Source of the DNA: Litchfieldia sinesaloumensis
GTDB taxonomy: Bacteria > Bacillota > Bacilli > Bacillales > Bacillaceae_L
Assembly (NCBI RefSeq): GCF_900156865.1
Contig: NZ_LT732529.1
Coordinates: 1,929,422 to 1,993,421, forward strand
Reading direction: 5' to 3'
Length of the DNA stretch: 64,000 bases
In this document: positions 1 through 64,000 of the stretch, piece by piece
Layout: every line of letters begins with the position of its first letter
How positions within the stretch are numbered: position 1 is the first letter of the stretch
Made by a program: the position numbers and the translations under genes
The notes under the pieces: model-generated
Seen by the model: only the letters and a program-made list of their open reading frames with translations
Told to the model about the DNA's origin: nothing
Databases searched by the model: none

Positions 1-1
1 T

Positions 2-748
2 TTTATGGCACATGATCGAATGACACTTGCCGGAACGATGATTTCCGGAGGAATCGTCTATATGGCTTTGGCACGTTTTGGGGTCCGTAAACATCTCCTT
101 TGGGCTAAACAAGCCATTGATATCGCAGCGATCCTTGGATTTTTAGGCATTTTCCTTTTTATAGGGTATGGCTATTTTGACTGGCTTCATTTGATTTTTT
201 GGCTTATCTTATTACCCATCTATTTAACTGGGTATATGAAAACACGCGATCTCAAAGGCACCCCTACATCGCTTAACATTCGCAATCACTTGATTTGGAA
301 ACGTAGTTTAATAGGACAATTAGCTTTTGTTATCCTAGGATTTTCTTTCGTGTTGGGAGGCCTTGTGATTTCGTATATAGGAATCACAAATGTTTTTGTA
401 TCCACTGATTTACTTTATATTTGTATGCCACCCGAGATTCTTAATTTATTTAATGATAAATTGATTTCAGTGATTGCTCATGATCGAGCAGGATTTGGAA
501 GCGCGTTGCTTAGTGTTGGATTTTTGGTATTGACAATTTCACTGTGGGGATTTCAGCAAGGGAATAAATGGATTTGGTGGACGTTATTAATTGGTGGTAT
601 TCCTGCATTTTTTGCAGGGATTTGGATTCACTTTGCAATTGGGTATACGACTTTTATCCATCTTCTCCCTGCTTACTTTGCCCTTTGTTTGTTCTTCATA
701 GGACTTGTGATGACATACCGCTTTTTCCATATAGGGAAAGATACGTAA
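2..748 (+). CDS. Polytopic membrane protein with internal duplication (5' partial)
   Basis: A hydrophobic protein of at least 247 residues with about seven predicted membrane segments; I do not recognise its function. It probably begins before the window. The codon before the first visible ATG is open, and the ATG lies directly inside a conserved-looking AHDR motif. The motif recurs near residues 158-161 (counting from that ATG), and the two halves align (AHDR, then small residues, WA/WW, GY, HL), so the N-terminal part of the first half is likely missing. In the second half the AHDR motif is preceded by about 40 residues that have no counterpart in the visible first half. It ends at a strong terminator shared with the convergent GNAT gene. 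Function unknown; only the membrane location is well supported. Confidence 0.7.
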   Translation, partial: FMAHDRMTLAGTMISGGIVYMALARFGVRKHLLWAKQAIDIAAILGFLGIFLFIGYGYFDWLHLIFWLILLPIYLTGYMKTRDLKGTPTSLNIRNHLIWKRSLIGQLAFVILGFSFVLGGLVISYIGITNVFVSTDLLYICMPPEILNLFNDKLISVIAHDRAGFGSALLSVGFLVLTISLWGFQQGNKWIWWTLLIGGIPAFFAGIWIHFAIGYTTFIHLLPAYFALCLFFIGLVMTYRFFHIGKDT

Positions 749-750
749 AA

Positions 751-770
751 AAGGAGCCCCGGGGCTCCTT
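751..770. terminator. Bidirectional rho-independent terminator
   Basis: A perfect 20-nt palindrome (AAGGAGCCCC and its complement) lies between the membrane-protein stop and the convergent GNAT stop. It is flanked by A-rich sequence on the left and T-rich on the right, so it can serve both genes. Confidence 0.85.
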
Positions 771-1318
771 TAATCTGTTTTCCAATCCTTTGCAAGCATG
801 CCATATACTATATGGTCCACATAATGGTCATAGAGCCATTCATGTTGTCTAATCTGACCCTCGTTGATAAAACCTAGTCTTTCTGGAATGGACCGGCTTT
901 TATGATTGTTAACAGCTGCTCGGATTTCAACTCGATTCAGTTTCAAATGGTGAAAAGCGTAATCTGTCAACGCCTTAGCTACCCTAGTCATAATTCCATT
1001 TCCTTGGTATTGCTGACCAAGCCAGTAGCCAATATAAGCGATTTTATTGTTCCAATCAATTTCGTTAAAACTTGCTACCCCAACAATTTCATTTCTATAA
1101 ACGATAACAGTGTGCAGCCCTTTATTTTCCGCATAGCTTTTTCTACATATGTTGATAAATGCCCTTGTGTCTTCTACCTTTGTTGTCGTATCAAGCCATG
1201 GCAGCCATTCTCTTAAGTATGGTCTTGACTCATCAGTTAATTCAAAAATTCTCTCTGCATCACTAAGCTCTGTTAATTTTAAAGACAGTTCCTCATCAAT
1301 TTGGTATACAAACATCAT
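770..1318 (-). CDS. RimJ/RimL-type GNAT N-acetyltransferase
   Basis: A 182-residue protein of the GNAT superfamily, most like the RimL/YdaF group that acetylates N-terminal or lysine amino groups with acetyl-CoA. The acetyl-CoA loop reads QQYQGNGIMTRV near residues 103-114, followed by the family's LNRVEIRAAVNNHKSRSIPERLGF helix-strand segment, in which NxxSxxxxERLGF is diagnostic. The length matches B. subtilis YdaF-type proteins. Two adjacent ATGs are possible starts, at 1318 and 1315; the GGAG ribosome binding site is better spaced for the second. The substrate is not predictable. It is transcribed alone and ends at the bidirectional terminator. Confidence 0.85.
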   Translation of the reverse strand: MMFVYQIDEELSLKLTELSDAERIFELTDESRPYLREWLPWLDTTTKVEDTRAFINICRKSYAENKGLHTVIVYRNEIVGVASFNEIDWNNKIAYIGYWLGQQYQGNGIMTRVAKALTDYAFHHLKLNRVEIRAAVNNHKSRSIPERLGFINEGQIRQHEWLYDHYVDHIVYGMLAKDWKTD

Positions 1319-1381
1319 TTTTACTCCATTCTATTTATTTACCCTATTAATTTCTATCTTTACTCTAAAATTCCTGCCAAA

Positions 1382-1714
1382 TTAATGAGAAAAGCGCAAA
1401 TCAACCAACATATTTACAGGGATATAGTGGACTTCTCCAAATTTATCGATGATATGCAAGCGTCCCTGTAGAGCATCATAGTGATGAATGGTACCAAGAA
1501 GGAGTTTATGATGCTTTTTTTCATAATGTGTAATCATCAACTCTCTCCCCTCTTCCATTGCCTGACAAAGAGTACCATTCATCTCTTCAATTTGCTGTTC
1601 ATCAAGTTCCGGCTTCTGCTCATACGTATCTTCTTCCGACCAATCTCTAAGTATTTTCACATGCTCCGGCAGCATCATTGCTGTCCATTTTATAGCTCCG
1701 CGATCACGTATCAT
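1382..1714 (-). CDS. YolD-like family protein
   Basis: A small cytoplasmic protein (110 residues from the chosen start) of the YolD-like family, typically encoded next to UvrX-type Y-family polymerases. Recognisable are the N-terminal MIRDRGAIKWTAMMLPEHV segment and the C-terminal half ending in an IPVNMLVDLRF-type strand. A longer reading frame begins at 1747, but that ATG has no ribosome binding site. The ATG at 1714 follows AAGAGGTGG with proper spacing and matches the family N-terminus. It lies 58 bp downstream of uvrX, probably in the same SOS-controlled operon. The family's molecular function is not established. Confidence 0.85.
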   Translation of the reverse strand: MIRDRGAIKWTAMMLPEHVKILRDWSEEDTYEQKPELDEQQIEEMNGTLCQAMEEGRELMITHYEKKHHKLLLGTIHHYDALQGRLHIIDKFGEVHYIPVNMLVDLRFSH

Positions 1715-1772
1715 TCCTTGCCACCTCTTTCTTAAGTCTATGTCCATTTCAGATTATTTACACTTTTGGTTA

Positions 1773-3035
1773 TTATTCTGCTTTGTGTCCTCCAACTAGC
1801 TTGCTGCGATGCCTTGAGGTTCCTGCTTTTGTGTAGGAAACTGCGCGCAGTATTGCATCCGATCCATACTTTCCACGGATACCATCCATCACATAACCAA
1901 GCTTATGTTGTTTAACTCGATTAAGATAAAACAAATCCAATTGCATTTGTACGTCATCCTCTATGTTGGAAAGTGCAATTGAGATTTTACGAACTGTTTT
2001 TCCTACATAGAATTTCTCAAAAAGTTCAAGGCACACACGGTACATCTCCATCGTGATATTTGTCGGGGTATCAATCGTTTTTGACCGGTAAAACCCTCCA
2101 CCAAATTCATCTTGACTATAATGAATTCCTAGGCTAATCGTTCTTCCCGCTTTTTTATGTCGTCGTGCACGTCTAGCTACTTCTTCACACATTTCAAGAA
2201 TGACATGCTTTACTTCTTCCGGGTCCGGATAGTCACGCAACAAAATTTGACTTTTCCCAAAGCTAATCTGCCCTTGCATAATAGGGGCACCAACTTCCGA
2301 TAAATCAATACCCCAAGCATGATAATAAAGCTGATTTCCCATCACCCCAAATTTCTTCTCAAGTAGTTCAAGTGGGTAGTGGGCAAGCTGGCCGACGGTT
2401 GTAATTCCCATTCCATTTAAAGTTCGCTCTACCCTTCTGCCAATCCCCCACATCTCTCGTAGAGGCGAGACTGTCCAGAGTTTTTCGGGTACGTCCTCAT
2501 AGGTCCATTCTGCAATTCCTTTTTTCTTTGCCTCTAAATCTAAGCACAACTTTGCCATCAGCATATTCGGACCAATTCCAATCGCACAGGCAAGACCGTA
2601 TTCGGCCTCAATTTCTTGCTTGATTTTATGAGCAATTGTAGTTGCATCTCCCCATAATTTTTCAGTGCCATCAATCTTTATAAAGCTTTCATCTACGCTA
2701 TATACATGGATTGCGCTTTTTGGTACATACCGGTTAAAAAGTCTCGTAATTTCTGTTGAAATTCGTAAATACATGGCCATTTTCGGATTTACAATTTGAA
2801 TACGTGGGTCTTTAGGGATTTCAAAGAGTCTTGACCCTGTTTTTATCCCAAATTCCTGTTTTAACTTTGGCGAAGCTGCGAGCACAATACTCCCCTGGCG
2901 CTCGGTATCCCCAACAACCGCCAAATAGCACTCAAGTGGATCAAGACCCAATAACACTGCAGCACAGCTTGCATAGAAGCTTTTTATATCCACGCACAAA
3001 ATCTTTTGAACGGGCAACTGACTGTAATCCACCAT
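1773..3035 (-). CDS. uvrX: Y-family DNA polymerase, UvrX/YqjW type
   Basis: Probable lesion-bypass DNA polymerase of the UvrX/YqjW subgroup (420 residues). The palm carries the metal-binding motifs VDIKSFYAS near the N-terminus and the VDESF motif near residues 115-120, followed by thumb and little-finger regions. Near the C-terminus the protein has a QLDLF-like segment (MQLDLFYL), a typical beta-clamp-binding motif. A TTG-initiated frame begins at 3050, but the ATG at 3035 sits about 9 nt after a GGAG ribosome binding site and gives the N-terminus MVDYSQLP found in YqjW. Two LexA-like boxes upstream indicate SOS induction. It is followed by yolD-like, the usual partner. uvrX is the symbol used for the SPbeta copy; the chromosomal orthologue is yqjW. 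Confidence 0.9.
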   Translation of the reverse strand: MVDYSQLPVQKILCVDIKSFYASCAAVLLGLDPLECYLAVVGDTERQGSIVLAASPKLKQEFGIKTGSRLFEIPKDPRIQIVNPKMAMYLRISTEITRLFNRYVPKSAIHVYSVDESFIKIDGTEKLWGDATTIAHKIKQEIEAEYGLACAIGIGPNMLMAKLCLDLEAKKKGIAEWTYEDVPEKLWTVSPLREMWGIGRRVERTLNGMGITTVGQLAHYPLELLEKKFGVMGNQLYYHAWGIDLSEVGAPIMQGQISFGKSQILLRDYPDPEEVKHVILEMCEEVARRARRHKKAGRTISLGIHYSQDEFGGGFYRSKTIDTPTNITMEMYRVCLELFEKFYVGKTVRKISIALSNIEDDVQMQLDLFYLNRVKQHKLGYVMDGIRGKYGSDAILRAVSYTKAGTSRHRSKLVGGHKAE

Positions 3036-3052
3036 TAACATCAACTCCAAAA

Positions 3053-3066
3053 AGAATATATGTTCG
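3053..3066 (-). promoter_or_regulatory. LexA (SOS) box 1 for uvrX
   Basis: On the minus strand the site reads CGAACATATATTCT, 12 of 14 matches to the B. subtilis LexA/DinR consensus CGAACRNRYGTTYC. It lies just downstream of a putative -10 (TAAAAT, 3068-3073), over the transcription start, and just before the uvrX ribosome binding site. Confidence 0.65.
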
Positions 3067-3087
3067 TATTTTATTCTTAATCTTAAG

Positions 3088-3101
3088 GGAATATACGTTC
3101 G
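3088..3101 (-). promoter_or_regulatory. LexA (SOS) box 2 for uvrX
   Basis: On the minus strand the site reads CGAACGTATATTCC, 13 of 14 matches to CGAACRNRYGTTYC. It overlaps the expected -35 position of the same promoter, 35 bp from box 1 centre to centre. Confidence 0.7.
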
Positions 3102-3190
3102 ATTTCAATGGAAAATAAATCAATTATGTTCTTGGATTAATGACATTGTGTATAAAACCTTGCTTCCTAAAGGAATAAGCGCAAATCAAA

Positions 3191-3224
3191 AAAACCAATA
3201 CACCGGAATAGCGCATTGGTTTTT
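3191..3224 (-). terminator. Rho-independent terminator after the GNAT gene
   Basis: The inverted repeat AAAACCAAT / ATTGGTTTT is followed on the minus strand by a T-run. It lies 14 bp beyond the stop codon of the GNAT gene that ends at 3238. Confidence 0.75.
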
Positions 3225-3237
3225 AGAAGTATATAGG

Positions 3238-3744
3238 TTAAATGGACATACGAAACGCCATAACAATAATTCCATCATTTGCAGGCTCGAAGTCATATTG
3301 AGGCAAACGCTCAAAGCCGTGCTTTGTGTAGAGCTTAATGGCTTGCTTCATAAATTCTCCAGTATGTAATCCGATAAACTCATGATTCTTTTCTCTAGAA
3401 CGCCTGATACATTCAGCAATCAATGCTGAAGCAATCCCCTTCCCACGAACCTCAGGACTAACTGCAAGCATTCGAATTTCAGGATAATCCAGCTCCTCTA
3501 GCTGACCTTCATATGCGTCTGTTTTAGCAGGGAACAAGACTACACTTCCGACAATTTTCTCAGCAATCTCACATACGATAAGCTCCGCACCAGGATGGCG
3601 ATCAGCATTTGAGGATATTGCCTGCTTAAGAGCCTGCCAATGTGCAGCTGGTATTTCTCCTGCATGCTCAAGATAAGCAGCAACTCGTTGCTCTCGAATA
3701 AAAACCAATTCCTCTTGTTTTGCATCACGAATTTTCATGCTCAC
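3238..3744 (-). CDS. GNAT family N-acetyltransferase
   Basis: A 168-residue single-domain GNAT acetyltransferase. The acetyl-CoA binding motif is clear: IRMLAVSPEVRGKGIASALI, with the RGKGIA pyrophosphate loop near residues 100-105, followed by the C-terminal LYTKHGFERLPQ strand typical of the family. It begins at GTG 3744; an ATG at 3738 is an equally reasonable start. Only 7 bp separate it from the upstream glutathione transferase-like gene, so both are probably cotranscribed and end at the terminator at 3191. The substrate is unknown. Confidence 0.85.
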   Translation of the reverse strand: MSMKIRDAKQEELVFIREQRVAAYLEHAGEIPAAHWQALKQAISSNADRHPGAELIVCEIAEKIVGSVVLFPAKTDAYEGQLEELDYPEIRMLAVSPEVRGKGIASALIAECIRRSREKNHEFIGLHTGEFMKQAIKLYTKHGFERLPQYDFEPANDGIIVMAFRMSI

Positions 3745-3751
3745 TTTACAC

Positions 3752-4777
3752 CTACCCTTGTATTAAGAACTTTTCTTTTTTTCCACTTACCTGCTCACGG
3801 TTATGTTCAGAAAGCCATACGGATTCGTCTGGACCTTTAGGTAAAATATTTACTTCACCTTTTGTCGGATCAATCGTGATCGATAAATGGTAATGTCGCT
3901 TAATCGCATCAAAATCTGTCGTTTCACCGAAACCAACAGTCTGGTACAGGTCACGGGCATAACCCCATAAATTAGGAAATTCACGGATTAGATTTCGGTT
4001 TGTGCGAAACGCAGAATAATAAGCAGCATCAAAACGAACCAATGTGGTGTATAAACGAATATCTGAATCTGTAATGAAATCACCAAACAAGAAACGCTGT
4101 TTAGACAAACGAGTCTCCAACTCATCTAATCTAGCAAACAATGTATCATAAGCCTGTTCATAGGCCTCCTGAGAACGAGCAAATCCACATTTGTACACAC
4201 CATTATTAACATCATGAAAAATAACATCATTCAATGCGTCAATTTCAGCTCGTAAGTCCTCCGGATATAAATCGGGAGCATTTTCTTTATGAAAAGGAGC
4301 CCAAACCGTTTCAAAATAATTGGTTAGCTTAAAATAATCATTGTTAACAGCCTTTTTAGTTTTAACATCAACCATAACTGGCACAGTTGGCCTACCTGTA
4401 TATGCAGGGTCAGCATTCATATAAACCTCACTCACATACTGAACGCCAAGTACAGGATCAATCCCATTGTCATCTAAGGAAAACTCCCAATCAACACGAT
4501 CAATTCGAGGGCGCATTGGACTCACTTTCCCTAAGCTAATCGCGCTTTCTAATCCAAGAATTTTGCGAGCAATAACAGATCGGTGTGCCCATGGACATGC
4601 TGCCGACCAAAGTAAACGATAACGCCCCGCCTCAACTGGTAACTCATCAGATTTAGTTCCAAACGGTTTCGTAAAACGATTCGTTTGACGGTTGAAGGAA
4701 CCATCAGCTTTTATTTCTTCTGGTTTTTTGGATACAGCAGGTATTTCACAGCTAATTGTCTGGTCTTTTTTTGTCAT
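3752..4777 (-). CDS. Glutathionyl-hydroquinone reductase-like (Xi/omega-class GST) protein
   Basis: A 341-residue protein of the GST family branch that includes E. coli YqjG and yeast Ecm4, which reduce glutathionyl-hydroquinones with a catalytic cysteine. The N-terminal thioredoxin-like domain carries the signature cysteine in SAACPWAHRS (Cys61). The FLFGDFITDSDIRLYTTLVRFD segment and the following C-terminal helices are typical of the class, and the length fits the family. A GGGAGAG ribosome binding site precedes the ATG. Firmicutes of this type usually make bacillithiol rather than glutathione, so the physiological thiol is uncertain. The distal gene of the pair is a GNAT acetyltransferase. 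Confidence 0.85.
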   Translation of the reverse strand: MTKKDQTISCEIPAVSKKPEEIKADGSFNRQTNRFTKPFGTKSDELPVEAGRYRLLWSAACPWAHRSVIARKILGLESAISLGKVSPMRPRIDRVDWEFSLDDNGIDPVLGVQYVSEVYMNADPAYTGRPTVPVMVDVKTKKAVNNDYFKLTNYFETVWAPFHKENAPDLYPEDLRAEIDALNDVIFHDVNNGVYKCGFARSQEAYEQAYDTLFARLDELETRLSKQRFLFGDFITDSDIRLYTTLVRFDAAYYSAFRTNRNLIREFPNLWGYARDLYQTVGFGETTDFDAIKRHYHLSITIDPTKGEVNILPKGPDESVWLSEHNREQVSGKKEKFLIQG

Positions 4778-4998
4778 CTAACTCTCTCCCTCAAGTTTAT
4801 TAATTAATACATAGTAACTCAATATGTTTAATGTAATTTACTCATTATCTAAAATGAACGTCAAGAAATAAATCCTGTATCAATCTTGTCTGCAGAGTAG
4901 TGGTATACCGATTTTAGGTCACTAACGCTATACCTCTTATCGTTTCTCGTTGAGGTCCTATACTGATTAGATCAGTGGAAATATTCCAAGAAACAAAA

Positions 4999-5022
4999 AT
5001 ACCCCTTTATAAAAAGGAGTAT
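4999..5022 (-). terminator. Probable terminator after yqjQ
   Basis: An imperfect inverted repeat (ATACCCCTTT / AAAGGAGTAT) lies 15 bp beyond the yqjQ stop and is followed on the minus strand by TTTTTG. It is moderately stable. Confidence 0.55.
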
Positions 5023-5036
5023 CAAAAAGAATACTA

Positions 5037-5831
5037 TTATTTTTTAAAAAACGCCTTCCCTCCAACTTTTTCAACAAGTCGAGGAAACAAGGTATAAAAC
5101 ACACTGCCTGCATTCATCCAGCCTGGCAGATTGAGTTCACGCTTAGATGTAAACATGGCTTGGACAATTTTTGCAGCGACCACATCAGGATCTAGCATAA
5201 ACTTGTTTACATTCTTCGCATATGTACCAGACTCGTCTGCAATATCAAAAAATCGCGTTCGAATCGGGCCTGGATTTACCGCTGTTACACGGATATCTGT
5301 GCTTGCAAGCTCCATCCGTAAGCTATTCGTAAAACCGAGGACGGCATGTTTAGTTGCCGAATAGACGCTCGATTTAGGTGTCGCGATTTTTCCGGCCTGT
5401 GAGGCAATATTAATAATATGGCCGGAATTTTGTTTCATCATCGCCGGCAGCACCATCTTTGTGCATGAGATGAGTCCAAATACATTCACTTCAAACATCG
5501 CTTTCATTTGCTCAATATTGGCATCTACAACATTGGCAAATACACCAAACCCAGCATTGTTAACAAGAACATCAACCGTGTTTACCTTATGTAAAATATC
5601 CTCAAATACGCCTTTTACATTTTCCGTATCACGAACATCTAGCTTGTAAAACAAGCAGTCTATCTTATACTTTTCTTCAATATTCTTTGCTATTCTTTCT
5701 AACTGATCGTGGCTCCTTGCTAAAAGAACCGGAGTTGCTCCCTGCTCTGCAACGAGATAGGCAATTTTTTCGCCAATCCCACTCGAAGCCCCAGTAATAA
5801 CAATCGTTTTCCCATTAAGTCTTGAATTCAT
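5037..5831 (-). CDS. yqjQ: Short-chain dehydrogenase/reductase (YqjQ)
   Basis: A 264-residue classical SDR oxidoreductase. The NAD(P)-binding motif TGASSGIG is near residues 13-20, NNAG near residue 90, and the catalytic Ser, Tyr and Lys appear in [10 protein letters not shown] and SVYSATKHA. The C-terminus has extra basic and hydrophobic residues. It matches B. subtilis YqjQ in length and in its place after yqjP. The gap to yqjP is 20 bp, so the two form an operon. An in-frame TGA immediately precedes the ATG, which fixes the start although the GGAGG is about 13 nt away. The substrate is not known. Confidence 0.88.
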
Positions 5832-5851
5832 TCAGTCATTTCAACCTCCAT

Positions 5852-6817
5852 TTAATTCGAGTGATAGATATGTTGTCCGTTCACTACTTCTATCTTAATT
5901 TCACCCAATTCCTCGAGAAAGTCAAGCTGTCCAACCGTTTCAGACACAGTAAAAAGAGGTTGCTTCAAATATACCTTTGGAAATAACTGTCTACAGACCT
6001 CAAAAGCAGTCATTGGCTTTTTCTTAATCATTTGTAAAACTTGATATGCTCGCTCTTTTTGCGATTCAAATCTTTCTTGGATCAATTCATGGGCATTCAA
6101 AATATCATCTCCATGACCTGTTACAACCGTTGAAATATCGAGTGAAAGCAGCCTTCTCAAGGAATTATTATATTGGATTAGTGGTCTTGGTCGAGTCGTT
6201 TCACCAAATTGTGGCGGTTCAAGCAACGGATTAGGGGATATTTTTGCTAAGAGAGTATCTCCCGCAATGAGCATTCCATCACTTTCTCTGTACAAAACAA
6301 TATGGCTTTGTGCATGTCCGGGAGTTTCTAACACCTTGAAGCCTGTCATTCCTTCAAGAATATCCCCTTCCCCGATTAATGTAGTAAGCGATCTACGGCA
6401 AGAATATTCAAGTTCTTCATCCATATCAATTAAAGTTATAAATGCTGGATCAACCCCTAATTGAATAAAAAGCTCTTTATAGAATGGCTCACTATTGACA
6501 AAGAATTGCTTATCCTGACTAATCCATGGCTGGTTTTTTGGGTGACCAATAATAGGGACATCCTTACTAAAATAATCAAGTAGCCCAACATGGTCCGGGT
6601 GATGATGAGTGATTACAATTTGCTCGATATCGGAAGGTTTATAGCCTAGCAATAAAAGCTGCTCTTTAAAAGACTGCCACGCTTCCTCTGTTTTTGCACC
6701 AGCATCTATTAAGGTTAGAGTGTCTCCCTTAACAACATATACATTCACATCCCCGACAGCAAAAGGTGTTGGCAAGGTTATTTTAAAAACATCCTTCGTG
6801 GTCGCTAGTTTACTCAT
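5852..6817 (-). CDS. yqjP: MBL-fold metallo-hydrolase (YqjP)
   Basis: A 321-residue protein of the metallo-beta-lactamase fold, glyoxalase II-like group. The metal ligands are visible in THHHPDH near residues 70-76, in the ETPGHAQSH segment and in the GDTLL loop. A final GH appears in VVTGHGD. The C-terminal part resembles the winged-helix extension of this subgroup. GGAGG lies 5 nt before the ATG. Position and length match B. subtilis yqjP, which is followed by yqjQ as here. It is divergent from proI, with the proI T-box between them. The substrate is unknown. Confidence 0.87.
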   Translation of the reverse strand: MSKLATTKDVFKITLPTPFAVGDVNVYVVKGDTLTLIDAGAKTEEAWQSFKEQLLLLGYKPSDIEQIVITHHHPDHVGLLDYFSKDVPIIGHPKNQPWISQDKQFFVNSEPFYKELFIQLGVDPAFITLIDMDEELEYSCRRSLTTLIGEGDILEGMTGFKVLETPGHAQSHIVLYRESDGMLIAGDTLLAKISPNPLLEPPQFGETTRPRPLIQYNNSLRRLLSLDISTVVTGHGDDILNAHELIQERFESQKERAYQVLQMIKKKPMTAFEVCRQLFPKVYLKQPLFTVSETVGQLDFLEELGEIKIEVVNGQHIYHSN

Positions 6818-6961
6818 ACGTACCTCCTTTGTACTATATCAATATAAATCTCGTTACAATTTTCCATTTATAGTTTACCTTTTCCACCTTATTTTGTCAT
6901 TATATTCGAATAACTTCTCTTGTATGTAAGCTTAATTGGGCTAATTTTCAAAAAGAAAGTA

Positions 6962-6990
6962 TTGACATCCCCTTTAAATCAGTGCATAAT
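6962..6990 (+). promoter_or_regulatory. Sigma-A promoter of the proI T-box transcript
   Basis: A perfect -35 TTGACA (6962-6967) and a -10 CATAAT (6985-6990) are separated by 17 bp. Transcription from about 6997 would give the roughly 370-nt leader that contains the T-box. Confidence 0.75.
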
Positions 6991-7004
6991 GACCATTAAT
7001 ATAA

Positions 7005-7262
7005 AATGCGAAAAGCTTTGATTAGGACTAGTAAATCATGCAATGGCGAAAAGAGAATGAGATCCACCGGCTGAAAGATCTCATGGCCCACTTCTTGATT
7101 GAACCTACCTATGAGCTGTTAGGAAAACCTAACCGTCCTCCCACGATACGGGTTTTGAGTGGAACACTTGAAAAAGCAAACTTTTTCAAGTTGTTAAGTA
7201 AGGTGGTACCGCGGATAGTAGACCTATTCCGTCCTTTTCAAGGATGGAATAGGTCTTTTTTA
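7005..7262 (+). promoter_or_regulatory. Proline T-box riboswitch upstream of proI
   Basis: The leader holds the conserved T-box core AAGGTGGTACCGCGG (7200-7214). Within it TGGT (7204-7207) can pair with the NCCA end of an uncharged tRNA. A candidate specifier CCT (Pro) sits at 7104-7106 in the typical GAA-NNN-AC context. The core is followed by a strong terminator that can be exchanged for an antiterminator. T-boxes let uncharged tRNA switch on the downstream gene; a proline codon fits proI, the last step of proline synthesis. The exact 5' edge of Stem I is approximate. Confidence 0.9.
7221..7262 (+). terminator. T-box regulated terminator
   Basis: A 16-bp nearly perfect stem (GACCTATTCCGTCCTT with AAGGATGGAATAGGTC) is followed by seven T residues. 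It starts 6 nt after the T-box core, as expected for an attenuation terminator. Confidence 0.9.
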
Positions 7263-7367
7263 TCTGGCCCTTTCTCAAAAAGATTGTTACATCGAGATAT
7301 TCAACTATATAAAAAGCAATACAGTTTTTGAAAACAGCATATTTTTTAAACTCTGGAGGGAAACGTT

Positions 7368-8213
7368 ATGGAAATGAAACAAAATATTGTATTTGTTGGG
7401 GCCGGCTCAATGGCAGAGGCCATGATTTCAGGGATGCTACAAAAGGAGCTTTTCATGCCTAGACAGATTTCTGTAATGAATCGCTCCAACCATGTACGAC
7501 TAGAAGAATTAAACAAAACCTACGGTGTAACCATAACCACTAACATAAAAGAAACAATCGAAAACGCAGGAATCATCATCTTTGCGATAAAACCGAAAGA
7601 CGTTGCACAAGCCGTCTTAGCAATTAAGGATCATATTAATGAAAACCAACTCATCATCTCTGTATTAGCTGGAGTAGCGACCACAACCATTACCGACTTA
7701 CTTAACAAAAAAGTACCTGTTGTTCGCGCAATGCCAAATACATCTGCAACTATCGGAAAATCAGCTACCGCTCTATCGATAGGAATGTATGCAACTGAAA
7801 ACCATCTACTAATCTCACGTCAATTATTTGAGACGATTGGAATTGTCACAACAGTTGAAGAAAAGGACCTTCATGCAGTAACAGGTCTATCGGGTAGTGG
7901 CCCTGCATACGTATATTATTTAGTAGAAGCTATGGAAAAAGCTGCTGATGAAATCGGGCTTGAAAAAGGAATTGCTAAGGAATTAATCCTTCAAACGATA
8001 ATTGGTGCAGCAGAGATGTTGAAAAGCTCACCAAAGCAACCTGCTACATTACGTAAGGAAGTAACGAGTCCGGGTGGTACGACTGAAGCAGGTATAAATG
8101 TATTGGAGCAATTTAACTACCAACAAGCAATGGTGTCTTGTATCAAACGCGCTACCAATCGCTCTGCCGAACTTGGAGAAGCTATGCTTCAATCTGTATC
8201 AGATAAAAAATAA
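7368..8213 (+). CDS. proI: Pyrroline-5-carboxylate reductase
   Basis: The enzyme reduces 1-pyrroline-5-carboxylate to L-proline with NAD(P)H. This 281-residue protein begins with the Rossmann motif FVGAGSMAEAM (residues 9-19). It carries VRAMPNT near residue 122 and the C-terminal signature with SGSGPAYVYY and LRKEVTSPGGTTEAGI near residues 225-245. GGAGGG precedes the ATG. The gene is controlled by a proline-type T-box leader, which supports a biosynthetic role. It matches B. subtilis proI (yqjO), which neighbours yqjP. The MFS gene follows after 129 bp. Confidence 0.96.
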   Translation: MEMKQNIVFVGAGSMAEAMISGMLQKELFMPRQISVMNRSNHVRLEELNKTYGVTITTNIKETIENAGIIIFAIKPKDVAQAVLAIKDHINENQLIISVLAGVATTTITDLLNKKVPVVRAMPNTSATIGKSATALSIGMYATENHLLISRQLFETIGIVTTVEEKDLHAVTGLSGSGPAYVYYLVEAMEKAADEIGLEKGIAKELILQTIIGAAEMLKSSPKQPATLRKEVTSPGGTTEAGINVLEQFNYQQAMVSCIKRATNRSAELGEAMLQSVSDKK

Positions 8214-8342
8214 TTGAATCTTTGTCGAAGTCAGTGGAATCTTGCCGAGCCGAGGAAAAGTGCTGTACAATGGTGGGATTTTACTGGCATTTTTGCTAAA
8301 ATACATTTAGATAACCGAAATAATTTAAGATGGGGAGATTCT

Positions 8343-9533
8343 ATGAGTACACCGCTAGTAAAGGAAACACCACCTCAACTAAGTGCACCAAAAGCAAGAA
8401 TTTGGACCCGCGATTTTACACTTATTTGCATGTCTAACTTTTTTATTTTTCTTGGATTTCAGATGACATTGCCGACAATTCCACTTTTTGTGGAACAACT
8501 TGGAGGCAATGATCAACTTATAGGTTTAGTTGTCGGCATCTTTACTTTTTCAGCACTATTAGCTAGACCTTTTGCAGGTCACTCATTGGAAAGTAAGGGG
8601 CGTCGATTCGTCTATTTACTTGGGCTAGCCATCTTTGTCCTCTCCGTTGGATCCTATGGGCTGATTACAAGTTTACTCTTTTTATTCGGATTTCGAATCA
8701 TTCAAGGAATTGGATGGGGCTTTTCAACAACGGCATCAGGAACCATTGCAACCGACTTAATCCCCGCTAGTAGACGCGGTGAAGGAATGGGCTACTTTGG
8801 ACTATTCGGTAATCTTGCCCTTGCTTTTGGACCCTCGTTAGGTCTAACACTTGCTGGTACGATTTCTTTTACAAAACTCTTTTCCATTTGTGCCATTCTT
8901 GGTTTAGTTGCACTTATATTATCTTCCAGAATCCATTACAAAAAAAGAGAAACCGTACAAAAACATACTCAAAAATGGGATTTTTACGAAAAAACAGCCC
9001 TCCCCCCTTCCATTCTATTATTCTTTATAACTGTTCCTTTTGGAGGAATGGCAGCCTTTTTACCTTTATATACTGTACAAAAGGGAATTCCTGGTATTGA
9101 AGTGTATTTCCTTATATTTGCAATTGCCTTAATGGTTTCTCGTACATTTGCCGGTCGAATCTATGATACAAAGGGACATCGGGCTGTATTCGGACCTGGT
9201 AGCTTGTCGATTGCATTAGCTCTGGTTCTATTAGCTTGGTTACCTAGTAGCCTTGTACTATATGTTGCGGCTTTTCTTTACGGCCTAGGCTTCGGCGCCC
9301 TGCAGCCTGCCTTACAAGCATGGGCTGTGCAATCTGCTCCAGGTAACCGAAAAGGAATGGCCAACGCAACCTTTTTTTCTTCGTTTGATTTAGGCGTTGG
9401 GATAGGAGCAATCTCTTTCGGCCAGCTTGCCTACTTTTTTGGATATCAATCGATTTATATTACCTCTGCATTATCTGTGCTCATTTCGATACTGCTATAT
9501 TTTACATGGATTGGAAAAAACAAATCTGCCTAG
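8343..9533 (+). CDS. Major facilitator superfamily transporter
   Basis: A 12-helix MFS permease of 396 residues from the chosen start. It shows the loop 2-3 motif (GHSLESKGRR), the repeated G-rich helix ends and a second-half counterpart (GRIYDTKGHR). The open frame extends back to 8214, but those codons have no membrane or family features. The ATG at 8343 follows GGGGAG with correct spacing, so it is the start. The substrate is not predictable; relatives are annotated as sugar or drug efflux carriers. A terminator lies just after the stop. It may be partly cotranscribed with proI, since no terminator is evident in the 129-bp gap. Confidence 0.88.
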   Translation: MSTPLVKETPPQLSAPKARIWTRDFTLICMSNFFIFLGFQMTLPTIPLFVEQLGGNDQLIGLVVGIFTFSALLARPFAGHSLESKGRRFVYLLGLAIFVLSVGSYGLITSLLFLFGFRIIQGIGWGFSTTASGTIATDLIPASRRGEGMGYFGLFGNLALAFGPSLGLTLAGTISFTKLFSICAILGLVALILSSRIHYKKRETVQKHTQKWDFYEKTALPPSILLFFITVPFGGMAAFLPLYTVQKGIPGIEVYFLIFAIALMVSRTFAGRIYDTKGHRAVFGPGSLSIALALVLLAWLPSSLVLYVAAFLYGLGFGALQPALQAWAVQSAPGNRKGMANATFFSSFDLGVGIGAISFGQLAYFFGYQSIYITSALSVLISILLYFTWIGKNKSA

Positions 9534-9554
9534 GGGTAATTCTACCCCCTTTTT
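9533..9554 (+). terminator. Rho-independent terminator after the MFS gene
   Basis: GGGGTA and TACCCC form a 6-bp stem with an ATTC loop, followed by CTTTTT. The stem overlaps the last base of the stop codon. Confidence 0.75.
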
Positions 9555-9636
9555 CCTTTTTCGGTTTTAATCCCTTATCGATTCATAAAAGTTTGGATAG
9601 AATGGTTATAGGGTTTATTGGGAGTGGAGGTTTGAT

Positions 9637-10776
9637 ATGAGGAGAATCCTTCTATTTTTTTCATTTATATTTTTCTTATACGCCAGTTGGACCGTATTAG
9701 AAAAACTAGCTACTAAGACTGATAATCAATCAGTATTCGATACTATTACATCCGAAATCGACAGAGTTTCTGAATCTGAGGAACTTGCAACTATCAAAGA
9801 TAAAGTCAATGAAGGCATCCAATATATCGGAACATTACTACAAAGCTTAGAGGAACAAGCCCCAGAAAATTCAATTATTGATAATAGCAATGTGAAAAAA
9901 CCAGAATTGCATGTACCTAGTGAACAACTCTTTTCCATACACAATATTGAACTTGGGGAAAGCAAAGAGAATGTGGAAGCGAAGCTCGGTGCTCCAAATC
10001 GAATCACAGAAAATGAATATGGAGCAAGCTGGTATACGTATCATGAAGAATATCATAATTTTATCATGGTTGCTTATGACAAAGGGAATAATGTGGTGGG
10101 TTTATATACAAACCAGGATCTCATCTCATCCAAAAAAGGGATCCAGCGTGGTACCCCAAAACAAGTGGTTCTTGAACAACTAGGTGAACCCATGACCCGA
10201 ATTCAAAAAGGATTTGTCTACTATGAATTTCAACAGGACCGGGACTACGATGTTTTCTACATCGATAGCACCTATGTCACTATATTTTATGATAAACATC
10301 AAGATAACACAGTAACCTCTATTCAAATCGTTTCTGAAGCACTTGAGCAAAACAGAGCTGATTTCTACAGTTCTGCAAGTGAGCAATTAAAGGAAGGATT
10401 TGAATATCAGTTATTTGACCTTACGAATGCTACCAGGGTTAATTTTGGGTTAGGTATTCTTAATTGGGATGACTCTGTAAGAGAAACAGCTCGTAAACAT
10501 AGCTCAGACATGGCAGAGCACAATTATTTCAGCCACACCAATTTAGATGGACAGTCCCCTTTTGACCGCATGCTTGAGGATGAGATTCTATTTACTATTG
10601 CTGGTGAAAATCTTGCCTATGGACAATTTAGCAGTATTTTTGCCCACGAGGGTTTAATGAATTCCTGGGGCCATCGGGAAAATATTTTAAAACAGGAATA
10701 TACCTATTTAGGGGTTGGAGTTGCATTTAATAATGAATCTCACCCTTATTATACGGAAAACTTTTATACAAAATAA
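9637..10776 (+). CDS. CAP/SCP-domain protein with CAP-associated N-terminal domain (YlbC-like)
   Basis: A 379-residue exported or membrane-anchored protein. Residues 1-20 form a hydrophobic signal or anchor segment. A charged spacer follows, then a CAP-associated domain (about residues 95-235) with two GESKENVEAKLGAP/GTPKQVVLEQLGEP-like repeats, and a C-terminal CAP/SCP domain (about 250-379) with HSSDMAEHNYFSH and AGENLAYG. This order matches B. subtilis YlbC. CAP domains are extracellular folds of diverse or unknown function in bacteria. It begins at the ATG at 9637, after a GGGAGTGGAGG ribosome binding site. It is followed by another secreted protein gene. Confidence 0.85.
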   Translation: MRRILLFFSFIFFLYASWTVLEKLATKTDNQSVFDTITSEIDRVSESEELATIKDKVNEGIQYIGTLLQSLEEQAPENSIIDNSNVKKPELHVPSEQLFSIHNIELGESKENVEAKLGAPNRITENEYGASWYTYHEEYHNFIMVAYDKGNNVVGLYTNQDLISSKKGIQRGTPKQVVLEQLGEPMTRIQKGFVYYEFQQDRDYDVFYIDSTYVTIFYDKHQDNTVTSIQIVSEALEQNRADFYSSASEQLKEGFEYQLFDLTNATRVNFGLGILNWDDSVRETARKHSSDMAEHNYFSHTNLDGQSPFDRMLEDEILFTIAGENLAYGQFSSIFAHEGLMNSWGHRENILKQEYTYLGVGVAFNNESHPYYTENFYTK

Positions 10777-10833
10777 ACCATTTTATCTATATCCCTCTTC
10801 ATTTTTGGTTATCCTACCAAAAGAGGTGATTTT

Positions 10834-11646
10834 ATGAAACTGGTTCGATTTTTAGTAGCATTAGGCCTGCTCGTCGGCTTTCACAGTGTAACGCATGCCG
10901 GACAAAACGATGAAGATTATGGCCCCTTTACAATTGTTCAAAAGGAATATGTTGATTTAGATGGTGACGGGAACAAGGATATTATTGAGTTACTCGCCAG
11001 AAAAAATCAATACAATCTTGCGAATGAATGGACAATTAAAATTAATGGTGAGCAATTTAGTACCTACGATAATAAACAAGATTTATATCAACTAGCTGAA
11101 ATGAAGTTTGCCGACGTAATACAAAATGGTAAACAGGATATTCTCCTCTATTTTCAATCTGTCGGTAGTGGAGGCATTACAGGCTTAACCGTATTAAGCT
11201 ATACGGGGGAGAAAGTGGAGGAAATTTTTCCAGAGCCCAATTCTGTAAATTGGTTTGACGATTCAAAGAAGCGTTTTTCAATGAAATATACCGGGGACTA
11301 TCAAGTAGAATTTATTGATAAACAGACTGAACTAAAAGCCAGCATTCCGTTATCTGAGGAACGTTATCGAGACTTTGCTGATAAGGATGAATTACAAAAA
11401 CGATTTGCTGAGATTGAAACCTGGATTGACCCAACTTCCGATTACCGTTTCGATAAGTTAACAAAAATGAAACCTCAAGAAATAGTTTCAATCCAGGCTG
11501 TATCTGGAATTGCTCATTATGATGTAATAGCCTATTACGAGACAAGATATGTATTTGATAAGCAATCACAAACATATATTCCGACTAAGGTTGCACTAAT
11601 TAGCACAGAAACTGGGAAGAAATTAGCAGAGAAACCACTTAAATAG
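10834..11646 (+). CDS. Secreted protein with a DxDGDG calcium-binding-type motif, unknown function
   Basis: A 270-residue protein with a signal peptide: a basic start, a hydrophobic core and an AHA-like cleavage region near residue 22. Close to the mature N-terminus is VDLDGDGNKDIIEL (about residues 41-54), typical of FG-GAP/VCBS-type repeats that bind calcium in an acidic loop. A second, weaker copy (FADVIQNGKQDILLYF) follows near residue 90. The rest has no motif I recognise. AAGAGGTG precedes the ATG. The gene follows the CAP-domain gene by 57 bp and may be cotranscribed with it, ending at the terminator at 11654. Confidence 0.75.
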   Translation: MKLVRFLVALGLLVGFHSVTHAGQNDEDYGPFTIVQKEYVDLDGDGNKDIIELLARKNQYNLANEWTIKINGEQFSTYDNKQDLYQLAEMKFADVIQNGKQDILLYFQSVGSGGITGLTVLSYTGEKVEEIFPEPNSVNWFDDSKKRFSMKYTGDYQVEFIDKQTELKASIPLSEERYRDFADKDELQKRFAEIETWIDPTSDYRFDKLTKMKPQEIVSIQAVSGIAHYDVIAYYETRYVFDKQSQTYIPTKVALISTETGKKLAEKPLK

Positions 11647-11653
11647 TAAGTTG

Positions 11654-11687
11654 AAAGCATCGACAATGAATTGATCGATGCTTTTTT
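11654..11687 (+). terminator. Rho-independent terminator
   Basis: A 10-bp stem (AAAGCATCGA with TCGATGCTTT) is followed by a run of T, 8 bp after the secreted-protein stop. Confidence 0.85.
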
Positions 11688-11766
11688 CTATCATAGTCAC
11701 ATTACTATGACCATACGTTTTAGAGTGATATAATGATAACGATTTTACATATAGGAGGCCTGTTTC

Positions 11767-12786
11767 ATGAAGTCAGCATTATTCTCACCGTATACGATTA
11801 AAAATGTCACACTAAAAAATAGAATTGTCATGTCACCGATGTGTATGTACTCAAGTCACAATGAGGATGGAATGGTGGAAGATTGGCATTTCACCCATTA
11901 TGTGAGCCGCGCAGTAGGTCAGGTTGGCCTGATTATGGTTGAAGCAACTGCTGTAACTCCTCAGGGGAGAATTTCTCCACAGGATTTAGGGATTTGGAGT
12001 GATGAGCATATCCCAGGCTTTAAAAAGCTAGTTTCAATGATGAAAGCACATGGTGCGAAGACATCCATCCAAATTGCTCACGCAGGGCGAAAGGCAACTG
12101 TTGAAGGGGATATTGTGGCGCCTTCTGCGATAGCGTTTAGTGAAAGTTATAAAAAACCGAAAGAATTAACAAGTAGTGAAATTAAAGAAATCATTGAAGC
12201 ATTCGGGCAAGGAGCAAGGCGAGCAAAAGAAGCAGGATTTGATATTATTGAAATCCACGGTGCTCATGGCTATTTAATCAACGAATTCTTATCACCTCTT
12301 TCTAATAAACGTGAAGATGAGTACGGCGGAAGTCCTGAAAAGCGCTATCGTTTCCTGCACGAGGTGATAAAGTCAGTAAAAGAAGAATGGGATGGTCCAT
12401 TATTTGTCCGTATTTCTGCAAACGACTATACAGATGGAGGCTTAACTCCTGATGATTATGTAGAATATGCAAAACTGATGAAGGAGCAAGGTGTTGATTT
12501 AATTGATGTCAGCTCTGGTGCTGTTGTTCCCGCAAGTATTGATGCTTTCCCTGGCTATCAGGTTGGTTTCTCAGATAAAATACGTAACCAAGCAGATATC
12601 CCTACTGGAGCAGTTGGGTTAATAACAAAAGCTATTCAGGCTGAAGAGATTTTAAAGAATAATCGCGCTGATTTAATTTTTATCGCTCGGGAGCTATTAC
12701 GTGATCCTTACTGGCCTAGGACTGCAGCTAAAGAACTTGGTGTTTCGATTGATGCCCCTAAACAATATGACCGCGGTTGGCTATAA
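11767..12786 (+). CDS. namA: NADPH dehydrogenase, old yellow enzyme family (YqjM/NamA)
   Basis: An FMN-dependent ene-reductase that reduces activated C=C bonds with NADPH; in B. subtilis (YqjM) it is induced by electrophiles and oxidants. The 339-residue protein is near-identical in architecture to YqjM. The N-terminal SPMCMYSSH contains the redox-tuning cysteine, EIHGAHGYL the two substrate-binding histidines, and [11 protein letters not shown] and RELLRDP the other family signatures. AGGAGGCC lies upstream of the ATG. It is a single-gene transcript ending at the strong palindrome at 12805. Confidence 0.96.
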
Positions 12787-12804
12787 CGTAGTTAATAACA
12801 ACAA

Positions 12805-12829
12805 AGGCACTACCCAGCCGGTAGTGCCT
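12805..12829. terminator. Bidirectional terminator between namA and the SNF2 helicase gene
   Basis: A perfect 10-bp stem (AGGCACTACC / GGTAGTGCCT) with a 5-nt loop lies between two convergent genes, with a short T-rich tract on each side. Confidence 0.85.
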
Positions 12830-12836
12830 CCCTTTA

Positions 12837-15800
12837 TTAGATCATAAGAAGTTCACGAATATCCTCTTCTGTCAGTGTCGTTTTTTCCTCAGAATCGATA
12901 AGGTCTGCTATTAGGTCTCGCTTTTTTTCTTGTAATTCATTCATTTTCTCTTCAATTGTACCACGTGAAAAGAGCTTAATGACTTGAACTACTTTTTTCT
13001 GACCAATACGATGGGCACGATCTGCTGCTTGTTCCTCGACCGCAGGATTCCACCAAAGGTCGTATAATATAACCGTGTCCGCACCCGTCAAATTCAAGCC
13101 AGTTCCACCCGCTTTTAAAGAAATCAAAAACAATTCACGTTCTCCCGCATTATATCGATGACATAAATCTACTCGCTCATCTGTAGGTGTTTGGCCATCC
13201 AAATAGAAGAAGCTATATCCCCTGTTTGTTATCTCCCTCGCAATTATTTCGAGCATTTTTGTAAATTGGGAGAAGATTAAAACTCTCCTTCCAGACAACT
13301 TAGACTCCTCAATAATTGTTAGTAGCTGCTCAAATTTTGCGGAACTTCCCTTATAATCATCTACGAACAGAGCTGGATGACAACAAATTTGTCTTAACCG
13401 TGTTAACCCGGCAAGAATTCGAATCCGATTCTTTCGAATGGTTTCTTTATCGAGATGCTTTAATGTATCATGTCGAAGCTTTGCCAGATATGCAGCATAA
13501 AGTTTCTTTTGTTCAGGTAATAACTCAGAAGACTCCATAATCTCAATTTTCTCGGGCAGTTCTGCGAGAACATCTTCTTTAACCCTCCGAAGCAAAAATG
13601 GACGAACTCGCCTTGCTACATCCTTCCTTAATAGATGGCTAAATTCCTTTAAGCCCTTAAAAAGTTGTGGAAACACTACATGGTAAATGGACCAAAGTTC
13701 TTCAATTGAGTTCTCGATTGGCGTTCCTGTTAATCCAAACCGATGTGTAGCTTTTATTTTTTTTACAGCCCTTGCTGTTTGTGTAGCTGGATTTTTAAAA
13801 GCTTGGGCCTCATCAAAGAAAACGGTATGGAAACTTTGCGATTCATACCATTTAATATCGCGTCTTACTAACGGGTATGAAGTGATTAGAACATCCATTC
13901 CACCACTTGCTTTTTGCAACTCTTTTCGCTCCGCCATATTTCCATCAATCACAATCGCCTCAACCTCGGGGGCAAATTTCACTAACTCTTGCAACCAGTT
14001 GTATGTTAAAGATGATGGACAAACAATAAGAATTGGATTCTTACTGTGACGAATAGTTGAAAGCTCTGAGACAATATAAGCAATACTTTGTACGGTTTTT
14101 CCAAGACCCATATCATCTGCGAGCACTCCACCAAATCCGTAGCTCGCCAGTGTCTTCAGCCATCGGAAGCCCTGCTTTTGATAATCTCGTAAAATTGAAT
14201 TTAGATATTCTGGAACTTCTATATTCAATTTGCTTGGGTTTTTAATTGTATCAAGAAACTGTCTGAAGGATTCCTCGGCAGTGAAGATCTGGTTATCATC
14301 ATCAATTAAATCTAAAAAAGGTAAAGCTTCAATAATCGGCATATCTAAGCTAGATTCAAAATTATCATCCTGAACCGGAACAGCCTTTAAAAAGCGCTCA
14401 ATTTCTTCCATTTCTCTCGTTTCTAGTGAAAAGAGTGCACCATTTTTAAGCCGATAATATTTTCTTTTTTCTTGAAGAGCAACTAAAATTTCCCTAATCT
14501 CCTGGTCTGCAATACCTCTCATTTCAAACTTAAATTCCAGCCAATTAGTTCGCTCTTTTTTAATTTTAACTCTAATTTTCGGATGTTCATTTTTCGAAAC
14601 GATGCGATTTCTTATAGCGGTTGTAGCATATATCTGACAGAGTGGTTGCAACTTGGGAACGATATGATACAAGAATTCATACTCAAGTTCCTCATTATGC
14701 ATATAATACCCGCCCTCTGTCTTCGAAAAACCGCTCTCATCCATGATCCGTAGAATTTCATCCTCCTTCTCGATATCTCTAAATACCATTGGTCCAGTTG
14801 TAGAATCACGATTCTCTAGGGGTTGGATGATGATATTTTCATAGTGGAATTCTAAACCCACAAGTAACTTGTGTCTAAGACGATCCAAATAAAGTTTTGC
14901 TACAAGAGGTGTTTTCATGAACTCTTTGGTCACCGCTTGAGACATATGAACAACACCAATTTTCTTTAAACCAGGTACAATCTTTTCAAGAAAAAATCGA
15001 GATTGCTCTTTTGGAATAGGTACGTGTTCTGCACCAGGACTCGCAAGCATTCGTTTAAGCTCTAATAAACGCTCACAATCCTCTCCCTCAATTTGATGAA
15101 GACGACCATCACTTAACACTGAATTATAGGAGTTTACTATGATAATCCGGTTGAAACCATTTATCATTAGGCGATACCCATTCTCTTCCCCCTCTTCAAA
15201 TAAAAAATGAAGCGGAGGTGGCTCGTTAACAATCTGCAAACCTTTATATGTAACTTTATTACTTTTTATAAATACGGTCGGGCATTGCAATAAAAGGGGT
15301 ACTAGCCCACCCCAAGAAGATGGTGGAATCAGAAGTAGTTTGGGACTGACCTTGAAGTTTGAATGACCGGAGTTCATCTCTAGAAAAATTGTTTCATCCT
15401 CGGCAACCCGAATCAGTTGATGAAACAATTTGTCCACTTCTGGTAAAAAACAATATTGATGAGGATCATAAGTTAGTTGCGTAGAGAGTACATGTGACTT
15501 TCCATGTTTAATATTTGTAAGAAATTCACGAAAATCCTTTACCACTGTATCCTCAACTTCAACTTCCAATCCAAATAAGATTTGCTCATTTGATATCTTT
15601 ACAGGTTTACATATAAAGTTAACCTCTAAGACCTTTCTATCCTCAAAATGGAGTTGGTGACCACTAGCACGTGTAGGACGATCTATAAATAATGTTATAA
15701 ATTCATTAGTCAGGTCTCCCTCTTTGGATGAATCGGATTCATAGAAAATAGGCGGCTCTTGATTTTGTTGTTCATGAATTGCAATTAATACAGCAGCGAT

Positions 15801-16043
15801 GTGCTGGCACTTCTTATCAAAATTGACAAGTGAAGGACAACTACATGTTACCTCTAGTGTCCCCTTTGCATTTTTTGAAATCTCAACTTGGAAATCCTCT
15901 GTTCCCTTAACAATCGCTTTGCACGAAGAAGGTGAGTATTCAGTGAATGTTACCTTCTTGGTTCGATAAAAAGCGTCTCCTCTTTTGAAGGAGACGGTAC
16001 CACACATTTCTTTGATTAATTTATGATTGACTTTTATATCCAT
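12837..16043 (-). CDS. SNF2-family DEAD/DEAH helicase with N-terminal SWIM zinc finger
   Basis: A 1068-residue Swi2/Snf2-type ATPase. A SWIM zinc finger (CSCP...CQHI, about residues 69-82) comes first, followed by a long SNF2-associated region. The motor core starts near residue 620: DYQKQGFRWL, Walker A DDMGLGKT, DEAQ box (VFFDEAQAFKN) and SAT-like GLTGTP. The helicase C domain has IFSQFTKML and the arginine-finger motif AADRAHRIGQ. Such proteins are double-stranded DNA translocases; the role in Bacillus is not known. It is 31 bp downstream of the nitroreductase gene and may share its transcript. It does not belong to the B. subtilis yqj order and is probably an accessory insertion. Confidence 0.93.
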   Translation of the reverse strand: MDIKVNHKLIKEMCGTVSFKRGDAFYRTKKVTFTEYSPSSCKAIVKGTEDFQVEISKNAKGTLEVTCSCPSLVNFDKKCQHIAAVLIAIHEQQNQEPPIFYESDSSKEGDLTNEFITLFIDRPTRASGHQLHFEDRKVLEVNFICKPVKISNEQILFGLEVEVEDTVVKDFREFLTNIKHGKSHVLSTQLTYDPHQYCFLPEVDKLFHQLIRVAEDETIFLEMNSGHSNFKVSPKLLLIPPSSWGGLVPLLLQCPTVFIKSNKVTYKGLQIVNEPPPLHFLFEEGEENGYRLMINGFNRIIIVNSYNSVLSDGRLHQIEGEDCERLLELKRMLASPGAEHVPIPKEQSRFFLEKIVPGLKKIGVVHMSQAVTKEFMKTPLVAKLYLDRLRHKLLVGLEFHYENIIIQPLENRDSTTGPMVFRDIEKEDEILRIMDESGFSKTEGGYYMHNEELEYEFLYHIVPKLQPLCQIYATTAIRNRIVSKNEHPKIRVKIKKERTNWLEFKFEMRGIADQEIREILVALQEKRKYYRLKNGALFSLETREMEEIERFLKAVPVQDDNFESSLDMPIIEALPFLDLIDDDNQIFTAEESFRQFLDTIKNPSKLNIEVPEYLNSILRDYQKQGFRWLKTLASYGFGGVLADDMGLGKTVQSIAYIVSELSTIRHSKNPILIVCPSSLTYNWLQELVKFAPEVEAIVIDGNMAERKELQKASGGMDVLITSYPLVRRDIKWYESQSFHTVFFDEAQAFKNPATQTARAVKKIKATHRFGLTGTPIENSIEELWSIYHVVFPQLFKGLKEFSHLLRKDVARRVRPFLLRRVKEDVLAELPEKIEIMESSELLPEQKKLYAAYLAKLRHDTLKHLDKETIRKNRIRILAGLTRLRQICCHPALFVDDYKGSSAKFEQLLTIIEESKLSGRRVLIFSQFTKMLEIIAREITNRGYSFFYLDGQTPTDERVDLCHRYNAGERELFLISLKAGGTGLNLTGADTVILYDLWWNPAVEEQAADRAHRIGQKKVVQVIKLFSRGTIEEKMNELQEKKRDLIADLIDSEEKTTLTEEDIRELLMI

Positions 16044-16074
16044 GGATTTCCGCTCCTTCCAAGTATTTTAGAGA

Positions 16075-16824
16075 CTACTGCTTGTTAAAACCTTGTTTCT
16101 GCACAAAATCCTTCATGTACATTCGTACTGGTTTTTCAAGCATATTTGCCATTTGGGCAGTCCATGTATCTGAACGCTTACCATTTGTACGATTCGTATA
16201 GTACTCAGAAATGATTTGATTATATGCTAATAATTCTTCTTTGAATAGACTTTCGTTCTGGTTATACTCATCCTCATGATAAATATGCTCAAATGGAAGT
16301 CTTGGCTTTTTATCGGTCATTTGGGCTGGATAGCCTACCGTTATACCGAAAAGAGGAACTACAAGTGGAGGAATATTTAATAGTTTGCTGACCTCATCAA
16401 GATTATTACGCAAGCCTCCAATATAGCAAGCACCTAAGCCCATAGATTCTGCTGCAAGTACCGCATTTTGGGCAGCCAATGCTGCATCAATTGTAGCAAC
16501 CATAAACTTCTCCGTACTTTCTAATGAAGTGGATAAATCTTTCTCTTCCATTTGGCTAATGACGTGGTGACGATGGAGGTCAGCACAAAAAACGAAGAAA
16601 TGTCCGTTATGTTCAACATAGGATTGATTTCCGGCAATTTCAGAAAGCTTCTTCTTTTTTTCCGGATCTTTTACGCCAATTATCGAATAAGCCTGAATAA
16701 AGCTAGAAGTTGAGGCAGCTTGGGCACTCTCAACAATTGTGCGAATTTGTTCGTCTGTTAGTAATTTCTCTTCAAATTTACGAATCGAACGATGATTCAT
16801 AATGGTTTCAATTACTGAATTCAT
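16075..16824 (-). CDS. nfrA: Oxygen-insensitive NADPH nitroreductase (NfsA/NfrA type)
   Basis: A 249-residue FMN enzyme of the NfsA/FRP subgroup that oxidises NADPH and reduces nitroaromatics, quinones or flavins. It has the N-terminal HRSIRKF signature (residues 11-17), SSFIQAYS with the QAYS segment contacting FMN, and GLGACYIGGLRN in the core. The C-terminal WTAQMANMLEKPVRMYMKDFVQKQGF helix is characteristic of NfrA1 proteins. GGAGG precedes the ATG. It lies between rnz and the SNF2 gene on the same strand. The paralogue assignment (NfrA1 versus NfrA2) is uncertain. Confidence 0.87.
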   Translation of the reverse strand: MNSVIETIMNHRSIRKFEEKLLTDEQIRTIVESAQAASTSSFIQAYSIIGVKDPEKKKKLSEIAGNQSYVEHNGHFFVFCADLHRHHVISQMEEKDLSTSLESTEKFMVATIDAALAAQNAVLAAESMGLGACYIGGLRNNLDEVSKLLNIPPLVVPLFGITVGYPAQMTDKKPRLPFEHIYHEDEYNQNESLFKEELLAYNQIISEYYTNRTNGKRSDTWTAQMANMLEKPVRMYMKDFVQKQGFNKQ

Positions 16825-16921
16825 TGTAGGTTACCTCCGAATGTATGTATTAACAATGTTCTTAGGTTTATTCCATTTTTTAACAATAAGTGGCCTATAT
16901 CCTCCACTAATAAACGTCTTA

Positions 16922-17836
16922 CTATACATCGAACATAGAAAAATCTTTCGCCAAATACGTATTTTGGAACGTTTGCCTCGCTTCTTCTAGGAGCGCTTTA
17001 CTGTCATTCCCTTGATACCTTGAGCTTATATGCGTTATAATCAAACTCTTTACCCCTGCCTGTTTTGCAATTTCAGCCGCTTGTGTAGTCGTTGAGTGAA
17101 AATAGTTATGGGCCATGTCAGCTTCGTTTGAACTAAAAGTGGCTTCATGAATAAGCAGATCTGCGTCCTTTGCAAGGTCAATGCTCTCATTAACATAACG
17201 TGTATCACCCAATATTGCCACAATACGTCCCTTTTTAGGCGGACCAATAAATTCTGCCCCATTTATTTGACGACCATCTTCAAGGTCAACTGTTAAACCT
17301 TCTTTAATTTTTTGGTAGATGGGACCTGGTTTGATTCCTTCCTTTAATAGCTTTTCTACGTCCAATGTTCCTGGGAGGTCTTTTTCTACAATTCGATAAC
17401 CGAAGGATTGAATCCCATGCTCAAGTTCCTTAGCAGTAACGCAAAGTTGTTCATCTTCGAAAACCAGACCTTCTTCGATTTCTACTATAGTAAGTGGATA
17501 CCGAATATGAGTTGAACTAATGGTCAATGAAGTTTCAATAAATGCTTTAATACCTTTTGGGCCGTATACTGTCAGTAAAGTCTCGCCTCCCTGAAAGGAA
17601 CGGCTTCCTATTAAACCTGGCAAACCAAAAATATGATCTCCATGTAAATGCGTAATAAAAATCTTTTCTATTTTACCGGGTTTTATCGAGGTATGTAAAA
17701 TTTGATGCTGCGTTGCCTCACCGCAATCAAACAACCAGGTTGCCCTTCGTTCGTTTAGCATTTGTAAGGCAATTGAAGTGACATTCCGCTCTTTTGCAGG
17801 TACCCCTGCTCCCGTTCCTAAAAATACAACTTCCAC
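16922..17836 (-). CDS. rnz: Ribonuclease Z
   Basis: A metallo-beta-lactamase-fold endonuclease that removes the 3' trailer from tRNA precursors lacking an encoded CCA. It is 304 residues from the GTG at 17836, which follows GGAGGATCTTTC and gives the family N-terminus [15 protein letters not shown] frame begins 15 bp upstream but overlaps the ribosome binding site. The metal motif THLHGDH is near residues 62-68, the AT(P)KK exosite and LIHEATF occur in the second half, and [11 protein letters not shown] is conserved. B. subtilis has the orthologue yqjK next to zwf, as here, but in divergent orientation. Confidence 0.95.
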
Positions 17837-18093
17837 CGAAAGATCCTCCAATATTGATATAAAATTTTAACGTTCCCATGAAACGACTCTATAAGTACTA
17901 TACCATATTCTCTTATTTGTTCACCAGACAAGCCCCTTCGTTAAGATTATCTTCCGATTACTGAATATCAACTCCATCGTAAGGAATACTTTAAAAATGA
18001 ATACAAAAAATTCAGTTGAATTAGTTGATTTACTAAACAAAAAAGTATACATTAAATAGATATTACTAATGCCTTAAAAAGTGGGGGATATAA

Positions 18094-19581
18094 ATGACAC
18101 ATACAGCACCAAAATCAGTCGTAATTATTTTTGGAGCAACAGGTGATTTGGCGAATCGAAAGCTCTATCCTTCGATCTATAATCTGTATACAAAAGGAAA
18201 ACTTTCAGAAGATTTTGCAGTAATCGGAGTGGCGAGACGTCCATTAAAAAATGAAGAATTCCAGCAAAATGTAAGAAACTCGGTAGAAGGAAAATTTGAG
18301 GAGCAAAACGAGAAAATCGAAAAGTTCTCTAAGCACTTTTACTACCATCCTTTTAATGTCAATGATCGGGAATCTTATAAGGAATTAAAAGAACTAGCTG
18401 AAAAACTAGATTCAACCTACAACACAGAAGGAAATCGTATTTTTTATTTAGCGATGGCCCCAGAATTCTTTGGAACAATCGCTGTCAATTTGAAAGCTGA
18501 AGAATTAACCTCTACAGAAGGTTATAACAGACTTGTAATTGAAAAACCGTTCGGACATAACTTACCATCAGCAAAGCAATTAAATGAGCAGCTACGTCAT
18601 GCATTTTCAGAAGATGAGATTTACAGAATTGACCATTACCTAGGGAAAGAAATGGTTCAAAATATTGAGGTTATTCGATTTGCAAATGCGATATTCGAAC
18701 CACTTTGGAACAATCGGTACATATCAAACATCCAGGTAACTTCTAGTGAGGTACTTGGTGTAGAGGACCGTGGCGGTTATTACGAAAAATCAGGCGCACT
18801 GAGAGATATGGTCCAAAACCATATGTTGCAAATGGTTGCATTATTAGCAATGGAGCCACCAATTAAACTTAACACCGATGAAATTCGGAGTGAAAAAATC
18901 AAGGTCTTACGTGCTCTTCGTCCATTAGAAGAAGAGGATGTAAAAAACTCCTTTGTACGAGGTCAATATGATGCTGGTACATTAGATGGAAAACAAGTTC
19001 CTGGTTATCGTGAAGAAGAAAAAGTTGACCCACAGTCAAACACCGCAACATATGTGGCAGGGAAACTTTTAATCGATAATTTTAGATGGGCGGGTGTTCC
19101 ATTCTACATTCGTACAGGTAAGAGAATGAAGGAGAAGTCCACAAGGATTATTGTTCAATTCAAAGATATTCCAATGGACTTGTATTATAAAGAAGACAAC
19201 GAACGTCAAAATCCAAACCTTTTGGTTATTAATATTCAACCAGATGAAGGCATTACTCTTTATTTGAATGCGAAAAGACCTGGTCAGAGTACGATGACTT
19301 TACCTGTTAAGCTTGACTATTGCAATAATTGCATTGATGGCATTAACACGCCAGAAGCTTATGAGAAACTACTATTTGACTGTATGATGGGTGACACTAC
19401 AAACTTCGCCCACTGGGATGAAGTAGCTCTTTCATGGCGTTACATTGACTCTATTTCAAAAGTTTGGGAAAACCAAATTGCAACAGAGTTTCCAAATTAT
19501 CCAGCTGGTTCAAACGGTCCAAAAGCAGCCGACGAATTATTAGCAAAAGACGGATTCCACTGGTGGCCTGTTGAAGATTAA
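18094..19581 (+). CDS. zwf: Glucose-6-phosphate 1-dehydrogenase
   Basis: The first enzyme of the oxidative pentose phosphate pathway; it converts glucose-6-phosphate to 6-phosphogluconolactone with NADP. The 495-residue protein has the N-terminal GATGDLANRKLYPS dinucleotide site, the EKPFGH motif near residue 150 and the catalytic RIDHYLGKE motif near residue 178. The length is normal. GTGGGGGA precedes the ATG. In B. subtilis a 6-phosphogluconate dehydrogenase gene separates zwf from the dinB-type gene; here the two are directly convergent across a shared terminator. Confidence 0.97.
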   Translation: MTHTAPKSVVIIFGATGDLANRKLYPSIYNLYTKGKLSEDFAVIGVARRPLKNEEFQQNVRNSVEGKFEEQNEKIEKFSKHFYYHPFNVNDRESYKELKELAEKLDSTYNTEGNRIFYLAMAPEFFGTIAVNLKAEELTSTEGYNRLVIEKPFGHNLPSAKQLNEQLRHAFSEDEIYRIDHYLGKEMVQNIEVIRFANAIFEPLWNNRYISNIQVTSSEVLGVEDRGGYYEKSGALRDMVQNHMLQMVALLAMEPPIKLNTDEIRSEKIKVLRALRPLEEEDVKNSFVRGQYDAGTLDGKQVPGYREEEKVDPQSNTATYVAGKLLIDNFRWAGVPFYIRTGKRMKEKSTRIIVQFKDIPMDLYYKEDNERQNPNLLVINIQPDEGITLYLNAKRPGQSTMTLPVKLDYCNNCIDGINTPEAYEKLLFDCMMGDTTNFAHWDEVALSWRYIDSISKVWENQIATEFPNYPAGSNGPKAADELLAKDGFHWWPVED

Positions 19582-19589
19582 AAAATAGG

Positions 19590-19621
19590 AAAGACCCCTC
19601 TCAAGTTGAGTTGGGGTCTTT
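19590..19621. terminator. Bidirectional terminator between zwf and dinB
   Basis: AAAGACCCC pairs with GGGGTCTTT, with additional internal pairing (CTCAA/TTGAG). It overlaps the dinB stop codon and serves both convergent genes. Confidence 0.88.
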
Positions 19622-20873
19622 AATCGCTTAAAAAATCCTTTTCAAAGCTTGTTCCATGTTCATTATTACGAGGATTTTTCTCCTTCGGAAGTTTAATTCC
19701 ATTCGAGACAATCTCATTCCCATACTTACCTTTCAACTCATCGATTACCTTTAGTAAAGGCTCCTTTTTTGCTTCTTTTTCATAAGAAAACAGGTCTAGC
19801 TGTTTATATGCTTCCTGTTTTTCAATTAATTCCTGGGCTGTAACTCCCAATAATCGGATTGGTTCTCCATTCCAATGCTTCTTCCATAAGTGTTTCGCAG
19901 CGTTAAAAATTTCATGATCCTGATCGATTGGATTCTCGAGCTTTCGACTTCGTGTAACGGTTTTTCGATCGGCATAACGAATCATTAACTGAACATTATT
20001 GGAGAGCATGTCCTTACGTCTAATACGGGCCCCAACAGAATTAGATAATCTTTTTATTACACCCTGCAGCTCCTCTTCATCTGTGGAGTCATATGGTAAT
20101 GTTGTCGAGTTTCCGATACTCTTAAATACCGATATTGCATCTGGGTCGACAGGACGCTTGTCAATTCCATTTGCTCGTTGCTTAATCCTTTCCCCATTAA
20201 TCCCTAATAACTGCTTTAGTTGAACATCATTTCCTTTAGCAAGATCACCGATTGTAAATATATTGATTGTAGCCAATTTTTCAGCAGTTCGTGATCCCAC
20301 ACCATGCATTTCACCAACCGGCATCGGCCATAATATCGTTGGAACATCCCGTTTCCGTAATACCGTGATACCTAAAGGTTTTTTCATATCTGATGCCATT
20401 TTTGCAAGGAATTTATTAGGCGCAATCCCGATACTACTAGGAAGCAATAGTGTTTTACGTACGGTTTCTTGTATGGAAGTAGCAATTTCAAGAGGGGAAC
20501 CTTTATCATAACAATCTGTTATATCTAAATAACCTTCATCAATTGAAACAGGTTCAACTAAGTCTGTATATGAACGAAGTACATCAAACATTGCTAGAGA
20601 AGCACTACGATAACGTTCAAAGTTTGGTTTCATCACGATTAAATTTGGGCATTTGCGTCTTGCTTCCCACAATGGCATCGTTGTTTTCACCCCAAAGGCA
20701 CGGGCCTCATAGCTACACGTAATGATGATACCTCTACGTTCCTCCACATTCCCAGCAATAGCGACTGGTTTACCTTGTAAGGAAGGGTCATAGGCCATCT
20801 CTACTGAAGCATAGAAGCTATTCATATCAACATGTAAAATAACCTTACCCTTCTTCGGATACATTTCCTTCAT
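19620..20873 (-). CDS. dinB: DNA polymerase IV (DinB, YqjH type)
   Basis: A Y-family translesion polymerase of 417 residues. The palm motifs are HVDMNSFYASVE near residues 14-25 and SIDEGYLDI near residue 107. HhH regions (GVGSRTAEKL, LLGINGERI) follow. A C-terminal QLDLFSYE segment is the expected beta-clamp binding motif. The frame extends to a GTG at 20882, but the ATG at 20873 has AGGAAG at the right distance and gives the MKEMYPKKG start seen in B. subtilis YqjH. No LexA box is apparent upstream. It is distinct from the uvrX-type polymerase 17 kb away. Confidence 0.94.
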   Translation of the reverse strand: MKEMYPKKGKVILHVDMNSFYASVEMAYDPSLQGKPVAIAGNVEERRGIIITCSYEARAFGVKTTMPLWEARRKCPNLIVMKPNFERYRSASLAMFDVLRSYTDLVEPVSIDEGYLDITDCYDKGSPLEIATSIQETVRKTLLLPSSIGIAPNKFLAKMASDMKKPLGITVLRKRDVPTILWPMPVGEMHGVGSRTAEKLATINIFTIGDLAKGNDVQLKQLLGINGERIKQRANGIDKRPVDPDAISVFKSIGNSTTLPYDSTDEEELQGVIKRLSNSVGARIRRKDMLSNNVQLMIRYADRKTVTRSRKLENPIDQDHEIFNAAKHLWKKHWNGEPIRLLGVTAQELIEKQEAYKQLDLFSYEKEAKKEPLLKVIDELKGKYGNEIVSNGIKLPKEKNPRNNEHGTSFEKDFLSD

Positions 20874-20918
20874 GATATGCACTTCCTACTAATGATATAA
20901 ATAGTTTATCATAGAAAA

Positions 20919-20941
20919 AGCCACCTATACTATTGGTGGCT
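20919..20941 (-). terminator. Terminator after the cheW-like gene
   Basis: AGCCACC pairs with GGTGGCT, and a T-run follows on the minus strand. The stem includes the stop codon region of the cheW-like gene. Confidence 0.8.
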
Positions 20942-21391
20942 GTGAATGTGATCCTCAACTATATCAAATCCCTCTAAACCGTAAATAAATTTAGATGGGT
21001 CAATTAATGTAATCATTCGTTCTTCTAGTGTAGCAACTCCCGTTATATAAGAAGATAATTGATAGGTTAGGCTTAGTTGTTTTAGTTGATTAGCAGGGAT
21101 ATCGATTATTTCTACAGCATCATCAACTAGTAATCCTACGGATAGCGAATCAGTTTTAGCTACGATAATTTTTGTTTGTTCCGTTTGTATGGTTGGTTTA
21201 CTAAATAAAATCATTCCTGCATCTACAATTGGAATAAGTTCATCACGTATGGTGAGAACACCTAGCATGTAATTTGGCATCTGAGGGATCGCGTTGAATT
21301 GCTGTGCTCTTTCAATCGAAATAACATTTAAAACAGGGATACCAAATTCCTCATTCCCTGATGAAAAAATAACAAATTTTTGGTCTTTCAT
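20930..21391 (-). CDS. CheW-like chemotaxis coupling protein
   Basis: A 153-residue single CheW domain: FVIFSSGNEEFGIPVLNVISIERAQ at the start, MPNYMLGVLTIRDELIPIVDAG in the centre, and LLVDDAVEII near residue 90. CheW couples methyl-accepting receptors to the CheA kinase. No receiver domain is present, so it is not CheV. No other chemotaxis gene is nearby, and the gene is flanked by terminators on the downstream side, so it looks like an isolated coupling protein, either an accessory CheW or a regulator that uses the fold differently. Confidence 0.87.
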   Translation of the reverse strand: MKDQKFVIFSSGNEEFGIPVLNVISIERAQQFNAIPQMPNYMLGVLTIRDELIPIVDAGMILFSKPTIQTEQTKIIVAKTDSLSVGLLVDDAVEIIDIPANQLKQLSLTYQLSSYITGVATLEERMITLIDPSKFIYGLEGFDIVEDHIHSHQ

Positions 21392-21468
21392 CTATCTTTC
21401 ACCTCTATATGTAGTAACATCAGTCTAGTTCTATCATACTGCACCTAAGTTCGAAAAGAAATAAAAAA

Positions 21469-21498
21469 AGTGAAACTCCCGATAAAGGGAATTTCACT
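21469..21498 (-). terminator. Terminator after the M20 peptidase gene
   Basis: A 12-bp stem with one mismatch (AGTGAAACTCCC / GGGAATTTCACT) has a GATAAA loop. On the minus strand it is followed by seven T residues. Confidence 0.87.
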
Positions 21499-21505
21499 AC
21501 TATTG

Positions 21506-22624
21506 TTATTGAGCAACTTCTTCAGCAATCGCGACGATAAGTTCTGCCGTTTTGACTAATTCCTCAATAGGCATTTTTTCATTTGTTGTATGAATTTCTT
21601 CATAACCAACAGCTAGGTTAACAGTTGGGATACCATGTCCAGCGATGACATTTGCATCACTACCCCCACCACTTTGCTGTAGTGCACTATCTCTACCAAT
21701 TTTCGCTACTGCTCGTTTTGCTACCTCAACGACATGGTCACCATCAGCAAATTTGAAACCAGGATACATGACCGTAATCTCAACCTCTGCTCTACCACCC
21801 ATCTCAGCCGCAACGGATTCAAATGCATCCTTCATTTTTTGAACTTGATTCTCCATCTTTTCTGTTACTAAAGAACGTGCTTCAGATAAAATCTCCACAT
21901 GATCACATACGATATTCGTTTGTGTTCCACCTTCAAAACGGCCAATGTTAGCAGTCGTTTCTTCATCTATACGACCTAATGGCATTTTAGCAATAGCTTT
22001 TGCAGCCATTGTAATTGCGGATACTCCTTTTTCTGGAGCAACACCCGCATGGGCCGTTTTTCCGATAATTGTTGCTTTAACCTTGGCTTGTGTGGGAGCA
22101 GCAACAATAATGTTTCCGACTTTACCATCACTATCAAGTGCATATCCGTATTTAGCTGTAATTAACGATCGGTCTAAAGCTTTAGCGCCAACTAGCCCTG
22201 ATTCCTCACCTACAGTAATAATAAATTCAATTTTACCGTGTGGGATATTTTTTTCTTTAAGAACACGAATTGCCTCAAACATCGCTGCAAGTCCTGCTTT
22301 ATCATCCGCACCTAAAATGGTTGTTCCGTCTGAAACAATATACCCATCCTTAATTGATGGTTTAATTCCTTTACCAGGAACAACTGTGTCCATATGAGAA
22401 GTAAAATAAATCGTATCAACTTCAGTCTTTGTACCTTCTAAGGTACAAATTAAGTTTCCTGCACCGTGGCCGGTTTGTGAAGTAGTATCATCCTCAACAA
22501 CATGCACACCCAATGCGGTGAACTTTTCTTTTAACACTTTTGAAATTTCAGTTTCAAATTTTGTTTCTGAGTCTACTTGAACAAGTTCTATAAATTCATT
22601 TACAAGTCTATCCTGATTAATCAT
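21506..22624 (-). CDS. yqjE: M20 family peptidase, tripeptidase T-like (YqjE)
   Basis: A 372-residue zinc di-metallopeptidase of the M20 family, PepT-like group. Metal-binding motifs appear in order: TSHMDTVVPG near residue 76, GADDKAG near 108, EESGLVGAK near 139 and DSDG near 165. The dimerisation domain carries TAHAGVAPEKG near residue 192. The C-terminal GSDANVI and NLAVGYEEIHTTNE match B. subtilis YqjE (371 residues). The frame reaches a TTG at 22639, but that TTG overlaps the ribosome binding site; the ATG at 22624 is used. It probably hydrolyses short peptides; the exact specificity is unknown. Confidence 0.9.
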   Translation of the reverse strand: MINQDRLVNEFIELVQVDSETKFETEISKVLKEKFTALGVHVVEDDTTSQTGHGAGNLICTLEGTKTEVDTIYFTSHMDTVVPGKGIKPSIKDGYIVSDGTTILGADDKAGLAAMFEAIRVLKEKNIPHGKIEFIITVGEESGLVGAKALDRSLITAKYGYALDSDGKVGNIIVAAPTQAKVKATIIGKTAHAGVAPEKGVSAITMAAKAIAKMPLGRIDEETTANIGRFEGGTQTNIVCDHVEILSEARSLVTEKMENQVQKMKDAFESVAAEMGGRAEVEITVMYPGFKFADGDHVVEVAKRAVAKIGRDSALQQSGGGSDANVIAGHGIPTVNLAVGYEEIHTTNEKMPIEELVKTAELIVAIAEEVAQ

Positions 22625-22697
22625 AGTATGTACCTCCAAGATGAATAGGTTAATGAAATTAGCCTACCATATTATTGTGAAAAATCAAATCTTACAC

Positions 22698-24248
22698 TTA
22701 TAACGGAATATTACCATGCTTCTTCTTAGGACGGGTTTCCTTTTTATTGCGAAGCATTTCAAGAGCCTGTATTATTTTGATTCTCGTTTCACGAGGGTCA
22801 ATCACATCATCCACCATGCCTTGGCTTGCAGCAACATAAGGATTGGCAAACTTCTCTCGATACTCTTCAATTTTCTCGGCACGGACCTTATCAGGATTTT
22901 CACTCTCATTAATTTCTCTAGCAAAAATAATATTAGCAGCACCCTGTGGTCCCATTACTGCAATTTCTGCATTCGGCCACGCAAATACTAAATCTGCACC
23001 AATTGACTTACTATTTAGTGCTACATAGGCCCCACCATATGCTTTTCGAAGAATGACAGTTAGTTTCGGTACAGTTGCTTCCGAATATGCATATAAGATC
23101 TTTGCACCATGTCGAATAATACCTCCATGCTCTTGCTTAACTCCTGGAAAAAATCCAGTTACATCCTCAAATGTAATAAGTGGGATATTAAATGAATCAC
23201 AAAAACGTATAAATCTCGATGCCTTGTCTGATGAATCAATATCAAGTCCGCCGGCCATGTATTTTGGCTGGTTACATACTAGCCCGACCACCTCACCTTT
23301 AACTCTCGCAAACCCAACAACAATATTCTTCGCAAAATCCTTTTGTACTTCCATAAAGGAGTCTTGATCAACGATTTGGTCAATTACCTTCCGGACATCA
23401 TATGGCCTAACTGCATCAAAAGGAATTATCTCTGTTAAATCTGGTCGGTAATCATCACTTTCCTGGACAGGAAGGATGGGTGCCTTTTCTTCATTGTTTT
23501 GCGGTAAATAACTTATCAGAGTTCTTACTTGTTGTAAAACCTCTTCTTCTGTTTTCCCTGAGAAGTGTGCGTTTCCACTGATTGAATTATGTACGCTTGC
23601 ACCACCTAAATCCTCTGAACTAATTTTTTCTCCCGTTACTGTTTCAATTACTTTTGGTCCTGTGATAAACATTTGGGATGTCTTTTCAACCATAAATACA
23701 AAATCTGTAATAGCTGGAGAATACACCGCTCCACCTGCGCAAGGACCCATAATCACCGAAATTTGCGGAATGACTCCCGAGTAGATTGCATTTCGATAAA
23801 AAATGTGTCCATAGCCATCAAGAGAAACAACCCCCTCTTGAATTCTTGCACCTCCCGAATCATTTAAACCAATAAATGGTGCACCATTTTTAGCAGCTAA
23901 ATCCATAACATTGGCAATTTTTTTCGCATGCATTTCCCCGAGCGCTCCGCCAAAAACAGTAAAATCCTGTGAAAATAAATAGACTGGTCTTCCATTCACT
24001 TTTCCGTAACCAGTAACAACCCCATCCCCTGGTCCTTTTTTATCAGCTAACCCAAAATCGATACTCCGATGTTGGATAAAAGGATTTAATTCTACAAAGG
24101 TACCTTCATCTAACAATAAATCGATCCGTTCCCTTGCAGTTAATTTTCCTTTTTCATGCTGTTTATCTATTTTTTCGTCACCACCGCCCAATTCTACTTC
24201 TCGACGGCGATCATATAGTTCGTTTATTTTTTCATAGATGTCAATCAT
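22698..24248 (-). CDS. yqjD: Acyl-CoA carboxylase carboxyltransferase subunit (YqjD; propionyl/methylmalonyl-CoA type)
   Basis: A 516-residue carboxyltransferase with fused N and C crotonase-like halves, as in propionyl-CoA carboxylase beta or methylmalonyl-CoA decarboxylase alpha. The acyl-CoA oxyanion loop GGARIQEGV is near residue 130, and the biotin-side glycines in KAYGGAYVAL are near residue 408. PKYMAGGLDIDSSDKASRFIRFCDSF is typical of PccB. It overlaps the methylmalonyl-CoA epimerase gene by 4 bp (translationally coupled), which points to propionyl-CoA/methylmalonyl-CoA metabolism. No biotin carboxylase or carrier gene is adjacent. Direction (carboxylation versus decarboxylation) is not decided by sequence. 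Confidence 0.88.
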   Translation of the reverse strand: MIDIYEKINELYDRRREVELGGGDEKIDKQHEKGKLTARERIDLLLDEGTFVELNPFIQHRSIDFGLADKKGPGDGVVTGYGKVNGRPVYLFSQDFTVFGGALGEMHAKKIANVMDLAAKNGAPFIGLNDSGGARIQEGVVSLDGYGHIFYRNAIYSGVIPQISVIMGPCAGGAVYSPAITDFVFMVEKTSQMFITGPKVIETVTGEKISSEDLGGASVHNSISGNAHFSGKTEEEVLQQVRTLISYLPQNNEEKAPILPVQESDDYRPDLTEIIPFDAVRPYDVRKVIDQIVDQDSFMEVQKDFAKNIVVGFARVKGEVVGLVCNQPKYMAGGLDIDSSDKASRFIRFCDSFNIPLITFEDVTGFFPGVKQEHGGIIRHGAKILYAYSEATVPKLTVILRKAYGGAYVALNSKSIGADLVFAWPNAEIAVMGPQGAANIIFAREINESENPDKVRAEKIEEYREKFANPYVAASQGMVDDVIDPRETRIKIIQALEMLRNKKETRPKKKHGNIPL

Positions 24249-24667
24249 TCTATCGTTTCCCCCTCGCTAGGCTTTTCGCATAGTTCATATAGGACTTTAC
24301 CTGTCGATTTTGGATGCATAAATGCGATCTTTGCACCGGCCGCACCAAGCTTTGGCTCATCTGCTAGCATTTGAATGCCATTTTGTTTGATTTCCTGGAT
24401 ACGCTCTTCGATGGACGTAACTCCTAATGCTATATGGTGAATACCTTCGCCACGTTTCTCTATGAATGTAGCAATCGGACTTTCAGGTGAAAGAGGCTCT
24501 AAAAGTTCGAGCTTAGATTCTCCTATTTTAATGAACGCAACCCTTACTTTCTGTGATTCTACTTCTTCAATTCCATCTAATGTAAGATTGAGAATATCCG
24601 TGTAAAATGGTAGGGAAGCTTCAATGGAAGAAACGGCTATCCCGATGTGGTCTATTTTTTTAATCAT
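24245..24667 (-). CDS. mce: Methylmalonyl-CoA epimerase (YqjC)
   Basis: A 140-residue protein of the vicinal oxygen chelate fold that interconverts the (S) and (R) forms of methylmalonyl-CoA. KIDHIGIAVSSIEASLPFY at the start contains the first metal His; the second His lies in GEGIHHIALGV and the Glu in LYELCE near the end. The frame extends to a TTG at 24682, but the ATG at 24667 follows GAGGAG properly and gives the 140-residue length of B. subtilis YqjC. It supplies the isomer used by the MutAB mutase encoded 6 kb away. Candidate cre and palindromic operator sites lie upstream. Confidence 0.92.
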   Translation of the reverse strand: MIKKIDHIGIAVSSIEASLPFYTDILNLTLDGIEEVESQKVRVAFIKIGESKLELLEPLSPESPIATFIEKRGEGIHHIALGVTSIEERIQEIKQNGIQMLADEPKLGAAGAKIAFMHPKSTGKVLYELCEKPSEGETIE

Positions 24668-24681
24668 GTCTTCACTCCTCA

Positions 24682-24695
24682 AGCGAGCGCTCGCT
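24682..24695. promoter_or_regulatory. Perfect 14-bp palindrome, possible TetR-family (FadR-like) operator
   Basis: AGCGAGCGCTCGCT is a perfect palindrome placed 4 bp upstream of the epimerase ribosome binding site. GC-rich symmetrical sites of this kind are typical of TetR-family operators, and the pattern resembles TGAGTGAGTACTCA-like FadR sites. No TetR gene lies in the window. It could alternatively form an mRNA hairpin. The regulator assignment is inference. Confidence 0.5.
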
Positions 24696-24702
24696 CAAAA
24701 AT

Positions 24703-24716
24703 TGTAAGCGTTTAAT
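24703..24716 (+). promoter_or_regulatory. Candidate CcpA cre site upstream of mce-yqjD
   Basis: TGTAAGCGTTTAAT matches 13 of 14 positions of the cre consensus TGWAARCGYTWNCW. It lies downstream of a minus-strand TACAAT (-10-like, 24728-24733), where CcpA binding would block transcription of mce-yqjD. Confidence 0.6.
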
Positions 24717-24788
24717 ATCATGTTTCTATTGTAGCATGAATTCATCAAAAATTGTGTATTTTCACAGAGAGAGTAATATACATAATGG

Positions 24789-24817
24789 TTGTCCAAGTTG
24801 ATATTTCGAGGTAAAAT
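24789..24817 (+). promoter_or_regulatory. Probable promoter of prli42
   Basis: TTGTCC (24789-24794) and TAAAAT (24812-24817) are separated by 17 bp. The start codon of the miniprotein gene lies 37 bp downstream of the -10. Confidence 0.55.
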
Positions 24818-24854
24818 ATTAATAAATGATGTAAGCAAAAAGGGGGTAGGAAAC

Positions 24855-24947
24855 ATGTCCCGTAAAACTCAGAAAATTGTTGTTTATTTAATGATTGCTG
24901 TAATGCTAATCACTACCCTGTTAGCAGGCGTAGGTATGTGGTTCTAA
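24855..24947 (+). CDS. prli42: Prli42-like stressosome-associated miniprotein
   Basis: A 30-residue single-membrane-segment protein: a basic N-terminus (MSRKTQK), then a hydrophobic helix, IVVYLMIAVMLITTLLAGVG, ending in MWF. The residue pattern and length match Prli42, a miniprotein conserved in Firmicutes. In Listeria it is reported to anchor the stressosome to the membrane through RsbR and to be needed for sigma-B activation. A GGGGGTAGG ribosome binding site precedes the ATG, a promoter-like sequence lies upstream, and a terminator follows at 25021. It is shorter than usual annotation cut-offs. Function here is by homology only. Confidence 0.8.
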   Translation: MSRKTQKIVVYLMIAVMLITTLLAGVGMWF

Positions 24948-25020
24948 AAAGATGAAACGATAAGTCCACCAAACCGAGCGATACTAAATAAATATCGTTA
25001 TGTGAAAATAGTTACGTGAA

Positions 25021-25053
25021 AAAGAGGTGCCATTTTATAGTGGACACCTCTTT
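25021..25053. terminator. Bidirectional terminator between prli42 and yqjA
   Basis: AAAGAGGTG pairs with CACCTCTTT across a 15-nt loop with extra pairing. T-rich sequence flanks it on both sides between the two convergent genes. Confidence 0.82.
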
Positions 25054-25064
25054 ATTTCATGGAA

Positions 25065-26018
25065 TTACGTTGGTAAACCCTTGAAGAGACTTTTTATAAT
25101 TAAATACTCTTCCATTTCCTTAATAAATTGAAACAATGCAGCTCTCGTTTCAAATTCGTCACGAGTTTTTGGTAATGGCATTGCTCTAAACTCTTTGCGC
25201 ATCTCATCAAGTTTTTTCAGAAATACTTCAGCAGTATTTCCAGGATGAATCGATTCGCTTACCTCCTTAATAAAATCAGCAACCATTGTTCTCTGTTCGA
25301 CTGACTGAGTAATCGATGTAATTGTTGGCAACATTCTTTGTAGCATTTCGAACTGTTTTTCTCTCATATCAAAATACGTAAAAAACAAATTGCTATCCTT
25401 CATCAAGTGATTCTCGATATCCAGATAGGCCGTTCTTTTCGCCTTTTTTAATAATTCTTCTACAGCTGTTATTTCTCGTCCATCCCATATACTTTCACCT
25501 GTTCTTAGATAGTGAACCATTTCATTTAATATGTTCCCAAATAAGGTCTCAATCTCCTGTTGGAATGTCCAGAGCTGCTTGTCCACGCTTGGCATATATA
25601 GATTTATAAGTAGCGCAACTCCTATTCCAATGACTATTAACCCAAGTTCATTCAAAATTAAGGTCAGGGTCACATCTCCTGCTGTGAATATATGTAGTAT
25701 AATAACGCTACTTGTAACAATTCCATCTTTTGCTTTCACAGCAACCATTGTTGGAATAAAGAATAGGAGTAATAGCCCAATAGTTACAGGATGATAGCCT
25801 ATCCCTTCAAAAAATACAAAAGAAAATACAATCCCAATTACACATGCAACAAATCGTTCCCACGAACTCTCCAGTGATTTCTTACGGGTTACTTTTATAC
25901 ATAGTATTGTTAGTATTCCTGCAGATGCAAAACTATCTAATCCCAATAATTTTGCAATAGCTATTGATATCGTGACACCTATAGCTGTTTTTAACGTTCT
26001 ATACCCTATTTTAAACAT
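25065..26018 (-). CDS. yqjA: Aromatic acid exporter (FUSC/DUF939) family membrane protein (YqjA)
   Basis: A 317-residue membrane protein. The N-terminal half (residues 1-150) has about five or six membrane segments beginning with KIGYRTLKTAIGVTISIAIAK. The C-terminal half is a soluble helical domain rich in charged residues. This is the layout of the ArAE/FUSC-type family, proposed to export aromatic or other small acids. The length and start (F/MKIGYRT) match B. subtilis YqjA. The start at ATG 26018 is preferred over the TTG at 26024 because AGGAG lies 7 nt before it. The substrate is unknown. Confidence 0.85.
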   Translation of the reverse strand: MFKIGYRTLKTAIGVTISIAIAKLLGLDSFASAGILTILCIKVTRKKSLESSWERFVACVIGIVFSFVFFEGIGYHPVTIGLLLLFFIPTMVAVKAKDGIVTSSVIILHIFTAGDVTLTLILNELGLIVIGIGVALLINLYMPSVDKQLWTFQQEIETLFGNILNEMVHYLRTGESIWDGREITAVEELLKKAKRTAYLDIENHLMKDSNLFFTYFDMREKQFEMLQRMLPTITSITQSVEQRTMVADFIKEVSESIHPGNTAEVFLKKLDEMRKEFRAMPLPKTRDEFETRAALFQFIKEMEEYLIIKSLFKGLPT

Positions 26019-26111
26019 TACCAAGCTCCTATTAATCGGTAGTTATTTCATTATATAGTCATTTACTAGAAAGACAAAACTTCCCCTTATATTTAATATG
26101 GACGAAAAAAA

Positions 26112-26131
26112 GAATGATCTTGTGATCATTC
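26112..26131 (-). terminator. Terminator of the artPQR operon
   Basis: GAATGATC pairs with GATCATTC around a TTGT loop, 4 bp after the artR stop, followed by seven T residues on the minus strand. Confidence 0.88.
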
Positions 26132-26134
26132 CTT

Positions 26135-26869
26135 TTACAGTACCTTTTCTAAGAAATCCTGGGCACGTTTGCTTTTTGGATTTGTAAAAAATTCATCTGG
26201 AGTGGTTTCTTCAACGACTACTCCATCATCCATGAAGAGGACCTTGTCAGCTACCTCACGAGCAAATCCCATTTCATGAGTTACGATAAGCATTGTCATA
26301 CCGGTATGAGCCAACCCTTTCATAACATTAAGAACTTCTTTTACCATTTCAGGGTCAAGTGCTGATGTTGGCTCGTCAAATAGCATAATCTCAGGTTCCA
26401 TAGCTAATGCTCTAGCTATCGCAACTCTCTGTTTTTGGCCCCCCGAAAGACGATTCGGGTATTCATTAGCCTTCTCCGATAAACCAACTTGATTCAATAA
26501 CTCTTTAGCTTTTGCTTCGGCATCAACTTTTGAAACCCCTTTGACCTTAATAGGCGCATAGGTTAGGTTTTGCAAAACTGTCTTATGAGGGAAGAGGTAA
26601 AAGTGCTGAAATACCATTCCGATATGTTCACGAACTTTGGTAATATTTGTTTTTGCATTTGTAATTTCGTCTTGACCAACCCAAATCTGACCTTGTGTTG
26701 GTTTTTCAAGTAAATTCAAGCATCGTAGAAATGTTGACTTCCCTGACCCAGAAGGACCAATAATCGCAACAACCTCGCCTTGTTTGAAGTTGGTCGAAAT
26801 TCCTTTTAACACATTAAGTTTGCCAAATGATTTATGAAGGTTTTCAACTTTAATATGATTATTACTCAC
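26135..26869 (-). CDS. artR: Amino acid (arginine) ABC transporter ATP-binding protein
   Basis: The cytoplasmic ATPase of a polar amino acid importer. Walker [10 protein letters not shown], signature motif [15 protein letters not shown], Walker [14 protein letters not shown] and the H-loop VTHEMGF are all intact. The frame can be read from GTG 26899, but the family N-terminus points to the GTG at 26869 (244 residues), which follows GGAGG and overlaps the artQ stop by 8 bp. It is the last gene of artP-artQ-artR. The assignment to arginine rests on the B. subtilis locus (yqiXYZ) at the same chromosomal position. Confidence 0.92.
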
Positions 26870-27527
26870 TACGACGCAACCTCCTCTCAAGTCTTCCACC
26901 TAGGAACGTGAGAATTGTAACAATTATCCAATAGACTAGACCAGCAATTAGCAACGGCTCAAAATAGCGGAATGTATTTGCTCCAACAACCTGTGCACGT
27001 CTCATAATATCCAACAATCCAATTGTACTTACAATTGCAGATTCCTTAGTTAACGTAATAAATTCATTTAATAGTGCTGGTAAGATATTTTTAACAGCTT
27101 GTGGCAAGATAATATCCAACATCATTGGACGATACGAAATTCCAAGTGCTTCTGCCGCTTCTTGTTGGCCTTTATCTACAGCTTGAATACCAGCTCTAAT
27201 AATTTCCGAAATATAGGCCCCTGAGTTTAAGCCGAATGCCAATACCCCAGCTGCAAATTTATCAATATCATATTGAAAAAGCTGTGGAACTGCAAAATAA
27301 ATAATTACTAATTGGAGGATAAGTGGTGTACCTCTAAAAATGGATGTATAAATATCCGCGAACCACTTCAAATATGAAACCTTACTTATTTTAAATACCG
27401 CTAAAATTGTTCCTAGAATTAAACCTAAAATTGCCGATACTAGTGCAAAAGATACGGTAATGCCGATCCCTTCTAGTATAAACGGAATTGAAGGCACGAT
27501 TCCGGAAAAATCAATATCCAAACCCAT
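26862..27527 (-). CDS. artQ: Amino acid (arginine) ABC transporter permease
   Basis: A 221-residue inner-membrane permease of the HisM/HisQ family with about five membrane segments. The EAA loop, [22 protein letters not shown] near residues 142-163, contacts the ATPase. The N-terminal signature [20 protein letters not shown] is typical of polar amino acid permeases. Only one permease gene is present, so it should form a homodimer. It lies between artP and artR and overlaps artR. Confidence 0.93.
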
Positions 27528-27567
27528 GCCTTACACCTCATTTCTACCTGAAAATTTGAATTAATGA

Positions 27568-28341
27568 TTATTCTTCCATCCATTGCTTTTCTAATTCTTC
27601 TAATTCACCATTTTGTTTCATTTCTTCAATAACTTTATTAAATTCTTCAACTAGCTTATCGCCTTTTGAAAAAGCAATTGCCATACCTGGAGATGCTTCG
27701 GTTGGATCATCAAATCCCACTAAATCTTGACTTTCGATGAAACCAACAGCAACTGTTTTATCTAAGTAAACTGCATCGATTCTTCCTGCTTTTAATTCTT
27801 GAATTAACTCTGGAGCTTTATTTAAAGCAGAGATTTCTAGATTCTTTAAAGTTTCTTCTTTAATTTTTTTAGCTCCTTCTTCTTGAATCGTACCTAATTG
27901 GACACCAACTGTTTTTCCATCAAGATCTTCTAAAGCCTTAATATCTGAATCCTTTAATGTAACGAACATTTCCCCTGATTTGTGGTACTCTACAGAGAAA
28001 TCAACACTTTTTTTACGTTCTTCAGTTGCTGACATACCTGAAATAATAAAATCAAGACGGTCAGATTGTAGTGCACTTATTAAGCCACCAAAATCCATGT
28101 TTTCTATTTTTAATTCGTATCCTAACTCATCTGCAATTTTTTTAGCTAAATCAATGTCAAATCCAATATAGTCACCTGTTTTTTCATCTATTGTTTCAAA
28201 TGGTGGGAAATCAGCAGACGTTCCCATTGTTAATACCTTTTTCTTATCTGAACCTGATGCATTATCATCGCTTGTCCCACACGCTGCTAAAATCGCAACT
28301 GATAAAATAGTAATCAATGTTACTAGCATAAACTTTTTCAT
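27568..28341 (-). CDS. artP: Amino acid (arginine) ABC transporter substrate-binding lipoprotein
   Basis: A 257-residue extracellular solute-binding protein of family 3. The lipoprotein signal ends in LAAC, giving a lipidated Cys21. FDIDLAKKIADELGYEL near residue 65 is the family signature, and ADFPPFETID and DFIISGMSATEERKKSVDFS belong to the binding cleft. GGGGGAAA precedes the ATG. It is the first gene of the operon. The upstream promoter carries a symmetrical ARG-box-like site, consistent with control by ArgR/AhrC. Specificity for arginine is inferred from synteny and that site. Confidence 0.92.
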   Translation of the reverse strand: MKKFMLVTLITILSVAILAACGTSDDNASGSDKKKVLTMGTSADFPPFETIDEKTGDYIGFDIDLAKKIADELGYELKIENMDFGGLISALQSDRLDFIISGMSATEERKKSVDFSVEYHKSGEMFVTLKDSDIKALEDLDGKTVGVQLGTIQEEGAKKIKEETLKNLEISALNKAPELIQELKAGRIDAVYLDKTVAVGFIESQDLVGFDDPTEASPGMAIAFSKGDKLVEEFNKVIEEMKQNGELEELEKQWMEE

Positions 28342-28388
28342 TATTTATTTCCCCCTGCTTTATAATTTATATTTATTCGTTAGAATGT

Positions 28389-28416
28389 ATTTTAACACAT
28401 CTGCATAAATATACAA
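28389..28416 (-). promoter_or_regulatory. Probable artP promoter
   Basis: On the minus strand, TTGTAT (28411-28416) and TAAAAT (28389-28394) are separated by 16 bp, about 50 bp upstream of the artP start. Confidence 0.6.
28402..28415. promoter_or_regulatory. Candidate ARG box (ArgR/AhrC operator) on artP promoter
   Basis: TGCATAAATATACA fits the symmetrical pattern TGNATWWWWATNCA of ArgR/AhrC operators at every defined position. It overlaps the -35 and spacer of the putative artP promoter, as expected for repression by arginine. The regulator gene itself lies at 51154. Confidence 0.5.
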
Positions 28417-28651
28417 TATGTTTTTTAAAAATAATAATAGATTAATAATTCTATCATTTTTACTTCTAGTTATTCGGATATCCTTTTGCTGTTTGTTGAT
28501 ACCTCCCTGTTGACCTAAATAAAGCCTCCTAGTTACTTGAAAACTGTTGTAAAGAAATCGCCTTTAATACTTTACTAATATAAAGAGTTAAAGCGAAAAT
28601 ACATCATTTTCAAAGTTTATTATACATACTTTATAAGAGTTTGACCAAAAA
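28417..28651. other. Intergenic stretch with no recognised gene
   Basis: The DNA between the artP promoter and the brxB terminator is A+T rich. It has no open frame with a convincing start and ribosome binding site; two AGGAGG/GGGAGG-like motifs on the minus strand (around 28500-28530) are not followed by usable start codons. I see no gene or RNA structure here. Confidence 0.5.
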
Positions 28652-28652
28652 A

Positions 28653-28673
28653 AAGAAGCCTTCAAGGCCTCTT
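28653..28673 (-). terminator. Terminator after brxB
   Basis: AAGAGGCCTT and AAGGCTTCTT (minus strand) form a hairpin followed by eight T residues; it overlaps the brxB stop codon. Confidence 0.85.
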
Positions 28674-29109
28674 ATACTTCTTCGCAATATTCTTCAAAGG
28701 TATCTTGTAATTTATTGATTACATCCATTGGTTCATGACCTTCAATCTCATGACGTTCAATCATTTTTACAATTTTTCCATCTTTTAATAATGCAAATGA
28801 TGGAGAAGATGGTGGATATCCTTCAAAATATGTTCTTGCCTTTTCTGTTGCTGCTTTATCTTGACCGGCAAAAACAGTTACTAATTGATTTGGTCGCTTA
28901 TCATAATGAATGGCGTGAGCAGCAGCTGGTCTAGCAATTCCACCTGCACAACCACAGACTGAGTTAACCATCACTAATGTTGTACCTTCACGGTTTAGTG
29001 CTTCATCAACTTCTTCAGGTGTTTTTAGTTCTTGATAACCAGCTTCAGAGATTTCTCTTCTCGCTGTTTGAACGATATCATTCATAAACAGATTAAAATC
29101 TACTTGCAT
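28672..29109 (-). CDS. brxB: Bacilliredoxin BrxB (YqiW)
   Basis: A 145-residue thioredoxin-fold protein that removes bacillithiol from S-bacillithiolated proteins. The active site is Cys52-Gly53-Cys54 in [43 protein letters not shown] is near-identical to the B. subtilis family. A GTG at 29118 is in frame, but GAGGGAG lies at the right distance from the ATG at 29109, which gives exactly the 145 residues of BrxB. Its presence implies that the organism uses bacillithiol. Promoter TTGACA-17-TAAAAA lies upstream. Confidence 0.96.
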
Positions 29110-29170
29110 TTTGAACACTCCCTCGTGAATATATATCTTTCCTTACTTTATAATATCAATTTAGTATGTG

Positions 29171-29199
29171 TTTTTACAAATCTAAGCTATTATTGTCAA
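29171..29199 (-). promoter_or_regulatory. Probable sigma-A promoter of brxB
   Basis: On the minus strand, a perfect TTGACA (29194-29199) and TAAAAA (29171-29176) are separated by 17 bp, about 60 bp upstream of the brxB start. Confidence 0.65.
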
Positions 29200-29215
29200 A
29201 ATCTGATTCAATACG

Positions 29216-29312
29216 TTTAAAAAAAAGGGATTGGGTTATTCTAAATAATACATCTAGATCATACCCCTAAACTCCCTAGATGGAAGGAAAGTATACGTAT
29301 ACTTTCCTTCTT
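29216..29312 (+). ncRNA. Candidate small RNA on the plus strand (tentative)
   Basis: A weak promoter (TTGTCA 29193-29198, 17 bp, TTTAAA 29216-29221) points rightward. About 60-90 nt later comes a perfect 28-nt palindrome followed by T7, a good plus-strand terminator. Both flanking protein genes are on the minus strand, so a plus-strand terminator has no annotated client. Within the interval, CATCTAG and CTAGATG form a further 7-bp stem. Expression is unproven. Confidence 0.3.
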
Positions 29313-29317
29313 TTTTT
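29283..29317 (+). terminator. Perfect 28-nt palindromic terminator hairpin
   Basis: Positions 29283-29310 are a perfect inverted repeat (half GAAGGAAAGTATAC), followed on the plus strand by seven T residues. On the minus strand it lies 5 bp after the meaB stop but is not followed by a T-run. It may still end the mut transcript, but its orientation favours a plus-strand RNA. Confidence 0.7.
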
Positions 29318-30419
29318 ATGTTTCATATAGATCAATTAATGCTTTAACTGCGGTTGTTACGTTTACGTGACCCTCTACAACTTTATTTTCTAGGACAGGC
29401 AGCTGCGATTTAATGGCTGGATGAGTAAAGAAGGCTGTTTCAAGATAATCTTTTATCATCGCATGAATCCAATCCTTAGTTTGAGCATTTCGTCTCTCCC
29501 AAAAGACGCCAGATTCTTTTGTTGTTTCTACAAAGCGCATGACAATCTTCCACATTTCTTCCATTCCTTCATGATAAAGTGCAGATACCGTATATGCCTT
29601 TGATGACCATCCTCTCGTTGCAGGCTGAAGATAGTGAAGAATCCGATTGTATTCACCTCTTGCGACTTTTGCTCTTTGCTTATTATCTCCGTCTGCTTTA
29701 TTAATAACTAAGCTATCTGCAAGCTCCATCACACCTTTTTTCATACCTTGCAGTTCGTCCCCCGCTCCTGTAAGAACAAGTAGTAGAAAAAAGTCCACCA
29801 TACTTCTAACAACTATTTCACTTTGACCTACACCGATAGTTTCCACCAAGATGACATCAAACCCAGCTGCCTCACAAAGTAGCATGGTTTCTCTGGTTTT
29901 TCGATTCACTCCACCAAGTGTCCCACCTGATGGTGATGGACGAATGAATGCATTCTTATTCCGAGACAGTGATTCCATGCGCGTTTTATCACCTAAAATA
30001 CTTCCTCCGGTCACACTACTACTTGGATCAACCGCCAATACTGCAACTCGGTATCCTTGTTCACATAAATAGGAACCGAAGCTCTCTATGAATGTACTTT
30101 TTCCAGCACCCGGGACTCCTGTAATACCTACACGAACAGAGTTTCCTGTATAAGGAAGAATCTCATTAATAACCGCTTGTGCCTTATCTTCATGACGTTT
30201 GGCATTACTTTCAACAAGGGTAATTGCCTGTGCAAGTATGGTTCGGTCACCATTTTTAATACCTTGCACAAACTCTTCCGTGGTACGTTCTTTCCTTTTA
30301 ACAAACTTTCGTTTAGTAGTAGAAGGGTTGCTATGATGTTTACCTTTTACAATTTCAGTTGTAAAACTATCAGACGGTTCATCTGGTACCCATTCAGGCC
30401 GATTTCTTTTATCATTCAT
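29316..30419 (-). CDS. meaB: Methylmalonyl-CoA mutase-associated GTPase MeaB
   Basis: A 367-residue G3E-family P-loop GTPase that gates cobalamin loading and protects methylmalonyl-CoA mutase. The P-loop GVPGAGKST is near residues 92-100, and ETIGVGQSE contains the switch Glu/Gly. The NKAD base-specificity motif is in [11 protein letters not shown], and the C-terminal dimerisation helices end in [15 protein letters not shown]. The ATG at 30419 overlaps the mutB stop by 8 bp and has GAGG 9 nt upstream; an in-frame ATG at 30434 is also possible. It is the third gene of mutA-mutB-meaB. Confidence 0.94.
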
Positions 30420-32610
30420 TTCCTTCTTCCTCATAACCTAATCGACGATAGATTTCCTCAATAACCTTTTGAGCAGCAACAGGTATGACAGTACCAGGAC
30501 CAAAAATAGCTGCAGCCCCTTGCTCTTTTAGATAGTCATAATCCTGTGCAGGAATAACGCCTCCAACAATAACGATAATATCTTCACGACCTAATTTCCT
30601 CAATTCCTCAATCAGCTGTGGAAGTAGTGTTTTATGGCCTGCAGCCAATGAACTCATGCCAACCACATGCACATCATTTTCAACCGCCTGTAATGCTGTT
30701 TCTGCTGGCGTTTGGAAAAGTGGACCAATATCAACATCAAAACCAAGATCTGCGAAAGCTGTGGCAATTACCTTTGCTCCTCGGTCGTGACCGTCCTGCC
30801 CCATTTTTGCAATCAGGATTCGTGGTCGTCTCCCCTCATACTCTAGAAACTCGTCAGTTATATTTTTTATATTCATGATTTCTTCCTCATTTGAATATTC
30901 TGAGCTATAGATTCCACTAATAGAACGAATAACAGCTTTATGTCTTTGGGAAGCTTCTTCGACTGCATTAGAAATCTCACCTAATGTTGCTCGGGCTCTT
31001 GCCGCATTAACAGCTAATTCTAGCAGATTCCCTTCGCCTGTTTTTACAGCGTGTGTAATAGCATCTAAAGCTGCGCGTACTTTAGAATCGTCTCGTGAAG
31101 ATTTTAAGTGATTAAGTCTCTCTATTTGTTTTAATCGTACAGCAGTGTTATCTATATCTAAAATATCGATTGGATCTTCTTTTTGTAATCGATATTTATT
31201 TACACCAATGATTGTCTCTTTGCCGGAATCAATTTTCGCCTGACGTCTAGCTGCTGCTTCCTCAATCCTCATTTTGGGAAGTCCAGTCTCAATTGCTTTC
31301 GTCATTCCGCCAAGCCTCTCAATTTCCTCAATATGTTTCCAGGCTCTATTCATTAACTCCTTCGTTAACGTTTCAACATAGTAGGAGCCCCCCCAAGGAT
31401 CAATCACATTGCAAATGCCCGTTTCATCCTGTAAATAAAGCTGTGTGTTTCTAGCAATTCGTGCCGAAAAATCAGTTGGTAGAGCAATTGCTTCATCAAG
31501 TGCATTTGTATGCAGGGATTGCGTATGGCCAGACGCTGCAGCCAATGCCTCGATACATGTTCTCGTTACATTATTGTATGGATCTTGCTCAGTCAAGCTC
31601 CAGCCCGAAGTTTGTGAATGGGTTCTTAACGCAAGTGATTTCGGATTTTTAGGGTTGAAGGCCTTCATCATTTGCGCCCAAATGAAGCGAGCAGCTCTCA
31701 TCTTTGCAACTTCCATAAAATAGTTCATCCCAATTGCCCAGAAAAACGATAAGCGAGGAGCAAAGGAATCTATATCAATTCCTTTCTTAATACCTGTTCG
31801 AACATATTCCAGACCATCTGCTAATGTATATGCCAATTCAAGGTCAGCTGGTGCACCCGCTTCTTGCATATGGTACCCAGAAATACTAATGCTATTGAAC
31901 TTCGGCATATTTTTAGACGTATACTCAAAGATATCAGAAATAATCCTCATAGACGTTTCCGGTGGATAGATATAAGTGTTTCGAACCATATATTCTTTTA
32001 AGATATCATTTTGAATCGTTCCCGATAGTTTCTCAGGTGAAACGCCTTGTTCCTCTGCTGTGACAATATAAAATGCCATGATAGGAAGTACTGCGCCATT
32101 CATCGTCATCGAAACACTCATTTGATCGAGTGGGATACCATCAAATAATGTTTTCATGTCTAATATCGAATCAATTGCAACCCCTGCCTTACCAACGTCC
32201 CCCACTACACGCGGATGGTCGGAATCATAGCCTCGGTGAGTGGCTAGGTCAAATGCAACTGATAGTCCCTTTTGGCCCATCGCGAGATTTCTACGATAAA
32301 AAGCATTACTTTCTTCTGCTGTGGAAAAACCAGCATATTGGCGAACGGTCCATGGTCGATTCACATACATCGTTGGGTATGGTCCACGAAGAAATGGAGG
32401 AAGTCCAGGCATATAGTCAAGATGCGTTAGCCCTTCTAAGTCATCTTCAGTGTATAAAGGTTTGATAGCAATCTGTTCGTTTGTTTCAAACAACAATTCA
32501 TCGATTGAGTGCTTAATTTCTGTTTCCACTTTTTCTCGCCATTGTTCAGGAGTCGATGGTGTTTCAGACTTCTTTAACTTTATTTTTGAAAGGTCAAGTC
32601 TTTTAGCCAT
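30412..32610 (-). CDS. mutB: Methylmalonyl-CoA mutase large (catalytic) subunit
   Basis: An adenosylcobalamin-dependent enzyme that isomerises (R)-methylmalonyl-CoA to succinyl-CoA. The 732-residue protein has the TIM-barrel domain with [21 protein letters not shown] (about residues 75-95), which includes the catalytic Tyr. Its C-terminal B12-binding domain holds the cobalt-ligating His in [15 protein letters not shown] near residue 610. The length is normal. It overlaps mutA by 8 bp and meaB by 8 bp, so the three are translationally coupled. It connects propionyl-CoA from Ile/Val (bkd operon) to the TCA cycle. Confidence 0.97.
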
Positions 32611-34510
32611 GCTGCCTCACCCCCATTACATGTTGTAATTGATATAAAAATGAATAACAATCTGTTCCCATATGGATAAAGTCTTTTACCCCATTGTTTC
32701 TATATAGTGATTCATCCTCTTGTTTACCTGCAAGATAGAAATGAATGGTATCATTATCTTCATTAAGTTTGCTACAAATTTCTGGAACCATCTCTTTATA
32801 CTTTTCATCCTGTCCACAAAAGATGAAGATTTTGAGATTCATAGTTTTTGCACCTTCAATTGCTTCTTCTGCAGTTAAAAACCCATCATTTCTGACCACT
32901 TGGAAACCACCAGCTTCAAAGAAGCCTGTAATAAAATCTGCTCTTGGCTTATGCTCTGGAATCGTTCCTAGATTTAGCAACCCTACCTTTGGTCGTTCTC
33001 CAGTTGTTTTCAGATAGTCCTCTGAGGCTTTTCTCAATTGCTCAAAGCCTTCTGAGATTCTTACAGGATGTATAGGGGTTATAGTGATTGCTGCATCACT
33101 GGTAGTGGTATTATCTTTGGGTTCTAGGTTACTAAACGGTTTTTCATGAATATTTGCGTACATATTAGTCCCTACAATTATATCTTTACGATGATTTACA
33201 TTTCCTTGTCTTTGTGAAAAGACGCTTGAAATGTTTTTTTGGACACTTCCATTTTTTAGCGCTTCAAGCATTCCACCTTCTGCTTCAATTTCGTTAAGTA
33301 ATTCCCAGGCCTTTTCTGCCACTTCATTTGTCAATGTTTCGACATACCAAGAACCTCCTGCTGGATCGATTACCTTATTTAAGAAGGATTCTTCCCGAAG
33401 AATGGACTGTGTATTTCTGGCTATTCTTCTTGAGAACGTGTCGGATTGCTTAATCGGTTCATCAAATGCTGATACATGGAGACTATCAATTCCACCAACT
33501 ATTGCAGAAAATGCCTCAATTGTGGATCGGAGCATATTGACATATGGATCATAGATCGTTTTTGTAAATGCTGATGTTCTTGCATGGATATGCATCTGGG
33601 AAGAAGCTTCATTTCCACCGTATGCCTCTATAACAGTTGACCATAATATTCTTGCTGCACGTAATTTAGCAATTTCCATAAAAACATTCGAACCAATCGA
33701 AAACGAAAAAGTCATGCGTGGCGCAACGTCATCAATGGTAAGACCTCTTTCAAGAAGTTCACTCAAGTATTCAATTCCCGTGCCGATTGTATATGCTAGT
33801 TCCTGAACGGCATTTGCTCCACCATTATGATAAGGTGTGCCTTTTACAAGAACAGTCCTTATTTTTGTATGATTTTCAATAGCCCATTTAACTGAATTCG
33901 TTAACTGATTATATGCTATTTCAGGTTTGACTAGTAACTGCCCCTTTTCCACTAATAACGCCAATGGATCCATCCCAATCGTACCTGTAAGAGTATCCGC
34001 TTTTGTAAAAGTGGCAATGAGTGATAAAAAGGAGTCTACATCTGATTTAACATCAATTAGAACAGGTATAGATGAAAGGGATACCCCTCTAAATGCTGTT
34101 GATATTTCTTCTAATGTATGTAAGGCAAGTCCCTTTTCTGAGCTATTTTGAGGTTGCAGTGAAAAATGAATCATGGTTTGCCCAGTTGTTAAACCTTCCT
34201 TCAAAGCAACATTGAACTCCTCCGGCGAATGAACGTCGATTTCCTGACTGACATACCAAGGCTGGTTCACATAACCTGTTAGTTTTGAGCCACGTACTTT
34301 TGATCCTTCTCCAGGCATTTCTTTAAGGAAAGGGGTAAGATGGATATCGTCTTTTGTATAGATAGGCTTTAATTCAATCTTTTCATAAGTATTGGTATAT
34401 AATTTTTCAATCGGTTTACCCTTTAATGTTTTTTCAGCTTCCTGTTTCCATGTCTCGTAGTCAATGGATGGGAAGGTAATATCTTGGTATTCTTTTGATG
34501 GCTTTGGCAC
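32603..34510 (-). CDS. mutA: Methylmalonyl-CoA mutase small subunit
   Basis: A 635-residue non-catalytic partner of MutB. It has the mutase barrel fold ([63 protein letters not shown]) and a C-terminal cobalamin-domain remnant. That remnant lacks the DxHxxG cobalt-ligand motif, reading [15 protein letters not shown] instead. It starts with GTG 13 nt after GAGGGGG. A promoter (TTGCGA-17-TAAAAT) and a candidate cre site lie immediately upstream, so this is the first gene of the mutA-mutB-meaB operon. Confidence 0.95.
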
Positions 34511-34528
34511 AAGACTTCCCCCTCTATT

Positions 34529-34542
34529 CGTAATCGCTTTCA
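34529..34542 (-). promoter_or_regulatory. Candidate CcpA cre site upstream of mutA
   Basis: On the minus strand TGAAAGCGATTACG matches 13 of 14 positions of the cre consensus TGWNANCGNTNWCA. It lies just after the predicted transcription start of the mut operon, a position where CcpA represses. Confidence 0.55.
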
Positions 34543-34552
34543 GTATAAATTA

Positions 34553-34581
34553 ATTTTAGTATATATAGTAAAATGTCGCAA
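34553..34581 (-). promoter_or_regulatory. Probable promoter of mutA-mutB-meaB
   Basis: On the minus strand, TTGCGA (34576-34581) and TAAAAT (34553-34558) are separated by 17 bp. Confidence 0.6.
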
Positions 34582-34613
34582 TGAAATCAAACGACTTCTA
34601 TTTATATAGTAAA

Positions 34614-34639
34614 AAAGACACTGCGTAAGCAATGTCTTT
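34614..34639 (-). terminator. Terminator of the ptb-bkd operon
   Basis: An 11-bp stem (AAAGACATTGC / GCAGTGTCTTT on the minus strand) is followed by a T-run and overlaps the bkdB stop codon. It separates bkd from the mut operon. Confidence 0.88.
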
Positions 34640-35927
34640 AGTAAATAGCTGTATTTTCTTTAGAGGTAGTTTCGATAATATCCTTTACACGGGCTAAGAA
34701 TCGTCCGCAAACAAGGCCATCTAATACACGATGGTCAAGAGACATACAGAGATTTACCATATCACGAACTGCAATCATGCCATTAATGATAACCGGTCGT
34801 TGAACAATGGATTCAACTTGTAAAATCGCAGCCTGAGGATAATTAATAATCCCCATTGATTGAACAGAGCCAAATGAACCCGTATTATTCACTGTGAAAG
34901 TACCACCTTGCATGTCGTCAGCAGAAAGCTTTCCTGCTCTTACCTTTGCAGCCAGTTCAGAGATTTCTCTTGCGATACCTTTGATTGACTTTTCATCCGC
35001 ATTCTTAATAACAGGAACAAAAAGTGCATCTTCTGTGGCAACGGCAATTGAAATATTAATATCCTTCTTCTGAATGATTTTATCTCCTGCCCACATGGAG
35101 TTAATTTGTGGGAATTCCTTCAATGCTTGTGCAACTGCTTTTACGAAAAACGCAAAGAAGGTTAGGTTGAATCCTTCCTTTTGTTTAAATTCATTCTTAA
35201 GTGAATTTCTGTAGGCAACCATATTGGTTGCATCTACCTCTACCATCGTCCAAGCATGTGGTGCTTCATGCTTACTCCGGAGCATGTTCGCAGCAATAGC
35301 CTTTCGAACACCAGACACCGGTATTTCAATATCACCTACAGCAACAGGTACATGTGGTCCAGGAGCTGGTTCTGACTTATTTGCTGTGCTGGTAGCTGGT
35401 TGTCTAGAAACCTGAGGCGTTGCTTTTTCGACTTGCTGACCTGCAGTAGGAATCTGTCCAGATTCAATTAACTTCTGAAGATCCTTACGAGTGATTCTTC
35501 CACCTGATCCTGTACCATTAACTTGAGCAAGGTCGATATTATGTTCCTGTGATAACTTAAGAACCGCAGGTGAATAACGTAATTTCTTCGAAGTATCACT
35601 ATGCTCGATTGCGCCACCTGCACCTTTTTCTGCTACTTCTTCTTTTACTTCAACATCTGGTGTAGCCGATGCTTCGGTTTGACCGCCTGCTGTTTCAATG
35701 ACACAAATTACTTCTCCTACCGCTAATGTTTCTCCTTCTTCTGCAATCAGTTCTGTAATCGTTCCTGAAAAAGAGGAAGGTACCTCCGCATTTACTTTAT
35801 CCGTCATGACCTCAGCTAATGGGTCATATTTATTTACTGTGTCCCCAACAGCTACAAGCCATTTACTAATCGTTCCCTCTGTTACACTCTCACCGAGCTG
35901 GGGCATTGTTATTCTTTCAGTTGCCAA
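34638..35927 (-). CDS. bkdB: Branched-chain alpha-keto acid dehydrogenase E2 (lipoamide acyltransferase)
   Basis: The core of the Bkd complex; it transfers the branched acyl group to CoA. The 429-residue protein has a lipoyl domain (MTDKVNAEVPSSFSG, lipoylated Lys near residue 44), an E1/E3-binding domain (YSPAVLKLSQEHNIDLAQVNGTGSGGRITRKDL, about 121-153), a flexible linker and a catalytic domain with LDHRVLDG near the end. The start is a TTG that follows GAGGAGG at good distance. An out-of-frame ATG inside that spacer opens only a four-codon frame. It is the last gene of the operon. Confidence 0.96.
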   Translation of the reverse strand: MATERITMPQLGESVTEGTISKWLVAVGDTVNKYDPLAEVMTDKVNAEVPSSFSGTITELIAEEGETLAVGEVICVIETAGGQTEASATPDVEVKEEVAEKGAGGAIEHSDTSKKLRYSPAVLKLSQEHNIDLAQVNGTGSGGRITRKDLQKLIESGQIPTAGQQVEKATPQVSRQPATSTANKSEPAPGPHVPVAVGDIEIPVSGVRKAIAANMLRSKHEAPHAWTMVEVDATNMVAYRNSLKNEFKQKEGFNLTFFAFFVKAVAQALKEFPQINSMWAGDKIIQKKDINISIAVATEDALFVPVIKNADEKSIKGIAREISELAAKVRAGKLSADDMQGGTFTVNNTGSFGSVQSMGIINYPQAAILQVESIVQRPVIINGMIAVRDMVNLCMSLDHRVLDGLVCGRFLARVKDIIETTSKENTAIY

Positions 35928-35986
35928 TCATGAAACCTCCTCTGTCACCATTCATCCTCTCTCAAGCCATGAATAGCAGTGCAAAT

Positions 35987-36970
35987 TTAAAATTCAGCAA
36001 GTTCTCTCATTGCTTTTTCAACCTTATCTGGATTTACCATGAAATACTTTTCCATTGTTGGTGCGTAAGGCATTGCTGGTATATCAGGTCCCGCTAGTCT
36101 TTTAATTGGGGCATCCAAATCAAACAAACAATGCTCTGCGATGATTGCAGATACCTCGCTCATTATGCTACCTTCTTTATTGTCTTCAGTTAAAAGTAAG
36201 ACTTTCCCAGTTTTAGACGCCGCTTCGATAATAGCTTCTTTATCAAGTGGGTAGACTGTCCGAAGATCAAGGATATGTGCTTGAATACCATCTTTTGCGA
36301 GTCGCTCTGCTGCCTGAAGAGCAAAATGCACGCATAATCCATAGGTAATAACAGTAATGTCGTCACCCTTACGTTTAACATCAGCCTTTCCAATTGGCAA
36401 TACATAGTCATCCTCAGGTACTTCTCCTTTAATTAATCGATACGCACGCTTGTGCTCGAAGAATAATACCGGATCTTCATCACGTATTGCTGCCTTTAAC
36501 AAACCCTTAACATCGTAAGGGGTTGAAGGCATAACTATTTTTAGACCAGGTTGATTTGCAAAAATGGCCTCGACTGATTGTGAGTGGTAAAGGGCACCGT
36601 GTACTCCACCACCATATGGAGCTCGAATTGTAATTGGACAACTCCAATCATTATTTGAACGATATCGTATTCTAGCTGCTTCAGAGATGATTTGATTCAC
36701 TGCAGGCATGATAAAATCAGCAAATTGCATTTCTGCAATGGGTCTCATTCCATACATAGCTGCACCTATACCAACACCTGCAATAGCTGACTCTGCTAAA
36801 GGTGTGTCAATTACCCGTTCCTCACCGAATTGCTCGTACAGCCCATTGGTTGCCTTAAATACTCCACCTTTTTTCCCTACGTCCTCTCCCAAAATAAAGA
36901 CTTTAGGATCTCGTTCCATTTCCTCACGTATCGCCATTGTTACGGCATCAATATATGAAATTACAGGCAT
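35987..36970 (-). CDS. bkdAB: Branched-chain alpha-keto acid dehydrogenase E1 beta subunit
   Basis: A 327-residue transketolase-like subunit that forms the heterotetrameric E1 with BkdAA. FILGEDVGKKGGVFKAT, DTPLAESAIAGVGIGAAMYGMRPIAEMQFADF and RAPYGGGVHGALYHSQSVEA are standard for the family. The C-terminal domain contains LLLTEDNKEGS. The family length is normal. AAGGGGGAAA precedes the ATG. It sits 12 bp after bkdAA and 59 bp before bkdB. Confidence 0.97.
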   Translation of the reverse strand: MPVISYIDAVTMAIREEMERDPKVFILGEDVGKKGGVFKATNGLYEQFGEERVIDTPLAESAIAGVGIGAAMYGMRPIAEMQFADFIMPAVNQIISEAARIRYRSNNDWSCPITIRAPYGGGVHGALYHSQSVEAIFANQPGLKIVMPSTPYDVKGLLKAAIRDEDPVLFFEHKRAYRLIKGEVPEDDYVLPIGKADVKRKGDDITVITYGLCVHFALQAAERLAKDGIQAHILDLRTVYPLDKEAIIEAASKTGKVLLLTEDNKEGSIMSEVSAIIAEHCLFDLDAPIKRLAGPDIPAMPYAPTMEKYFMVNPDKVEKAMRELAEF

Positions 36971-36982
36971 TCTATTTCCCCC

Positions 36983-37978
36983 TTACTGTTGAGCGTATAC
37001 ATATTTTAGAGCTTGCTCTGGTTCAGCATATGGCGCATTTTCTGCATAATCTGTTGCTTCGTTTACAAGTGTCGCAACACGATCTGCTATTTCCTTTTCC
37101 TTCGCTTCATCCATAACCCCAGACTCTTTTAAATAAGAAGCGAACGAGAGTACGGGATCATTTTTCTTCGCTTCTGCTACTTCTTCCTGCTCACGATATG
37201 CACGATCATCGTCATCAGATGAGTGTGCAGTCAGACGATATGAGATGGTTTCAACTAAAGTCGGCCCTTCTCCACGGCGCCCTCTGTCAGCTGCTTCTTT
37301 TACAACTCTATAGACCTCAAGTGGATCGTTCCCATCAACCGTTACACCAGGCATCCCATATCCAATAGCACGGTCAGAAATCTTTTCACAAGCTACTTGT
37401 TTTTCATATGGTACAGAAATAGCGTATTTATTATTTTCACACATAAAAATGACCGGAAGTTTATGAACAGCTGCAAAGTTTGCACCTTCATGAAAATCAC
37501 CTTGGTTTGAAGAACCTTCACCAAACGTAACAAAGCTGACTAGATTTTTCCCTTCCATTCTTCCGCCAAGGGCTACACCAACTGCATGCGGAACCTGAGT
37601 CGTTACAGGAGAAGAACCAGTTACGATGCGATTTTTCTTTTGTCCAAAGTGCCCAGGCATTTGACGTCCACCGGAGTTCGGATCTTCAGCCTTCGCAAAC
37701 CCAGATAGCATGAGTTCCTTTGCTGTCATTCCAAATGTGAGCACAACTCCCATATCACGGTAGTAAGGCAATACATAGTCTTTCTCACGATCTAGAGCAA
37801 ATGCTGCACCAACCTGCGCCGCTTCTTGTCCTTGACAGGAAATAACGAATGGAATTTTCCCAGCGCGGTTTAATAACCACATTCTTTCATCTAGTTTTCT
37901 AGCTAATAGCATGGTTTCATACATTTCGAGAACTACTTCATCACTTAAACCCAATGCTTGATGACGATTTTCGGACAT
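36983..37978 (-). CDS. bkdAA: Branched-chain alpha-keto acid dehydrogenase E1 alpha subunit
   Basis: The thiamine diphosphate-dependent subunit that decarboxylates branched-chain 2-keto acids. The TPP motif GEGSSNQGDFHEGANFAAVHKLPVIFMCENN is near residue 160, the phosphorylation-loop-like YRLTAHSSDDDD near residue 255, and QMPGHFGQKKNRIVTGSSPVTTQ near residue 110. The frame can be read from 38026, but AAAGGAGG fits the tandem ATGs at 37981/37978. The second gives MSENRHQALGL, the family start, and 331 residues. Confidence 0.96.
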   Translation of the reverse strand: MSENRHQALGLSDEVVLEMYETMLLARKLDERMWLLNRAGKIPFVISCQGQEAAQVGAAFALDREKDYVLPYYRDMGVVLTFGMTAKELMLSGFAKAEDPNSGGRQMPGHFGQKKNRIVTGSSPVTTQVPHAVGVALGGRMEGKNLVSFVTFGEGSSNQGDFHEGANFAAVHKLPVIFMCENNKYAISVPYEKQVACEKISDRAIGYGMPGVTVDGNDPLEVYRVVKEAADRGRRGEGPTLVETISYRLTAHSSDDDDRAYREQEEVAEAKKNDPVLSFASYLKESGVMDEAKEKEIADRVATLVNEATDYAENAPYAEPEQALKYVYAQQ

Positions 37979-38036
37979 CATAATACCTCCTTTAAATAAA
38001 CACAATGTCGCAGGTGCGAACATCACTTAAGATAAA

Positions 38037-39458
38037 TTAAGCGTGAATTGCTTTACCATCAACAGCCAGAGCTGCTTCCCCAATCGCTTCAGATAAAGTA
38101 GGATGTGGGTGAATGGTGTGTGCAACCTCCCACGGAGTTGCGTCTAGTACTCTCGCTAAACCAGCTTCTGAAATCATATCCGTTACATGAGGCCCTATCA
38201 TGTGAACACCTAATAAATCTTCTGTTGCCTCATCTACAACGAGTTTGACAAATCCATCTGACTCACCAAATACTAGTGCTTTTCCTATCGCTCTAAAATT
38301 GAACTTACCTACCTTTACTGTATAACCCTTTTCTTTCGCTTCCTCTTCAGTGAATCCAACACTCGCTACTTCTGGGTTGCTATATACACATTTTGATACG
38401 AGAGAATAATCCATTGGTATCGGGTTTTCACCAGCTATATGTTCAACAGCAATAATTCCTTCATGAGATGCTACATGAGCTAACTGAAGACCACCAATTA
38501 CATCACCTATCGCATAAATATGAGATTCCTTCGTTTGGAAAAATTCATTGGTTGCGATATACCCTTTTTCCACGATAATTTCTGTATTTTCTAGACCGAT
38601 ATTCTCAACATTTGCTTGTCGACCAACAGATACAAGAAGTTTTTCTGCAGAAAACGACTTTGTTTCACCTTTGTGTTCGGCCTGGATTGTAATTCCCTCT
38701 CCTTTTTCAAGAGACTCGGGCAACACCTTTGCACCTGTTACGACTTTTATACCTTTTTTCTTCATTAATCGTTGCATTTCTTTTGAAATCTCATGATCTT
38801 CTGTTGGAAGAATTCGATTCGCATATTCAAGTACAGTAACTTCGATACCAAAATCGTTTAGCATTGAAGCCCATTCAATCCCGATAACTCCCCCGCCAAC
38901 GATTACAATTGATTTTGGCAAACTGTCCATTTGTAGCGCTTCATCGGATGTTAAGACGTAATCCCCGTCTATCTCAAGGCCTGGTAAAGACCGTGGTCTA
39001 GATCCTGTTGCGATGATGACATTTTTAGGAATCAGCATTTCATTTTCTTCACCATTGTTCATTTCTACAGAAATCGTTCCTGGCATAGGCGAGAAAATAG
39101 ACGGACCTAAAATACGTCCAATACCTTCAATTACATCTATTTTTCCTTGTTTCATTAAATGCTGGACACCTTTAAATAATTGATCCGTTATTTTATTCTT
39201 TCTATCCTGCACCTTTTGAAAATCAAGGGTTACGTCTTTTGCAATCACACCAAATTCTTCACTTCTTTTTGTAGTCGCATATACTTCCGCACTTCTTAAT
39301 AGAGCTTTACTTGGAATACAGCCTGCATGTAAGCAAGTTCCACCAAGTTTTCCTTTCTCAACAACTGCGACCTTAAGTCCAAGTTGCGAGGCACGTATTG
39401 CAGCAACATAACCACCAGTACCGCCGCCTAAAATGACTAAATCATATTCCTTTGACAT
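38037..39458 (-). CDS. lpdV: Dihydrolipoamide dehydrogenase (E3) of the Bkd complex
   Basis: A 473-residue FAD disulfide oxidoreductase that reoxidises the lipoyl groups of BkdB with NAD. FAD motif GGGTGGYVAAIRA is near residue 11, the redox disulfide is in GGTCLHAGCIPSK near residue 41, the NAD motif VGGGVIGIEWA near 178, and the catalytic HPHPTLSE near the C-terminus. GAAGGTGAG precedes the ATG. Its place between buk and bkdAA identifies it as LpdV rather than PdhD. Confidence 0.96.
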   Translation of the reverse strand: MSKEYDLVILGGGTGGYVAAIRASQLGLKVAVVEKGKLGGTCLHAGCIPSKALLRSAEVYATTKRSEEFGVIAKDVTLDFQKVQDRKNKITDQLFKGVQHLMKQGKIDVIEGIGRILGPSIFSPMPGTISVEMNNGEENEMLIPKNVIIATGSRPRSLPGLEIDGDYVLTSDEALQMDSLPKSIVIVGGGVIGIEWASMLNDFGIEVTVLEYANRILPTEDHEISKEMQRLMKKKGIKVVTGAKVLPESLEKGEGITIQAEHKGETKSFSAEKLLVSVGRQANVENIGLENTEIIVEKGYIATNEFFQTKESHIYAIGDVIGGLQLAHVASHEGIIAVEHIAGENPIPMDYSLVSKCVYSNPEVASVGFTEEEAKEKGYTVKVGKFNFRAIGKALVFGESDGFVKLVVDEATEDLLGVHMIGPHVTDMISEAGLARVLDATPWEVAHTIHPHPTLSEAIGEAALAVDGKAIHA

Positions 39459-39559
39459 ACCCTACTCACCTTCTTAGCTCTACTTATTTTACAGAGGAGG
39501 TTTAACCGTGTCCGATGACTGTGGCCATTCGGTCTTGGAATTTCTTCCTTTTAACACAC

Positions 39560-40669
39560 TTATTTTAAGACAGGGGTTTGAAGGGGTTTACCCGGATATT
39601 CTTTTTCCTTTTCTTCCCCGCGCAATACACGTAAGGCACCCTCTGCCAATGCTTGCAATTCATTTTCTCCCGGCTGGACGATTACATCTGCTATCCAATT
39701 TACATGATTTGAAATTTCCGATATAAACTCATTTCCATATGCTAATCCGCCAGTTAAAATAATTGCATCAACACGCCCTGATAGGGCTGCACTTGCTGCA
39801 CCAATTTCTTTGGCGATTTGGTACGCCATTGCTTTATAGACTAATTTCGCTTTTTCGTCACCTTTTTCAATCATTTTTTCAACCGCGATGGCATCATTGG
39901 TTCCTAAATAACCAACTAATCCACCCTGACCTACTAGTTTTTTCATGATTTCTTCTCGGAAATATTGACCAGAAAAACAAAGGTCAATTAAATCACCTGC
40001 AGGCACTGTCCCTGCACGTTCTGGGCTAAATGGTCCGTCACCGTGCAACCCATTATTAACGTCTACCACTTTTCCTTGTTTGTGAACTCCTACAGTGATA
40101 CCTCCGCCCATATGGGTTACAATGAAATTTAATTCTTCATAGCTTTTACCGAAATCCTTTGCGACCCTTCTTGCAACTGCTTTTTGATTTAAAGCATGAA
40201 AAATGCTTTTTCTCTCAATCAGTTCAAATCCTGATATTCGAGCAATTGGGTCAAGTTCGTCAACAACAACAGGATCGACTATATATGGCGGAATATTTAA
40301 CCCAGATGCAATTTCGTATGCCAAAATGCCACCAAGATTTGAGGCGTGCTGCCCTGCATATCCAATTCGCAAATCATGAAGCATTTCATCATTTACTTTG
40401 TATGTGCCACCTTGTATAGGCCTCAGTAACCCACCTCTACCACAGACAGCACTTAATTTTGAAATGTTAATACCCTCATTAACTAATGTTTCAAGAATCG
40501 TTGTTTTACGAAATTCGTATTGGTCGATAATATTTTCAAAATCGCTTAATTCTGTACGATCATGTCTAATCGTCTTTTCAAAAACAGAACGTTCATTATC
40601 ATAGACGCCAATTTTCGTGGATGTTGATCCTGGATTGATAACGAGAATCCGATATTCTTTGTCCTGCAA
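39560..40669 (-). CDS. buk: Butyrate (branched-chain carboxylate) kinase
   Basis: An acetokinase-family enzyme that makes ATP from butyryl- or branched acyl-phosphate. It has the N-terminal [15 protein letters not shown] phosphate motif, [13 protein letters not shown] near the centre, [15 protein letters not shown] and the C-terminal [15 protein letters not shown]. No ATG is available: in-frame TTG codons occur at 40696 and 40669. The one at 40669 (369 residues) sits 6 nt after a GGGGGT element and best fits the family N-terminus, so it is chosen with some reserve. It acts after Ptb in the same operon. Confidence 0.92.
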
Positions 40670-40779
40670 TAGTGAAACCCCCAGTGCTTTGTGCAATGCT
40701 ACGTCTCATTCTGTTTGATATATTTAAAAGGAAAAGAGAGAAAAGCCTTAATTAAGACTTCCCTCACTTACTAATATCC

Positions 40780-41877
40780 TTATCCTCTACGACTTAAAAT
40801 GTCGTGCCCATTTCGTAAAAATTGGCTACGAGAATTTCTCATTCTTTCAATACGCTCTTCTGCCAAACGATCAGCAGCTTGATATGTTGGGATACCGTCC
40901 CTTTTTGCGATTTCAATTACTTTTTCAATCGTATCGTAAAGCGACTCCACCTTCTTTAGTGCACGCTCTTGGTTGTATCCATATAATTCATCTGCAACAT
41001 TAATGACTCCACCAGCATTAATTACATAGTCTGGTGCATATACGATTCCTAATTCATGAATGATATCTCCATGACGTGATTCTTTTAGCTGATTATTAGC
41101 AGATCCAGCAATAACTTTTGCTTTTAGTTGAGGAATTGTTTCATCATTTACTGTTGCACCAAGTGCACACGGTGCATAAATGTCACACTCAACACTATAA
41201 ATTTCATTGGGATCCACTGCTTTCGCACCAAAGTCTCTAACAGCTCGGTCAACAGCATCTTTATTTATATCCGTTACAATCAGACTTGCTCCTTCTTCAT
41301 GAAGGTATTTACAAAGTGTATATGCAACATTTCCAACACCTTGAACTGCAACAACTTTTCCTTCTAGTGAATCGGTACCAAAAGCTTCTTTTGCAGCTGC
41401 CTTCATTCCACGGTAAACTCCAAATGCCGTTACAGGAGACGGATTTCCTGACGATCCGAATGCTGGTGATATTCCTGTAACAAAGTCTGTTTCTTCATGA
41501 ATAATATCCATGTCTGCAACAGTTGTACCAACGTCTTCTGCTGTAATATAACGGCCATTAAGCCCCTGAATATAACGGCCAAATGCACGGAACATTTCTT
41601 CGTTTTTATCCTTGCGAGGATCGCCTATAATAACCGTTTTACCTCCACCTAGATTCAATCCAGCTGCAGCATTTTTATATGTCATCCCTTTAGCGAGTCT
41701 TAATGCATCTTCAATCGCATCTTCCTCGGAAGCGTACGTCCACATCCTCGTACCTCCAAGTGCAGGTCCTAATGTTGTATCATGAATGGCGATAATCGCC
41801 TTTAGACCAGATTGTTTATCCTGACAAAATACCAATTGTTCATAATCATATTTCTCCATGTAAGAAAAAATTTCCAT
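40780..41877 (-). CDS. bcd: Leucine (branched-chain amino acid) dehydrogenase
   Basis: The enzyme oxidatively deaminates Leu, Ile and Val to keto acids with NAD. The 365-residue protein has the catalytic Lys motif [16 protein letters not shown] (Lys near residue 81), DVGTT and [10 protein letters not shown] in the substrate domain, and the Rossmann motif VQGVGNVA near residue 180. It is near-identical to the B. subtilis family in length and sequence pattern. It is the second gene of the operon, 25 bp after ptb. Confidence 0.97.
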
Positions 41878-41902
41878 TTTGTAAGTTCCTCCCCTAGTTT
41901 GA

Positions 41903-42808
41903 CTATTGTCTGGCAGAACATACTGCCAATGCTAACGAGTATAATTTGCTCTTTGCAGAATCTGCCCTAGATGTTAAAACAATAGGTGCACGAGCACCAG
42001 CAATTACAGCTCCTACCTGCGCTTTCGCAAAGTATACTAATGATTTATATAATGCATTTCCAACTTCAATCGTTGGAACAAGCAAAATATCGGCCTGTCC
42101 AGCTACAGCACTAGTAATACCTTTGTGCTCTGCTGCTAGAATTGATATGGCATTATCTAGAGCTAATGGACCATCGACGATACAATTTTGAATCTGACCA
42201 CGATGATTCATTTGCGTTAATACTGCCGCATCTATTGTTGCTTGCATAGCAGGATTAACCACTTCAACCGCTGCAATTGGTGCTACTTTCGGTACGTGAA
42301 TACCAATGGAGTTCGCAACCTTTACGGAATTATTTAAAATCTGTACTTTTTCCTGTAGCCCAGGGGCTATGTTCATAGCAGCATCTGTTACAATAACGAA
42401 GCGTTCAAATTCTGGAACCTCAAACACAGCCACATGTGATAGAACATTACCTGTCCGAAGTCCGTATTCTTTATTCAGGACTGCTTTTAATATGGTAGAT
42501 GTCGGGATATTCCCCTTCATTAATACTTCTGCTTCACCTGAATGAACAGCTCTGACTGCAGCCTGTGCTGATTCTTCCGGTGATGTTGTGTTTATCACAT
42601 GTAGTTCATTAAGGACTTCTCCCGTATACCCTTTTGCAGTAAGGATTTGGTGTATTCTTTCTTGGTTACCAAATAATAAAAATCGGGCAAGCCTGTGGTT
42701 TATTGCTTCGGTTATTGCCTCTAACACTTCGTCATCCTCGGCAGCAGCAACAGCAACGGTGACCTGTGAATGTTTAGCTGCACTATTGATAAGATCATAC
42801 AATTTCAT
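41903..42808 (-). CDS. ptb: Phosphate butyryltransferase
   Basis: A 301-residue enzyme of the Ptb/Pta fold that swaps CoA for phosphate on butyryl-, isobutyryl-, isovaleryl- or 2-methylbutyryl-CoA. The family features are [16 protein letters not shown] near residue 95, [12 protein letters not shown] near 138 and [14 protein letters not shown] near 210. AGAAGG precedes the ATG. It is the first gene of ptb-bcd-buk-lpdV-bkdAA-bkdAB-bkdB and lies directly behind a consensus sigma-54 promoter. Confidence 0.96.
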
Positions 42809-42864
42809 CCAAATTTACCTTCTTTTCAATCAAGATTCCCCTTCGTTTAATGCACATATTTAAC

Positions 42865-42882
42865 ATGCAATAAACGTGCCAA
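42865..42882 (-). promoter_or_regulatory. Sigma-54 (SigL) -24/-12 promoter of the ptb-bkd operon
   Basis: The minus strand reads TTGGCACGTTTATTGCAT, a complete match to the sigma-54 consensus TTGGCAC-N5-TTGCW, about 57 bp upstream of ptb. The sigma-54 activator BkdR is encoded directly upstream. Confidence 0.95.
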
Positions 42883-42893
42883 CTCTCAAGTGT

Positions 42894-42907
42894 TGAAAAC
42901 GCTTAAT
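42894..42907 (+). promoter_or_regulatory. Candidate CcpA cre site upstream of the sigma-54 promoter
   Basis: TGAAAACGCTTAAT matches 13 of 14 positions of TGWAARCGYTWNCW. It lies 12 bp upstream of the -24 element, between the promoter and the presumed BkdR sites. Confidence 0.55.
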
Positions 42908-42934
42908 TGTGTAGTATTTTCTACAAAACAATTG

Positions 42935-42969
42935 CGCAACTTCTTGCACACCTTGCAAAATATTGCATG
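42935..42969 (-). promoter_or_regulatory. TGCA-rich dyads, probable BkdR upstream activating sequence
   Basis: Minus strand: TGCAATATTTTGCA, TTGCA-AGGTG-TGCAA (42944-42958) and TTGCGCAA lie in series 55-90 bp upstream of the -24 element, the usual distance for an enhancer. A related CATGCAATATTTT copy lies upstream of bkdR at 44759. Assignment to BkdR is inference. Confidence 0.45.
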
Positions 42970-42971
42970 CT

Positions 42972-44693
42972 TTAATTTGCAAGATTATATTTTTCCAGCT
43001 TATAATATAGACTTCTAAGAGATATCCCCAATGATTTAGCAGCCGCTGTTTTATTCCCGCCATTTAAGTTCAACACCTCGGCAATCACTTTTGCTTCGTA
43101 TTTTTCAACTAAAGCCGATAAGGGAACATCTTTAAGTTCTGTTTCAGATGCAATATTTGTGGCAAGGGTTTTACTTGTTACGCCATGTAATGGCTGAATG
43201 TGCTTCACGTCAATTAGTCTTTCCTGATAATTCATAAAGATTACGGCTCTTCCGAGGACATTTTCAAGCTCCCTAACATTCCCAGGCCAATCGTATTGAA
43301 GTAAATATTGAATAGATTCTTCAGTCAACCCTTCAACATTACGTCCGTAATCCTGATTTATTTTATGTAATAAGTGCTCCGCAAGAGGTTTAATATCCTG
43401 CTTCCTCATTCGAAGTGAAGGTATAAAAATTGGAATCTTATTTAATCGGTAGTATAGATCCTCTCTAAAAGTTCCGTTTCCAATTCCTTTTTCAAGGTTT
43501 ACATTAGTGGCTGCAATAATTCTAACATCAATCGGAATCGGCTTTGTTCCTCCAACGCGAACAATCTCTCTTTCCTGTAGAACCCTTAGCAATTTAGCTT
43601 GGGTGTTTAAAGATAATTCACCAATTTCATCTAAGAAGATACTTCCATTATTCGCTTCCTCGAAAATACCTTGTTTACCTCCGCGCTTAGCACCTGAAAA
43701 GGCACCTTCTTCATAACCAAACAATTCACTTTCCAGCAGTGATTCTGAAATAGCTGCGCAATTCACCCGAACAAATTTATTATATTTTCGTTTACTTTCA
43801 TTATGTATCGCGTGTGCAAACAACTCCTTGCCTGTCCCAGATTCACCCCTAAGTAAAACGGTAGCTGGAGTCTTCGCACCAAGTTTTGCTTGTTCAATTG
43901 CAAATTCCATTTCTTCTGAAGAGCCAATGATGTCATCAAATGTGTATTTTGCTTCAAGTGACCGAATGATATGTCTAGCTCGATTCAATTCGGAAGTTAG
44001 CTGGCTAATCTCTGAAACATCATGGATGACACCAACACTTCCCTTAAGCTTTCCATCCACAATAATTGGAGCCACATTAACAATTACATCTTTGTCATGA
44101 GGGCCAACCTTCATGCGGGCACCTCTAACAGGTCTTCTTGTTCGTAAAACCTGCATGTGCATGCTTTCACCCTCAGAAATATCTGCATTTGCAGGCTTTC
44201 CAATAACCTGTTCCTTTTCAAGCCCTGTAATCCGTGTATACGCACGGTTAATCATTATCCCGCGTCCATCCTCGTCCACTACAGTAATGGCCTCTTCGGA
44301 AGATTGGATAATGGCTTCAAGCATGGTTTGTATCTCTTTTAAATTCGTTATTTCTTCAGCTAAATCTACAACTTCCGTAATGTCTTTAAAAACAGCAAAT
44401 GCCCCTAAAAGCATCCCTGATTCATTGACCATTGGGATTCGTGTCGTAATAATTTTACGGCCATTTTCTAAAACAAGTTCTTGGTTAACTTCTACAGCTC
44501 TAGTTCGTAGTATCTCTGGCAATTTACTATCAGGAATACATTCGTATATATGCTTACCAATCGCGTCTTCCTTTGCAACACCTATCATCCTTGAAGCACT
44601 ATTATTAAGTAAGATGACTTGGCTATTGATATCAATGACAATCATTCCATCATGAGTCGAATCTATAATCAAATCTACCATAACCTTTTGCAT
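42972..44693 (-). CDS. bkdR: Sigma-54-dependent transcriptional activator BkdR
   Basis: A 573-residue enhancer-binding protein. Two PAS domains (about 1-110 and 120-230) precede the AAA+ domain, which has Walker A GESGTGKE, the sigma-54 contact loop [15 protein letters not shown] (the common GAFTGA loop with Ser) and Walker [14 protein letters not shown]-terminal Fis-type helix-turn-helix ([26 protein letters not shown]) follows. It is shorter than B. subtilis BkdR (about 690 residues). It should switch on the ptb-bkd operon in response to branched-chain amino acids or keto acids. GGAGGTGA precedes the ATG. Confidence 0.94.
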
Positions 44694-44758
44694 ACCAATG
44701 TCACCTCCTATTTATAAATGCATGCGCTGAAGCTAGCCGTATAATCGCAAAACTCGAC

Positions 44759-44806
44759 CATGCAATATTTTACACACTTTATTTTTACCATTTGCAATAA
44801 AGTGCA
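44759..44806. promoter_or_regulatory. TGCA-rich motifs upstream of bkdR
   Basis: CATGCAATATTTT (44759-44771) repeats, in opposite orientation, a 13-mer found in the ptb control region (42957-42969). TTGCAATAAAGTGCA follows at 44792-44806. The region lies between divergent bkdR and the DUF2627 gene, so it may carry autoregulatory BkdR sites. Confidence 0.4.
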
Positions 44807-44898
44807 CACTACCATAATAACCTGAAAGCTTCATCTTGACAAATTTTTTTAATAGCTTACATTTATAAAGAAGTCTTTTTTTGAAAGGGATCTTTATT

Positions 44899-45162
44899 AT
44901 GCAACGTATATTAGCTCTAATCGTGCTACTAATACCAGGCGTTATAGCAGGAGTTGGCATTAAATTTATGAGAGACATGTTTTTCGGAGTGTTAATCAGT
45001 CCAATTCCGTCCTTAATGCTTCAATTTTTGATTGGACTTATCTTTTTTATAGCTGGTCTATCCTTTATCGGTGGATTTATTCTTCACCGTGACCGGAAAA
45101 GAAATAAAGTTCAGGACAAATTTCAAAAAGAAAGCTCACCAGTTAGTGAGCAAAATAAATAA
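44899..45162 (+). CDS. DUF2627 family membrane protein (YqzF-like)
   Basis: An 87-residue protein with two membrane segments (about residues 1-20 and 37-60) joined by a short loop (GIKFMRDMFFGVLISP), then a charged C-terminal tail. This matches DUF2627 proteins such as B. subtilis YqzF, found at the same position next to bkdR. The frame extends to a TTG at 44881, but that TTG overlaps the AAAGGGA ribosome binding site; the ATG at 44899 gives the family start MQRILALIVLLIPG. The function is unknown. Confidence 0.85.
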   Translation: MQRILALIVLLIPGVIAGVGIKFMRDMFFGVLISPIPSLMLQFLIGLIFFIAGLSFIGGFILHRDRKRNKVQDKFQKESSPVSEQNK

Positions 45163-45188
45163 TCCTGCTGATTTAGCAGGATTTTTTT
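45161..45188 (+). terminator. Terminator after the DUF2627 gene
   Basis: AATCCTGCT pairs with AGCAGGATT around a GATT loop, and seven T residues follow. The convergent glpQ-like gene ends 5 bp beyond. Confidence 0.9.
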
Positions 45189-45193
45189 CATGG

Positions 45194-45919
45194 TTATTTA
45201 ATTAGCGCTAAGGCTTTTTTAGGGTAGTCCGTAATGATTGCAGAACAGCCAAAATCGATAAATTGTTTCATTTTTTTCTCATCGTTTATTGTAAACGGCC
45301 GAACCGCAATATGATTACGCTTGGATTCTTCGACTATTTCCTTATTGATTGTTTGATGATATGGATGGATTCCGTTTGTATTAAGGCGTTTTGCATACTC
45401 CCAAGGTTCATACAGTCCCTCCATATATAAAATAGCTAAATCGACTGTACTTGAGAGTTGCCTACATTTAACTAGACTATAATGATTAAAACTTGAAATA
45501 ACAATTCTGTCCTCAAGTCCATAATCATTAATCATCTGTAGGGTCTTCTCTTCTATACCCTTATAGGAAACTAATCCTGTTTTAAACTCAACATTTATTA
45601 ACAATTGATTTGACTTGGCCCACTCAAACACTTCTTCAAGGGTCGGAATTTCACAAAACCCATATTGATCTTTAAACTTGTAGCTAGCATCCATATTCTT
45701 AATTTGTTTTAAGGTATAGTCCTTAACCCATCCTTTTTCTTTTCCGTTCGTGGTTCTTTTGACGGTTTCATCATGGATAACAACAATTTCCCCATCCTTT
45801 GTCATTTGAATATCCAACTCAATTCCATCAGCACCTACTCTCGCTGCTTCTTTAAACGAAATCATAGTATTTTCCGGGTGCGTTCCAGCCGCTCCCCTAT
45901 GCCCAAAAATTTGCGTCAT
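45194..45919 (-). CDS. Glycerophosphodiester phosphodiesterase (YqiK-like)
   Basis: A 241-residue GDPD-family TIM barrel that splits glycerophosphodiesters into glycerol-3-phosphate and an alcohol. Catalytic elements are GHRGAAGTHPENT (residues 6-18), ELDIQMTKDGEIVVIHDET and the VEFKTG metal site. The protein has no signal peptide, so it should act in the cytoplasm. It matches B. subtilis YqiK, located between spo0A and the bkd region. AAGGAG lies upstream of the ATG. It is divergent from the yycC-like gene. Confidence 0.93.
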   Translation of the reverse strand: MTQIFGHRGAAGTHPENTMISFKEAARVGADGIELDIQMTKDGEIVVIHDETVKRTTNGKEKGWVKDYTLKQIKNMDASYKFKDQYGFCEIPTLEEVFEWAKSNQLLINVEFKTGLVSYKGIEEKTLQMINDYGLEDRIVISSFNHYSLVKCRQLSSTVDLAILYMEGLYEPWEYAKRLNTNGIHPYHQTINKEIVEESKRNHIAVRPFTINDEKKMKQFIDFGCSAIITDYPKKALALIK

Positions 45920-45982
45920 TGAGATTCTCCTTTTTTTGGTATACTTTTATTATAGAGTATTTTATATAAGGGAGAAAAGAAC

Positions 45983-46129
45983 ATGAGACCATTACAAATT
46001 TCTGCTGAAACTGCATTAAGACTTTCAAAAACCTTGAATGTCCCTATTGAACAAATCATGCACATGCCACAGCATATTCTCGTACAGAAAATGATGGAGT
46101 TGGAAAAATCCGATAACAAAGATAAATAA
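45983..46129 (+). CDS. YycC-like small protein
   Basis: A 48-residue protein beginning MRPLQISAETALRLSKTLNV and continuing PIEQIMHMPQHILVQKM with a charged tail. This pattern matches the YycC-like family of B. subtilis, a small conserved Bacillus family of unknown function. AAGGGAG lies 7 nt before the ATG, and a bidirectional terminator follows. It is on the plus strand between divergent glpQ-like and convergent spo0A, and is short enough to be missed by gene finders. Confidence 0.85.
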   Translation: MRPLQISAETALRLSKTLNVPIEQIMHMPQHILVQKMMELEKSDNKDK

Positions 46130-46131
46130 CA

Positions 46132-46166
46132 AAAAACACCGCTTACAGTGAGTAAGTGGTGTTTTT
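46132..46166. terminator. Bidirectional terminator between yycC-like gene and spo0A
   Basis: The arms AAAAACACCGCTTAC and GTAAGTGGTGTTTTT pair around AGTGA. A T-run follows on both strands between the convergent genes. Confidence 0.9.
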
Positions 46167-46211
46167 ATAGTAAGAAAATATAAGTTCCGTTGTTAATTAC
46201 TCCTTACCCTC

Positions 46212-47006
46212 TCAGGAAGCCTTGTGCTCCAAACGGAGTTTATCAGCAACCATTGCGATGAATTCAGAGTTTGTAGGCTTAGCCTTTGACATACTTACTG
46301 TATATCCGAAAAGGTTTGAAATTGAATCAATATTACCACGGCTCCAAGCGACTTCGATTGCATGACGAATTGCACGCTCAACACGACTTGCAGTTGTATT
46401 GAACTTCTTTGCAATATCAGGATATAACACCTTAGTAATGGATCCTAATAATTCTATGTCATTGTACACCATAGAAATTGCTTCTCTCAAATACAGATAT
46501 CCTTTGATATGAGCAGGAACACCAATTTCATGGATAATACTTGTGATACTTGCGTCTAGATTCTTCGGGCCATTCTCCGACTGATTACGAACAAGAGAAT
46601 TTGAAGGGTTTCTTTTAATGATTGGTGCAGATTTCCCGCTAACTTGACGGATTCGGCTTGCAAGGTTTTCCATATCAAATGGTTTAAGAATAAAGTACGC
46701 TGCACCTAAATCGACGGCTTTTTTCGTCACATCTTCCTGACCAAAAGCTGTTAACATTATGACATTAGGCTGTTTTTCAAGATTAGAATCCCGCAGTCTT
46801 TCTAGAACAGCTAAGCCATCTAAGTGAGGCATAATTATATCTAGAACGAGAACATCTGGCTGTTTTTCTTGAAGCATAGTCAGACAGTCTTGACCGTTAT
46901 ACGCAACACCTTGGACTTCAATGTCTTCTTGGCTAGATAAATATTCATCAAGTAAGTTCACCAGTTCTCGATTATCATCAACAATAAAAACGTTTATTTT
47001 CTTCAC
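46212..47006 (-). CDS. spo0A: Sporulation master response regulator Spo0A
   Basis: The phosphorelay-controlled transcription factor that commits the cell to sporulation. The 264-residue protein has a receiver domain with the acidic pocket VDD (residues 9-11) and phospho-acceptor Asp56 in VLVLDIIMP, a hinge, and the DNA-binding effector domain (about 145-264) with [23 protein letters not shown], the recognition helix. GGAGGAAA precedes the ATG. The upstream DNA carries 0A boxes and a sigma-H-like promoter. In B. subtilis spo0A also follows spoIVB, though here a repeat array lies between them. Confidence 0.98.
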
Positions 47007-47067
47007 TCTATTTCCTCCTCAAACTACATCCGCAAAAATTTGTCTATATTTACATTCTAAAGAAAGA

Positions 47068-47092
47068 ATTCGACAATGCAATAAGATTTCCT
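47068..47092 (-). promoter_or_regulatory. Probable sigma-H promoter (Ps) of spo0A
   Basis: On the minus strand AGGAAAT (47086-47092) and GAAT (47068-47071) have the spacing of sigma-H promoters. A 0A box overlaps the -10. Confidence 0.6.
47069..47075 (-). promoter_or_regulatory. 0A box (Spo0A binding site) over the Ps -10
   Basis: A perfect TGTCGAA core on the minus strand, overlapping the sigma-H -10. This suggests autoregulation by Spo0A~P. Confidence 0.6.
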
Positions 47093-47199
47093 TTATTTTT
47101 TTAAAAAAATAGGAAAAATTTATTGAAAAATAATTTATTCTCCATTATACTTAAGATTTCGACTTAAAACGCCATTAATCTGTGGTGAAATTTCGATTT

Positions 47200-47206
47200 T
47201 GTCGAA
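47200..47206 (+). promoter_or_regulatory. 0A box (Spo0A binding site), distal
   Basis: TGTCGAA within TTTTGTCGAAAAATC on the plus strand, 194 bp upstream of spo0A. A one-mismatch copy in the other orientation lies at 47157-47163. Confidence 0.6.
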
Positions 47207-47290
47207 AAATCTTTATGTGATTTTATTATATCTTCTCATGCAATTTTTTGCGATATAAATCTGTACAAATTCTCCTCGCCCAGTTTAGTA

Positions 47291-47885
47291 TCTCCTGATT
47301 TGATTTGATTGCGGGGGACGATTCGCACCTATACTGGTTCTCTTTCTCCTAGTTTCATCCAGTTGCGGGGACGATTCACCACTTTGCTGGTTCGCTTTCA
47401 TCCAGTTGCGGGGACGATTCGTACCATTACTGGTTAGCATTCTCCTAATTTTATCCAAGTTCGAGGATGATTAACCACTTTGCTGGTTCGCTTTCTCCTA
47501 GTTTCATCCATTTGCGAGGACGATTCACACCCATACTGGTTCGCAATCTCCTAATTTTTTCTAAGTGTGAGGATGATTCACTACTTTACCAGTTCGCTTT
47601 CTCCTAATTTTATCCAAGTGTGAGGATGATTCACTACTTTACTGGTTCGCTTTCTCCTAATTTCATCCAGTTGCGGGGACGATTCACACCTATACTGGTT
47701 CGCAATCTCCTAATTTTTTCTAAGTGTGAGGATGATTCACTACTTTACTGCTTCGCTTTCTCCTAGTTTCATCCATTTGCGAGGACGATTCACACCTTTA
47801 CTGGTTCGCCTTCTCCTAATTTCATCCAGTTGCGGGGACGATTCACGACTATACTGGCCCCCCCTCTCCTAATTTTATCCATTCA
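47291..47885. repeat. Tandem array of about eleven 53-bp repeats between spoIVB and spo0A
   Basis: Eleven diverged direct repeats and a partial twelfth fill the 590 bp between the spoIVB terminator and the spo0A promoter region. Most units are 53 bp; the third is shortened by a deletion. Units carry a conserved TCTCCTA block and an ACTGGTTCG end. Two main variants occur, one with GTTGCGGGGACGATTCA and one with AGTGTGAGGATGATTCA, and they partly alternate. There are no unique spacers, so it is not CRISPR. On the minus strand most units contain a short GTG-initiated frame whose product is VNRPRNWMKLGESEPVK-like, with stop and next start overlapping. Confidence 0.92.
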
Positions 47886-47906
47886 CTTCTACAGTAATAA
47901 CAAAAG

Positions 47907-47934
47907 AAAAAGCGAGCATTTAGCCCGCCTTTTT
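47907..47934 (-). terminator. Terminator after spoIVB
   Basis: A stem of AAAAAGGCGGGC with GCTCGCTTTTT (minus strand), loop TAAAT, includes the spoIVB stop codon and ends in a T-run. Confidence 0.87.
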
Positions 47935-49209
47935 CTGTTCCTTTTTGTAGATATCAATTCCAGCTTCGCTTAACATCCATTCAATATGAACACCATATCC
48001 GCTCGTGGGATCATTTACAAAAACATGAGTGACTGCTCCAATCAGTTTACCGTCCTGGATGATTGGGCTACCGCTCATACCTTGAACAATGCCACCGGTT
48101 TTATCCAGGAGTCGTTTATCCGTAATTTTAACAACCATTCCTTTTGTTGCAGGAATTTTTTGGGGGACTACACTAACAATCTCAATGTCAAATTCCTCGA
48201 CTTTATCATCTTCAACAACAGTTAAGATTTTGGCTGGACCTGGTTTAACCTGGTGTGAAAGTGCTATGGGAAGCGGCTTATCCATAATGCCGTTATTCAC
48301 TTGTTTATTCAACTCGCCGAATATGCCAAAAGGACTATTTCGCTTAATATTCCCAATGATTTCTTTGTCCGCTGAAAAACGTGCAAGCTTTTCACCTGGA
48401 TCACCGTTGCTTCCTTTTTCAATAGAAGTAACCGTTGATCTAACGATTTGACCATCAGACACAACAATCGGTTCTTTTGTGTCCATATCTGAGATAACAT
48501 GGCCTAATGCACCATATTTTCTTGTTTCAGGGTGGTAGAAGGTCATTGTCCCTATACCAGCAGCTGAATCACGGATATATAGACCAATTCGATAGGCCTG
48601 GTCATTCTTATCCTTGAGTGGCATTAATTTTGCCTTTATGTCCTCATTATCCCGAACAATGACAAGGTTTAACGGTTCCCCAGTCTTACCTGACTCTTGG
48701 ACGAATGGTCCTACATCGCTCATCTTTTCAATTTTTTTACCGTTGATTTCTTTAATGATGTCTCCGACTTCTACACCAGCAATTTCACCTGGTGACTGTT
48801 TCCCTTCCTCTGTCTCAATCTGGTGATGACCAACAACCAATACACCTAATGTATTTAGTTTAACACCAATTGATTGTCCTCCAGGAATCACTCTAAAATC
48901 GGATAATACATTGACATTTACTTTTTTTACTGGAACACCTGCAAATTCGACCATCATCTCACCTGAACCACTTTTATTCGCAGCAACCGAGATTTGTTGA
49001 TCATCTATCTCTGATGAAAATGCGAAATTGGAATCAGGCATTGTCGTTGTAACTGGTAATGAGGATTGGATAGTAAAGTCTTGCCCCTCAAATAAGGTGA
49101 GTTGTTTTGGAATTTCTATATATTCTTTAAGTGGCTTGTAAAACCCTAAAGCCAAAATTGAAACAAGGAGAAATGTACCGATTATATATCTAATTTTGTC
49201 TGTTTTCAT
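47920..49209 (-). CDS. spoIVB: SpoIVB serine peptidase
   Basis: The forespore-made signalling protease (family S55) that crosses the intermembrane space and triggers pro-sigma-K processing through SpoIVFA. The 429-residue protein has an N-terminal membrane or signal segment (about residues 8-25), a PDZ domain (about 100-190, [12 protein letters not shown]...[12 protein letters not shown]) and the protease domain with the catalytic His in GALGHVISD and Ser in [12 protein letters not shown] near residue 378. It is transcribed alone between recN and the repeat array. Confidence 0.97.
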
Positions 49210-49318
49210 TTATTTTTCACTCTCCTCGCTCCTATCCCACGCCGCCATCTAATTAGGTATGGCTACATTCTTTAATTTGGCCTTTAGAGACGACATTTAT
49301 AACCTCTCAGAGATTAAA

Positions 49319-49343
49319 AATGCTACCCATTTTGGATAGCATT
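49319..49343 (-). terminator. Terminator after recN
   Basis: AATGCTATCC pairs with GGGTAGCATT (minus strand) and is followed by TTTTAATC, about 55 bp beyond the recN stop. Confidence 0.8.
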
Positions 49344-49396
49344 ACAAGTTAAAATTTGTACGTAACGTTGTATAACCTCATTCAGCCGTAAATAAA

Positions 49397-51106
49397 TTAG
49401 TGATTTACTGTTTTTCGTACTTGTTTGCTTTCTTCTGCCATTTTCAGTAGTTCTTTTGCATGTTCCTTCGTCAGTTCCGTTATTTCAACACCAGAAATCA
49501 TTCTGCTAATTTCCTTAATTTTTTCAGCCTCATCCAACTTCGTAACGGATGTTGTCGTTCTTCCTTGCACAGTTTCTTTTGCGATAAATAAATGGCTATC
49601 AGCCATTGCTGCCACTTGCGGAAGATGAGAAATACACAGAACCTGTGAACCTACAGATACTCCATAGATTTTTTCTGCGATTGATTGAGCAACTCGGCCA
49701 CTTACACCAGTGTCGACCTCATCAAATATGATTGAAGTAACACCCTGATGTTTGGAAAAGATACTCTTTATGGCAAGCATAATACGAGATAATTCCCCAC
49801 CAGATGCAATTTTTGCTAATGGCTTAAGTGGTTCACCTGGATTTGTAGAAATATAAAATTCAATATCATCTTTCCCATTTGGAGTTAATTTAATAGTCGA
49901 ATCTTGAAAAAAGTTAATATCAAATTTCGCCTTTTCCATATATAGGTCTTTTAATTCTTGTGTAATCCTTTTAATTAGCTCTTTAGCAAGTTTTTTTCGA
50001 AGGGCTGAGATATTTTCCGCCTCTAGTTTGACATCCTCTAAAACCGAGTCCAGCTCGTCCCTCAACTTGTCAATATGTTGCTCACGATTTTGAATTGTGT
50101 CCAGCTCATCCTCAATTTTAGCTGCATATTCAAGGATTTCCTCAACAGACTGGCCATACTTTCGCTTTAGTTGCGTGATTTCATTCAAGCGGCTTTCAAT
50201 AAAATCCAATCTTGCAGGGTCATATTCTAATTCATCTAGTTGGGTACGGATTTTATACGAGATTTCCTCTAATAAATAAAAACTATTGGAGATTGTCTCA
50301 TGAATCTTCTCTAATTCCTTATCAAGATCCATAACATCCTCAGCATGGTTCATAGCAAGCCCGATCCAATCAAGGCCCTTTTGGTCCCCGACCAGGGCAT
50401 TATAACTATTTTGAAGGGATTTGAAGATTTTTTCGTAATTAGATATTTTTCTTCTCTCTTCTGTGAGTTCAACATCTTCATTTGGCTTTAATTCTGCCTT
50501 TCCAATTTCGTTTAGCTGGAATTGGATTAGATCAAGACGATGGACCATTTCTTGCTCATTTTCATTAAAGCTTTTTAAACGCTGTTTTACCTGGAGATAC
50601 GTTTTATAGATTTGTTGATATTCTTGCAAAGCCTGTTTAATTGAGTTTCCACCATATTGGTCAAGCATATGGATATGCTGTTCTTGATTCATTAAATCCT
50701 GATGTTCATGCTGCCCATGAATATCAATTAATGTCCTACCAAATTCACGCAGGATGGAAATGGTAACGAGCTTGCCATTTATTCTACAGACACTTTTCCC
50801 TGATTTTGAGATGTCTCTACGTAAAACGATCATTCCGTCACTAATTTCAATACCAAATTCTTCGGCCTTTGCGTAGCATGGATGACTTTCACTGTCGATT
50901 AAAAATAGACCTTCGATTTCCGCTCGTTCTTCTCCATACCGTACAAACTCCGCTGATCCTCTACCACCTACTAATAAATGGACAGCATCAATTATAATGG
51001 ATTTACCTGCGCCTGTTTCTCCTGTTAGCACAGTTAGCCCTTTTTCTAAAGAGACAGAAAGAGCCTCAATAATCGCAAAGTTCTTTATCGTTAGTTCAGC
51101 TAACAA
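49397..51106 (-). CDS. recN: DNA repair protein RecN
   Basis: An SMC-like ATPase that organises DNA ends in double-strand break repair. The 569-residue protein has Walker A GETGAGKS near residue 30, long central coiled coils (about 160-380) and a C-terminal head with the ABC signature ASGGELSRIMLAIKS and Walker B SIIFDEVDTGVSG. The start is TTG, 6-7 nt after GGGGGTG, giving MLAELTIKNFAIIE as in B. subtilis. It lies 47 bp downstream of argR, as in B. subtilis (ahrC-recN), and is probably cotranscribed. Confidence 0.97.
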   Translation of the reverse strand: MLAELTIKNFAIIEALSVSLEKGLTVLTGETGAGKSIIIDAVHLLVGGRGSAEFVRYGEERAEIEGLFLIDSESHPCYAKAEEFGIEISDGMIVLRRDISKSGKSVCRINGKLVTISILREFGRTLIDIHGQHEHQDLMNQEQHIHMLDQYGGNSIKQALQEYQQIYKTYLQVKQRLKSFNENEQEMVHRLDLIQFQLNEIGKAELKPNEDVELTEERRKISNYEKIFKSLQNSYNALVGDQKGLDWIGLAMNHAEDVMDLDKELEKIHETISNSFYLLEEISYKIRTQLDELEYDPARLDFIESRLNEITQLKRKYGQSVEEILEYAAKIEDELDTIQNREQHIDKLRDELDSVLEDVKLEAENISALRKKLAKELIKRITQELKDLYMEKAKFDINFFQDSTIKLTPNGKDDIEFYISTNPGEPLKPLAKIASGGELSRIMLAIKSIFSKHQGVTSIIFDEVDTGVSGRVAQSIAEKIYGVSVGSQVLCISHLPQVAAMADSHLFIAKETVQGRTTTSVTKLDEAEKIKEISRMISGVEITELTKEHAKELLKMAEESKQVRKTVNH

Positions 51107-51153
51107 TTACAACACCCCCAATTCCTCTCTCTTACGTTTTTGAACATACTTGA

Positions 51154-51603
51154 TTACAGCATGTCCAAGAATCGATTAGAGACAGTCTCCGTTTGTTCTG
51201 GAGTTTTACAAATAATTAAGATGGTGTCATCTCCACAAATCGTTCCTAAAATCTCTTCCCAATCTAAATGATCAATTAATGCACCTATTGCATTCGCATT
51301 ACCGGGAAGAGTCTTCATCACAAGCATATGCCCCGCTGAATCAATCTTCACAAACGCATCCATCAAAGAGCGCTTCAATTTTTGAAGTGGATTAAATCGT
51401 TGATCAGCAGGTAAACTGTATTTATAACGACCATCAACCATTGGTACTTTCACAAGATGCAATTCTTTTATATCTCGAGATACAGTTGCTTGGGTAATGT
51501 TATATCCTTCGCTTTTTAAGATATCAACGATCTCATCTTGTGTTTCGATATCGTTACTTGTAATAATTTCACGAATTTTTATATGTCTTTGTCCCTTATT
51601 CAT
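51154..51603 (-). CDS. argR: Arginine repressor/activator ArgR (AhrC)
   Basis: A 149-residue transcription factor that represses arginine synthesis and activates catabolism when arginine is bound. The N-terminal winged helix has [22 protein letters not shown] near residues 34-55. The C-terminal oligomerisation and arginine-binding domain has [33 protein letters not shown]. It is called ahrC in B. subtilis and lies between tlyA and recN there too. A likely target in this window is the ARG-box-like site at artP. Confidence 0.96.
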
Positions 51604-51761
51604 TTTGACATCCTCTCTCTTTAAACGGTATTATTACCACCTATGTTAGCCGATTCTGACAAGATTGTACATTTTTTTCGTAATCATCTAGGTTATCATC
51701 ACAACTAGAGTGTTTACCATGAAGAAAGAGGACAGCACATTGGCTATCCCCTTACTATTTG

Positions 51762-52589
51762 CTATTCCTTCTTTAACATATCATGTGCACTTTCGACAAC
51801 ATCTTGAACCGTATTCGGTAATTTACTTTCACCTAACTCAGTAGGTCCATTCCAGCGTAAATGTAGTAAAAATTCGATATTGCCTTCCCCACCAGTGATT
51901 GGAGAGTACGATAAATTGACGCAATCATACCCTTCCTTTAAGGAAAACTCAATAATCTTATTAAGCACATTTTCATGTGTTTTTGGGTCTCGTACGATTC
52001 CCTTTTTACCAACTTGTTCTTTTCCCGCCTCGAATTGTGGTTTTACAAGTGCCACAACATCACTTTGCGGAACGAGAAGAGTCTTCAGTACCGGTAAAAT
52101 GAGTCGTAATGAGATAAACGAAACATCTATCGTTGCAAACTCTGGCATTCCTTCTTGAAGGTCTGCCGGAGTTACATATCGAAAGTTAGTTCGTTCCATC
52201 ACTACTACACGTTCATCCTGCCTTAGCTTCCACGCAAGCTGATTATATCCAACGTCAAGGGCATAAGACCGTTTAACTCCATTTTGGAGAGCACAATCCG
52301 TAAACCCACCAGTTGAGGAGCCAACGTCGATCATGATTCGATCCTCAATATTTAAATCAAATTCTTTTATGGCCTTCTCAAGTTTTAATCCACCTCTACT
52401 GACATACGGGATCACATTTCCCTTTACAGTGAGCGGTATATCAATTTCAACTTTCTCACCAGGCTTATCGAGTCTTTCCTCATTTGAATAGACGAGTCCA
52501 GCCATGATAGAACGCTTCGCCTTTTCTCTTGTTTCGATTAAGCCACGTTCAACTAATAAAACATCAAGTCGTTCTTTCTTTGTTCCCAT
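51762..52589 (-). CDS. tlyA: TlyA-family rRNA 2'-O-methyltransferase (YqxC)
   Basis: A 275-residue protein with an N-terminal S4 RNA-binding domain (RLDVLLVERGLIETREKAKRSIMAGLV) and an FtsJ-like methyltransferase domain starting near residue 83. SAM motif I is IMIDVGSSTGGFTDC. TlyA homologues add 2'-O-methyl groups to cytidines in 16S and 23S rRNA, and many are mislabelled haemolysins. It starts 4 bp after the dxs stop in the same operon; in B. subtilis (yqxC) it lies between dxs and ahrC, as here. Confidence 0.92.
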   Translation of the reverse strand: MGTKKERLDVLLVERGLIETREKAKRSIMAGLVYSNEERLDKPGEKVEIDIPLTVKGNVIPYVSRGGLKLEKAIKEFDLNIEDRIMIDVGSSTGGFTDCALQNGVKRSYALDVGYNQLAWKLRQDERVVVMERTNFRYVTPADLQEGMPEFATIDVSFISLRLILPVLKTLLVPQSDVVALVKPQFEAGKEQVGKKGIVRDPKTHENVLNKIIEFSLKEGYDCVNLSYSPITGGEGNIEFLLHLRWNGPTELGESKLPNTVQDVVESAHDMLKKE

Positions 52590-52592
52590 TGT

Positions 52593-54494
52593 CTACACTC
52601 GTTTCTGCTTCTTAGGTACGAGCTTGAGAATCCGTTCAACAGCATTCTCAGTTGTCATTCCTATTTCATTCAAGAGTTCATTAACACTTCCATGCTCAAT
52701 AAATTGATCTGGAATACCCATACGGTCAATTTTAGCATCATGATAGCCATGATCATGTGCGAATTCAAGAACTGCGCTTCCAAATCCACCCATTAATACG
52801 GATTCTTCTATAGTTAAAACTGGAAGATTTGAACCTAGAATTTGATGCATCATATCATTATCAAGTGGTTTAATAAAACGAGCATTTACCACTCTTACCG
52901 AGATATCTTCTTTTTCAAGAGCCTCTGCAGCTTCCATCGCCATTTGGATAGTAGTACCAAACGTAAGAATAACAGCATCTGAACCTGGCTTTAAAATTTC
53001 CCATGACCCAATTGGAATCGTCTTTAATTCTTCGTCCATTTCAACTCCAAGACCATTTCCTCTTGCATACCTCAAGGCAATTGGACCATCATCATATTGA
53101 ATAGCCGTATTCACCATGTGTTGACCTTCATTTTCGTCCTTTGGCATCATAAGTACCATATTCGGAATATGTCTTAAAAAGGAAATATCGAATACACCTT
53201 GATGTGTTTCTCCATCTGCCCCAACTAGACCTGAGCGATCAATTCCTATAAACACATTTAGATTTTGACGGCAAATATCATGGACAACCTGGTCATAAGC
53301 TCTTTGCAGGAAGGTTGAATATATAGCAAGAAACGGTTTTAGATTTTGAGTTGCTAGTCCTGCAGCCATTGTCGCGGCATGCTGCTCAGCAATCCCAACA
53401 TCATACATACGTTCAGGAAATTCCTTGGCAAACTTCTCAAGCTTCGACCCCACAGGCATTGCTGGTGTAATCGCAACAATTCGATTATCTTTCTTTGCAA
53501 GCTTCCGAACTGTTTCACTTATTACAGCACTCCAGGCTGGTGGCGCATTCACAGGTTTTACAAAATCACCTGTTTCAATTTTGTAAGGGCCTGTACCATG
53601 CCATGTACCAATTTTGTCTGTTTCAGCTGGCGTATAGCCTTTTCCTTTTTTCGTTATGACATGAACTAATACAGGACCCTTTGTTTTCTTTGCATATTCA
53701 AATGTTTCAAATAAATCCTCATAGTTATGTCCATCAATTGGTCCTAAATAGGTAAAACCTAGTTCCTCAAAAAAGACTCCTGAGACAAGTAAATACTTCA
53801 AGCTATCTTTTACCCGTTCTGCTGTTGATGCCAGTTTGCCGCCTACAGCCGGTATCTTCTTAAGTAAAAGTTCTAACTCATCTTTTACCCAATTGTACTT
53901 TCCTGCAGTACGTAGTCTTGCTAAAACATTATGAAGAGCCCCTACATTTGGAGCAATTGACATTTCATTATCATTTAGAATGACAATCATATCTTTCTTT
54001 TCATGTCCGATATGATTTAAAGCTTCTAATGCCATCCCACCTGTTAAGGCACCATCACCAATGATAGGAACGACAAATTCCTTTGTTCCTTTAATATCAC
54101 GCGCAACAGCCATACCCATAGCAGCGGAAAGGCTTGTTGAGCTATGTCCAGTTTCCCAAACGTCATGCTCACTTTCAACACGTTTCGGAAACCCACATAG
54201 CCCTTTATATTGACGCAGTGTATCAAATTCACAAGCCCGTCCAGTCAAAATTTTATGAACATAGGATTGGTGACCAACATCCCAAATGAATTTATCATTC
54301 GGGCTATTAAACTCCCTATGTAGAGCGATTGTTAGTTCAACTACCCCAAGATTGGGACCAATATGGCCACCAGTCTTAGATAGCTTTTCAATTAAAAATT
54401 GACGGATATCCTGACTTAGTTTTTCTAATTCATCTATTGACATATTTTTAAGGAACTTAGGGTCTTTAATGCTAAGAAGATCCAAAGGATTCAC
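52593..54494 (-). CDS. dxs: 1-deoxy-D-xylulose-5-phosphate synthase
   Basis: The first enzyme of the MEP isoprenoid pathway; it condenses pyruvate with glyceraldehyde-3-phosphate. The 633-residue transketolase-like protein has [13 protein letters not shown], the TPP motif [30 protein letters not shown] near residues 149-178 and [18 protein letters not shown] near residue 425. The start is a GTG at 54494 or a TTG at 54485; the latter gives the B. subtilis-like MDLLSIKDP. Neither has a strong ribosome binding site. The gene follows ispA. Confidence 0.96.
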
Positions 54495-54541
54495 TCACTT
54501 TCATTTACTATTCAGCACTTAAAATACTTTTACAGAGTATT

Positions 54542-55435
54542 TTAATGATCTCTAGATGCGATTAAATTACACATATAGTCCAGTATATCATGTTTCATAT
54601 CAACACTATATAAAAACCGCTTTGCCTCGTCTATATGAAAAGTTAATTTTTCCTTTGCACCCTCAAGTGATAATAAAGCAGGATATGTATTTTTATCGTT
54701 TCCTGTATCACTGCCGACCGGTTTCCCGATTACAGCCTCAGAGCCTTCTATGTCTAGTATGTCGTCCCGAATTTGAAAGGCTAAACCTAAATGGTGTGCA
54801 AATTGTGTAAGCTTATTTAACTGTTCATTTGTAGCATCTGCAAGAATGGCTCCTGCAATTACACTATATGCTAATAACTTTCCAGTTTTGTGGCGATGTA
54901 TATACTCTAGCTCCTCTAGATTTAATACAGAACCTTCGCCTTCCATATCAGCAACCTGTCCACCAACCATGCCTTCAGGTCCAGCAGCCTTCGCTAATTC
55001 AGTAACCAGCATTAGTTTTTTTTCAGCCGATATTTCATTCTTCAAGGACTCCGTAATAACCTGAAAGCTATAGGTCAGAAGTCCATCACCCGCTAGAATC
55101 GCAATTGCTTCCCCAAACACTTTATGATTCGTCGGTTTTCCTCTACGAAGATCATCATCATCCATACTTGGGAGATCATCATGAACGAGTGAATAGGTGT
55201 GAATCATTTCAATCGCACAAGCTGTTGGCAAACCAATGCTCTCATCTTTCCCAAAAGAGCGTAGAGTACCAAGTAGTAATAATGGTCGAATTCGTTTCCC
55301 ACCAGCTTCAAGCGAATAGTGCATCGAATCCTTAATACTTTTTGGAGCCGTTAGGGCTGAGATATAGTTCGTTAGCTGTTCTTCAACAATATTCTTTTGT
55401 TTATTTAAAAACTCTTTTACATCGGTTGGGCCCAC
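54542..55435 (-). CDS. ispA: Farnesyl diphosphate synthase (IspA)
   Basis: A short-chain prenyltransferase that condenses DMAPP and IPP to farnesyl diphosphate. The 297-residue protein has the first aspartate-rich motif in LVHDDLPSMDDDDLRRGKPTNH near residues 82-103 and the second in FQIRDDILDIEG near residue 224. GGKRIRPLL is near the N-terminus. It starts with GTG behind AGGAGGAA, 3 bp after xseB. Dxs and IspA are thus encoded side by side. Confidence 0.95.
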   Translation of the reverse strand: MGPTDVKEFLNKQKNIVEEQLTNYISALTAPKSIKDSMHYSLEAGGKRIRPLLLLGTLRSFGKDESIGLPTACAIEMIHTYSLVHDDLPSMDDDDLRRGKPTNHKVFGEAIAILAGDGLLTYSFQVITESLKNEISAEKKLMLVTELAKAAGPEGMVGGQVADMEGEGSVLNLEELEYIHRHKTGKLLAYSVIAGAILADATNEQLNKLTQFAHHLGLAFQIRDDILDIEGSEAVIGKPVGSDTGNDKNTYPALLSLEGAKEKLTFHIDEAKRFLYSVDMKHDILDYMCNLIASRDH

Positions 55436-55438
55436 TGT

Positions 55439-55672
55439 TTATTCTTCCTCCTGAATCGTAAACGGTGCAAGCTCACCGTCTTCCCTTAAAATTTGTTCCA
55501 TTTGTTTCTCTACATGCTGCAGCTTGTCATGACATAGCTTTGAAAGCTTCATTCCTTCTTGAAAATAAGTGATTGCTTTTTCTAAGGGAACATCCCCTTC
55601 TTCAAGGCGTCCGACAATTTGTTCAAGCTGCTCCATTGCTTCTTCAAAGGATAATACCTTTTCTTCACTCAT
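55439..55672 (-). CDS. xseB: Exodeoxyribonuclease VII small subunit
   Basis: A 77-residue helical protein, normal for XseB. The signature [33 protein letters not shown] spans residues 8-40. It binds XseA to form the single-strand-specific exonuclease VII. It abuts xseA with no gap and precedes ispA by 3 bp. Confidence 0.95.
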
Positions 55673-57019
55673 TTATTGTCTCTCCTCTATTCCAATTACT
55701 TCACAATCAAGTTGACCATCCGTAAGTTCCACTTTAATTCGCTTCCCCTGTTCGACCTGAGCCACACTCTTTACTAAATGTTTGTCCTCGTCGTATACAA
55801 GACTATAGCCTCGATCCATTATTTTCAATGGACTAAGCGCTTCTAATTTTGACAAAGTTGATGAAAAAACAAATTGCTTTTGTTTTAAAAGTTGCGAGAA
55901 TTCCTTTACGAGCATTTTAGTATGCATGTCGTTTTTTTGTTTGGCTTGAATGAGCTTTTCATTTGGATGGTTATGCAATAGTCCTAGCTTGAGCTTTTGA
56001 AACTTCTCTTGTTTACGTGCAAGTGTCAATGCACCTTCACGTTCTAAACGGTCGACCATACGATCAAGTTGTTGTTGCTTTTGATCATATAAATTTCGAG
56101 GGAATCGAAAAGCATAGGATTTTTTTAATGTATCCAAGCGTTTTGAATCACTTACGAGTTTCTCTTTCATAGCACGTAATAAACGGGTATGCCTTACTAA
56201 TAACCGCTCCGAAAGCTCAGCCATATGTGGAACAGCTAATTCAGCTGCTCCAGTTGGTGTCGGTGCACGAAGATCCGCTACAAAATCTGCAATGGTTATA
56301 TCTGTTTCATGTCCCACTGCTGAAATAATAGGTACTTTCGATTCGAAAATAGCCCTTGCAACGATTTCCTCATTGAATGCCCAGAGCTCCTCAATAGAGC
56401 CTCCTCCACGACCAACAATTAACACATCAATATTCCCAAATTCATTTGCTTTTTTAATGGCATCTACTACTGAAGGTCCCGCATTAACGCCTTGGACTAA
56501 CGCGGGGAAGACTATTACCTTCGCGATTGGGTATCTACGTCTTATCGTCGTAATAATATCACGGATTGCCGCACCTGTTGGTGATGTGACTATGCCAATA
56601 TAATTCGGTATTTTAGGGATTGGCTTTTTGTAACGTTCTGAGAATAGTCCTTCTGTCTCAAGACGCTTTTTCATTTCTTCGTAAGCTAAATATAAGTTTC
56701 CAATCCCATCTGGCTGCATTTCTTTTACATAGAGTTGATAGTTCCCGTTCGATTCAAAGACTGTAACTTCACCGCGAAGAAGAACCTTCATCCCATTTTC
56801 AGGTGTGAACTTCAAATCGCGATTATAGCCTGCAAACATAACGGACTGAATTCTCGCTTGTTCATCCTTAATTGTAAAATACATATGTCCACGACTATGT
56901 GCTTTAAAGTTCGATATTTCCCCCTTCAACCAAATATCCTGAAGATGGGGGTCTGCATCGAATTTACGTTTAATATATTTGGTTAAGGCCGTTACAGTTA
57001 AATAACGATTCTGTTCCAT
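55673..57019 (-). CDS. xseA: Exodeoxyribonuclease VII large subunit
   Basis: The 448-residue catalytic subunit. An N-terminal OB-fold ([33 protein letters not shown]) is followed by the nuclease domain with [21 protein letters not shown] near residue 140, [16 protein letters not shown] near residue 190 and [28 protein letters not shown] near residue 235. A long coiled-coil helix region and a C-terminal beta segment end the protein. It follows folD by 13 bp and is directly followed by xseB. Confidence 0.96.
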
Positions 57020-57032
57020 TCTACCTATATCC

Positions 57033-57899
57033 CTACTTTCTGGTAAGAAGGGCGAATTTTTTTGCGGATTGAACCGTATTGTGAAGTAGCATTGTAATAG
57101 TCATAGGACCAACTCCACCAGGTACTGGTGTAAGATAACTTGCCTTTTCTTTAGCTTCCTCAAAATTGACGTCACCGACAAGCTTTCTAGTTTCTTCAAG
57201 GCGATTTACACCCACATCGATTACGACTGCACCTTCTTTAATATAATCTCCAGGTATGAAATTTGCCCTTCCAACCGCTGCCACTAGAATATCTGCTTGG
57301 AGGGTCATTTCTTTTAAATTTGCTGTTCTAGAATGACAATACGTAACTGTTGCGTTTTCATTGAGGAAGAGTTGTCCAACTGGTTTCCCCACGATATTAC
57401 TTCTGCCGACAACTACTACATGCTTACCCTCTATTGAAATCTGCTTAGATTTTACCATTTCGATAATGCCAAATGGTGTGCACGGTAAGAAAGCATCTTG
57501 TCCAGTCATCATTCGACCGATATTGATCGGATGAAAACCATCCACATCTTTTTCAGGTGAGATTCTCTCAATTACAGCTGTTTCGTTAATGGATTTAGGT
57601 AAGGGTAACTGTACAAGAATCCCATGAATAGTAGGATCCTGGTTCAAGCGATCAATCTCACTTAATAGAAATTCTTCGGTAATTGTGTCAGGGTATTCTA
57701 ACATTAAAGAATGAATTCCTGTTTCTTGACAAGCTTTTTCCTTTCCTTTCACGTACGATCTTGAAGCTGGATCATTCCCGACTAATAACACAGCAAGACC
57801 AGGAATAATGCCTTCTTGTGATAATTTCTGTACTTCTTCCGCTATTTCCTTACGTTTTGTTTGCGCTAATTCTTTTCCACTAATTATCTCTGCTGCCAT
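57033..57899 (-). CDS. folD: Methylenetetrahydrofolate dehydrogenase/cyclohydrolase
   Basis: A bifunctional one-carbon enzyme that converts 5,10-methylene-THF to 10-formyl-THF with NADP. The 288-residue protein has [15 protein letters not shown] with the catalytic Lys near residue 56, [12 protein letters not shown], the NADP motif [16 protein letters not shown] near residue 162 and the C-terminal [15 protein letters not shown]. The ATG at 57899 gives the family start; a TTG at 57908 in the longer frame is not needed. Confidence 0.96.
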
Positions 57900-57967
57900 T
57901 CCTCTCAACTCTCCCCAGTATATATTTTTTGCTACTTCATTCTTAAAACATAAAGGTGCAGGTTAAG

Positions 57968-58360
57968 TTACTTTACAATTGTATCTTTTACTTTTGAAAG
58001 AATTGCATTAATGAAGCGACTTGAGCTATCGTCTCCGAATTCCTTCGCAAGTTCGATTGCTTCATCAATACTAACGTTAACAGGAATCCCCTCTACATAC
58101 TTCATTTCATAAACAGCTATTCTTAAGATCGAACGGTCGACATTTGCTAGTCTTTCAAGATTCCATTTTTCAAGGTTTGCTCGTAATAAGGTATCAATTT
58201 CCTCCGAGTGTTGGACAACTCCATGCACAAGCTGCTCTAAGAAAGGATCCGAAGCTTCTTCTTCAAGTACACTTTCAATCGCTTCCTTTGGATCACACTC
58301 GCTTACATCAACTTGAAATAACGATTGTAAAGCCTTCTGTCTTGCTGTACGTCTTTTCAT
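57968..58360 (-). CDS. nusB: Transcription antitermination factor NusB
   Basis: A 130-residue all-helical protein that binds boxA RNA with NusE (S10) to support rRNA antitermination. [17 protein letters not shown] at the start carries the RNA-binding arginines. The C-terminus [33 protein letters not shown] is the family signature. AAGGAGAAAG precedes the ATG. It lies between the asp23-like gene and folD, as in B. subtilis. Confidence 0.96.
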
Positions 58361-58476
58361 ACTAATTCTTTCTCCTTTATGTATAGTTCCATTATCTGTT
58401 GATTTCCTACCATGTATAATATCATAAAATAATTTTAAAATAAAAACTAACAGAACTTAGTAAGGAAAAGAAAAAA

Positions 58477-58500
58477 GTCTGATAGCGTTTGCCATCAGAC
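58477..58500 (-). terminator. Terminator after the asp23-like gene
   Basis: A 10-bp stem with one mismatch (GTCTGATGGC / GCTATCAGAC, minus strand), AAAC loop, is followed by six T residues. It separates accB-accC-asp23 from nusB. Confidence 0.88.
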
Positions 58501-58512
58501 AATTTGTTTTTT

Positions 58513-58923
58513 TTACATTTCCTCTTCTACTGAAACTTCCGGTTTTTGTGACTCAAGTAATACTCCAACTACGTGGATGTTTACTTCATTTGCATCCAAA
58601 GCTGTCATATTCAATAAAGCTTGGCGTACATTATCTTGAATTTGACGTGCAACATTTGGAATGGAGACACCAAAGTTCATCACACAGTACACATCAACAA
58701 TGATTCCTGAGTCTGTGAGTTCAACTTTAACACCTTTTCCGTGGTTTTTCTTTCCTAATCTTTCCACTACTCCAGAAGCAAAGTTACCTCTCATTGAAGC
58801 TACCCCTTCAACCTCTGAAGATGCAATCCCAGCAATAACTTCGATTACCTCTGGTGCAATTTCAACCTTGCCAAGACCGTTGTTACCTTGATTCATTTCT
58901 AAAATATTCGTTTCCGCTGCCAT
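58513..58923 (-). CDS. yqhY: Asp23/Gls24 family protein (YqhY)
   Basis: A 136-residue Asp23-family protein: ISPEVIEVIAGIASSEVEGVASMRGNF-type start (here IAPEVIEVIAGIASSEVEGV), KGVKVELTDSGIIVDVYCVMNFGVSIPNVARQIQDNVRQAL in the middle. The ATG at 58923 follows GGAGG at 9 nt; the TTG at 58929 is less likely. In B. subtilis yqhY sits downstream of accBC and has been linked to control of acetyl-CoA carboxylase activity; the same order here supports that role. The biochemical function is unknown. Confidence 0.9.
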   Translation of the reverse strand: MAAETNILEMNQGNNGLGKVEIAPEVIEVIAGIASSEVEGVASMRGNFASGVVERLGKKNHGKGVKVELTDSGIIVDVYCVMNFGVSIPNVARQIQDNVRQALLNMTALDANEVNIHVVGVLLESQKPEVSVEEEM

Positions 58924-58950
58924 TAGCAAGCACCTCCTACATTTAGTGTA

Positions 58951-60300
58951 CTACTTCATTACCTCATATAATTCAAGAAATTTTGTATTGAAGTCTCCAC
59001 CAACAAATTTTTCGTGATTCATAAGCTTTAGATGGAATGGGATTGTAGTGTGTACACCTTCAATAACAAATTCACTAAGAGCTCGCTTCATTCTTGCAAT
59101 TGCTTCTTCTCTAGTTGCCCCATATGTAATGAGCTTCGCAATCATCGAATCATAATATGGAGGTATTGAATAGCCAGGATAAGCGGCCGAATCTACCCTT
59201 ACTCCTAATCCACCTGGAGGTAAGTACATTTCAATTCTACCCGGAGATGGCATAAAGTTCTTTTCTGGATTTTCGGCATTGATTCGGCATTCAATAGACC
59301 ACCCATTAAATGTTACTTCACTTTGTGTCAATGAAAGCTTTTCGCCAGATGCTACACGAATTTGCTCTTTTATTAAATCTACTCCTGTTACCATCTCAGT
59401 AACTGGATGCTCAACCTGAATTCTTGTATTCATTTCCATGAAGTAGAAATCATCATTTACATGATCATAGATGAACTCAATTGTTCCAGCTCCAGAGTAG
59501 TCAACAGCTTTCGCTGCTTTCACTGCAGCCTCACCCATTTTTTGTCGAGTTGCCTCATTTAAAGCAGGAGATGGAGTTTCTTCTACTAGTTTTTGCAAAC
59601 GACGTTGAATGGAGCAATCTCTCTCTCCTAAATGTATCACATTTCCATGGTTATCTGCTAATACTTGTATCTCAACATGACGGAAATCTTGAATATATTT
59701 TTCAATATAGACACCTGGGTTTCCAAAAGCAGTTGCTGCTTCCTGCTGCGTAATGTTAATTCCCTTAACCAGGTCCTCTTCATTTTTCGCAACACGAATA
59801 CCTTTTCCACCTCCACCAGCGGTTGCTTTAATGATAACTGGATACCCCATATCATTTGCAAGCGCGATAGCTTCAGCTGTATCCTTTATGATTCCTTGTG
59901 AACCAGGAACAATAGGTACACCGGCTTCTCTCATCGTTTCACGGGCAACGTCCTTTGTCCCCATTTTATTAATTGCTTCAGGGCTAGGGCCAATAAATGT
60001 TAGATTGACCTCACGACAAAGCTCTGCAAAATCTGCATTTTCTGCTAAAAAGCCATATCCAGGGTGAATTCCTTCACTTTCTGTCAGCTTTGCAACACTA
60101 ATAATATTTGTAAAGTTTAAATAGCTATCTTTTGAAGATTTTGGTCCTATACAATAGGCCTCATCTGCCAATTGAACGTGAAGTGATTCACGGTCTGCCT
60201 CAGAGAAGACTGCTACTGTTTCAATTCCAAGCTCTTTGCAAGCACGAATGATTCGAACTGCAATTTCTCCTCGGTTTGCTATTAGTATTTTTTTTAACAT
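58951..60300 (-). CDS. accC: Biotin carboxylase subunit of acetyl-CoA carboxylase
   Basis: An ATP-grasp enzyme that carboxylates biotin on AccB. The 449-residue protein has [23 protein letters not shown] at the start, the glycine-rich ATP loop [13 protein letters not shown] near residue 160, [35 protein letters not shown] near residue 200 and [20 protein letters not shown] near residue 285. AAGGAGCGA precedes the ATG. It is cotranscribed with accB, and could also supply a biotin carboxylase for the yqjD carboxyltransferase. Confidence 0.97.
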
Positions 60301-60330
60301 GATGGTCGCTCCTTACTTTTTAAACAAACA

Positions 60331-60834
60331 TTATGCTTTTACTAGGAATAATGGTTGACCATATTCCACAAGCTGACCGTTCTCAACTAAGATTTCAACA
60401 ATTTCACCGTTTACTTCTGCTTCAATTTCATTAAATAGTTTCATGGCTTCTACGATACAGACAACTGTATCTTCTGCTACTTTATCACCTTTTTTAACAT
60501 AAACATCAGCATCAGGTGATGGAGATGTGTAGAAAGTACCTACCATAGGAGAAACAATTTTATGTAAATTATCCTCTACAACTGGTGCTGCTGCAATAGG
60601 TTCTGCTTGAACTTGTTGTGGCTGAGCCGGTTGAACAGCTGGCTGAACAACTTCTGTAACAGCCGGAGCCACTGGTTGTGCTTGCACATTGCTTTCAACA
60701 ACTGTTTGAGCTGCTGTTTCTTTCACTTTTTTCTTCATTTTAATTTTTGATCCTTCACTCTCAAATGAGAATTCATCGATATTTGACTGATCAACTAACT
60801 TAATTAGCTCACGTAGCTCTTGAATTTTAAACAT
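60331..60834 (-). CDS. accB: Biotin carboxyl carrier protein of acetyl-CoA carboxylase
   Basis: A 167-residue carrier. Residues 1-40 form an N-terminal helical segment ([22 protein letters not shown]), followed by a Pro/Ala/Gln/Val-rich flexible linker (about 45-90) and a biotinyl domain ending in [30 protein letters not shown]. The biotinylated Lys is in EAMK near residue 132. It is the first gene of accB-accC-yqhY. Confidence 0.97.
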
Positions 60835-61008
60835 TTGTTACACTCCTTATGAATAACCAAGATATATTACAAAAGATGAGAACAGCATTTTATTGCTAGT
60901 ATTAGTACCACATACTAACATGATACGATACTTAAATCTATCTTTTCAATATTTTACGGAGATTTTTTATAAAAACATTAAATCCATATATTTCTAAATG
61001 ACAAATAA

Positions 61009-61031
61009 AAGCACGGCATTATGCCGTGCTT
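61009..61031 (-). terminator. Terminator of the spoIIIA operon
   Basis: A perfect 11-bp stem (AAGCACGGCAT / ATGCCGTGCTT) with a one-base centre is followed by TTTATTT on the minus strand, just after spoIIIAH. Confidence 0.87.
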
Positions 61032-61040
61032 AACAATCTA

Positions 61041-61637
61041 TTACTTTTCTTTTTCACCAGTTAATTCAAACTCTACCGCTACATTCTGAAGCTCTCCTAA
61101 TTCACTACGAACAAGACGTAAGATTTCATTTGCAGCTTGTTTAGAGCTTTCCACCGATTTAACAGTAATCTTAATTTTGTCACCCTCTACGCGAACTAAC
61201 GCATCCTCGTAATTATTTCCTTTAATTAACATCTCAATGATTCTTTCTTTAGTTTCAATGTCATCAAGCTTCTTTAGCTCATCATATGCTTTTAACTTTT
61301 GATCTGCTGTTAGTTCTGTAGAAGCTGTTTGAGATTCTAGGTTGCTTCTTAATTTACTGCGATGCTCATCAATTTCTAGTCGTAATGCAGCGAACATATC
61401 ATCATCGGAAACAGAAGAAATCACATTGCCTTCTTCATCTTCTTCGACAGTTACACTAGCACCATCCTTATTTTCAGTGGCTGTTTCCACATTTTCCTTC
61501 GAAGTATCTTCCTGCTCTTCCTGCTCAACAGCAGCCATATTCGGATTGTTTTCAGGAGTAGTAATATAATAGACTGACAATACAACTACCAAGCTTAACA
61601 TTGTTAATAACCATACCGTTTGCTTTTTCAATAACAT
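61041..61637 (-). CDS. spoIIIAH: Stage III sporulation protein AH
   Basis: The mother-cell part of the SpoIIIAH-SpoIIQ channel that joins mother cell and forespore across the septum. From the ATG at 61637 it is 198 residues: one N-terminal membrane helix (VWLLTMLSLVVVLSVYYI), an acidic linker rich in Glu and Asp, then a YscJ/FliF-like ring domain. The frame extends to 61718 inside spoIIIAG, but GAAGGGGG upstream of 61637 and the family N-terminus MLLKKQTVW fix the start, 1 bp after the spoIIIAG stop. Confidence 0.94.
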   Translation of the reverse strand: MLLKKQTVWLLTMLSLVVVLSVYYITTPENNPNMAAVEQEEQEDTSKENVETATENKDGASVTVEEDEEGNVISSVSDDDMFAALRLEIDEHRSKLRSNLESQTASTELTADQKLKAYDELKKLDDIETKERIIEMLIKGNNYEDALVRVEGDKIKITVKSVESSKQAANEILRLVRSELGELQNVAVEFELTGEKEK

Positions 61638-61638
61638 T

Positions 61639-62313
61639 TTATGAATCCCCCTTCGTTTTCCTTGGTACAACTGCAACTTTATGATTTGGAACATCAAATC
61701 CCTTTGTAACAGCTTCAACTACCATTTGTTTTATTTTGGCGTTCTCAACACCTTTTGCGACGATTAAAACACTTCGAATCTCAGGCTTTTCAATTTTCAA
61801 GACAATTGGTGTTTCAGAATCGCCACTACGGATGATGACAACTTGTTCATCTTTAGTTAAATCCTCGACTTGCCGCTTCCCACCATCCCGATCCTCCTCA
61901 TTTGTGAGTTGACTTTGAGTGACGGTGTTTTTTTCCAGTATCTTTGTTTCCGTAGCATCTACACTAACAGAAACAATCACATCTTCTACCCCAGCAATGG
62001 CTTCTAATGACTCTTTAAGCTCATTCTCATAACGATCCTCGTATTTAGAAATTGCATTATTCAGATCGTCATCCTTTTGCCCTCCAAATGTTGGTTCATC
62101 CTTGCTAACTACTTCAGTTGAAGAAGAAGCTGGCAAGACTGAAGATGGTGTATCACCTGTGAACAGGTTACTTATTAACATAAAGGCTATTCCAACTGCT
62201 AATAAAAGTAAGAAATATTGGTTTTTTTTGTTTCCTTTTTTATCTGGTGGATCATCTTTGGATCCGGAGAACATCCCTTTGATTGTATTTAAAATTCCTT
62301 TGTCCTTATCCAT
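61639..62313 (-). CDS. spoIIIAG: Stage III sporulation protein AG
   Basis: A 224-residue ring-forming protein of the forespore feeding channel. A basic N-terminal tail, one membrane helix (QYFLLLLAVGIAFMLISNLF, about residues 32-51), then an extracellular domain with SKYEDRYENELKESLEAIAGVEDVIVSVSVDATETKILEKNT and a C-terminal RSVLIVAKGVENAKIKQMVVEAVTKGFDV segment, similar to FliF/YscJ ring-building motifs. GGGGGGAAAGAG precedes the ATG. Confidence 0.95.
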   Translation of the reverse strand: MDKDKGILNTIKGMFSGSKDDPPDKKGNKKNQYFLLLLAVGIAFMLISNLFTGDTPSSVLPASSSTEVVSKDEPTFGGQKDDDLNNAISKYEDRYENELKESLEAIAGVEDVIVSVSVDATETKILEKNTVTQSQLTNEEDRDGGKRQVEDLTKDEQVVIIRSGDSETPIVLKIEKPEIRSVLIVAKGVENAKIKQMVVEAVTKGFDVPNHKVAVVPRKTKGDS

Positions 62314-62316
62314 TTA

Positions 62317-62967
62317 CTACTCTTTCCCCCCTTCCACAGTGACTACGATTTTTTCTGGGTCCATTTCCCATCTAGTAGATAATGATTTTGTGATTGTTTT
62401 GACGTTGGTTTGATCGACGTCTTTAGCTATTGGTTCATTCTGTTTGGAGGTATCAATCTCTACTGGTTTCACTACTGGGACATCATCAGGCTCGGCTGTC
62501 TCCTTTGATAACACCACCTCGATTGACTGAATGTCATCCAAGAATTCATCCAGAGTAACAGTCTCCTTAACGTCGACTGCACTTGAAAGGAACACATTTA
62601 CCTTTTGAACATTTAAATCATATTCGTTTTGCACCAACTCCTCTTCCACTTCAGATTCCAATTGGACAGCCATTGTTTCTAAAATATATGCACGTTGTGA
62701 GGCTTGTATTTCTTTTTTCTTCAAATCTATTAAATTTTCTAGATTTTTTTCATCTTGAACAGGTTTTAGATTGATATTTAACAAGGCTTGGTCCAAATCT
62801 GTTTTAAAAAGTGAGAACAACGGAGTTAAGATAATCATGATTAGTAGTAGCCCTGTCACCATTTTTACGTATTTGCGCATACTTGAACTTGGAAGAAGCA
62901 TGTCCACAATGGTCGCAAGCAAAATAAATAAGATAATATTTGTTACCCATTCAGCAATAAAACTCAG
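62317..62967 (-). CDS. spoIIIAF: Stage III sporulation protein AF (probable CTG start)
   Basis: A membrane protein of the SpoIIIA complex with two N-terminal membrane helices and a soluble C-terminal domain. The usual frame would start at a TTG (62922), inside the first helix. Reading further upstream in frame gives LSFIAEWVTNIILFILLATI, the family N-terminus (B. subtilis begins MDFLTEWMTNIILFILF). The first codon there is CTG at 62967, 9 nt after GGAGG; an in-frame TGA lies three codons before it. No ATG, GTG or better-placed TTG exists, so CTG (or the ATT three codons on) is probably the initiator. The resulting protein has 216 residues. Confidence 0.85.
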   Translation of the reverse strand: MSFIAEWVTNIILFILLATIVDMLLPSSSMRKYVKMVTGLLLIMIILTPLFSLFKTDLDQALLNINLKPVQDEKNLENLIDLKKKEIQASQRAYILETMAVQLESEVEEELVQNEYDLNVQKVNVFLSSAVDVKETVTLDEFLDDIQSIEVVLSKETAEPDDVPVVKPVEIDTSKQNEPIAKDVDQTNVKTITKSLSTRWEMDPEKIVVTVEGGKE

Positions 62968-62993
62968 ATGTCCTCACCTCCAAGACCTTTTGT

Positions 62994-64000
62994 CTACCTG
63001 ACCATTAACGTCAGATTTCCTGCCGCGATAATAACCGTGATACTAAGGAAAAACATCAAGGATACAATCGCTAATGCAGCAAAAATATAAACAACACTCT
63101 TACTGATAATATCTAAGCAAGCAATTACTGGACCTCCGCCTAAAGGCTGTAGTAATGCGGCTGCCAGTTTGTAGATGATTGCAAGTGACAACACTTTAAT
63201 AGCAGGAAACACCGCAATCAACAAAAGGATAACGACTCCAAAGATTCCTACCGTGTTTTTTAAAATCACTGAGGCACTTATTACGGTATCAGTCGCATCT
63301 GTAAACATTCGCCCGATCACTGGGATAAAATTCCCGGTAATAAATTTTGCAGTCCGAATCGTGATACCATCTGCAACAGCAGTTGTTGTACCTTGGACGG
63401 ATATAACGCCCAAGAAGATAGTTAGAAACACCCCAATGATGCCAATACTCACATTTCGGAGTAACTGAGCAAGCTGTGTCACCTTGTACTGCTCACTCAA
63501 GGTACTAACAATACTCAATAATGCGGACATAAATAACAGGGGTAAGACGATATATTGAATGAGCAGCCCGCTCGTGTTCATTAAAAATAAGATCAGTGGA
63601 TGGAAAAAAGCAGCAGATGCAATTCCACCTGATGATGCTACTAATGCGAGTAATAATGGAACAAGTGCTAATATAAAATTAATCATCGTTTGGATGGCCT
63701 CCTCGGTGTACATGATAGCAACCCGGAAGCTATTTAGGGCGATGATGATTAACACCATGTAGACAATCGAGTAGGCGACCTTACTCACGGTACTTTTTTC
63801 AAATGAATTTTGTAGTGTTTGTAAAAACATACTGAAAATCGTAAGCATGATCAGAGTACTAAGCAGCTTTCCATTTGTAATTAACTCGTGGAACACGAAT
63901 TTGACGAGCCCTAGCATCCATTCCTTTAATGACAGCTCTTTTTCTCCGCGGATGAATTCTAGTAAACTGCCTTTCTGGCTATCAGGTAAATAGCCTCCAT
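62994..64000 (-). CDS. spoIIIAE: Stage III sporulation protein AE (5' partial)
   Basis: A polytopic membrane protein of the SpoIIIA complex. The C-terminal 335 codons lie in the window; the frame stays open to the window edge (beginning GGYLPDSQKGSLLEFIRGEK), so the N-terminal part is missing. About seven membrane segments are visible, with the conserved FITGNFIPVIGRMFTDATDTVISASVILKNTVG and LLQPLGGGPVIACLDIISKS near the end. SpoIIIAE is needed for the mother cell-forespore channel and sigma-G activity. The gene order AE-AF-AG-AH is canonical. Confidence 0.96.
   Translation of the reverse strand, partial: GGYLPDSQKGSLLEFIRGEKELSLKEWMLGLVKFVFHELITNGKLLSTLIMLTIFSMFLQTLQNSFEKSTVSKVAYSIVYMVLIIIALNSFRVAIMYTEEAIQTMINFILALVPLLLALVASSGGIASAAFFHPLILFLMNTSGLLIQYIVLPLLFMSALLSIVSTLSEQYKVTQLAQLLRNVSIGIIGVFLTIFLGVISVQGTTTAVADGITIRTAKFITGNFIPVIGRMFTDATDTVISASVILKNTVGIFGVVILLLIAVFPAIKVLSLAIIYKLAAALLQPLGGGPVIACLDIISKSVVYIFAALAIVSLMFFLSITVIIAAGNLTLMVR

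Follow-up and report, generated by a model that had tools for sequence, protein, structure and literature searches.

Intergenic tandem arrays of constant 52- to 53-bp unit length in Bacillaceae, with one copy upstream of spo0A in Litchfieldia sinesaloumensis

Why should a run of 53-bp direct repeats stand between two genes that we take to be spoIVB and, from its sequence and gene order, spo0A? This question was raised by a 64,000-nucleotide stretch of the L. sinesaloumensis genome, hereafter the window. The initial annotation had described eleven repeats and a partial twelfth, read either as repeated peptides made by termination-reinitiation or as a structural period of about five helical turns. 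Tandem Repeats Finder (TRF), the check proposed with it, returned a period of 53 and 10.9 copies at 47316-47881 (score 556), and the only other TRF array of the 64 kb outside the array region was a 15-bp pair at 28733. Eleven units could be aligned in register, with a degenerate edge beside them, as described earlier (Table 1). The conserved core of the window array on the minus strand is TGGATRAAATTAGGAGAAAGCGAACCAG, and the 43-bp unit lacks, by eye, 10 bp between two TTTC words.

Table 1. Features of the spoIVB-spo0A region (positions within the window)
Feature	Position	Strand	Basis
spo0A (assumed name), 264 aa	46212..47006	-	ORF
Conserved spo0A upstream region, intact, alignable with relatives	47007..47255	-	alignment
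Inserted segment, ~648 bp, replacing 6 to ~20 bp of four close relatives	47256..47903		alignment
Degenerate partial unit, spo0A-side edge	47291..47313	-	sequence by eye
Tandem array of eleven units, all of 53 bp except one of 43 bp (47367-47409)	47314..47886	-	TRF and in-register unit alignment
Intrinsic terminator of spoIVB, retained upstream of the insertion	47907..47933	-	pattern scan
spoIVB (assumed name), 429 aa	47920..49209	-	ORF, query for relatives' loci

In four close relatives (two Fredinandcohnia onubensis strains, Bacillus sp. HNG, and B. timonensis AF060A6), only 6 to ~20 bp separate the spoIVB terminator from the conserved spo0A upstream region, and alignment with them agreed with the earlier placement of the array between this terminator and the spo0A control region. 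No array was present in the spoIVB-spo0A gap of the 77 named relatives with the gap covered, one of which (L013) is partly N there; these are the 80 named SpoIVB loci minus L024, L039, and L048, which end within ~400 bp of spoIVB and have no Spo0A motif. Furthermore, a profile of 62 units gave no significant match in the 80 loci, and TRF found no array of at least 2.5 copies and a period of at least 25 in them. In the eight nearest relatives (L009-L016), 247-689 bp separate spoIVB from the Spo0A motif beyond it, with the longest distance in L013. SpoIVB identity of 92-94% to F. onubensis, B. timonensis, and close strains would place the genome of the window in or near Fredinandcohnia. Because the gap of the relatives lacks the array, the insertion upstream of spo0A looks recent and specific to one lineage among the relatives examined. 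Other insertions were seen by eye in the gap of L012, L013, L018, L068, and L082, as if it were a spot that tolerates repeats. The window array is located ~300 bp upstream of spo0A, behind a terminator; an effect on spo0A is possible and is unnecessary to explain the array.

The window array belongs to a dispersed family. A BLAST search with it gave 12 matches in its own genome, and R1, a sequence-only model built from 46 dimers of eight arrays, gave 89 matches there, grouped into 16 loci, 14 of which held a 53-bp array by TRF; this genome carries about 14 arrays of the family. R1 matched all nine genomes of the same genus that were searched and none of 51 outside the genus. When 120 genomes were drawn from the order, one more was matched: G103, of a distant genus in another family of the order, whose weak R1 matches have coordinates ~52-53 bp apart. 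In the other eight genomes of the genus, TRF detected an array with a 52- or 53-bp period in 35 of 42 fetched loci, some of these arrays having only about two copies. Several arrays are located at contig ends of draft genomes, and therefore the counts there are probably lower bounds. Across the family, each unit consists of a conserved core (TGGATAnnnnTAGGAGAnnGCGAACCnG; ~30 bp, shared between loci) and a locus-specific variable part of ~20 bp, which is uniform inside one array and different from array to array. No account of such arrays in Bacillaceae was found in the literature searched, which lay mostly outside subscription journals.

Other repeats were observed in the same genome (G000, contig C3). 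An apparent second family with GAAGACC words occurs at 551177-551714 and 598419-598567, with period 52 once and 53 once. A 32-bp tandem repeat, whose core CCAACTGTCAGTTG is near-palindromic, has 17.7 copies (L152 3481-4039, ~759680-760238 on the contig) and begins exactly at the end of a 53-bp array. At L157 (1-2896; contig positions 3617200-3620095), a 271-bp tandem repeat of 10.7 copies with 99% matches contains in each unit a stretch like part of 5S rRNA by eye, although nothing in it reached an Rfam gathering score. The repeat comes shortly downstream of a complete 5S gene (3616399).

Ten orthologous locus groups are common to several genomes. The consensuses of orthologous arrays are 0-25 of 53 bases apart (outlier pair L165/L180, 35 of 53), the flanks mostly share 71-98% identity, with a few short flanks lower, and copy number is unequal, e.g. 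17.8 versus 7.3. The same intergenic site can retain an array in several species, and new sites are also occupied, such as the one upstream of spo0A. The genes beside the arrays have varied functions: glycerol-3-phosphate dehydrogenase-like and phosphoglucomutase-like, RibA-like, CobW, alcohol dehydrogenase and S58 peptidase, release factor and MerR, GntR and FMN reductase, NERD and PRC-barrel, CNNM and D-Ala ligase, and DAG kinase and tRNA methyltransferase, some of these assignments scoring under the curated NCBIfam cut-off. Counted by orthologous group, five arrays are sense and three antisense to the adjacent gene (binomial P 0.73), and the rest lie between convergent or divergent genes; a sixth sense locus, L202, is a 52-bp array. 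A first count from simple ORFs had suggested a sense-strand bias, which disappeared once the loci were grouped by orthology and ORFs were called differently (5 to 3). The regrouped calls, too, rest on simple ORFs: a 73-aa ORF makes L177 antisense in a convergent group, and group 2, first counted as sense, became divergent on regrouping. Mobile carriers were likewise rejected, with no match at E 1e-5 among 72,556 plasmid and 50,697 phage records.

Copy number that varies between orthologous loci, sequences that change fast and in concert, and mixed flanking genes and orientations would all suit a neutral or selfish satellite, in which slippage and unequal exchange act on units of inherited length, a pairing step purges mis-sized units, and no function is selected. 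We regard such a satellite as a plausible, if somewhat improbable, account of the family; the evidence on unit length given below weighs against it.

A translated chain of mini-ORFs, with ~17 residues per unit (VNRPRNWMKLGESEPVK) and termination-reinitiation between units, was the first of the two readings proposed. In the window array, six GTG frames of 16 to 25 codons do exist (minus-strand starts at 47846, 47793, 47687, 47634, 47528, and 47382/47379), but only those at 47793, 47687, and 47634 are exactly 17 codons long and closed by an overlapping stop. The CCC/CCT and TTA/CTA variants among units are present as annotated, and internal stops exist, in the core codons of three of the ten units scanned (row L153; the 43-bp unit lay outside the scan). 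Across the family, this architecture did not hold: a one-unit frame with overlapping stop and start was found in 3 of 292 units (41 arrays), all of them in the window array. Any in-frame ATG, GTG, or TTG was present in 134 of the 292 units, leaving 158 without an open in-frame start, and 15 had a Shine-Dalgarno-like match. The known repeats nearest to this reading, the mycobacterial interspersed repetitive units (MIRUs), are, in the available text of PMC12548453, likewise short interspersed repeats carrying small ORFs with overlapping ends; they are described as being inserted at start codons and coupled to the next gene, whereas the window array stands well upstream of spo0A behind the terminator, the family does not conserve its frames, and the mixed orientation does not direct ORFs at the adjacent gene.

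The comparison of nonsynonymous and synonymous differences (N/S) suggested with the initial annotation gave lowish ratios and pointed to weak codon-level constraint. The annotated frame was tested as pre-specified, with six frames and a column-permuted null. Within arrays, N/S was 0.62 compared with 0.76 ± 0.14 in permuted data (64 of 400 as low; 621 pairs, 1-12 differences), and the lowest of six frames was equalled in 195 of 400 permutations. Between array consensuses, N/S was 0.60-0.72 against a null of 0.93-0.97 (17, 12, 13, and 19 of 300 as low at four distance limits), and 36-59 of 300 were as low with all six frames allowed. Stops in the annotated frame occurred in 67 of 292 units, fewer than column permutation tends to give (3 of 500 as low), a point in favour of translation, but two antisense frames were nearly as free of them (96 and 86 of 292). 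No codon periodicity of conservation was detected in 12 divergent representatives (P 0.51), and three consensus peptides had no Pfam match above cut-off. One genome holds both 52-bp and 53-bp arrays; therefore, codon phase is not the kept property. A peptide is conceivable for the window array alone and is not what the family preserves, and we consider a translated chain very improbable.

Length is the most constant property of the arrays, and their bases change fast. Spacing was 53 in 238 of 251 cases (52 in nine, 54 in two, and 86 and 96 in one each; 41 arrays, 292 units), in unit counts and consensus comparisons that took only arrays with a 53-letter TRF consensus resembling the core, left out L155, L162, and the 52-bp arrays, and therefore have equal length partly built in, favouring 53. 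Inside arrays, there were 13 spacing changes versus 2048 substitutions from the array consensus (0.006), compared with 175 gaps versus 705 mismatches (0.25) in neighbouring intergenic flanks of orthologous loci. Indels per substitution are thus ~40-fold rarer in arrays than in neighbouring intergenic DNA, a figure for which the flank pairs were pooled, of at least 75% identity, non-independent, and compared pairwise, whereas arrays were scored against their consensus; the Fisher test on these counts is descriptive only. This depletion argues against the neutral satellite.

A TRF scan unselected for sequence took in 800 kb of the own genome and stretches of 400 kb in G010 and 200 kb in G015 (15.4, 13.0, and 7.7 kb read N), and it returned 23 array loci with a period of at least 25 and at least 2.5 copies. 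The period was divisible by three in 8 of the 23, as expected for coding repeats; among the other 15, 13 had a period of 52 or 53 and two had periods of 32 and 41. In a small sample of 100 kb each of G022, G025, G020, and G027, from other families of the order, no 52/53-bp array was found. R1 missed the 52-bp arrays seen in G010 and G015, which represent a dissimilar family in two other genera and are members of dispersed families there: the G015 query gave 101 match pieces in G015, and the G010 query gave 30, 36, and 70 in G010, G012, and G014. The two queries weakly matched each other's genomes, and that of G010 also weakly matched a few loci of G004, G005, and G007, genomes of the same genus as the window. 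Since the G010/G012/G014 and G015 arrays are weakly alike, we count them and the family of the window as two dissimilar families in all, not three, nor one independent case per genus. TRF copy numbers of arrays range from about 2 to 41. In G015 (C1, e.g. 4937603-4938943), the 52-bp arrays were observed to have near-perfect inverted arms, TTCGGACAGCTT/AAGCTGTCCGAA, with up to 41 TRF copies per array (L289).

The length of 52-53 bp therefore occurs in two dissimilar families and three genera, together with weakly related arrays of a fourth, and under the neutral satellite, near-equal length in dissimilar families would have to be coincidental or inherited from a very remote ancestor. The weak cross-genus similarity of the 52-bp arrays leaves room for the latter, with a length that goes back to one old source.

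A transcribed array of RNA hairpins acting on mRNA stability or termination was also weighed. Strong inverted arms such as TTCGGACAGCTT..AAGCTGTCCGAA in the G015 arrays are consistent with it. Palindromic arms at p<=0.05 were found in 70% of the 56 loci of the 52-bp set, which includes two loci from genomes of the window's genus (L309 and L311), versus 6% of 47 loci of that genus. The inverted repeat GGTTCGC..GCGAACC was rejected as a general feature, the loci of the genus being at chance level. Furthermore, an alignment of dimers from the genus yielded no consensus RNA pairs, no Rfam match was obtained at the gathering score, and a covariation scan of 41 array consensuses showed scattered pairs only, so that neither sign of a structured RNA, an Rfam match or covarying pairs, was seen. 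With arrays lying sense, antisense, and between convergent or divergent genes as well, an RNA role appears improbable.

Five turns of DNA at 10.5 bp per turn make 52.5 bp. AA/TT power at five cycles per unit was 2.2 times the mean in 19 representatives of the genus and 3.0 times in 14 of the 52-bp set, compared with 1.3 in random genomic segments (P 0.002 and <0.001, loosest grouping); under the strictest grouping, the values were 2.5 and 2.6 (n = 7 and 3; P 0.015 and 0.049). These P values are optimistic because the representatives share ancestry. Five cycles was the top AA/TT harmonic of the 52-bp set, but the strongest in the genus was seven cycles (4.1), which a five-turn model does not predict, and the five-cycle signal in the conservation profile was not significant (P 0.15).

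Because bases change fast and length stays at 52-53 bp, a role at the DNA level is favoured over small peptides. We tentatively propose, with somewhat less than even confidence, that the arrays are intergenic satellites with such a role, about five turns per unit forming a phased array. Units would multiply and homogenise by slippage or unequal exchange, and their length would be held because the DNA presents repeated contacts on one face of the helix, about five turns apart, to a nucleoid or other putative DNA-binding protein; the array would act as DNA, not as message or peptide. The structural alternative of the initial annotation is thus favoured in its period, by constant length and AA/TT steps, and its binding array is a conjecture. 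Consistent with this proposal are the presence of the family in all nine genus genomes searched, with nearly uniform spacing, the indel depletion, the 52- or 53-bp period of most non-multiple-of-three arrays in the unselected scan, the five-cycle AA/TT enrichment in two dissimilar sequence families, and the mixed orientation without consensus RNA pairs or an Rfam match. Against the phased array stand the stronger seventh harmonic and the conservation profile, palindromic arms, as expected of a common half-site, that are frequent in the 52-bp set but scarce in the genus, the limit of two dissimilar families, the partly built-in equality of length, and passive inheritance, which may by itself keep a length constant; eukaryotic satellites also keep a constant unit length.

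Known repeats were compared with the arrays. The bcr repeats of the Bacillus cereus group are also intergenic and from Bacillaceae, but they are longer and are not known to have a fixed tandem period. REP/BIME elements would be marked by a palindromic unit, which the arms described above give for most loci of the 52-bp set and few of the genus, and by a cognate RAYT transposase next to a repeat; Y1_Tnp domains occurred in 4 of 4 genomes searched. In CRISPR, constant repeats alternate with unique spacers, whereas the variable part here is common within each array. Eukaryotic satellite DNA also has tandem units whose length stays constant while their sequence changes fast and in concert; the present arrays differ in being bacterial, short, and dispersed between genes. 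The closest known kind is the staphylococcal STAR elements. In the available text of PMC3532100, STAR elements of Staphylococcus aureus are, like these arrays, dispersed intergenic direct repeats of a motif and a spacer in tandem units of ~50 nt, with a spacer that is almost the same throughout one locus and differs from locus to locus, variable copy number, and no known function. The same text gives a 14-bp GC-rich motif, TNTGTTGNGGCCC, and most STAR loci with one motif only, at different places per species, whereas several loci of the window family are common to species (PMC3532100). With up to two mismatches, TNTGTTGNGGCCC had 6 matches in the window (9.8 expected by chance) and none in 47291-47886. 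A fixed unit length across genera is not described for STAR in that part of the source (PMC3532100), and we call the rigid 52-53 bp over dissimilar sequences what sets the arrays apart from STAR-type kinds.

A bolder version of the proposal, which we think unlikely, is that several genera of Bacillaceae keep a dedicated class of chromosomal satellite with a five-turn unit. An architectural protein that evolves fast and is specific to each lineage would bind the DNA on one face, so that the sequences would co-evolve with it and the ruler would stay. Non-coding DNA of bacteria is usually short and compact. Arrays that hold length and not sequence across genera would, if real, parallel the satellites of eukaryotes and offer a direct way to study a requirement for helical phase. 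The copy near spo0A would lend itself to such a test, because only one lineage of the relatives examined has an array inserted beside this master regulator of sporulation.
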